Positions 1 to 32,836 of a stretch of 32,836 nucleotides of DNA are shown here, piece by piece. Numbering within the stretch: the stretch's first letter is position 1; the number at the start of each line of letters is the position of its first letter. The translations under genes were made by a program, and so were the position numbers. The notes beneath the pieces were generated by a model. It ran no database searches. It worked only from the letters and a program-made list of their open reading frames with translations, and had not been told where the DNA came from. Source of the stretch: Betaproteobacteria bacterium (lineage in GTDB: Bacteria > Pseudomonadota > Gammaproteobacteria > Burkholderiales > Burkholderiaceae_C); contig JAGWOZ010000013.1 in the NCBI GenBank assembly GCA_028870715.1, forward strand, positions 1-32,836, written 5' to 3'.

Positions 1-611
1 GCTGCAACGTCGGTGGCCCATTGGATGGCCGTGCTGAGCATGGCCTCGTGCGCCACAACGCGGTTGACCAGGCCCAGGCGCTGCAGCGCCTGGGCATCAA
101 GGCGCTCGCCCAAGACGATCAGTTCCATCGCTTTCTGGTAACCCACGGCTTGGGGCAACAGATGCGTGACCCCACCGGTGACGAAATGCCCGAGCGCCAT
201 CTCGGGGAAAAACGCCACGAGGTTGTCGGCAGCCACGACCATGTCGCAGTTGAGCATCCATTCGAACCCGCCACCGACTGCATAACCGTGCACGGCGCCA
301 ATCACCAGCTTCGGTCCAAACATGATGTCGCGCGTGATCTGCTGGATGCGCTCGCAGGTCTCTGCCACGCAGCCGGGTGTGGCAGCTTGCGCGCCAAACT
401 CTTTGAGGTCGTCGCCAGCGCAAAACGCGCGCCCCGCTGCCGTCAGGACGATGGCACGCGTGTCGGGGTCTGACTGGGCGTCCGTTAACGCCTGGTGCAG
501 ATGCGCCAGAAGCTCAGCACCGATTGCATTGAGGCGTTGCGGACGGTTGAGCGTGACGATGCTCACCGGGCCCTCAGTGTGCAGCCGGGCGTACTGGGTT
601 GTGGGGGTCAT
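1..611 (-). CDS. Enoyl-CoA hydratase/isomerase (crotonase) family protein, truncated at the window's left edge
   Basis: Reverse-complement reading from ATG at 611: MTPTTQYARLHTEGPVSIVTLNRPQRLNAIG...AGRAFCAGDDLKEFG...GAVHGYAVGGGFEWMLNCDMVVAAD..., typical crotonase oxyanion-hole motifs; ATGA overlap with the upstream ligase stop. Confidence 0.93.
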   Translation of the reverse strand, partial: MTPTTQYARLHTEGPVSIVTLNRPQRLNAIGAELLAHLHQALTDAQSDPDTRAIVLTAAGRAFCAGDDLKEFGAQAATPGCVAETCERIQQITRDIMFGPKLVIGAVHGYAVGGGFEWMLNCDMVVAADNLVAFFPEMALGHFVTGGVTHLLPQAVGYQKAMELIVLGERLDAQALQRLGLVNRVVAHEAMLSTAIQWATDVA

Positions 612-2209
612 TGCCTCTCCTGATGCTTGACTGGTGGATGCGTGTGGCGCTGCGCGACATCGGCCTCGCGGTCCCAGGCACCGCTTGTGCCCAGTTCACG
701 CAGACGGAACTTCTCCACCTTGTCGGTTGGCGTCATGGGCAGCGCATCCATGAAGCGCAGGTAGCGAGGCACCATGAACCGTGGCATGCGCTGCATGCAC
801 CAGTGGGCGAGCGCCTGCGGCGTGAGCGTGCTGCCCGGGCGCAGGACCACACAGGCCAGCACATCCTCCTCGGTCAGATCACTGGGCACACCCACCACAG
901 CGCAGGCAAGAACTTCGGTGTGCGTCTCCAGGCCGATCTCCACTTCCATCGCGGCGATGTTCTCACCGCGGCGACGCACGATGTCCTTGCGCCGGCCGAC
1001 GAAATAGAACCAGCCGTCGGCATCGCGCGTGAGCAGGTCCCCGGTGTGAAACCACTGGTCGCGAAAGGCGCAAAGCGTTGCCTCGGGCATGCCCCAATAC
1101 CCGTCCATCAGCACCGAAGGCTCCTCGGAGCGCACCAACAATTCGCCTGGGGTCCCCGGAGGCACCTCGAAACCGTCCTCATCCACCAGCCGCACCTGCC
1201 ATGGCCCCAGCGGCTTGCCACAACTGCCCGTACGTCGCGGTTCGTGCTGGGGCGTATAGAGGATGGCACCCACCTCGGTCGCACCGTACAGTTCGACCAG
1301 CCGGCAGCCAAAGCGCGCCTCGAACGCGGGCGCCCATTCCGGCAGGGGCACACCCCAGCCCAGGCGCGCTGCGTGCTCGCGGTCTCGCGGCGAGGCCGGC
1401 TGTTTCCACAGCATGGTCAGCGTGGCGCCCATGAAGTCGAACACAGTGCCCTTCAGCGCCCGCATCTCATCCCAGTAGCGCGACACGCTGAAGCGCTCGC
1501 CGATGGCTGCCACGGCGCGCAGCAGCAGCGCCGGCGCCAGGGTCATCACGGTCGCATCCAGGTGGAACATCGGATAGGGGCAGTACAGCACATCGTCGCT
1601 GCGCAGGCCAAGACCCTCGATCACGCCTTGGGCCTGGCGCAGGACGAAACGGTGCGAGATCTTCACCGCCTTCGAACTGCCGGTTGTGCCCGACGTGTAA
1701 AGCAAAAGCGCCAAATCGGAAAACCGGGGCGCCGCGCATGGCGCAGGCTCGGTGCCGGGCACGATCAGCGATTCCCAGGCCAGCGCCGGCCTCACCCTTT
1801 CGGCGCCTCCCACCACGACCACCCGTCTGATCGTGTTCAGCTGCACGCGCACGGCTTCTAACTGTGGCCATAGCATGTCGTGCACCACGAGCAGTTCGCT
1901 TTGCACGAGATTGAGTGCCTGGGCCAGAACCGCACCCTTGAACTCGGTGTTGACGGGTGCGGCCACCGCACCCAGCCGGGCAAGCCCGAACCAGCACAGC
2001 GCCAGTTCGACGCAATTGGGCAGCAGCAGGCTTACATTGGCCCCAGCACGCACACCTTGGGCGTACAGACCCGCGGCGAGTGCTTCGGACTGGAGCTGCA
2101 CCTCCCCGAACGTCCATTCGCCATGCATGAAGCGAATGAAGGGTTTCGCCGGGGCCTCCGCTGCGGCCTGCCGCAGTTCGTCGGTCAGGGTCTGGGTGAA
2201 GCTGCTCAT
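608..2209 (-). CDS. AMP-dependent synthetase / acyl-CoA ligase
   Basis: From MSSFTQTLTDELRQ...; motifs LLLYTSGTTGSSKAVKISH, ELYGATEVG, WFHTGDLLTRDADGWFYFVGRRKDIVRRRGENIA. Start chosen at the ATG overlapping the SDR stop (ATGA). Confidence 0.93.
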   Translation of the reverse strand: MSSFTQTLTDELRQAAAEAPAKPFIRFMHGEWTFGEVQLQSEALAAGLYAQGVRAGANVSLLLPNCVELALCWFGLARLGAVAAPVNTEFKGAVLAQALNLVQSELLVVHDMLWPQLEAVRVQLNTIRRVVVVGGAERVRPALAWESLIVPGTEPAPCAAPRFSDLALLLYTSGTTGSSKAVKISHRFVLRQAQGVIEGLGLRSDDVLYCPYPMFHLDATVMTLAPALLLRAVAAIGERFSVSRYWDEMRALKGTVFDFMGATLTMLWKQPASPRDREHAARLGWGVPLPEWAPAFEARFGCRLVELYGATEVGAILYTPQHEPRRTGSCGKPLGPWQVRLVDEDGFEVPPGTPGELLVRSEEPSVLMDGYWGMPEATLCAFRDQWFHTGDLLTRDADGWFYFVGRRKDIVRRRGENIAAMEVEIGLETHTEVLACAVVGVPSDLTEEDVLACVVLRPGSTLTPQALAHWCMQRMPRFMVPRYLRFMDALPMTPTDKVEKFRLRELGTSGAWDREADVAQRHTHPPVKHQERQ

Positions 2210-3036
2210 GCGTCCCCCGTGAACGGGATTGTCTGGCCATGCGGCGCCACCGGCCAGTGCTCGCGCCGATTGGGCACGGCGCCGTCGATGCGCAAGACCG
2301 AGCCCGAGATGAAGGCTGCTGCCGGTGACAGCAGGAAGATGATCCCCGCAGCCACTTCGGCCTCGGTGCCAAGGCGCCCGGCGGGCACCAGCTCGGCGAA
2401 TCGTTCGATCATGGGGCGGTATGCATCGGGGTAGCTCTCCAGGCCCGATGATGCGATCCACCCGGGCGCCACCGCGTTGACCCGCACCGGGGCCCATTCA
2501 TACGCGAGCGTCTCGGAGAGATTGAGCATGCCCGCGCGCGCAGCACCCGAATGCGCCATGCCGGGCATGCCACCCCACATATCCGCCAGCATGTTGACAA
2601 TGGCGCCGCCGCCCCGCGCCTTCATCGATTGCAGGTAAACCTCGCGCGCGAACAGGAAGCCACCGAGAAGATTGTTGCGTACTACCGCATCGAAACCGTT
2701 GGCCGAGATGCGCTCGGCAGGACTGAAGAACTGGCCACCGGCATTGTTGACCAAGCCGTCAATGGCCCCCATTTCGGCGACGGCGTCGGCCACAACGGCC
2801 TTCACGCGCGCCTCATCGCGGATATCGCAGGCGTGCCAGCGCACCGCAGTCCCATGCACGGCAATGCGCTCCTGGGCGCTGGCAAGTTTGTCAGCCGATC
2901 GCCCGACAAGAACAAGACTGGCGCCGAGCCACGCCAACTCCTCCGCCGTGCGCAAACCGATGCCTGAGCCGCCGCCGGTGACGATGAAAACCTTGCCGGC
3001 GAAAAGACCCCGGCGGAATTGCGACAGGCTCGGCAT
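2206..3036 (-). CDS. SDR family oxidoreductase (peroxisomal trans-2-enoyl-CoA reductase/citronellol dehydrogenase-like subgroup)
   Basis: MPSLSQFRRGLFAGKVFIVTGGGSGIGLRTAEELA...; TGGGSGIG nucleotide motif, NNAGG, HSGAARAGMLNLSETLAYEW; RBS AAGGAGGAATGG upstream of ATG at 3036. Confidence 0.9.
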   Translation of the reverse strand: MPSLSQFRRGLFAGKVFIVTGGGSGIGLRTAEELAWLGASLVLVGRSADKLASAQERIAVHGTAVRWHACDIRDEARVKAVVADAVAEMGAIDGLVNNAGGQFFSPAERISANGFDAVVRNNLLGGFLFAREVYLQSMKARGGGAIVNMLADMWGGMPGMAHSGAARAGMLNLSETLAYEWAPVRVNAVAPGWIASSGLESYPDAYRPMIERFAELVPAGRLGTEAEVAAGIIFLLSPAAAFISGSVLRIDGAVPNRREHWPVAPHGQTIPFTGDA

Positions 3037-3119
3037 CCATTCCTCCTTAAGACGAAATATGATTATGACCTCATGTTTTGTTTTCAGCAACCATCAATTC
3101 GCTCGTCTTGACGCAATCC

Positions 3120-3842
3120 ATGGCCCCTGCTCCCCCTCGTCCCTCCGCATCCTGCGCCGCGCACGCTGCTCAGCCTGATCCCCTGTCGTTCGGCGCGCAC
3201 CTGCAGGCTCGGGCCATGGCGCCGGGGCTTCGCAAGGGGCTGCGCACCGGCCTGCGCATTCGCGTTGCGGCATGCCAGCTGCTGGAGGGCACCGGGCCCG
3301 ACAGGCTGAAGATTCACGATCTGTGCGAGCTCACTGGCGTGTCCCAGGGCACCCTGTACCTGTACTTCGCCGACCGCGATGACCTGCTGGCCACGCTTTT
3401 GCAGGAGTTTGTCGCGTTTTTGCACGAGGGGCTGGCGGCGTCTACGCACCACAGCGCATCCCCTAAGGACTCCGTGCGATTGGCCACGCTGAGCTACTGT
3501 CGCTACTTCGAAGCGAACACGGGTCTGATGCGGTGCCTGCTGCATCATTACGAGTCCTTTCCGAAGGCCCGTGCGGTGGTCGATGCCTGGAACCGAGCAT
3601 GGATCGAGACCATCGTGCGCTCCGTGCGCCGCTGGCAGCGCCGCAACGGCCACGCCGCGACACCCCTGCGCGATCTGCGGCGCCGGGCCTACGCGCTCGG
3701 AGGCATGGTCGACCAGTACCTCAACGCGATTTACCTTTACCAGGACCCGTATCTCGCCCCGGTGGCAGGCGACATTCGCACAGTCGCCGATACGCTCACA
3801 CGCATCTGGCTGCGCGCATTCGACCTTCGCCCCGACCCGTAA
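3120..3842 (+). CDS. TetR/AcrR family transcriptional regulator
   Basis: Helix-turn-helix KIHDLCELTGVSQGTLYLYFADRDDLLATLL, divergent from the SDR operon. ATG at 3120 chosen; an upstream TTG at 3078 is possible. Confidence 0.88.
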   Translation: MAPAPPRPSASCAAHAAQPDPLSFGAHLQARAMAPGLRKGLRTGLRIRVAACQLLEGTGPDRLKIHDLCELTGVSQGTLYLYFADRDDLLATLLQEFVAFLHEGLAASTHHSASPKDSVRLATLSYCRYFEANTGLMRCLLHHYESFPKARAVVDAWNRAWIETIVRSVRRWQRRNGHAATPLRDLRRRAYALGGMVDQYLNAIYLYQDPYLAPVAGDIRTVADTLTRIWLRAFDLRPDP

Positions 3843-4043
3843 GCCGCTCACGCCCAGATTGCCCGGCTGGAGCTGCGTCGGCATGGCTCCTGGACGCGCG
3901 TGCCAACACGCCTCAGCGCCATCGCGATGCCCACGCATGGCGCCTCCCTGCCCTCGTGCACTCCTGGGACCATCGCTGCCCCTGCCGGCACGCGCGGCAA
4001 GCTCCGCTAAGATCGGCGTTTTGTCCGAAAACCTCACGTCCGG

Positions 4044-4457
4044 ATGTCTGCCTTCTCACGCCTGCGCCGTTGGGCCGGTCGCCGCGCCAGTCTGATCTGG
4101 CTGCTGCTGGCCTACGCCTGCACGCCGTGGGCGCAGGCCCTGCAGCCGCTGGCGCAAACGATCGAGGTTCCCTACTGCGCGGCTGGACTCGCACCGTCTC
4201 AATCCGCCGGCCACGCGTCAGCTTCGGGCACACGTTCCACGCACGGCCAGGCGCACGCATGGCTGGTCTTTGCCCTGGACGGTGGCTCTGCAGTGCAGTC
4301 CTTGCAGGCTGCCTGCGGGCGCAATCTCCCACTGCAACTTGCCGTTCCACGCGGCCAGCCAACAGTGCTGGCTGCGTCGCTTTCACCGCGATCCGAGAAC
4401 CTCGGGTCCATGCGCCCCCGCCCGCGCGCACCACCGATGCTCCCCCAAGCCGCTTGA
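4044..4457 (+). CDS. Small exported hypothetical protein at the head of a copper/thiol cluster
   Basis: 137 aa with hydrophobic N-terminal segment (IWLLLAYACTPWAQA); same orientation and close to the downstream porin/PCuAC/TlpA genes; no domain recognised with confidence. Confidence 0.6.
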   Translation: MSAFSRLRRWAGRRASLIWLLLAYACTPWAQALQPLAQTIEVPYCAAGLAPSQSAGHASASGTRSTHGQAHAWLVFALDGGSAVQSLQAACGRNLPLQLAVPRGQPTVLAASLSPRSENLGSMRPRPRAPPMLPQAA

Positions 4458-4574
4458 TCGCTGATTGGCACGGCCGCTTTAGCAGCCGCTGCCACCGTTC
4501 ATCGTTCGCGCCCGGACACCCGCTTCTCGACCCCCGTGGGGCGAGAGCGCCCGGGCCGCTTGGGAGTCTTCAAG

Positions 4575-5648
4575 ATGCATCCGTGCTTTCATCCCCTGCA
4601 GCGCGCGACGCTCGCGGGTGTTCTCATCCTCGCGGTGCCCTTGCCCGCATTCGCCTGCGCCAGTTGCGGATGTTCGCTGTCCACGGACGCCGCCATGGGG
4701 TATGCCGCCAGTGCTGGTTGGCGCCTGAGCCTGCAGTACGACGACATCAACCAGAATGCGCTGCGCACCGCAAGCCGTGCCGCCAGCCCTGCGCAGGTGG
4801 TCGATGAGCCCACTACCGGAGAGCTCGAACACCAGACCATCAACCGCTACGTGACACTCGGGCTTGCCTACAGCCCCAATGCCGACTGGAGCTTCAGTCT
4901 CCTCGTTCCCTACATCGACCGCAGCCACAGCAGCTACACGGACCAGACGTCGGCGCCGTTCGACAACGCGCAGCTTGCGCCCTCGCATCTCAGCACAGCG
5001 CACGTGTCGGGACTTGGAGACATCAAGTTCATCAGCGCCTGGCAGGGCCTGTTGCCAACCCACAATCTGGGCGTTCAGCTTGGCGTGAAACTGCCCACGG
5101 GCGACTACGGCGGTGCGAACGCGGCCGGCACCGCGGTGATCGGACGTCACCCGGCCGCCTTCGACAGTGGCCCGGCTTCACTGGTGCCGTCGCCGGGCAA
5201 CCTGCTCGACAGCAGCTTGCAAGCCGGCACCGGAAGCACGGACCTGATCATCGGTGCGTTTTACTATCAGGCAATCAGCCAGGACTTCGACGCTTTTGCG
5301 AATGCGCAGTTTCAGGCCGCGTTGACCCACCGGCTTGATCAGGCTGGCCAGGACTACCGTCCGGGCAACCTGGCAACGATCAGTTTCGGCGTGCGCGATG
5401 AGGCCAATCCGGATGTGGTGCCGCAGATCCAAGTCAATCTCAGCCGCAAGAGTGCCGATCAAGGCGCGCTGGCCGACACGCTCGACACCGCCGGCACCGT
5501 TGCCTACCTCAGCCCCGGGCTTAGTCTCAGGGTCGCCCAGGGCGCACAGCTCTATGGATTCATCCAGCGCCCGCTCTACAGCCGGCTCGACGGGTACCAG
5601 TTGCTACCGCGTTGGACCGCAACTGCCGGGCTGAGCTATGCCTTTTAA
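4575..5648 (+). CDS. Predicted outer-membrane beta-barrel protein with Cys-rich (CASCGC) mature N-terminus
   Basis: MHPCFHPLQRATLAGVLILAVPLPAFACASCGCSLSTDAAMG...; signal peptide, alternating beta-strand pattern, C-terminal aromatic ...TAGLSYAF. Confidence 0.8.
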   Translation: MHPCFHPLQRATLAGVLILAVPLPAFACASCGCSLSTDAAMGYAASAGWRLSLQYDDINQNALRTASRAASPAQVVDEPTTGELEHQTINRYVTLGLAYSPNADWSFSLLVPYIDRSHSSYTDQTSAPFDNAQLAPSHLSTAHVSGLGDIKFISAWQGLLPTHNLGVQLGVKLPTGDYGGANAAGTAVIGRHPAAFDSGPASLVPSPGNLLDSSLQAGTGSTDLIIGAFYYQAISQDFDAFANAQFQAALTHRLDQAGQDYRPGNLATISFGVRDEANPDVVPQIQVNLSRKSADQGALADTLDTAGTVAYLSPGLSLRVAQGAQLYGFIQRPLYSRLDGYQLLPRWTATAGLSYAF

Positions 5649-5691
5649 CCACGGCGCTCGCGCCGATTTCTCAACCTAGGAAACCACGACA

Positions 5692-6237
5692 ATGATCAAC
5701 ATCCTGAACTCTCACATCCATCGCCTGCCGCGTCGCGCTGCGCTGACTTTCGTTGTGGCCGCCGCCGCACTGGCGGCTTCGCCCGCATTTGCCGCGGGCA
5801 GCGCGCCGGTTCAAGCCAGCAACGCCTGGATCCGGTGGCTGCCAGCCGGGCTGCCAGCCGGGGGCTACATGCAGTTGCGCAACCTCTCCGACAAGCCCGT
5901 CGACCTGGTCGGTGCAACGAGCGCCGACTATGGCAACACGATGCTGCATCACACCGTCAAAAAGGGCAATACGATGGAAATGCTGCCCGTCGCACGGGTG
6001 ACCATCCCGGCGCATGGCAGCGTTGCGTTCCAGCCAGGCGGCTATCACATCATGCTGATGCAACCGAAAAAGGCGGTGCAGCCCGGAGACCAGGTGCCGA
6101 TCACGCTGGAGTTCTCCGGTGGCAGCACCCTGCGCGTCGAGTTCCAGGTGCGCAAGCCCGACGCCACCGGGCCGGGGACGGCTGGCGGCATGAACATGCA
6201 GAGCATGCCGGGCATGGGTGATGGCCAGACCAAGTGA
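5692..6237 (+). CDS. Periplasmic copper chaperone PCu(A)C family protein
   Basis: Signal peptide; ASNAWIRWLPAGLPAGGYMQLRN...MLHHTVKKGNTMEMLPV...FQPGGYHIMLMQPKK, the H/M-rich PCu(A)C pattern; Met-rich tail GMNMQSMPGMG. Confidence 0.92.
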   Translation: MINILNSHIHRLPRRAALTFVVAAAALAASPAFAAGSAPVQASNAWIRWLPAGLPAGGYMQLRNLSDKPVDLVGATSADYGNTMLHHTVKKGNTMEMLPVARVTIPAHGSVAFQPGGYHIMLMQPKKAVQPGDQVPITLEFSGGSTLRVEFQVRKPDATGPGTAGGMNMQSMPGMGDGQTK

Positions 6238-6775
6238 TCACGGACGTCGCGCATTGCTGCGCGACATCGTTTCGCTTGGCTTGGGTGCAGCCGCCAGCGG
6301 CTTGGCGCAACCGGCGCGCGCCGACGACTTGCGCGTTGGCGCCCCAGCGCCGCCGCTGGTGCTGCGCACACTGGCCGGGAATTCGATTGCAACCCGCGAT
6401 CTTCTCGGCCAGATCGTCATCGTGACCTTCTGGGCGAGCTGGTGCGGTCCCTGCCTTGCCGAGCTGCCGCTTCTGTCCGCCTATGCGCAGCGGCATCGCG
6501 CGCAAGGCCTGGCGGTGCTGGGGTTCAGCCTGGACGCACCGGACACCCTGCCCGCCGTTCGATCGATCGCGGCCACACTGAGCTTTCCGGTCGGTCTGCT
6601 CGGCAGCGCCTACGCCGGCGCGTATGGACGCATCTGGCGCATTCCCGTGAGCTTCACGATTGACCGGCGCGGACGCCTCGTTGATAACGGCTGGCAGGAC
6701 CAGGACCCGGCCTGGACGGAGGCTCGGCTCGAGCGCATCGTCACTCCCTTGCTGACCACAGCGGCCGGGCGCTGA
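6218..6775 (+). CDS. TlpA-like thioredoxin-fold protein (redoxin)
   Basis: Twin-Arg-like leader (GRRALLRDIVS), VTFWASWCGPCLAELPLL active site WCGPC, IWRIPVSFTIDRRGRLV cis-Pro region; overlaps the 3' end of the PCu(A)C gene. Confidence 0.93.
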   Translation: MMARPSDHGRRALLRDIVSLGLGAAASGLAQPARADDLRVGAPAPPLVLRTLAGNSIATRDLLGQIVIVTFWASWCGPCLAELPLLSAYAQRHRAQGLAVLGFSLDAPDTLPAVRSIAATLSFPVGLLGSAYAGAYGRIWRIPVSFTIDRRGRLVDNGWQDQDPAWTEARLERIVTPLLTTAAGR

Positions 6776-6851
6776 CCATTCGGGCTTGCGGCAATGCCGC
6801 GGCGGCCCGCGACGACGCGCCATGCCTCGGGGGGGCAACGCTGGCCGCGAC

Positions 6852-7637
6852 TCAGGATCCCTTCGCCTGCGTGATCAGCGCGCCGCCCACGGTATCCCTG
6901 AGCGTGATGGACCGCAAATCGAGCTCCAGGAGATGGCTCTTGCCCTGGGCGCCCTGTACATGGGCCACGATGTCCATGGAAAAGTGCTCGAAGTTCCCGA
7001 TCGCAGGATCGAGTATGGCGATGGTCCTGGGATCCGTGCAATGCAGTTTGCGGAAGGATTGCGCATCCGTATAAACGTAGTGATAGGGCGAGTTGTCGAA
7101 GTAATAGCCCACCCCCTTGATGAACAGGCGGTTGTCGAGCGGGTAGGCCTGGGCGGTCTTGTCATACGCGTCCAGAGCAATGTCGTTGACCTTGATCAGC
7201 ACATCCGGATGGGCCTTGGCGGCCTGGATCAGGCGCTCGATTGCCTGCGCTTGCGCGGCGCTCGCCCGCACAGGCACCGGTGGGACGATGTTTTCAGTGT
7301 TCTCGGTCAAAATGGCGCTGTCGTCAACCGGCATGCCCGAGTAGGCGTAGATGTAGATCTTCAGCAGCACGTCGGAATCAAGCACCGCCAAGCCATGCTC
7401 GGTCTTGAGCACCCCGCCGTTCAAGGCGCGGTCCATGGCCGGCAGCGACGGCTTCGTGCCTGGCGTGTCGGCCAGGCCGGGAAGGCTCTGGTTGGTTTCA
7501 GATGGCGCGCCAACCGCAAGCGTGCACAGGCCTGCCAGCGCCATGGCGGCGGCAATCACCAGCGCTGTGGCCGCGTGTGCACCTGTACGGCGCCGGGGCC
7601 GCTCGCAACGGGGAAACTGCTTCGAAGTGGAGAGCAT
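6852..7637 (-). CDS. Uncharacterised exported/membrane-anchored protein co-oriented with cytochrome b and octaheme cytochrome c
   Basis: Single N-terminal hydrophobic segment then ...DVLLKIYIYAYSGMPVDDSAIL...; directly downstream of the cytochrome b gene. ATG at 7637; GTG at 7649 possible. Confidence 0.8.
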   Translation of the reverse strand: MLSTSKQFPRCERPRRRTGAHAATALVIAAAMALAGLCTLAVGAPSETNQSLPGLADTPGTKPSLPAMDRALNGGVLKTEHGLAVLDSDVLLKIYIYAYSGMPVDDSAILTENTENIVPPVPVRASAAQAQAIERLIQAAKAHPDVLIKVNDIALDAYDKTAQAYPLDNRLFIKGVGYYFDNSPYHYVYTDAQSFRKLHCTDPRTIAILDPAIGNFEHFSMDIVAHVQGAQGKSHLLELDLRSITLRDTVGGALITQAKGS

Positions 7638-7667
7638 GATGGTGGTCACCTTTGTCGCGCCTGGATC

Positions 7668-8309
7668 TCAAGCGCCTGTCGAGGAGGATCCCTGGGCTTC
7701 GTCGCTGCCACTCTCCCAGCCGGTGATCATGGCCTGGATATAAGCGGTGGGTGTTTGCCCGGTGGTTGCCAGATAGACGTGGGCGATGAAGAACAAAAGC
7801 ATCATGTAGGCCGCTGCCGTGTGCGTCCAGGCGACGGCGCTCAAGCTCAGCCCGAGCGGCATGATCCGGATCCAGTCATAGGCGAAAATCAGCAGCAGCA
7901 CGCCGCTGGCCCAGATCAGCGGGTTGATCATCAGCTTGAGCCACAGGTAGGCCAGGCGCTGCAGCGGGTTGTGCTTGTGCAGCGGCGTGGGCTCGTAGGG
8001 GTGGCGCTCGCCGCGGAACATGCCCCAGGCGTAGTACCGGGCGACCTGGGCCGTCCTTTGAAAGGTCGGAATGTATTGCTTCCACTCACCCGTGGTGAAG
8101 TGCCAGAAGATGGCAAAGGTCCACAGCGTGACCAGCAGCCACGCGGCGTACTCATGAATGAGCAGCGCATTTCGGAACCTCAGCCCGCCCAGATAGCCGT
8201 GGATGGCAAAACCCGTGTACAGCATGGTGATGACGAGAAGTGCCTGGCTCCAATGCCAGAAGCGTTCGAAGCGTTTGAATAGATACAGACGATGCTCAGC
8301 CATGGTCAT
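7668..8309 (-). CDS. Cytochrome b/b6 domain (di-heme, quinone-linked) membrane protein
   Basis: MTMAEHRLYLFKRFERFWHWSQALLVITMLYTGFAIHGY...LLIHEYAAWLLVTLWTFAIFWHF...WTHTAAAYMMLLFFIAHVYLATTG: His-containing TM helices typical of thiosulfate reductase/formate dehydrogenase type cytochrome b. Confidence 0.88.
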   Translation of the reverse strand: MTMAEHRLYLFKRFERFWHWSQALLVITMLYTGFAIHGYLGGLRFRNALLIHEYAAWLLVTLWTFAIFWHFTTGEWKQYIPTFQRTAQVARYYAWGMFRGERHPYEPTPLHKHNPLQRLAYLWLKLMINPLIWASGVLLLIFAYDWIRIMPLGLSLSAVAWTHTAAAYMMLLFFIAHVYLATTGQTPTAYIQAMITGWESGSDEAQGSSSTGA

Positions 8310-8329
8310 GTCTCCTTGACGGGTGAGTC

Positions 8330-10126
8330 TCAGCGCCGGCGCAGCCAAAGGCCGATGCGGATGAGCGCGTGGATCAGGACGCCTGCCAAGGCAAGCGCGG
8401 CAACGAGCAAGCCCAGGCGCTCGATCAGCGGCTGGTGGTCACGCGGCCGACCCGGCATGTAGACACCGTCGATGTTTTGCAACCGGCCCTGATCGGCGTG
8501 GCATTGCACGCACCGCAGCGCGTCTTCCTTCGGCGCCACCATGTGGGCAATCGGCCAATACATCTCCGTCTTCACAAACCCGTAATGCCCCGAATACGGC
8601 AGATGCGCGGCCTTCATGCCCGCGGCGATCGAGGTGTTCCAGTTGTAGTTCATCGTGTAGGAATCCTCGTCGAATCCAAACGAATGGAAGACGGCCAGGA
8701 TGCCTGTGCGCGTGTCATACGGCTGGTTGTTGTGATGGATCTTGAAGGGCCAGATCTTGGACTGGCCATCCGTGGGGCTGCCCTCGATGGCGTTGACCTG
8801 CACGACGCCGTTCTTCTCGTGGTTCTGGATTTTCTCCCCAATGTGCATCCAGGTTTCCGTGCCGTTGAACCAGCGGTACTGCGGCACCACGTTTTCAGCC
8901 CAGCGGAAGCTGCCTTTCACCCCCCAGTAGGTGTTCCAGCCACGCGCGTTCATGATGACCAGCGGTGAACCGTTGGGGGCCAGCTTGCCTGCGGTGGCGT
9001 AGTTCCAGTCCATCTTCGTCGGCAGCCCGCCACGTGCGAACTGCGGAATGTGGCAGGTCTCGCACGCAATATCGCGGGTGTGCATGTTCAGCGTCGACGC
9101 CACCAGGCTGGACTGCACGTTGTCGCCCGCGTGCGGCGCCTGGCCGTGGCAGGACTGGCAGGTCACGGCGTTGCCGTTGTGCGCCGCGCCGCGCATGTAC
9201 GCGCCCTGCTTGGGATCGGCATCGATCGCGTAATGCTCACCGCTGACGTTGTGGTCCGTCGTCTTGTGGCACTCCTGGCACGAAAAATTCAGGCCCTTGG
9301 CGTCCATGTGCACGTCAAGCGCACGCGGCGGGTCGTTCAGCGAGCTGTCGAGATCGCCGTGCTTGACGCCATTGCCCCCGCCTCCATAAAAGTGGCAGAT
9401 ACCGCATGTGTAGCGCGTGGGCGCCCCCACACGCTTGGCCACCGCAGCCAGATCCTCGGGCTCCACATAGGCCTTGTCGGTGCCGTAGACCTCGTTGCAG
9501 CCGGGCCGCACCGCGATCTTGGCCAGCGCCGGATTGCCCCCGATGAACGGAATCTTGCGGTAGGTCTTCGTCTTGTCATGGCACACCAGGCAATCCACAT
9601 GGTCCTCGGTGCGCTGGCTGAACGGGATGAACTTGTCCGGATCCTGGCTGCCATAACCGGCATGACAGACCGTGCAGAACTGCTCATTGCTCACGGGGCT
9701 TACGCAGAACGTGTTGTAGATCTCGTTCTTGCCCACCATCTGCTTGGTCTTCGGGTTCCACGCCTTCCAGGTCCAGTGGATGGTGGACATGACTTGCTTG
9801 GCAGCCTGCGTGTGGCAACTCAGGCACGCGCGGGTAACCTGCTCGGGGGATGTGAACGGGCCCTGAAGTTGTTTGAACTTGCTGTGGTCTTGCGGCGTCT
9901 GCGGCCCCACCGGGCCGTCCACTTCCTTGGGCACGACGTGCCAAGTTGGCGCGTCCGCCGGGCCCGCCGCATTGGCGTTGACGAATTGCTGGGCTGACTC
10001 GGCACCATACGCCGGCGCGCCCAGGGCGAGTAGCGTCGCGGCGAGCCAACCGATTGCCATGCGTGCCTTGCGCGCCAGGGACGTGCGATGCAAGCCCGAT
10101 GCGCTGCGCTGTGTGGCCAGTTCCAT
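8330..10126 (-). CDS. Octaheme c-type cytochrome, tetrathionate reductase (OTR) family
   Basis: Eight CXXCH motifs counted: CLSCH, CTVCH, CLVCH, CGICH, CQECH, CQSCH, CETCH, CVQCH; signal peptide from MELATQRS...; C-terminal TM helix. ORF-track extension to 10651 is an artefact. Confidence 0.9.
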   Translation of the reverse strand: MELATQRSASGLHRTSLARKARMAIGWLAATLLALGAPAYGAESAQQFVNANAAGPADAPTWHVVPKEVDGPVGPQTPQDHSKFKQLQGPFTSPEQVTRACLSCHTQAAKQVMSTIHWTWKAWNPKTKQMVGKNEIYNTFCVSPVSNEQFCTVCHAGYGSQDPDKFIPFSQRTEDHVDCLVCHDKTKTYRKIPFIGGNPALAKIAVRPGCNEVYGTDKAYVEPEDLAAVAKRVGAPTRYTCGICHFYGGGGNGVKHGDLDSSLNDPPRALDVHMDAKGLNFSCQECHKTTDHNVSGEHYAIDADPKQGAYMRGAAHNGNAVTCQSCHGQAPHAGDNVQSSLVASTLNMHTRDIACETCHIPQFARGGLPTKMDWNYATAGKLAPNGSPLVIMNARGWNTYWGVKGSFRWAENVVPQYRWFNGTETWMHIGEKIQNHEKNGVVQVNAIEGSPTDGQSKIWPFKIHHNNQPYDTRTGILAVFHSFGFDEDSYTMNYNWNTSIAAGMKAAHLPYSGHYGFVKTEMYWPIAHMVAPKEDALRCVQCHADQGRLQNIDGVYMPGRPRDHQPLIERLGLLVAALALAGVLIHALIRIGLWLRRR

Positions 10127-10200
10127 GAACGCCTCCTCGGATTGGGCGGATCGTTGTCCGCCTGTTTGTGTATTGGGTGCGTTGTAATACTGGTGCGGGT

Positions 10201-10242
10201 ATTTTGGAAAGGCCCCGACGAGCATCCTTTGATCCAGGTCAT
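10201..10242 (-). promoter_or_regulatory. Candidate FNR-type promoter of the octaheme cytochrome operon
   Basis: On the minus strand ATGAC-CTGG-ATCAA (10229-10242) and CAAAAT (10201-10206) separated by 22 bp, the spacing of a site centred at -41.5; ATG at 10126. Confidence 0.4.
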
Positions 10243-10470
10243 GCAAAGTCGATTTACCAGCGTGTTGGAGCTCACACGCACGCATTTGCGGCGACACTTT
10301 CATCCATCGGTATCGACGGGCTTTGCGGGCGCCGGCCGAGCGGGGCACGGGCACGGATGGCGATTCAATGCAGTGCAACGCGAGGCATGACACGGCGCCC
10401 AAACCCGGCTTTGGCACGACCGCCCCTGCCCCCGCGCCGAAAACTGAGCAACGGCTTTCCATGACCCAGC

Positions 10471-10515
10471 CGGTTCGCCGCCGAAAGCCCGGCAGCGTTT
10501 CGGGCCGGCGAGCCG
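10471..10515 (+). promoter_or_regulatory. Strong 16-bp leader hairpin upstream of the NrfJ-like gene
   Basis: CGGTTCGCCG/CGGCGAGCCG (10 bp, one G:U) stacked on CCGAAA/TTTCGG (6 bp) with a 2-nt bulge and 11-nt loop; no T-tract. Confidence 0.5.
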
Positions 10516-10550
10516 TCTCGGGATGGGGCCTTTGATGAGGATGGATAACC

Positions 10551-11249
10551 ATGATGAAGTTTTTGCTCACGATCTGCGTTCTTCTTGCGACTTGCTCACC
10601 GACGTGGGCCGGTGAAGGCCCGACGGCCACGCCTGGCGTGCCCGATGCCATTCACGGCAAGGTGCTGCAGACCATGGACGCCGGCGCCTACACCTACTTG
10701 CACCTGCAGGCCGCCTCAGGCGATGTGTGGGCGGCGGTGTACAAGGCCCCGGTCAAGGTCGGAGATGCGGTCAGCGTGGATCATGTCGTGCTGATGAAGA
10801 ACTTCGAGAGCAAGACGCTCAAGCGCACGTTCCCTGCGATCTACCTGGGCATGCTGGAGCCCGCCACCGGTGCTGTTGCGCTGGCTGCGCCAACTGCAGG
10901 GGCACAAGCGGGCGGCGGCGCCGATCCTCGGGTTGCCAAGGCCCAGGGACCCAACGCCTACACGATCGCACAGGTCATTGCGCAGAAAAATCAGCTTCAG
11001 GGAAAGACCGTTCTCATCCGGGGCCGGGTCGTCAAATACAACCCCCAGATCATGGGCAGGAATTGGGTTCACCTGCGCGACGGATCCGCAGCTGGCAGTG
11101 CGCAGTCCGATGAGATCCTCGTGACAACGAGCAGCGCGACGAAACTCGGCGACATCGTGACGGCCCGCGGCAGCGTGCGCACGAATGCCGACTTCGGCGC
11201 AGGCTACGCCTACCCTGTGCTCGTCGAACACGCCACACTGCAACCTTAA
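10551..11249 (+). CDS. NrfJ-like exported OB-fold protein
   Basis: MMKFLLTICVLLATCSPTWAGEG...IHGKVLQTMDAGAYTYLHLQAASGDVWAAV (GKVLxTMDAGxYTY is typical of NrfJ-type proteins) plus second half with GKTVLIRGRVVKYNPQIMGRNWVHLRDG OB-fold pattern. Confidence 0.82.
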   Translation: MMKFLLTICVLLATCSPTWAGEGPTATPGVPDAIHGKVLQTMDAGAYTYLHLQAASGDVWAAVYKAPVKVGDAVSVDHVVLMKNFESKTLKRTFPAIYLGMLEPATGAVALAAPTAGAQAGGGADPRVAKAQGPNAYTIAQVIAQKNQLQGKTVLIRGRVVKYNPQIMGRNWVHLRDGSAAGSAQSDEILVTTSSATKLGDIVTARGSVRTNADFGAGYAYPVLVEHATLQP

Positions 11250-11508
11250 GTCGGACTGCGGCACGGTTCGCCTGCCCCCGTCAAGGCCAGGCGGCCGCAC
11301 GGCGTCTTGCCCGTGCCCGTTGTGCGGGACGCACAGCGCGTGCGGAGGACCGGATTGGAGCGCTGCGGTGCCCGCGCGCTTGCGCCATGGCTGCGCTGCG
11401 CCGGCAAGGCGTGTACGCTCGGCGGTATGGTGCCCACGGCCCCCGCCCACTCCAGGAGATCCGCCATGCTTGCCCCCCACACGCTCGCCTTGCACATCGG
11501 ATCCATCC

Positions 11509-12288
11509 ATGGCTGAGAGCGAACCCCTGCATGCCCTGCGTCCGTTTCTGCGCAACTGGGTCTGGGAGCACGGACGCGTCGGAACCCGTTACCTGGACTG
11601 CACCTGTGGCGAGCTGCGGTTTGCCGAAGGCAAAAAGGCGCATTACGCAAGCGAGCCCCACCAGTATGTCTCGCTTCTCAAGGACGCTGAGCCGGTTGCC
11701 AAAACGGCCCCGTCGATTCACGAAGGAGGCCTGGCCCGGCTCTTGCGCGCCGCCCAGCAAGGACGCCCGGCCGAGGCCGGCTCCGCGGCCGAGGTGCAGC
11801 GCGCAGTCCACGACTGCATGGAACTGGGCCTCATCAGCGCCTACCAGCGCGATGCCGAGCAAGCTCGCGCGCGTTATGCCCTCGAGCCCCTGTTTGACGA
11901 TGAAATCCGCGCCGCGGTCATCGAGGATGTGCGACGACTCTGGGTCGGCGTGCGCGAGCAACTCTTGCGCTACGACTTCACCATCTTTTACGGCCTCCCG
12001 CAGGCATTGCTCATCAGCGACGCGCCGTTCACCGACTGGCGCGTTCGCGCCAAGCCTGCGTTGCCCTTCGTCTCGCTGCCGCTGGGACCGCATAGCCTGC
12101 TGGTGGGGACCCCGTCGGCCCGCACCAGCCGCGCCGCGCCGGTGCTGTGGAAGGAGGCCCCGGTCATGGGACCCTTCCGCGATCACAACCAGCACCAGGT
12201 CGAGAGCGCGCGTCGCTGGCTGGTTGCAACGACGGACGAGGCGCTGCTCGCCGTGCAGCCACGCTTTGCACCCGACGCCCCGGCGTGA
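11509..12288 (+). CDS. DUF4238-like hypothetical protein
   Basis: From MAESEPLHALRPFLRNWVWEHGR...; YDFTIFYGLPQALLISDAPFTDWRV...LPFVSLPLGPHSLLVGTP resembles the C-terminal part of DUF4238 proteins; family call tentative. Confidence 0.6.
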   Translation: MAESEPLHALRPFLRNWVWEHGRVGTRYLDCTCGELRFAEGKKAHYASEPHQYVSLLKDAEPVAKTAPSIHEGGLARLLRAAQQGRPAEAGSAAEVQRAVHDCMELGLISAYQRDAEQARARYALEPLFDDEIRAAVIEDVRRLWVGVREQLLRYDFTIFYGLPQALLISDAPFTDWRVRAKPALPFVSLPLGPHSLLVGTPSARTSRAAPVLWKEAPVMGPFRDHNQHQVESARRWLVATTDEALLAVQPRFAPDAPA

Positions 12289-12434
12289 CGCTGCGCCTGA
12301 GCCCGCGGATCGGCTGCGCCGCCCCGGCGACGCGCGAAGGCGAGCGCCGAGCGAACGCGATCGCCGAGCCTGCAAGGATCCGGGCCTGCCGCCGCGGGCC
12401 ACCGCAAAGCCGGCCTGCGGTGCCGCTTCCCGGG

Positions 12435-13283
12435 TCAAACGCCATGCCCGAGATGCGTACGCTCAACGTCGCGCGTGGCCGGCGCCCCGGCAGCGCCAGC
12501 CGATGCCTTGCGGTATTCGTCGGGGGTCAGCCCCATCATGCGGCGGAACATCGCGATGAATGCCGACGATGAGCCGTATCCAAGGTCGTGTGCGATGTGC
12601 TCAACCGTCTCCCCTGCCTCCAACAACGGCATGGATTTGACGGCACGAAGGCGCTGACGCCATTCCGCCAGCGACATGCCCAGTTCACGCTGGCAACGCC
12701 GCATCAGGGTGCGCTGCGTGGTGTGCGCGAACCCCGCCCATTGCGCGAGCGATCGCGTTGCTCCCGGCTCGGCTTGAAGCGCCTGCAAAACAGGGCGCAA
12801 AAGCACGTCCTCTGACATGGGCAAGAAGCTGCCCGCACACTCGGCCCTGGCCAATTGATCGACCGCGACCTGCAGCAGCCGAGACTCCTCGTCCGATGGG
12901 GGAAGCCCCGGGGGGCGCTGGCGCAAATGTTCAAGAAGCGCGCGCAGCAGCGGATTGACCATCAGCGCGCAGCTTGTCGTGGGCAACGCACCGCTCAGTT
13001 CCGGTGCGACATACAGCGAGCAGTGGCTGGCCTCCTGCCTGTTCAGGCCCCGATGTTCCAGATTGGGCGGCAGCCAGATGCCATATTGGGGAGGCGCAAG
13101 GTAATGGCGGTCGGCCAGCTTGACCTCCATCACGCCGGTAAAGGCATACACGAACTCGCCCCAGGCATGTCGATGCCGAGGATAGGTTCCGTGAGCAGGC
13201 ATGGATGCCGCGCGAAAGTAAATCGGGCTGGGCAGTGCCTCGCTGAATGGGGGGAAATGCACATGATTCGCTGGCGTGTCCAT
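12435..13283 (-). CDS. AraC family transcriptional regulator with cupin sensor domain
   Basis: MDTPANHVHFPPF...HRHAWGEFVYAFTGVMEVKL (cupin) and C-terminal double HTH ...VEHIAHDLGYGSSSAFIAMFRRMMGLTPDEYRK. Confidence 0.92.
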   Translation of the reverse strand: MDTPANHVHFPPFSEALPSPIYFRAASMPAHGTYPRHRHAWGEFVYAFTGVMEVKLADRHYLAPPQYGIWLPPNLEHRGLNRQEASHCSLYVAPELSGALPTTSCALMVNPLLRALLEHLRQRPPGLPPSDEESRLLQVAVDQLARAECAGSFLPMSEDVLLRPVLQALQAEPGATRSLAQWAGFAHTTQRTLMRRCQRELGMSLAEWRQRLRAVKSMPLLEAGETVEHIAHDLGYGSSSAFIAMFRRMMGLTPDEYRKASAGAAGAPATRDVERTHLGHGV

Positions 13284-13391
13284 GACGTGTCGTTGGCCGA
13301 TTGGTGCTATGCATTGTCGCAATTTCACTATATGAAGCCCAGGCGCCAGCCGGACAATGCCGGGGATCTTCACACGGATGCGACATGCACC

Positions 13392-14330
13392 ATGGATTCA
13401 CGTCGACCGCTCGACACCCTGGCGATTGTGCTCATGCTTGTGCTTTGCCTGGTCTGGGCCATGCAGCAAATTGCGCTCAAGGCAACCGCCGCAGACATCA
13501 CGCCAATCCTGCAAATCGCCCTGCGCTCGGGATTCGCTGCAGTCCTTGTCAGCATGCTCATGGCCGCGCGGGGAACACGCCTGTCGTTCGTCGACGGCTC
13601 GTGGCGAGCGGGATTGGCGGTGGGAGGGCTGTTCGCCCTGGAGTTCCTGCTCGTGAGCGAGTCATTGCGTCACACCTCCGCGGCACACCTGGTGGTCTTC
13701 CTCTACACGGCACCCGTTTTTGCCGCGCTGGGCCTGCACTGGAAGCTGCCCTCCGAGCGGCTGGCCCCATTGCAATGGCTCGGCATCACCCTGGCGTTTG
13801 CCGGCATTGCGGTGGCTTTCCTGAGTGGGCACCAGCGCCACGTCGCGGCCGCGCATGGCCAGATGCTGCTGGGCGACTTCCTTGCACTGCTGGCCGGTGC
13901 TGCCTGGGGCACCACGACGGTGGTCGTGCGCGCGACTGGCTTATCGCGGCTGCCGGCGGCGCAGACCCTGCTGTACCAATTGGCCGGGGCATTCGTGCTC
14001 CTGCTGGCCGGTGCCTTCTTGCTGGGTCAAACCACCTTCCATCCAACACCGCTGGCTTTGGGCGCCCTGGCGTTCCAGTCGGTGATCGTGTCGTTTGCCA
14101 GCTTCCTGGCGTGGTTCTGGCTGCTGCGACACTATCTGGCGTCCCGCCTGGGCGTGCTCTCCTTCATGACTCCGCTGTTCGGCATCGTGCTGGGAGCATG
14201 GCTCTTGGGTGAGCCGATCAGTCCCGGGTTTTTGACCGGGACCTTGCTGATTCTGCCCGGCATCGTCCTCGTCAGCGGATACGGGTGGCTGACGCAATGG
14301 GCTCGCGTCTTGACCGCATCGCGCGGGTAA
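13392..14330 (+). CDS. EamA/DMT superfamily transporter
   Basis: MDSRRPLDTLAIVLMLVLCLVWAMQQIALKATAADITP...; about ten hydrophobic helices, terminal ...FGIVLGAWLLGEPISPGFLTGTLLILPGIVLV. Divergent from the AraC gene. Confidence 0.92.
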   Translation: MDSRRPLDTLAIVLMLVLCLVWAMQQIALKATAADITPILQIALRSGFAAVLVSMLMAARGTRLSFVDGSWRAGLAVGGLFALEFLLVSESLRHTSAAHLVVFLYTAPVFAALGLHWKLPSERLAPLQWLGITLAFAGIAVAFLSGHQRHVAAAHGQMLLGDFLALLAGAAWGTTTVVVRATGLSRLPAAQTLLYQLAGAFVLLLAGAFLLGQTTFHPTPLALGALAFQSVIVSFASFLAWFWLLRHYLASRLGVLSFMTPLFGIVLGAWLLGEPISPGFLTGTLLILPGIVLVSGYGWLTQWARVLTASRG

Positions 14331-14730
14331 CGCACCGTCCGACGCGACGGCGCGCGCGATGTTGCGCCCTGGGTCACGGTAGCACGGCGGCTGGCGCGTT
14401 TGGACGCCGCTGCGATGCATTCGGCGGGATTGCTCCCACGACGAAGCGCGACGCGCCACAGCCGGGGGAGGCGCGGTGCAATTGCTCCGCAGCGACCTTC
14501 CCGCCGGCGATCGGCACCTTCGGCGCAGCCCTCGAGGCCGCTGCTGAATCTGCCGGGGATCCTCACTTCGGCCGCTCGCAGCTTCGTTGATGTGGCTGCA
14601 ACGCCCGGCTTCGTACACATTCGCATACATCTGCGTTCAGTTTCCTGTCACCAGATGCGCCGCCGAACCCGTTATGGCCCGCACAGCATGCTGCATGTCT
14701 TCACCACAACGGCAACCAAGGAACCGCACC

Positions 14731-15075
14731 ATGACCCCCTTTTCGTCCCGATTGAACAAAATCCTGCTTGGCTCGCTGACGCTGGCTGCCATCCTCGCCG
14801 CCGCCAGCGCGCATGCCGAAACCGCCTGGGAACGCGCCCACCCGCGCCGCGACCAGGTGCTGGACCGCACCCAACATCTCAATCGCCGCATCGCCCGTGA
14901 GCGCCGGGAACGCGAACTGACGCCGGCACAGGCGCGCGCCCTGCACGGCGAAGTCCGCCAGACGCGGCTGGAGCAGGCCGCCATGGCGCGCGCCAATGGC
15001 GGCTTCATCACCAAGTCCCAGCAAGCGGGCCTCAACCAGCAGGAGAACGCCATCCGCCGCAGCGTCGGGCCGTAA
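14731..15075 (+). CDS. Small exported hypothetical protein (predicted periplasmic, helical, charged)
   Basis: MTPFSSRLNKILLGSLTLAAILAAASAHA^ETAWERAHPRRDQVLDRTQHLNRRIARERRERELTPAQARALHGEV...; clear signal peptide. Confidence 0.75.
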   Translation: MTPFSSRLNKILLGSLTLAAILAAASAHAETAWERAHPRRDQVLDRTQHLNRRIARERRERELTPAQARALHGEVRQTRLEQAAMARANGGFITKSQQAGLNQQENAIRRSVGP

Positions 15076-15250
15076 GCGACGCCCAGCGTCAGTGTCCAGG
15101 GCGCAGGGCGTCGCCGATGGCCTCAACCATCCGTCGATGCACGCACTTGATCTTCGACGGTGCTGGATGCGGCTTCGCAGGGACACGCGATCCCCCATTG
15201 GCACACCTTTGCGCCCCGGCCTGAACGCCGGACTTTCCGGGATTCAACTG

Positions 15251-17008
15251 ATGAACAAGCCTTTCATCCCTGCGCAACGCATCGCTCGCCGTGCGGGCGC
15301 CTTGTGGGCACTGGCCGCAGCGGGCGCATTGGCGCTTGCGGGCTGTGCGGCGCAGGCCGCGCCCTTGGGCTCCGCGCCGAGCGTGACGTCGGCTCGGCAC
15401 GAGGCAGCCGCCTTGAATGCGGCCGCGCGCCTTCATCCCGTCGCCTTTCTTGACCGCATTGGCTGGGGGGCAAGCGCTGCGCAATTGCAGGAGCTTTCCC
15501 GCGTCGGAGCCACCCGATTTCTGGATGAGGAACTGCGCCCCGACCCCGACCCGGTCCTTCCACCTGAGGTGCGTCAGCAGATCGCCGCCCTGCAGTGCAC
15601 GCAGCCCCTGAGCCAGCTCATTCCGCCGCTCGTGCGGCAGATGAAAGCCATTCAGCAAGCCCGGCGTGGGGGCCAGGCCATCAGCGCCCAGCAGGCACAG
15701 GCCGCGCTTCAGGCGCTGAATCAGCGCAAGAATCAGCTCACGCAGGAGGCGATGACCCAGCAACTGCTGCTGGCGGTGTACGCCCCCAACCAGTTGCAAC
15801 AGCGCCTGACGTGGTTCTGGCTCAACCATTTCAACGTGTTCCGCGGCGGCAACATCGGACCCATGATGGCTGACTACACCCAGCACGTCATCGCGCCGCG
15901 GGCGTTGGGCCCTTTCCGCGATCTGCTGCAGGCGACCATGTTTTCGCCGCAGATGCTGCTTTATCTGAACAACGCGCAAAACGCGCGCGGCCACGTCAAC
16001 GAAAACTATGCGCGCGAGGTGATGGAGTTGCATACGCTGGGCGTGGGCGGGGGCTACACGCAAACCGATGTGACCAATCTGGCACGCGCCCTCACCGGCC
16101 TGGGCGTCGATCTCAGCGAGCGCCCGGTGCGCGTGCGCCCGGCCCTGCGCGGTGAACTATGGCAACACGGTCTGGTCGTCTTCAACCCGGCGCGCCACGA
16201 TCCCGACCCCAAGGTTGTGCTCGGCCACGTGCTGCAGGGCCGCGGACTTGAGGAGATCGAACAGGTCATCACCCTGCTCGCCGACGATCCGGCTACGGCG
16301 CGGCATGTGAGCCTGGAGCTCGCCCAGTATTTTGTCGCCGACCACCCCGACCCGGCGATGGTCAACGCAATGGTGCAAACCTGGACACGCACGCGGGGCA
16401 ACATGGGCGCCGTCCTGCGCACCATGCTGACCAGCCCGCAATTTGCCGCCAGCCTGAGTGCGCCCCAGTTCAAGGACCCGATGCGCTACGTCGTGTCGGC
16501 CGCGCGCGCGAGCTTCAACGGACGCATCATCACGAACACCCAGCCGCTCATCGGCATGCTGTACAGGCTCGGCGAACCCCTGTACGGACGGCAAACGCCC
16601 GACGGCTATGCCCTGAGTGGCGGCGCCTGGGACAGCCCGGGCCAGCTGACCACCCGCTTTGAGGTGGCACAGCAAATCGGCGCTGGTGCCCCGGCGTTGT
16701 TCGGCCCCCCACCGCCCTTCCTGCGCACGCGCCTCGTAGTCGACCCCGCGGATGCGGCGGGCACCATGGGTGAGCCGGGCTCGGCCATGACCGCAGCAGG
16801 GGCAATGCTTGCACAAGGTGGGGCAACGCGCGACGTGCCGCCCAAACTGCCGCCGCGGCGTCCCCCGCCTGATCTGGCACGCAGCACGGTCTTTCTCGCG
16901 GCTGAGACCGATCTGGGACGGGCCACGCTGCAAGCCCTGGCCCAGACCGACCAGCGCATGCGCTGGAACGCCCTGTGGCTGTCCTCACCCGAGTTCATGA
17001 ACGACTGA
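15251..17008 (+). CDS. DUF1800 domain-containing putative lipoprotein
   Basis: MNKPFIPAQRIARRAGALWALAAAGALALAGCAAQ (lipobox); FLDRIGWGAS..., LTWFWLNHFNV, ENYAREVMELHTLGVGGGYTQTDVTNLARALTG are hallmark DUF1800 motifs. Confidence 0.9.
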   Translation: MNKPFIPAQRIARRAGALWALAAAGALALAGCAAQAAPLGSAPSVTSARHEAAALNAAARLHPVAFLDRIGWGASAAQLQELSRVGATRFLDEELRPDPDPVLPPEVRQQIAALQCTQPLSQLIPPLVRQMKAIQQARRGGQAISAQQAQAALQALNQRKNQLTQEAMTQQLLLAVYAPNQLQQRLTWFWLNHFNVFRGGNIGPMMADYTQHVIAPRALGPFRDLLQATMFSPQMLLYLNNAQNARGHVNENYAREVMELHTLGVGGGYTQTDVTNLARALTGLGVDLSERPVRVRPALRGELWQHGLVVFNPARHDPDPKVVLGHVLQGRGLEEIEQVITLLADDPATARHVSLELAQYFVADHPDPAMVNAMVQTWTRTRGNMGAVLRTMLTSPQFAASLSAPQFKDPMRYVVSAARASFNGRIITNTQPLIGMLYRLGEPLYGRQTPDGYALSGGAWDSPGQLTTRFEVAQQIGAGAPALFGPPPPFLRTRLVVDPADAAGTMGEPGSAMTAAGAMLAQGGATRDVPPKLPPRRPPPDLARSTVFLAAETDLGRATLQALAQTDQRMRWNALWLSSPEFMND

Positions 17009-17025
17009 CCGTCTGGGAGATCATC

Positions 17026-18234
17026 ATGCAACGTCGACACCTTATTCAAGCTGCGGCGCTGTCCCTGGCCGCGCCGATGGCCCGGCTCTGGGCCGCGCCC
17101 GCGCCCGGTGGGCCCAAGTTCATCCTGGTGTTCCTGCGCGGCGCCTACGACGCGACCAACGTCCTGGTGCCTTACGCGAGCGACTTCTATTACGAGGCAC
17201 GCCCCCACATTGCCGTACCGCGCCCGGGCACCGGCCCCGACGGCGCCATCCGGCTCGATGCCGACTGGGCGCTGCACCCGGCGCTGCAAGCGAGCATGCT
17301 GCCCCTGTGGCAGGCGGGCCAACTGGCGTTCGTGCCGTTTGCCGGCACCCGCGACATGACACGCAGCCACTTCGAGACGCAGGACCACATCGAACTCGGA
17401 CAGGGACCGCAGACCCGCGACTTCAACAGCGGCTTTCTCAACCGACTCGTGCAGCAACTCGGGCACCGCACGAGGCCCATGGCCTTCACGGCGCAACTGC
17501 CGCTGTCGCTGCGCGGGGCCGAACGCGTACCCAACATGGCCATGGGCCAGATCGCCCGCAGCGGCATCGACTCGCACCAGGAAGCGCTGCTTGAGCGCAT
17601 GTGGGGCACGACCCCCGAAGCCGCCTCGGTTCGCGAGGGCTTTGCCGTGCACGCCACGGTCATGCGTGACATGCAGGCCCAGGACTGGGAGGCCGAAATG
17701 ACGGCCGCCAGTCGCGGGGCGATTGATCCGCGCGGTTTCGTGGCCGAGGCCGCGCGGGTGGGCGGCCTGATGCGCGCAAGCTTCGACGTCGGTTTCATCG
17801 ACGTGGGCGGCTGGGATACCCATGTCAACGAAGCCGCTGCCAACGGCGCCAAGGGTCAACTCGCCGCGAAGCTCGGCGATCTGGGCCAGGGTCTGGCTGC
17901 CTTGGCCCAAGCCATGGGCCCGGCCTGGCGTGACACGGTGGTCGTGGTGCTGAGCGAGTTCGGGCGCACGTTCCGCGAAAACGGCAATCGCGGCACCGAC
18001 CACGGCCACGGCACGGTCTACTGGGTGCTGGGCGGTGCCGTGCGGGGCGGGCGAATCGTCGGCGAGCAAGTCCCGCTGGCGCCCGCCACCCTCAACCAGA
18101 ACCGCGATACCCCGGTGCTCACCGAGGACCGCAATGCGCTCGGCGGCCTGTTCGCTCGCCTTTGGGGGTTGAGCGCGCAACAGGTGCAAGCCGTATTCCC
18201 GGGCAGCGCGGCGCTGGACTTGCGCCTGGTCTGA
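17026..18234 (+). CDS. DUF1501 domain-containing protein (sulfatase-like fold)
   Basis: MQRRHLIQAAALSLAAPMARLWAAP...KFILVFLRGAYDATNVLVPYA...DVGGWDTHVNEA...VVVVLSEFGRTFRENGNRGTDHGHGTVYWVLGG: hallmark DUF1501; directly follows DUF1800. Confidence 0.92.
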   Translation: MQRRHLIQAAALSLAAPMARLWAAPAPGGPKFILVFLRGAYDATNVLVPYASDFYYEARPHIAVPRPGTGPDGAIRLDADWALHPALQASMLPLWQAGQLAFVPFAGTRDMTRSHFETQDHIELGQGPQTRDFNSGFLNRLVQQLGHRTRPMAFTAQLPLSLRGAERVPNMAMGQIARSGIDSHQEALLERMWGTTPEAASVREGFAVHATVMRDMQAQDWEAEMTAASRGAIDPRGFVAEAARVGGLMRASFDVGFIDVGGWDTHVNEAAANGAKGQLAAKLGDLGQGLAALAQAMGPAWRDTVVVVLSEFGRTFRENGNRGTDHGHGTVYWVLGGAVRGGRIVGEQVPLAPATLNQNRDTPVLTEDRNALGGLFARLWGLSAQQVQAVFPGSAALDLRLV

Positions 18235-18344
18235 CACGAAGGACGCCGCCGAGCCCCTCCCGTCGCCGTCGAACTCCGGCAGGCGACCGAGCAGGCGCCA
18301 GCCCCCACACTGCCCCGCCGGGGCGACGCTTGCGCGCCATGCAT

Positions 18345-19547
18345 CTAGGCCCCCAAGCCACCGTCGTCGTATGCCGCGGCAAAGGTCTTCCAGTCCGCCG
18401 CGCACGCCTGCGCACAGTCGTGTGCCGCGGCAATCAGGTTCCGGCTCCATTTGCGCCCACTCGCAAAATCCTGCAAGGCGTCCGCGGTCGCCGATCCGCC
18501 CCGGCCACTGCTGCGCAACTGCGCCCACGCCGTCAAGTGCCCCATCGTGTGCATGATGCCTTCGAGCTCGCCCATCGACTGACTGGAACGGTCCAGCACA
18601 ACCCGGTCCTCCGAAGGCTGCAGGCCGCGCAAGACATACGACTGCTTTTTCCACTTCAGCGGCTGCAGGAAAGCCATCGACACCGCCTGCATGCGCCGCT
18701 GCACGCCAACGACACGATGCGCATGCGTGGCCCACTCGGGCTGGCGCGTGGCGACATGCCCACTGAGCGCCGAAGGCAGAGCCTGCTTGAGGTCGAGCAG
18801 ATAGTTTGCATCGGGGGACACCTTGCCCTGCACCAGGATGACGTAACGGTTGACGCCAAGGCTTCCCGTGCCTGCGATGCGCCTGGCCACGTCCAGGACC
18901 TCGTAGAAGTCCGGATGCGGCTGGCTTGCTGCGAACGCGCCCAGCAGGGCAGACACGCTTGAGCGCTGTTCGGCGTCAACGGGAAGGGCCTTCTTGCCAT
19001 CTACCCGCAGCAGCCGGCGTTTTCCCTTTCGCACCGTGCGCGTGTCGAGAAACGCCGGGCGTGCGCGGTGCTGCAGGCCATCGAGCAAACGCCGCACGGC
19101 CCCTTGCGCCGTTTCGCGCTCCACCCAGCGGGCTTTGCCATCGAGGATGGCCTGGGTATAGGCGTCCAGGTAGCCCCGGCACAGATGCAGCGCGTCGTTC
19201 GCGCTGGCATGCAGGGTTTCGGCGCCGACCAGAATGCTGGTGATGACGCGCACGAGATCGAGGGTGACGGGGCCCAGCACCGCCTCGTCGAAATCGTTGA
19301 GATCGAAATACACCAGGCGATTGTCGCCCTTGTAACTGCCGAAGTTTTCCAGGTGCAGATCACCGCACAGCCACGCGGCCGGCGCCTTGGTGAAGAGCTT
19401 GGTCGTCGGCAGCCGGTCGTAGAAAAGGTGGCAACTTCCGCGCAGGAAGGCGAAACTGTTTTGCCGCATGGCGCGGTACTTCAGTGCCAGGCGCTCTGGA
19501 TCACGCCCGGCATTGAAGGTGCGAATCGTGCTGACGGGATCGATCAT
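18345..19547 (-). CDS. DUF2252 family protein
   Basis: From MIDPVSTIRTFNAGRDPERLALKYRAMRQNSFAFLRGSCHLFYDRL...AWLCGDLHLENFGSYKGDNRLVYFDLNDFDEAVLGPVTLDLVR: DUF2252 signature. Confidence 0.92.
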   Translation of the reverse strand: MIDPVSTIRTFNAGRDPERLALKYRAMRQNSFAFLRGSCHLFYDRLPTTKLFTKAPAAWLCGDLHLENFGSYKGDNRLVYFDLNDFDEAVLGPVTLDLVRVITSILVGAETLHASANDALHLCRGYLDAYTQAILDGKARWVERETAQGAVRRLLDGLQHRARPAFLDTRTVRKGKRRLLRVDGKKALPVDAEQRSSVSALLGAFAASQPHPDFYEVLDVARRIAGTGSLGVNRYVILVQGKVSPDANYLLDLKQALPSALSGHVATRQPEWATHAHRVVGVQRRMQAVSMAFLQPLKWKKQSYVLRGLQPSEDRVVLDRSSQSMGELEGIMHTMGHLTAWAQLRSSGRGGSATADALQDFASGRKWSRNLIAAAHDCAQACAADWKTFAAAYDDGGLGA

Positions 19548-19864
19548 CGTGGCCGCTTTCGAGAATGGTTGCGAGGTCCGGGCCGCATGGCGCAAGCGCT
19601 TGCAGTGCGATGGGCAGCCGGAGATTGCGACACTCCCGGTGCGCCATGTGGCATTGTGTGTGCACGCAGCCACCCGCATCAAGCGCTTTGCAAGCAAATC
19701 CCTCCAGGACTTCGCGTGGATTGGCGGCGCTCGGCGGTGGCGGCGCTCGGCGGCAGCGGATCGGTGCATCGGTGGGGATCCCGCGGCCGGCCCGTGGACT
19801 GCGTCGGTTAATCTTGCAAAAAACGGCGACCAACAGGACACTCCAGCCCGGGTGGAGACAAGAC

Positions 19865-20656
19865 ATGGATGCACGAGCAACACCGAGTTCGGCTTTGTAC
19901 CTGTTCGAGAAGTTCGAGGTGGGGGTGGTTCACCTCGACGCGCGGCGCACCGTGTTGGCCATGAACGATTTCGCACGCAAGGTCCTTCCCGTGGGTGAAA
20001 AGCAGCCATTCGACAAGCTCGTGGCGTCGTTTCACCCGGAGCGATCCAAACCGAAAGTCAATTTCCTCCTGGACGAGGCGTCGCGATGCCCGGTGGCCAA
20101 TGCCACGCCCATGACCATGATCATCAACATTCCCGAGCAGGTCCTGCTGATCAAGGTGACCCGGCTGGCCGACCATCTCGGCACCACGACCGGATTTGTC
20201 CTGGTCTTCTATGACGTCACACAGATCGTGACCAACGACGACACGGCACCCGAGTCGCTGCAGGCCAACCGCCGCCTCTCACGCATTCCCATGGTGGCGA
20301 ACCACAAGGTGGCGTTTGTCGATACGGCCGATGTGCTGTGCCTGGAATCGCAGGCTCACTACACCCGTGTCCTCACCCGGGACGGCTTGCATTTCTGCAA
20401 CCTCAGCATCGGCGACCTGGCGGCCCGACTCGACCCGGCACAGTTCATGCGCGTGCACCGCTGTTTCATCGTCAACTTGCAGGCCGTGGCCGAACTCGGT
20501 CGCGAAGGCAGCAAGACGCATATCGTGCTGCGCGGCAAGCACCCCGGGCCACCCATTCCGGTGGCGCGCGGCGAGGTGGCGCAGCTGCGCGCCGCGCTCG
20601 GGCTCCTGAAGCGGGCCCGCGGCGCCGCACCCAGCCCCGCGCCGGTCCCGATCTAG
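19865..20656 (+). CDS. rcoM: PAS-LytTR transcriptional regulator, probable heme CO sensor RcoM
   Basis: N-terminal PAS-like domain (ALYLFEKFEVGVVHLDARRTVLAMNDFARKVLP...) and C-terminal LytTR domain (VAFVDTADVLCLESQAHYTRVLTRDG...FMRVHRCFIVNLQAVAEL); located immediately upstream of coxMSL; His57/Cys75/Met85 could match the heme ligands known in RcoM. Confidence 0.85.
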   Translation: MDARATPSSALYLFEKFEVGVVHLDARRTVLAMNDFARKVLPVGEKQPFDKLVASFHPERSKPKVNFLLDEASRCPVANATPMTMIINIPEQVLLIKVTRLADHLGTTTGFVLVFYDVTQIVTNDDTAPESLQANRRLSRIPMVANHKVAFVDTADVLCLESQAHYTRVLTRDGLHFCNLSIGDLAARLDPAQFMRVHRCFIVNLQAVAELGREGSKTHIVLRGKHPGPPIPVARGEVAQLRAALGLLKRARGAAPSPAPVPI

Positions 20657-20699
20657 GGACATTCCTGTATTGCGCTCGCGGCGAAACGCGTTCTCAGCA

Positions 20700-20813
20700 C
20701 TTCGTGCAGCGCGATGCGCATTCCGTGAAGCAAACACGGATTTGGTGCAAAGTGCGCCCTAATGGCGGGCCCTTACGCCGAAATGCAAAGTTCTCTAAAC
20801 TCTTTTCGTGAAT
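20700..20813 (+). promoter_or_regulatory. Helically phased direct repeats upstream of coxM (candidate RcoM/LytTR operator)
   Basis: CTTCGTGCAG (20700-20709), TTCCGTGAAG (20721-20730), TTTGGTGCAA (20741-20750), TTTCGTGAAT (20804-20813); GTG cores at 20704, 20725, 20745, 20808 (spacings 21, 20, 63). Confidence 0.5.
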
Positions 20814-20815
20814 AT

Positions 20816-20837
20816 GTCATTGACGGAAATCAATGAC
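20816..20837. promoter_or_regulatory. 22-bp palindrome GTCATTGA-CGGAAA-TCAATGAC containing an FNR-like box (TTGAC-GGAA-ATCAA)
   Basis: Perfect 8-bp arms read directly; 20820-20833 matches TTGAT-N4-ATCAA at 9 of 10 positions. Confidence 0.5.
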
Positions 20838-20863
20838 GCTAACGACAACTGCTGGAGACAAGC

Positions 20864-21727
20864 ATGATCCCACCGCGTTTCGAGTACCACGCGCCTCGCT
20901 CCCTCAGCGAAGCCGTGGCCCTGCTGGGCCAGCTCGGCTCGGAAGCCAAGCTGCTTGCAGGCGGCCACAGCCTGTTGCCCATGATGAAGCTGCGCTTTGC
21001 CGAGCCTGCGCACTTGATCGACATCAACCGCATCCCCGAGCTGCGCGGCATCCGCGAAGACGGGACCACAGTGGTGATCGGCGCCATGACGGTCGAGCAC
21101 GCCTTGATCACCTCGCCGGTCGTGCAGGCCAAAGTGCCGCTGCTGGCCGAAGCCGCCACCCAGATTGCCGATCCCCAGGTGCGCAACCGCGGCACGATCG
21201 GCGGCGATATCGCCCATGGCGACCCTGGCAACGACCACCCGGCCCTGTCCATTGCACTGGAAGCATCCTTCGTGCTTGAAGGCCCCGACGGGCGCCGCAC
21301 GGTGCCAGCCGACGGGTTCTTTCTCGGCCCCTACATGACGCAACTGCAGGAAAACGAAGTCCTGTGCGAAATCCGCGTGCCTGCCTTCGCACACGGCACG
21401 GGGTGGGCCTACGAGAAACTCAAGCGCAAAACCGGTGACTGGGCCACGGCCGGCTGCGCAGTGGTCATGCGCAAGAGCGGCGGCACGATCAGCCACGTGC
21501 GCATCGCTCTGACCAATGTGGCGCCCACCGCGCTGCGTGCCGAGGCCGCCGAGAGCGCGCTGCTGAACCAGCCGCTGAACGCCGCCACGCTGCAGGCGGC
21601 CGCCGATGCGGCCGCCGCCATCTGCGAGCCTGCCGAAGACCTGCGGGGCGACGTGGAATACAAAACCGCCATGGCCGGCCAGATGGTCAAGCGCGCCCTG
21701 TCCAAAGCCTGGTCCCGTTGTGCCTGA
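20864..21727 (+). CDS. coxM: Aerobic carbon monoxide dehydrogenase, medium (FAD) subunit
   Basis: MIPPRFEYHAPRSLSEAVALLGQLGSEAKLLAGGHSLLPMMKLRFAEPAHLIDI...ADPQVRNRGTIGGDIAHGDPGND: FAD-binding CoxM/XdhB motifs (AGGHSLLP, TIGG). Confidence 0.96.
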   Translation: MIPPRFEYHAPRSLSEAVALLGQLGSEAKLLAGGHSLLPMMKLRFAEPAHLIDINRIPELRGIREDGTTVVIGAMTVEHALITSPVVQAKVPLLAEAATQIADPQVRNRGTIGGDIAHGDPGNDHPALSIALEASFVLEGPDGRRTVPADGFFLGPYMTQLQENEVLCEIRVPAFAHGTGWAYEKLKRKTGDWATAGCAVVMRKSGGTISHVRIALTNVAPTALRAEAAESALLNQPLNAATLQAAADAAAAICEPAEDLRGDVEYKTAMAGQMVKRALSKAWSRCA

Positions 21728-21748
21728 ACCCGCTGCCGGAGCAACCCC

Positions 21749-22240
<492 letters not shown>

Positions 22241-22283
22241 CACATACACGGATCGCCCAGAGCAACCCGCCGGAGACACACAC

Positions 22284-24695
22284 ATGAATGCACCAGTACC
22301 AACCGCCGAAGCCCGCGAACTTGCGCTGGCCGGCATGGGCGCCTCACGCCTGCGCAAGGAAGATGCCCGATTCATCCAGGGCAAGGGCAACTACGTCGAC
22401 GACATCAAGATGCCCGGCATGCTGCACATGGACATCGTGCGCTCGCCCGTGGCCCACGCTCGCATCAAAAAGATCAACAAGGACGCGGCGCTGGCGATTC
22501 CGGGCGTGCACGCGGTGCTGACCGCCGATGATCTCAAGCCCCTGAAGCTGCACTGGATGCCGACCCTGGCGGGCGACGTGGCAGCCGTGCTTGCCGATGA
22601 AAAGGTGCATTTCCAGATGCAGGAAGTGGCGATCGTGATCGCCGACGACCGCTACATCGCCGCCGATGCCGTGGAAGCCGTCGAGATCGAATACGACGAG
22701 CTGCCCGTGGTGCTCGACCCCTACGCCGCGCTGGCGCCCGACGCCCCGGTGCTGCGCGAAGACCTGGCGGGCAAGACCGAAGGCGCGCACGGCAAGCGCG
22801 AGCATCCGAACCACATCTTCACCTGGGACGCCGGCGACAAGGCCGCTGCAGATGCGGCTTTCGACGCCGCGGCGGTGAAGGTCTCGCAGCACATGTATTA
22901 CCCCCGCGTGCACCCCTGCCCGCTGGAAACCTGCGGCTGCGTGGCCAGCTTCGATCCAATCCGCGGCGAGCTGACCACCTACATGACGTCCCAGGCGCCC
23001 CATGTGGTGCGCACCGTGGTGTCCATGCTCTCGGGCATTCCCGAGTCCAAGGTGCGCATTGTCAGCCCCGACATCGGTGGGGGATTCGGCAACAAGGTCG
23101 GTGTCTATCCCGGTTACGTGTGCGCCATCGTCGCCTCCATCGTGCTCGGGCGCCCGGTGAAGTGGGTGGAGGACCGCATCGAGAACATTTCCTCCACCGC
23201 CTTTGCCCGTGACTACCACATGGATGGGGAGATCGCTGCCACGGCCGACGGCAAGATCACCGGCCTTCGCGTGAACGTGGTGGCCGACCATGGCGCGTTT
23301 GACGCTTGCGCCGATCCCACGAAATTCCCGGCCGGCATGTTCCACATCTGCTCGGGCAGCTACGACATTCCGGCGGCCTATGCCAGCGTCAAGGGCGTGT
23401 ACACGAACAAGGCGCCGGGTGGCGTGGCCTACCGCTGCAGCTTCCGCGTCACCGAAGCGGTCTATCTGGTCGAGCGCATGGTCGACGTGCTGGCGCAAAA
23501 GCTGGGCATGGACAAGGCGGAGATTCGCGCCAAGAACTTCATCCGCAAGGAACAGTTCCCGTACACCAGCGCCTTCGGTTTTGAATACGACTCGGGCGAC
23601 TATCACACCGCGCTGAAAAAGGTGCTCGACGCGGTCGACTACCCGGCGCTGCGCGCCGAGCAGGCCGCCAAGCGCGCCGACCCCAACAGCCCCACGCTCA
23701 TGGGTATCGGTCTGGTCACCTTCACCGAGGTGGTGGGCGCCGGCCCGAGCAAGATGTGCGACATCCTGGGCGTGGGCATGTTCGATTCCTGCGAAATCCG
23801 CGTCCACCCCACCGGCAGCGCGATTGCGCGCATGGGCACGATCACGCAAGGTCAGGGGCACCAGACCACCTACGCGCAGATCATCGCCACGGAGCTTGGA
23901 ATCCCCAGCGAGGTGATTCAGGTCGAGGAAGGCGACACGAGCACGGCGCCCTATGGTCTTGGCACCTACGGCTCGCGCTCCACGCCCGTAGCCGGTGCAG
24001 CCATTGCCATGGCCGCGCGCAAGATCCATGCAAAGGCCAGGAAGATCGCCGCACACATGCTGGAAGTCAACGAAAACGACCTGGACTGGGAAGTCGATCG
24101 CTTCAAGGTCAAGGGGGACGATAGCAAGTTCAAGACCATGGCCGATGTGGCCTGGCAGGCCTACCACCAGCCCCCCGAGGGCATGGAGCCCGGCCTGGAA
24201 GCGGTGCACTACTACGACCCGCCGAACTTCACGTTTCCCTTCGGCATCTACCTGTGCGTCCTGGACATTGATCGCGGCACGGGCGAGACCAAGATCCGCC
24301 GTTTCTATGCCCTGGACGACTGCGGCACGCGCATCAACCCGATGATCATCGAAGGCCAGATCCACGGTGGTCTGACCGAGGGCTTCGCCGTGGCCATGGG
24401 CCAGCAGATGCCCTTCGACGCGCAGGGCAATTTGTTGGGCAATACGCTCATGGACTACTTCCTGCCCACCTTCGTGGAGACGCCGCATTGGGACACCGAC
24501 CACACCGTCACGCCCTCGCCGCACCATCCCATCGGGGCCAAGGGCGTGGCCGAGTCCCCGCATGTGGGCTCCATCCCGACTTTCACCTCGGCGGTGGTGG
24601 ATGCGTTCTCCCATTTGGGCATGACCCACATGGACATGCCCCACAACGCGTTTCGCGTCTGGAAAGAACTCAAGGCCCACGGTGCCACCCTCTGA
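22284..24695 (+). CDS. coxL: Aerobic carbon monoxide dehydrogenase, large (Mo-Cu) subunit, form I
   Basis: 803 aa molybdopterin-binding family; form I motif AYRCSFR at 23427-23447 (Cys is codon 385); PDIGGGFGNKVGVYPGY, GQGHQTTYAQI, GAKGVAESPHVGSIP. Confidence 0.97.
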   Translation: MNAPVPTAEARELALAGMGASRLRKEDARFIQGKGNYVDDIKMPGMLHMDIVRSPVAHARIKKINKDAALAIPGVHAVLTADDLKPLKLHWMPTLAGDVAAVLADEKVHFQMQEVAIVIADDRYIAADAVEAVEIEYDELPVVLDPYAALAPDAPVLREDLAGKTEGAHGKREHPNHIFTWDAGDKAAADAAFDAAAVKVSQHMYYPRVHPCPLETCGCVASFDPIRGELTTYMTSQAPHVVRTVVSMLSGIPESKVRIVSPDIGGGFGNKVGVYPGYVCAIVASIVLGRPVKWVEDRIENISSTAFARDYHMDGEIAATADGKITGLRVNVVADHGAFDACADPTKFPAGMFHICSGSYDIPAAYASVKGVYTNKAPGGVAYRCSFRVTEAVYLVERMVDVLAQKLGMDKAEIRAKNFIRKEQFPYTSAFGFEYDSGDYHTALKKVLDAVDYPALRAEQAAKRADPNSPTLMGIGLVTFTEVVGAGPSKMCDILGVGMFDSCEIRVHPTGSAIARMGTITQGQGHQTTYAQIIATELGIPSEVIQVEEGDTSTAPYGLGTYGSRSTPVAGAAIAMAARKIHAKARKIAAHMLEVNENDLDWEVDRFKVKGDDSKFKTMADVAWQAYHQPPEGMEPGLEAVHYYDPPNFTFPFGIYLCVLDIDRGTGETKIRRFYALDDCGTRINPMIIEGQIHGGLTEGFAVAMGQQMPFDAQGNLLGNTLMDYFLPTFVETPHWDTDHTVTPSPHHPIGAKGVAESPHVGSIPTFTSAVVDAFSHLGMTHMDMPHNAFRVWKELKAHGATL

Positions 24696-24722
24696 TTCCC
24701 ACCCCATCCCAACAAGGCATTC

Positions 24723-25334
24723 ATGGAAGTCAAACTCGATAAACGGTACCCGCTGGATGTGGATCCCGGACGCGCCTGGGCGATCCTGAGCGACCTCCGG
24801 GCCGTGGCTGCCTGCATGCCCGGTGCCGAACTCACCGAACAACTCTCCGACACGTCCTACAAGGGCGGGGTGCGGGTGAAGGTGGGGCCGGCCGTGGCCC
24901 AGTTCGGCGGCACGGTGGACGTGGTGGACAAGGACGACACCGCCCACAAGATGGTGCTGCGCGGCAAGGGCGCCGACAAGGGTGGGTCCTCGGCTTCGAT
25001 GGACCTTGCAGCGGCCATCGAGCCCGACCCGGCCAACGCGGCGCACGCGGTCCTGCATGGCGACTCCACCGTCATCGTCAACGGCAAATTCGCCCAATTC
25101 GGCGGGCGCATGATGGTCTCGGTCTCCGAGATGCTGCTGGCGCAGTTCGTGGAGAACTTCCGCCAGGCCGCCCTCGCCTTGCCCGCACCCACGGGCGCGG
25201 GCACGCCCGACGCCGCCTCCCAAGCCCCTGCGCCCGCAGCGGCGCCGAAGGTGGCGCGCGAGATCAACGGGCTGGCCATCGTCTGGGCTCTCATCAGGAA
25301 CTGGTGGCTTGGCCTGTTTGCCAAGCGCACCTGA
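24723..25334 (+). CDS. coxG: CoxG family SRPBCC protein with C-terminal hydrophobic segment
   Basis: MEVKLDKRYPLDVDPGRAWAILSDLRAVAACMPGAELTEQLSDTSYKGGVRVKVGPAVAQFGGTV: CoxG signature; C-terminal INGLAIVWALIRNWWLGLF. Confidence 0.93.
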   Translation: MEVKLDKRYPLDVDPGRAWAILSDLRAVAACMPGAELTEQLSDTSYKGGVRVKVGPAVAQFGGTVDVVDKDDTAHKMVLRGKGADKGGSSASMDLAAAIEPDPANAAHAVLHGDSTVIVNGKFAQFGGRMMVSVSEMLLAQFVENFRQAALALPAPTGAGTPDAASQAPAPAAAPKVAREINGLAIVWALIRNWWLGLFAKRT

Positions 25335-25347
25335 GCGGCCTCAAACC

Positions 25348-26283
25348 ATGGCCAGCTCGATCCCACCCCTGGATGAACGCGCGCTGCGCGAGCAGTTGCA
25401 GCGGGTGGGCTACCTGGCTGATGCCGATCTGGCCACCACGGTGTGGCTTGCCCAGAAGCTTCAACGCCCGCTCCTGATCGAAGGCGATGCGGGCGTGGGC
25501 AAGACCGCGCTGGCCACGGCGCTGGCGGCCGCGCAGGGGGCCGAGCTGGTGCGGCTGCAGTGTTTCGAGGGGCTTGATCTGGCGCAGGCCGCCTATGAGT
25601 GGAACTACGGGCGCCAGCTCATGGCCATCCGCCTGCATGAAGGGCGAGGCGACGCGGTGCGCGAATCCGACGTGTTTGCGCGCGACTTCCTGCTCGAGCG
25701 CCCCTTGCTCAAGGCCATCAGCCAGCGAGGGCCCTGCGTGCTGCTGATCGACGAGATCGACCGGGCCGACGAAGCTTTCGAGGCCTTCTTGCTGGAGGTT
25801 CTGGCGGACTACCAGATCACGGTGCCGGAGATCGGCACCATCCGCGCGCAGCATATCCCGCAGGTCATCCTCACCAGCAACGGCACCCGCGAGCTCTCCG
25901 ACGCGCTGCGCCGCCGCTGCCTGTACCACTATCTGGACTACCCCACGGTGGCGCGCGAAGTGGCGATCGTCAAGACCGCCGTTCCCGAGGCCGACACCCG
26001 GCTGGTGGAGGAGTGCGTGCAGTTCGTGCAGCGCCTGCGCCATGAAGACCTGGCCAAGACGCCAGGCATCGCCGAGACCCTGGACTGGGTGCGCGCGCTG
26101 CACCAACTCAACCAGCACACCCTGCCCGACGACATGGCCGTGCTGCTGACCACGCTGGGATGTCTGCTCAAGACCCGCGAGGATCGGTTCTTGCTGACTG
26201 GCGAACGTGCGTTGCAGCTGGTGGAGGGACGGCGCACGGTGGGTGTTGCCGAAAAAGCCGATACGGTGATCGCTGGACCATGA
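25348..26283 (+). CDS. coxD: MoxR-type AAA+ ATPase CoxD (CODH cofactor maturation)
   Basis: Walker A EGDAGVGKTALA, Walker B CVLLIDEIDRADEAFEAFLLEVL, sensor TSNGTRELSDALRRRCLYHYLDYP; position after coxG. Confidence 0.94.
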   Translation: MASSIPPLDERALREQLQRVGYLADADLATTVWLAQKLQRPLLIEGDAGVGKTALATALAAAQGAELVRLQCFEGLDLAQAAYEWNYGRQLMAIRLHEGRGDAVRESDVFARDFLLERPLLKAISQRGPCVLLIDEIDRADEAFEAFLLEVLADYQITVPEIGTIRAQHIPQVILTSNGTRELSDALRRRCLYHYLDYPTVAREVAIVKTAVPEADTRLVEECVQFVQRLRHEDLAKTPGIAETLDWVRALHQLNQHTLPDDMAVLLTTLGCLLKTREDRFLLTGERALQLVEGRRTVGVAEKADTVIAGP

Positions 26284-27464
26284 ATCCGACGCGCACGCAA
26301 CACGCGGTACCCCCCGGCCAAAGCCTGGCGGGTTTTGCCAGCATGTTGCGCGACCACGGCATGAAGGTTGGCGTGGCCGAGCAGCAGGCCATGCTGCAGG
26401 CCGCCCTCGCCCTCGGCGCCTTAAAGGGTGATCAGCTGCGCGCTGCGTGGCGCGCCATCGCGTGCCACGGTGCGCGGGACTGGCACCAATGGCCTGAACT
26501 CTTCGAGCGCTACTGGTATGCGCACCGGCTCAAGGGCCAGATCCGCGTCAGCGGCCACACGCGCGCCTCGCGCGACCTGCGCCAGGCGGTGCAAAGCCTG
26601 CATGAGCAGATGCAGCGTTCAGAGTCCGGCAGCGCGCCAGGCAAAGCGGCGCCGCTGTCTGCCAGCGAGGCTGGCGCCACCAGCGCACCCACCGACGACA
26701 CCGGGAGCCCGCGCGCCATGGGGGGCGCCAGCAGCACCGAAGCGCTCCACCAGCGCGATGGACAGATGTGGCTTCCGCAGGAGCTCGGCGCGCTGCAGCA
26801 GCTGGCGCGCCGGATCACGGCGCAGCTGCGGCCGCGTCTGACCCGGCGCTGGCGCACGGCGCAGCCAGGTCAGCGTCTGGACCTGCGCCAGACGCTGCGC
26901 CGCAGCGTGGCATGGGGCGGGCAGCCGCTGCGCCCGGCCTGGCAGGTGCAGCGGCGCGAAACGCCGCGTCTGTTCATCCTGGCCGATGTGAGCCGCTCCA
27001 TGGAGTCGCACGCACCGCTGTTCCTGCGCATTGCGCGTGCCTTCGCCGTGGCCGCCCAGGCGCGCGTGTTCGTCTTCCATGTGCGACTGGCCGAGATCAC
27101 CCCCCTGATGCAGCGCGACTCGCCGGCGATCCAGGAAAAGATCAATGCCGTAACCGCGGGTTTTGGCGCCGGCACGCGCATTGCCCACAGCCTGCAGGAC
27201 TTTGTGCGCGTGCACGCGCGCGCCCAGCTCAACTGCGGCTCCCGTGTCTGGATTTTCTCCGACGGCTTCGACACCGCCGAGCCCGATGCGCTGCCCGCAG
27301 CGCTGCGCGCGGTGCGCGCCCACGGTGCGCGCATCACCTGGTTTCACCCCACGCGTGAGGTGCCGGCGGCCGCTGCGCTGCAGCGCTCGCGCATCTGCGT
27401 GGACCGCTTCATTCCCCTGGCGCGTCTGAGCGACCTCGCCGCCGCGCGCCCCTTGCTGCACTGA
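26280..27464 (+). CDS. coxE: von Willebrand factor A domain protein CoxE
   Basis: LFILADVSRSMESHAPLFLRIARAF (MIDAS DxSxS) and RVWIFSDGFDTAEP; ATGA overlap with coxD. Confidence 0.93.
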   Translation: MNPTRTQHAVPPGQSLAGFASMLRDHGMKVGVAEQQAMLQAALALGALKGDQLRAAWRAIACHGARDWHQWPELFERYWYAHRLKGQIRVSGHTRASRDLRQAVQSLHEQMQRSESGSAPGKAAPLSASEAGATSAPTDDTGSPRAMGGASSTEALHQRDGQMWLPQELGALQQLARRITAQLRPRLTRRWRTAQPGQRLDLRQTLRRSVAWGGQPLRPAWQVQRRETPRLFILADVSRSMESHAPLFLRIARAFAVAAQARVFVFHVRLAEITPLMQRDSPAIQEKINAVTAGFGAGTRIAHSLQDFVRVHARAQLNCGSRVWIFSDGFDTAEPDALPAALRAVRAHGARITWFHPTREVPAAAALQRSRICVDRFIPLARLSDLAAARPLLH

Positions 27465-27494
27465 CCGGCTTTTCGCTTTCACCAGGAGCACCCC

Positions 27495-28487
27495 ATGAAC
27501 ACCTCCGCATGGATCAACGCCGCAGCCCGGCTGCAGGCCCAGCAACAGCCCTTTGCCCTTGTCTCCGTACTGCGCGTGCAGCCCCCCGCGTCGGCCCGCG
27601 CCGGCGACAAGGCCCTGGTCACCGCTGAGGGGGCCATTCACGGCTGGATCGGGGGCGGCTGCGCCCAGCCGGCGGTCATCAAAACCGTGCGCCAGGCGCT
27701 GGCCGACGGGCTCCCGCGCACCATCCGCATCGCCCCCACCGACACCACCGTCGAGCGCACGCTGGGCGATGTGCTCGAGTTCGGCATGGCGTGCCATTCG
27801 GGCGGCACGCTCGAGCTCTTCATCGATCCGGTGCTGCCCGCGCCCCGCCTGATGGTGCTTGGGGACTCGCCTGTGGCACGTGCGCTGGCGGCGCTGGCGC
27901 CGCGCGTGGGGTTTTCGGTCTCGGTGGTCGCTGAGGGTGCGGCCGCAGCGGACTTCCCCGACGCTGAACAGGTCGTGGCCACAGACAACGCCACCAGCGT
28001 GCGCGAAGCGCTGCCCACACCAGCCTTTGCCGTCGTGGCGACCCAGGGCCGACGCGACCTGCAGGCGCTGAAGGCCGCGCTCGGCGTGCGGCCCGGGCGA
28101 CTGTGGTTTGTGGCCAGCGCGCGCAAGGCCGCGGTGCTCAGACAAAGCCTCATCGCCGGCGGTGAAGATGCGCAACAGGTTGCGGCCATCGTGGCCCCTG
28201 CGGGCGAACATATCGGCGCGCAAACCCCCGAGGAGATCGCACTGTCGGTCCTGGCAGCGGTGGTGGCCGCACGCCGCGTACCCGCGCACGCCACCGCGGA
28301 GCCTGCAGCCGAGCCGCTGCCGGCCACGGCCGTCGTCACGGTGCCAGAGCCTGCGGCGCCAGCCCATTCCTGCTGTGGCGGTGCGGCGAAGCAAGCCGCC
28401 GCAGCCATGGCGCAAGCCGCTGGGGCGGCGGTCGGGGCCGACGCGCCTGCTGCGGCTGCCCCGAAAACCTCCTGCTGCGGGGGCTGA
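27495..28487 (+). CDS. coxF: XdhC/CoxF family maturation protein with twin SCCGG C-terminal motifs
   Basis: XdhC-type N-domain (GAIHGWIGGGCAQPAV), Rossmann domain (RLMVLGDSPVARALAALAPRVGFSVSVV); tail ...AHSCCGGAAKQ...KTSCCGG-stop. Confidence 0.9.
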   Translation: MNTSAWINAAARLQAQQQPFALVSVLRVQPPASARAGDKALVTAEGAIHGWIGGGCAQPAVIKTVRQALADGLPRTIRIAPTDTTVERTLGDVLEFGMACHSGGTLELFIDPVLPAPRLMVLGDSPVARALAALAPRVGFSVSVVAEGAAAADFPDAEQVVATDNATSVREALPTPAFAVVATQGRRDLQALKAALGVRPGRLWFVASARKAAVLRQSLIAGGEDAQQVAAIVAPAGEHIGAQTPEEIALSVLAAVVAARRVPAHATAEPAAEPLPATAVVTVPEPAAPAHSCCGGAAKQAAAAMAQAAGAAVGADAPAAAAPKTSCCGG

Positions 28488-28493
28488 GGCACC

Positions 28494-29174
28494 ATGGGTT
28501 GCATTCTCAAAGGAGGCGGCGGGCTGTACAGCCGGCTCGCCGTAGGAGCGGTGCTGCTGGCCGCAGGCTCGGGTTCACGCATGGGTCATCGACCGAAAAG
28601 CCTGCTGGAGCTCGGCGGCGTACCCCTGATCCGGCGCCAGATCATTGCGCTGTCGGGCGCCGGTGTGGACGAGTTGGTCGTGGTGCTGGGCCACCACGCG
28701 CAGCGCATCGAGCAGGCCGTGCAGGAATTTCCGGTCACGATCGTGCACAACCCGCAGCCCGATGCGGGGCAGGTGTCGTCGCTGCGCCTGGGCCTGCAGG
28801 CCTTGTCGTCCAAACTCGACGCGGTGCTGGTGGCGCTGGCCGACCAGCCGCTGATTCATGCGCAGGACATCACCGATCTGATTGGCGCGTACAAGAAGCG
28901 TCCGGCGCCCGCCCAGGTCGTGCAGCCCACGGTGGATGGCCAGCCGGGAAATCCCGTGATGTTCAGCGCCGCCGTGCGCGAGCAGATCCTCAACGGCGAC
29001 GTCCGCATCGGCTGCCGCCAGTGGCAAGCCGCGCACCCCGATGAAGTGCAGCACTGGGCAACGACGAACCAGCGCTACCGCATCGACGTGGATACCCCGG
29101 AGGACATCGAAGCCCTGGCGCAGCGCACAGGGCACCAGCTGCGCTGGCCGGCGGACCTCGCGCGCTCGGCGTGA
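28494..29174 (+). CDS. mocA: MobA/MocA-like nucleotidyltransferase (molybdenum cofactor cytidylyltransferase)
   Basis: AVLLAAGSGSRMGHRPKSLLELGGVPLIRRQI...LVALADQPLI...GQPGNPVMFSAAVREQI...YRIDVDTPEDIEAL. Confidence 0.92.
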   Translation: MGCILKGGGGLYSRLAVGAVLLAAGSGSRMGHRPKSLLELGGVPLIRRQIIALSGAGVDELVVVLGHHAQRIEQAVQEFPVTIVHNPQPDAGQVSSLRLGLQALSSKLDAVLVALADQPLIHAQDITDLIGAYKKRPAPAQVVQPTVDGQPGNPVMFSAAVREQILNGDVRIGCRQWQAAHPDEVQHWATTNQRYRIDVDTPEDIEALAQRTGHQLRWPADLARSA

Positions 29175-29884
29175 CCGGCTCCGTCATGCTCACACCCGCT
29201 CCAATGCTCCCGCTGTGGCCCACGCCGCTGGGTCTGCACCGTCTTGCGCAAGCCGAGTCAGTCAACACCCTGCTGGTGCGGGTCTTTCAGGCCATGCGTG
29301 CCACCGATCCGCATGCGCCGCAGGACAAGCGCGCGTTCTATGCCAGTGGCGACGACCTGCTTGAGCGCATCCACCTTCCCGAGTGGGACACGCTTGTGCG
29401 TTTCCTCGTCGACAGCGTGCGCCAGACCGTCGTGCTGGCAAACCAGGGAGCCTGGCCCGTGGCCACACCCGGCCTGCAGATCGCCCTGCGCGGGATGTGG
29501 TTCCAGATCACCAGCCAGGGCAGCCACCATGACGTGCATACCCACGGCAATTGCTCGTGGTCGGGCGTGTACTGCGTGCAGGTGGACCCCGAAGCGCAAC
29601 GCACAGCGCATCCGGTTCTGGGCGCAAGCAACGGCATGACGCGCTTTTATGGTCCCCACTTCAACCATCTGGGAGGTGCCCACATGGATTTCGGCAACGC
29701 CTACCTACTCTCGCCCCATCTTGATGTGCCGCCCTTGCCAGGGCAGCTGGTCGTGTTCCCGTCCTGGCTTGCGCACCAGGCCATGCCCTATGCGGGCGAG
29801 GCCGAGCGCATCATCGTGTCCTTCAACGCCAGCGTGCATGCGACCTCGGGCTCCGATCAGCTGCATGCCTACGCCGATGCGTGA
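29171..29884 (+). CDS. Putative 2OG-Fe(II) oxygenase (TIGR02466-like)
   Basis: GSHHDVHTHGNCSWSGVYCVQVDPE...PLPGQLVVFPSWLAHQAMPYAGEAERIIVSFNASVH: HxH...H...R pattern of this family; GTG start overlaps mocA stop (GTGA), or ATG at 29186. Confidence 0.82.
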   Translation: MTGSVMLTPAPMLPLWPTPLGLHRLAQAESVNTLLVRVFQAMRATDPHAPQDKRAFYASGDDLLERIHLPEWDTLVRFLVDSVRQTVVLANQGAWPVATPGLQIALRGMWFQITSQGSHHDVHTHGNCSWSGVYCVQVDPEAQRTAHPVLGASNGMTRFYGPHFNHLGGAHMDFGNAYLLSPHLDVPPLPGQLVVFPSWLAHQAMPYAGEAERIIVSFNASVHATSGSDQLHAYADA

Positions 29885-29994
29885 GCGCATGCCTGTGGCA
29901 GCCGTGCGCCGGCCGCGGCGTGCCGCATTCATCGCTCGGCCCGTTCAGTGCCGCACCTGGGGCCCGGTGCCTCGTGTGTGCGGCTGTCCCCGGC

Positions 29995-30015
29995 AAGCCC
30001 TTGCACAGGGCTTTT
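29995..30015 (+). terminator. Weak intrinsic-terminator-like hairpin / attenuator before coxI
   Basis: AAGCCCT-TGCAC-AGGGCTT (perfect 7-bp stem, 5-nt loop), followed by TT then C (short T tract). Confidence 0.4.
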
Positions 30016-30075
30016 CGGTTGGCGGCGATGCGGTGCAAGCGTCCCCGCACGCCCCACGTTCAATTTCGGGAGCAA

Positions 30076-31080
30076 ATGATGAATAGCGTCGACATCGAAG
30101 TCATGCGCACCGCGCTGCAATGGCTTGACAAGGGCCACCGGGTCACGCTCGGCACGGTGGTGCGCACCTGGGGTTCGGCGCCGCGTCCGCCAGGCTCGCT
30201 CATGATCATCCGTGACGACGGGCAGGTGGCCGGTTCCGTGTCAGGCGGCTGCATCGAGGATGACCTCATCGAGCGCGTGGCGCGCGGGGAGCTGGCATTG
30301 CGCAAGCCCGAGGTCACGACCTATGGGCAAACCGCCGAGGAGGTGCGCCGCTTCGGCCTGCCCTGCGGCGGTACGGTGCAGATCGTGCTGGAGCCGCTGG
30401 GGCCGCACTCGCAACTGCGTGAGCTGCTGGTGGACATTGAGCGCCGCCACCGCGTGCAGCGGCGCATGGACCTGAATACAGGCCTCGTCCACCTGGAGCC
30501 GGCGCTCGACGGCGACCGCGTGACGTTCGACGGCGCCCATCTCGTGACCGTGCACGGCCCGCGCCTGCGCCTGCTCATCATCGGCGGCGGACAGCTCTCG
30601 CGTTACCTGGCATCGATGGCGGTGATGATCGACTATCAGGTCACGGTGTGCGAGCCGCGCACCGAATATCACGAAGGCTGGGATGAACTGCCCGGCGTCA
30701 CGTTGTCCACCCTGATGCCCGACGACCTTGTGCTGGCCATGAACCTGGACCACAACAGTGCGGTGGTCGCGGTCACGCATGACCCCAAGCTCGACGACCT
30801 GGCGCTCATGGAGGCGCTGCGCACCCCGGCGTTCTATGTGGGCGCGTTGGGATCCATGCACAACAACACCAAGCGCCGGGAGCGTTTGCTGCAGTTTGAC
30901 GTCAGCGCCGAGGAAGCCGCACGCCTGCGCGGGCCGGTTGGATTGCGCCTGGGTGCGCTGACGCCGCCCGAGATCGCCATGAGCATCGTGGCCGAAATGA
31001 CCGCGATGCGCCGCGGGGTCGACTTGAGCCAGCCGTTGGTTCGGTGGGAGGCGTCAACCACTATCTGCGCCCTGGCCTGA
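30076..31080 (+). CDS. coxI: XdhC/CoxI family protein (CODH Mo-cofactor maturation)
   Basis: MMNSVDIEVMRTALQWLDKGHRVTLGTVVRTWGSAPRPPGSLMIIRDDGQVAGSVSGGCIEDDL and C-terminal RLRLLIIGGGQLSRYLASMA...FYVGALGSMHNNTKRRERL: both XdhC/CoxI domains. Confidence 0.93.
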   Translation: MMNSVDIEVMRTALQWLDKGHRVTLGTVVRTWGSAPRPPGSLMIIRDDGQVAGSVSGGCIEDDLIERVARGELALRKPEVTTYGQTAEEVRRFGLPCGGTVQIVLEPLGPHSQLRELLVDIERRHRVQRRMDLNTGLVHLEPALDGDRVTFDGAHLVTVHGPRLRLLIIGGGQLSRYLASMAVMIDYQVTVCEPRTEYHEGWDELPGVTLSTLMPDDLVLAMNLDHNSAVVAVTHDPKLDDLALMEALRTPAFYVGALGSMHNNTKRRERLLQFDVSAEEAARLRGPVGLRLGALTPPEIAMSIVAEMTAMRRGVDLSQPLVRWEASTTICALA

Positions 31081-31152
31081 ACCGCTGCGCGCGATGGTGT
31101 GGTTGGCGTTGCGACCATTCCGGCGCGCGTTTGCCTGGACCCCGCAGCGGCA

Positions 31153-31245
31153 CGTTGTGGAGATTGTGGGGATTCGGCCTGGTCGCTGTGGAGATTGTGG
31201 AGATTGAGGCGGGTCGTTGTGGAGATTGTGGAGATCCGGGCCAAG
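31153..31245. repeat. Three contiguous 31-bp tandem repeats, each containing two TGTGGAGAT nonamers
   Basis: CGTTGTGGAGATTGTGGGGATTCGGCCTGGT / CGCTGTGGAGATTGTGGAGATTGAGGCGGGT / CGTTGTGGAGATTGTGGAGATCCGGGCCAAG at 31153-31183, 31184-31214, 31215-31245. Confidence 0.9.
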
Positions 31246-31506
31246 GTTCGCAAAGGCATGCACTTTGCAGACCAGCGTGGAACCGGGAAATTCCAACAAT
31301 CCATCGCTGAGCCCCGCCTTCACCGTGGAGGATGGTGCGATCATCGCATCGCTGGCGCGTTTGGTGGCGACACCGATGAAAAGTTGGACTGGCGAATCGC
31401 GGGGAAATTTGCCTCGAGACTTGGAGTCCTGCGGTTCGCCGCGACATCAGGACGGCACGCCCGTCGGGATCGTGGCGCCAGGTCGTCGTGCGCCGCGCCA
31501 GCTCGC

Positions 31507-32424
31507 TCATCTTCGACGGCGCAGGGATCTGGGATGGGGTCGTCGGGGGTGTGCGGCTTTGAGCGTCTTAGAGGGAAGTTCGCCGAACAGTTTGTAGTAA
31601 TCGTGCGCGAACCGCGCCAGGTGGAAGAAGCCCCAGCGCATGGCGGCCGATGTCACGGAAACGTCCTCGTCGTTTGACGCTTGCAAGGCGCGTCGCACTT
31701 CGTAGAGTCGCTGCGTCCGAAGATACACGAGCGGCGGAATTCCAAAGACTTGCAGGAAGCAGCGCTGCAAAGTGGAGCGACTGAACCCCAACGCCCTGCA
31801 CAGCTCGATCACGGTCAGCGGTCCGGCCGTGCTTTTCATCATGGCGCGCGCACATTGTGCGAGGCAATAGGCATCGATGCGCAGGATTCGCCCGGGGCGA
31901 CGCGCTGCCAACAGAAGGTCAACCAAGCGGGCCATGATCTGTGATGCAAGCTGATCATGATCGAGTTCGGCACATGAAGATAATGCGCTTAAATGTTGAA
32001 GACAGAGCAGTGTGTTGGCCACCGCGTTCAAATCGCTCGGTTCGACCCCGACAAAAAGCAGCGGCTGACGCCAACGCCCCGGGACGAGGTGACCCAGCGT
32101 ATTCGCTTCTTGCAGGAACGCGGATTGACTCAATCGCCATGAAAAAATCTCGCTGGCAGGCAAGAGGATTTCATGGTCTCTGCGCCCGGGCACGTATGCG
32201 ATGGCTCCCTTGGATAGCACGTCCAGGCCGGACACACCCGGAAGGACAACCTCGCAGATCGCGCTCAGCGTGCAGCACTCGACCGGAACGTGCTGCCGCC
32301 TGAGCACGAGGCGACTCTGCCGTTCGACTCTCACGAATCCGCTCGGCAGTTCGAGTTGTTGGTATTGCCCCGTAAAGGCGCCGGATTCGATCTGCGTGGA
32401 TTGCATCGGCGGCGCCATTTGCAC
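31507..32424 (-). CDS. AraC family transcriptional regulator (EutR-like architecture)
   Basis: C-terminal HTH: LTVIELCRALGFSRSTLQRCFLQVFGIPPLVYLRTQRLYEVRRAL...VTSAAMRWGFFHLARFAHDYYKLFGELPSKTL. Exact start among several N-terminal Met codons uncertain. Confidence 0.9.
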   Translation of the reverse strand: MQMAPPMQSTQIESGAFTGQYQQLELPSGFVRVERQSRLVLRRQHVPVECCTLSAICEVVLPGVSGLDVLSKGAIAYVPGRRDHEILLPASEIFSWRLSQSAFLQEANTLGHLVPGRWRQPLLFVGVEPSDLNAVANTLLCLQHLSALSSCAELDHDQLASQIMARLVDLLLAARRPGRILRIDAYCLAQCARAMMKSTAGPLTVIELCRALGFSRSTLQRCFLQVFGIPPLVYLRTQRLYEVRRALQASNDEDVSVTSAAMRWGFFHLARFAHDYYKLFGELPSKTLKAAHPRRPHPRSLRRRR

Positions 32425-32618
32425 TGAATCGATCCGCCCTGCCCCACGTCAGTCCTGGAGCGATCCAAATCAGAGCAGGCGGGTCCGCGGTCGGCAGGGC
32501 AACGTGGGATCCAGACCGTTGATCCCCCCTGAATGCGTGGGCGGCGCTTCGAGCCAAAACCGCCCCGATGACTGATATCGGATAGAGCTCACCTTGCCTT
32601 CTGCTTAATCTTCCCGTC

Positions 32619-32636
32619 GTCAAGTTAACACTTGAC
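32619..32636. promoter_or_regulatory. Perfect inverted repeat GTCAAGT-TAAC-ACTTGAC, operator-like
   Basis: 7-bp perfect arms, 4-bp spacer, in the divergent intergenic region 55-73 bp upstream of the mini-ORF start. Confidence 0.5.
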
Positions 32637-32691
32637 TGTTGAATATGGCAAGTTCCCCTCGATTTCTCGTCTCATATCAAAGGAGTGCATC

Positions 32692-32772
32692 ATGTCTCGA
32701 CTGCTGCTTATCGTCGTCATCATCGGCATGCCACTATTGTTGGCGGGCTGCGGCACGGCACTGCTTCTCTGA
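32692..32772 (+). CDS. 26-aa predicted lipoprotein mini-ORF
   Basis: RBS AAAGGAG; ATG TCT CGA... = MSRLLLIVVIIGMPLLLAGCGTALLL*; lipobox LAGC. Below the ORF-track length cutoff. Confidence 0.65.
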   Translation: MSRLLLIVVIIGMPLLLAGCGTALLL

Positions 32773-32836
32773 ACATGTGCCCGCGCATTCCCCTTCCTCG
32801 CCCGGCCCGACGCGCAGCGTCGCTCAGGCGAAGCCG

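Follow-up and report, generated by a model that had tools for sequence, protein, structure and literature searches.

We describe here three direct repeats at positions 20700 to 20750 of the window (the whole 32,836-nucleotide stretch of DNA analyzed) that are, with a probability of roughly 90%, the operator from which the adjacent regulator RcoM activates the coxMSL operon. A fourth repeat proposed farther downstream is probably not part of this operator, a conserved block upstream of the triplet belongs to the architecture, and an FNR-type dyad past the predicted transcription start is a plausible site of an anaerobic block.

The triplet is flanked upstream by a PAS-LytTR gene of the rcoM type and downstream by a coxMSL operon for form I CO dehydrogenase. 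The rcoM gene (19865 to 20656, forward strand) encodes a single-component regulator of 263 amino acids that combines an N-terminal PAS domain (Pfam PAS_10, residues 13 to 119, 1.9e-4) and a C-terminal LytTR domain (Pfam LytTR, residues 148 to 245, 1.4e-17) in one protein. Residues His57, Cys75, and Met85 are invariant in an alignment of six proteins and align with the conserved His, Cys, and Met of Burkholderia-type RcoM, and heme binding is predicted on this basis. The heme ligands of RcoM are His and Met, with Cys in the ferric form. His/Met heme ligation of RcoM has been reported (PMC9670170). Identity to Burkholderia-type RcoM is only ~38%, which we counted against the operator reading, and no solved structure was matched when the RcoM sequence was used as the query. 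The first gene of coxMSL, coxM (20864 to 21727, forward strand), was identified with Pfam and is preceded by the ribosome binding site GGAGAC (20854 to 20859, forward strand), recognized by sequence and conserved in relatives. CoxL matches TIGR02416 and contains AYRCSFR, the motif that marks form I enzymes. The host is represented by a draft genome of 3.63 Mb that is 86.5% complete. We considered and rejected the presence of another regulator gene on the upstream side of rcoM, as the open reading frames there differ by inspection among the loci listed.

The first-pass annotation placed four decamers with GTG cores at 20704, 20725, 20745, and 20808 and a TAAACT at 20796 to 20801, and all are exactly where it put them. 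Scores for the individual repeats were obtained with a matrix learned from relatives, leaving the window out. Repeat 1, CTTCGTGCAG (20700 to 20709, forward strand), scores 12.9, is conserved in relatives, and contains TTCGTGCA (20701 to 20708), which agrees with the TTCNNGCA motif at 6/6 positions. Repeat 2, TTCCGTGAAG (20721 to 20730, forward strand), scores 2.8 and is in the register of the TTTCGTGCA of relatives; its motif form is TCCGTGAA (20722 to 20729), with 4/6 positions of TTCNNGCA. This repeat is weak in the window and strong in most relatives, and its weakness was counted against the operator reading. Repeat 3, TTTGGTGCAA (20741 to 20750, forward strand), scores 12.9, shares its register with TTTGGTGCA in a MAG clade (L049 to L062) and TTTGATGCC in Hydrogenophaga, and has the motif form TTGGTGCA (20742 to 20749; 5/6 positions). 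The triplet thus reads TTCGTGCA, 13 bp, TCCGTGAA, 12 bp, TTGGTGCA.

Relatives were collected by scanning one genome per species, which yielded 80 loci; to these we added the window itself and three loci that had been found by other searches. Usable rcoM-coxM intergenic regions numbered 74, of which 59 were nonredundant. Repeats were sought without a motif, by counting at each lag the loci with two 10-base stretches that agree at 9 or more positions. The lag of 21 was found in 63% of the 59 nonredundant loci, compared with 15% at lag 20, 8% at lag 22, and 0 to 5% at the rest. The matrix learned from these pairs reads TTTCGTGC(A), with a spacing of 21 bp in 50 of the 59 loci and 20 bp in the other 9. 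The check set in the first-pass annotation, conservation of ~21-bp repeats in other rcoM-cox promoters, was therefore run and strongly passed, and its proposal of a period of about two helical turns, with repeats 1 to 3 as candidate RcoM-type LytTR sites, gains support from the lag of 21 in relatives. The degenerate member of the triplet varies by clade: Limnohabitans has a degenerate repeat 3, the MAG clade a degenerate repeat 1, and the window and its relative L009 a degenerate repeat 2. In many relatives, the third repeat is too decayed for the matrix to score, which was also counted against the operator reading.

RcoM has been characterized in Paraburkholderia, to which the Burkholderia-type genomes included here appear, from the protein sequence, to be close. 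In these genomes, rcoM and coxM are transcribed divergently, and the region that separates them repeatedly contains TTCNNGCA-form triplets, for example, TTTCGCGCAA/GTTCACGCAG/ATTCGGGAAA at 20 to 21 bp. Some of these triplets score low with the relatives' matrix, a further point counted against the operator reading. At L102 and other Burkholderia-type loci (L088 to L117), the divergent region seems to have its repeats in two sets, which may reflect duplication of the promoter. The repeats are found with rcoM whether it is in tandem with coxM or divergent from it, and they fit the published RcoM motif; no other upstream neighbor seems common to the relatives inspected. All three observations speak against the 21-bp repeats being the site of another regulator with RcoM acting elsewhere, which we regard as extremely improbable.

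Chance was assessed by scoring the window triplet with the window-free matrix against 4,000 dinucleotide shuffles. The positions 20700, 20721, and 20741 form the top triplet of the rcoM-coxM intergenic region, and their score of 28.7 was reached in none of the 4,000 shuffles, the maximum of which was 16.3. Across the 3.63-Mb host genome, no triplet other than that of the window has as few as 1 mismatch; three others follow with 2. The pattern used for that scan was derived from the window's own spacing, and the relatives and the shuffles are for this reason the cleaner tests. In five of seven other genomes, a repeat pair at 0 to 1 mismatch occurs nowhere but at the cox promoter; another has two further places at 1 mismatch, and the cox pair of L011 lies beyond the 2-mismatch limit. 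That such pairs occur almost only at the cox promoter suggests a dedicated, single-promoter regulator. The genome of L067 (G889) has two extra TTTCGTGC pairs at 21 bp with 1 mismatch outside the cox promoter (C23:130307-130335 and C45:73070-73098), which are possibly additional RcoM targets or chance matches. A wider RcoM regulon in the host genome was sought and rejected: the pair-only pattern was too loose (916/942 matches versus 553/595 for the control), and the triplet pattern at 1 mismatch returned coxM only.

The fourth repeat, TTTCGTGAAT (20804 to 20813, forward strand; motif form TTCGTGAA at 20805 to 20812, 55 bp past TTGGTGCA), had been given a possible role of its own in the first-pass annotation, a suggestion that was not borne out. 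Four functional repeats, the last acting at the transcription start, for example, in repression, would account for its score of 9.3 with the relatives' matrix, which is above that of repeat 2, for its distance of 3 × 21 bp from repeat 3, and for its retention in L008. The RcoM of L008 is 98% identical to that of the window, however, so that the two are nearly the same species, and the position is without a site in L009 (84% identical) and in L010 to L016, and the Hydrogenophaga loci likewise have none. None of the other 58 nonredundant relatives has a site there (0/58), and the 59 nonredundant loci show no signal at lag 63, so the 3 × 21 spacing carries no weight. A single site as good as this one arises in 8% of shuffles on one strand and in 20% on both strands. 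The fourth repeat was rejected as a functional site on conservation and chance; it is probably a chance match, and an arrangement of four functional repeats is very unlikely.

The TAAACT hexamer (20796 to 20801, forward strand) was proposed as a −10 element from the window alone, and the relatives bear this out. The corresponding hexamers are TAAACT, TACACT, AATACT, and TATAGT. In 33 nonredundant loci, a TAAACT-, TACACT-, or AATACT-type hexamer stands 75 to 77 bp from repeat 2, and in six further loci, of the MAG clade, TATAGT lies 56 bp past the second of the detected repeats, equivalent to repeat 3 of the window. The window itself has 75 bp from repeat 2 and 55 bp from the start of repeat 3. 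This constant distance in 39 nonredundant loci gives the −10 assignment good independent support; the transcription start is predicted near 20808. The operator layout is observed directly, as are the conservation of the repeats and their constant distance from the −10 element. No sigma-70 −35/−10 pair and no −35 consensus were found in the coxM promoter, as is expected of an activator-dependent promoter. An inverted repeat near −35 in some relatives (CCYGAC-N6-GTCGG) was unsupported, with at least 5 of 6 pairs formed in 24% of loci versus 15% of shuffles.

The same geometry bears on the sign of regulation. In Afipia, cox genes are repressed by the LytTR regulator CoxC, which acts from a triplet of repeats and is relieved by CO (PMC11347149), and the RcoM-bound repeats could by this precedent be a repressor site released by CO. 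The CoxC triplet overlaps the −35 region, however, whereas the nearest repeat in the window starts 55 bp upstream of a −10 element that has no −35, the layout of an activator site; in addition, the regulator in the window is a PAS-LytTR protein and not an MHYT-LytTR protein. Repression from these repeats is accordingly judged highly improbable, and activation by RcoM remains the preferred reading.

A further element of the promoter lies upstream of the triplet. The block GGACATTCCTGTATTGC (20657 to 20673, forward strand; consensus GGACWTTCCCTGATTGC) starts 43 bp upstream of the start of repeat 1, and this offset is fixed in most relatives, at 43 to 44 bp in most loci and at 63 to 66 bp where the detected pair corresponds to repeats 2 and 3. 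The block is present within 4 mismatches at the fixed offset in 40 of the 59 loci, compared with a median of 0 over all offsets tried. Its position is tied to the coxM promoter and not to the rcoM stop codon, the distance to which varies, and it belongs to the same promoter architecture as the triplet. In the host genome and seven other rcoM-carrying genomes, the sole copy with 0 to 1 mismatch is in the coxM promoter, and other matches are at about the control level. In Limnohabitans, a AGGGTATTCACTG element often stands just before the block. We claim no trade-off between the block and third-repeat strength (Spearman 0.25, P = 0.05, confounded by kinship).

An FNR box-like dyad, TTGACGGAAATCAA (20820 to 20833, no strand assigned), is centered at about +19 from the predicted start, matches TTGAT-N4-ATCAA at 9 of 10 arm positions, and is conserved in the clade of the window. 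The coxM leaders of 7 of the 59 loci and of L009 contain perfect TTGAY-N4-RTCAA dyads, with constant arms and variable spacers, and none of the shuffles do; these loci are not independent, as most are close relatives. The host genome contains 24 such boxes, versus 3 for a reversed control, and encodes two FNR-type proteins, both of which have the C-x2-C-x5-C pattern and E-T-V-S-R in the recognition helix, and for which the top NCBIfam match is Fnr, under the curated cutoff. FNR bound at the dyad may well block coxM transcription without oxygen. A different dyad, TTGTC-N3-GACAA, stands at the same place after the −10 element in L010, L012, L016, L031, L047, L048, and L075; with up to 1 mismatch, it is found in 22% of loci versus 0.1% of shuffles and sometimes overlaps the FNR-type dyad. 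Both the block and the FNR-type dyad were missed in the first-pass annotation, and no mention of either was found in the literature searched, which did not cover key RcoM papers.

DNA binding, CO dependence, and activation by RcoM are taken over from published RcoM work, and on that analogy, the switch would operate as follows. CO would bind the PAS heme of RcoM, as in characterized RcoM, and the LytTR domains would then bind the three TTCNNGCA repeats, which lie along the same face of the DNA and are centered at about −104, −83, and −62 from a start at ~20808. RcoM would recruit RNA polymerase to a promoter with a fair −10 element (TAAACT) and without a −35 element, turning coxMSL on, and FNR on the dyad just past the start would stop transcription when oxygen is lacking. 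More tentatively, and at somewhat less than even odds, the Burkholderiales coxM promoter extends beyond the published triplet: GGACWTTCCCTGATTGC, which precedes repeat 1 by a constant helical distance of 43 bp and is found at no other promoter of each genome, would be needed for the activation complex and contacted either by a partner protein or by RcoM itself through a second binding mode, and the FNR site over the initially transcribed region would add oxygen control in the clade of the window. If so, CO dehydrogenase would be made only with both CO and O2 present.

We know of no RcoM operator tested in Hydrogenophaga, Limnohabitans, and related Burkholderiales, a clade in which a predicted operator is now placed. 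Dozens of natural promoters provide a sharper consensus, TTTCGTGCA at 21 bp with a fixed distance to the −10 element, and the fixed block and possible FNR oxygen gate would help explain how CO oxidizers combine CO and oxygen signals. The repeats are almost certainly an ordinary, well-supported case of a known type of switch, and the block and FNR-type dyad may be new.

According to PMC11347149, the RcoM-1 operator at coxM of Paraburkholderia xenovorans LB400 (Kerby and Roberts 2012; Dent et al. 2022) is a triplet of TTCNNGCA-like direct repeats. The window resembles it in the triplet, the 12- to 13-bp spacers, the position upstream of the −35 region of the cox promoter, and the cognate PAS-LytTR regulator; it differs in having rcoM in tandem with coxM instead of divergent from it and in adding the FNR-type dyad after the start and the conserved block that begins 43 bp before repeat 1. 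The core in the window is TTCGTGC, whereas the Burkholderia-type loci included here have TTCRCGC. The CoxC operator of Afipia carboxidovorans (PcoxB) likewise pairs a LytTR regulator of cox genes with three direct repeats about two turns apart, but CoxC is a membrane MHYT protein repressing from sites that overlap −35, in contrast to the upstream sites and PAS-type regulator of the window (PMC11347149). Paired sites of canonical LytTR regulators are also direct repeats of ~9 bp with 10 to 13 bp between them; these have two repeats, and the window has three (PMC11347149).

Follow-up and report, generated by a model that had tools for sequence, protein, structure and literature searches.

Within a cluster of cox genes for a form I carbon monoxide (CO) dehydrogenase, the stretch of DNA analysed here (32,836 nucleotides at its full length, hereafter the window) carries a gene for a putative oxygenase of the TIGR02466/PF13759 family, which to our knowledge is uncharacterised and has no known function. 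This raises the question of why such a gene should stand among the genes that build a molybdenum-copper enzyme, and on what its product would act. The initial annotation had guessed at either a hydroxylase, with a CO dehydrogenase subunit, a maturation protein or a cofactor intermediate as its substrate, or an unrelated hitchhiker. Our results support a hydroxylase of form I CO dehydrogenase and narrow the guess to one residue, since on balance they lean towards an enzyme whose most likely task would be the 4-hydroxylation of Arg384 in the large subunit, CoxL. What we infer here is the activity, its dependence on 2-oxoglutarate (2OG), the substrate, the residue and any consequence for the active site.

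The oxygenase gene and its cox cluster

As first described, the oxygenase lies between mocA and coxI in the CO dehydrogenase cluster. We find coxMSL-G-D-E-F upstream and an XdhC/CoxI-type gene downstream (Table 1), and the window CoxL belongs to form I by its match to TIGR02416 (1559 bits, cut-off 991). The oxygenase frame is open at 29171-29884 (+) when counted from GTG 29171, and contains both sequence patterns on which the family had been recognised (HTHG...SGVYCVQ and FPSWLAHQ...ER..VSFN). Profile search confirmed the family, the protein reaching 78.1 bits with TIGR02466 (curated cut-off 62.5) and 65.2 bits with PF13759 2OG-FeII_Oxy_5 (curated cut-off 27). Moreover, dN/dS values of 0.12-0.22 against relatives indicate purifying selection and thus a maintained gene, and about 56 columns of the oxygenase alignment are invariant.

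Translational coupling through GTG 29171, which overlaps the mocA stop, is possible on paper, but the overlap is absent in a 92%-identical relative (L001), where the first oxygenase start is an ATG 12 nt past the mocA stop, equivalent to ATG 29186 in the window. The true start is therefore probably ATG 29186. Because almost every relative has the oxygenase packed tightly 3′ of mocA, some distant ones with an ATGA or GTGA overlap, co-transcription with mocA appears likely. On the other side, the coxI frame 5′ of MNSVDIE is not conserved and contains a stop in relatives, so that GTG 29881 probably opens a spurious extension and coxI has its conserved start at ATG 30079; judged by this comparison, the contact between oxygenase and coxI is not real, and a spacer of ~194 bp separates them. 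Note that many Limnohabitans/Hydrogenophaga loci, as well as L005, differ from the window in having ~1.1 kb of extra DNA between the oxygenase and coxI, where a further gene is possible. Upstream of the cox cluster, the window contains genes for a DUF1800 and, after it, a DUF1501 protein (14996-18234, +), and a LytTR-domain protein is encoded directly 5′ of coxM (19565-20656, +), in the same place as in most relatives. The latter could be a CO-sensing regulator of the RcoM type, as reported for related clusters (PMC11771112).

Table 1. Positions in the window of the cox genes, the oxygenase gene and its predicted functional residues (residue numbers of the oxygenase counted from GTG 29171)
Feature	Position	Strand	Remarks
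coxM (FAD subunit)	20864..21727	+	
coxS ([2Fe-2S] subunit)	21749..22240	+	
coxL, form I CO dehydrogenase large subunit	22284..24695	+	collinear with H. pseudoflava CutL (1FFU), ~92-93% identity
codons of proposed target Arg384 and catalytic Cys385	23433..23438	+	CoxL loop GGVAYRCSFR
coxG	24723..25334	+	
coxD (MoxR-type AAA+ ATPase)	25309..26283	+	limits of the ORF as listed
coxE (VWA domain)	26160..27464	+	limits of the ORF as listed
coxF (XdhC family)	27495..28487	+	
mocA-like molybdenum cofactor cytidylyltransferase (NTP transferase)	28494..29174	+	directly 5′ of the oxygenase in 79/79 testable relatives
cox-linked TIGR02466/PF13759 oxygenase gene	29186..29884	+	232 aa from ATG 29186; profile matches, conserved ATG, dN/dS
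predicted metal motif H123-T-H125	29537..29545	+	invariant in clade; in place of HxD
predicted distal metal ligand H202	29774..29776	+	invariant
predicted 2OG-binding R213 (H-x10-R...SFN)	29807..29809	+	invariant
coxI/XdhC-like gene	30079..31080	+	start probably 30079; no overlap with oxygenase

Predicted fold and metal site

An AlphaFold (AF2) model of the oxygenase (pLDDT 81.7, pTM 0.82) was compared with known structures by Foldseek, and the top matches of this predicted model, 3bvc (E 2e-11) and 2rg4, place it in the double-stranded beta-helix fold; the complex of the Pseudomonas putida prolyl hydroxylase (P4H) with EF-Tu and numerous PHD2 structures came next, while a sequence-only search of the PDB gave 2rg4/3bvc alone as plausible relatives. 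H202 and R213 stand at the spacing expected for a distal histidine followed by a 2OG-binding arginine, which would fit the usual arrangement in such enzymes as far as the sequence can tell. In contrast, the canonical HxD/E...H facial triad is not seen: H123-x-H125, placed at the canonical HxD by position and alignment, gives H-x-H in the cox-linked clade, and most generic TIGR02466 members likewise have H-x-H, with HxD found only in the outlier L173, whose histidine aligns with H123. No PF13640 protein with the canonical HxD was found for comparison in the window's own genome. The label of 2OG-Fe(II) oxygenase thus stands as regards family and fold, but not as regards the canonical motif, and because HxH takes the place of HxD, 2OG dependence is not assured; the fold and R213 nevertheless suggest that the enzyme would use this co-substrate.

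Association with form I coxL

In the 80 closest database loci by oxygenase similarity, mocA lies directly upstream in 79, the remaining one beginning at a contig end, and 74 of these 80 best loci contain other cox genes within their own stretch. Since these loci had been picked by oxygenase similarity, unbiased genome draws were added, namely 200 relatives, 200 alphaproteobacteria and 310 Burkholderiales (710 genomes, with slight overlap between the three draws). Some of the named loci and genomes in the draw of relatives are the same organisms, so that locus counts and genome counts must not be summed. Altogether, 24 strong oxygenase copies were detected in the 710 genomes, all 24 in genomes with form I coxL and 23 within the cluster. 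Among the 200 relatives, coxL is present in 29 and a strong oxygenase match in 22 (325-420 bits, the next best at 43.5 bits), and every one of these 22 copies belongs to a coxL genome, against 0/171 in genomes without coxL (Fisher 1.4e-23, a value uncorrected for kinship between related genomes, which are not independent); the copies lie in the cox cluster, or beside mocA/coxF where coxL is on another contig. The 200 alphaproteobacteria, all of one family, include 27 genomes with coxL and a single strong oxygenase match (344.6 bits, next 40.8), in a coxL genome (G1060) where the oxygenase is on a different contig from the cox cluster; being closest to a Caballeronia copy, it was probably transferred. 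On that contig (L174, contig C14 of G1060), the copy at 9531-10238 (-) has oxidase-like genes and what is probably a gene for a tRNA thiouridylase nearby. The 310 Burkholderiales added one further strong match, inside the cox cluster of G1271.

Plasmids extended the survey beyond Pseudomonadota. Of 19 plasmid records with coxL, one, from Deinococcus, carries the oxygenase (47% identity, 70.2 bits against TIGR02466) between coxG and xdhC, in a rearranged cluster that reads coxMSL-coxG-oxy-xdhC-coxD-coxE. MocA is absent there, which argues that it is not required as a partner of the oxygenase. The neighbourhood survey proposed with the initial annotation therefore found a recurrent and specific association with form I coxL that crosses phyla, and this attempt at refutation failed. 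It should be noticed that all 28 rows of the search profile are cox-linked, so that a distant clade without such linkage could be missed.

The oxygenase is not found in all form I clusters and is rather an optional addition. It is absent from plasmid pHCG3 of Oligotropha carboxidovorans (Afipia), which agrees with the earlier view that it stands outside the Oligotropha cox set, and three close relatives of that organism (CoxL 95-98% identical) gave no TIGR02466 match genome-wide; nor was the oxygenase found in the sampled clusters of alphaproteobacteria, or in those of gammaproteobacteria other than Burkholderiales. In the GTDB family to which the window belongs, the coxL genomes G022, G024, G069 and G073 are without it (the cluster of G024 ends at a contig end), and their CoxL proteins are close to oxygenase-bearing ones; G045, whose cluster is interrupted by N, was left out of this presence/absence count. 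Mapped on the CoxL tree, presence and absence require four changes vs 28 in shuffles, so that the oxygenase passes on together with the cluster, with losses now and then.

The history of the protein itself is consistent with this picture. In a tree that also held 17 further TIGR02466 proteins of plasmid and genomic origin, the twelve cox-type oxygenases (including those of Deinococcus, G1060 and G1271) grouped in one clade (support 100/100), whose branch measures 2.0 changes per column and which has the signature HDxHxHGNCSWSG; the plasmid-borne TIGR02466 members inspected lie outside cox clusters. The correlation of distances was higher between oxygenase and CoxL (rho 0.81) than between CoxL and mocA (0.73). 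In a phage collection, 133 records, almost all cyanophages, contain TIGR02466-like proteins with at most 32% identity to the window protein. No link between TIGR02466 and CO dehydrogenase was found in the open-access literature.

The active-site arginine of CoxL as the probable target

Hydroxyarginine beside the catalytic cysteine was reportedly seen in a crystal structure published in 2000, and Haenzelmann is said to have contrasted in that year the modified enzyme of Hydrogenophaga pseudoflava with that of O. carboxidovorans, which lacks the modification. We know of no enzyme that makes the hydroxyarginine of CO dehydrogenase. Three later papers (PMC3750175, PMC4938201, PMC11603075) describe 4-hydroxyarginine at the active site of the large subunit of H. 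pseudoflava, and in two of these the residue directly precedes the catalytic Cys385; their passages on the modification name no enzyme that produces it. In sequence numbering, the modified residue is Arg384 and the catalytic one Cys385.

On the CoxL tree, H. pseudoflava stands beside the oxygenase-bearing L033 (97% identical) in a supported set of seven, the six other members of which all bear the oxygenase, while O. carboxidovorans falls in an oxygenase-free clade. By this bracketing H. pseudoflava itself would carry the gene; the best CoxL among 28 genomes of the window's genus is 93% identical to 1FFU, and none of them is thus H. pseudoflava. Arg384 is invariant in 106/106 CoxL rows with or without the oxygenase gene, which makes covariation at this position impossible and is as expected for an optional modification. 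Columns 331 and 346 of CoxL alone differ loosely with oxygenase loss, and two columns are too few for interpretation. Note that the loop variants SYRCSFR and AYRCSLR occur in form I CoxL (L062, L114, L115, L120, L133 and L136-L140), so that surveys requiring AYXCSFR would miss such proteins.

The core of our argument is that an orphan modification matches an orphan, cox-restricted hydroxylase, and two orphans are thus joined, a hydroxyarginine without a maker and an oxygenase family without a function. In the mechanism that we propose, the oxygenase would bind Fe(II) and 2-oxoglutarate in its jelly-roll fold, recognise the CoxL active-site loop GGVAYR384C385SFR before or during maturation, and hydroxylate C-gamma (C4) of Arg384, the neighbour of the cysteine to which the Mo-S-Cu cluster is later attached. 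The product would be 4-hydroxyarginine as in the H. pseudoflava enzyme, and the modification would be optional, the arginine staying unmodified in clusters without the oxygenase gene. Points that speak against this proposal are the HxH motif, the lack of covariation at Arg384, the G1060 copy away from its cox cluster, and the oxygenase-free genomes G022, G024, G069 and G073 with their closely related CoxL proteins.

Alternative explanations

The same neighbourhood evidence links the oxygenase to the cox system and not to a single residue, and would also suit a cox-dedicated hydroxylase with another target, either a different residue of CoxL, CoxM or CoxS or one of the maturation proteins (CoxG, CoxD, CoxE, an XdhC-type chaperone), the hydroxyarginine being made otherwise. 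Genes for CoxG, CoxD, CoxE and XdhC-type proteins are indeed common to the betaproteobacterial and Deinococcus clusters. However, the only hydroxylation on record in this enzyme family belongs to a protein whose close relatives bear the oxygenase gene, so that to posit a further target that nobody has observed is less parsimonious; we consider such a target unlikely, albeit credible. Action on the MCD-Mo cofactor, or on some small molecule that it requires such as a copper or sulfur carrier, is improbable in our view: the oxygenase adjoins mocA in Burkholderiales, but in Deinococcus it stands beside coxG and xdhC with mocA absent, many form I clusters without it presumably build the same cofactor, and the nearest solved structures outside its own family are protein hydroxylases.

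The modification of Arg384 might also arise without any enzyme, as a by-product of the Mo/Cu site and O2, in which case the oxygenase does something else. The arginine is adjacent to the copper-binding cysteine, and the modification is known from the crystal structures of one species; yet in O. carboxidovorans the enzyme, whose loop and chemistry are the same, reportedly lacks it, and the distribution of the oxygenase gene fits an enzymatic origin instead, which leaves this explanation very improbable. To regard the gene as an unrelated hitchhiker or as a passenger without effect seems scarcely credible, even though many cox clusters are without it and some of the close relatives have lost it, since its cox association is recurrent, specific and cross-phylum: all 24 strong copies are in coxL genomes (one of them unlinked), the Deinococcus arrangement is independent, and the selection and invariant columns described above point the same way.

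Implications and relation to known systems

Returning to the 4-hydroxylation of Arg384, we tentatively suggest, as an idea about as open to doubt as to belief, that an arginyl-4-hydroxylase dedicated to CO dehydrogenase would be the first function of TIGR02466, one that would use a three-histidine (HxH...H) metal site and tune the Mo-Cu loop in one branch of form I. If true, form I CO dehydrogenases would be of two kinds, with the active-site arginine modified or not, which would bear on copper affinity, CO affinity and O2 tolerance, as well as on the choice of accessory genes when CO dehydrogenase is produced in other hosts (syngas use, CO sensing).

Compared with known systems, the window protein is closest to TIGR02466/PF13759, including PDB 2RG4 and 3BVC, with which it shares the profile, the closest fold and the H-x-H ... 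H ... R...SFN residues, and from which it differs by its own long-branch, signature-bearing clade and its cox linkage. Protein prolyl hydroxylases (PHD2; P. putida P4H-EF-Tu, 4IW3) share the jelly-roll fold of the predicted model (Foldseek E ~1e-7 to 1e-8), but they are only 12-17% identical to the window protein and their substrate is a proline as against the proposed arginine. PHD2 and P. putida P4H act on protein loops or tails with a canonical HxD...H site, whereas the window protein has HxH...H. The reaction proposed here is that of the arginyl hydroxylases YcfD (3-OH-Arg81 of ribosomal L16), KDM4E (4-OH-Arg of H2a) and NDUFAF5 (an arginine of NDUFS7), all from families other than TIGR02466 and none known to be tied to CO dehydrogenase; NDUFAF5 moreover has a SAM-dependent fold and is not a 2OG enzyme. 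The arginine site of NDUFS7 is described as resembling the CoxL loop (PMC4938201). Finally, in O. carboxidovorans, whose own cluster is without the oxygenase, CoxD, CoxE, CoxF and CoxG are thought to mature the [CuSMoO2] site (PMC4240915, PMC3471820), and these are accessory genes of the cox cluster, as the oxygenase is here.
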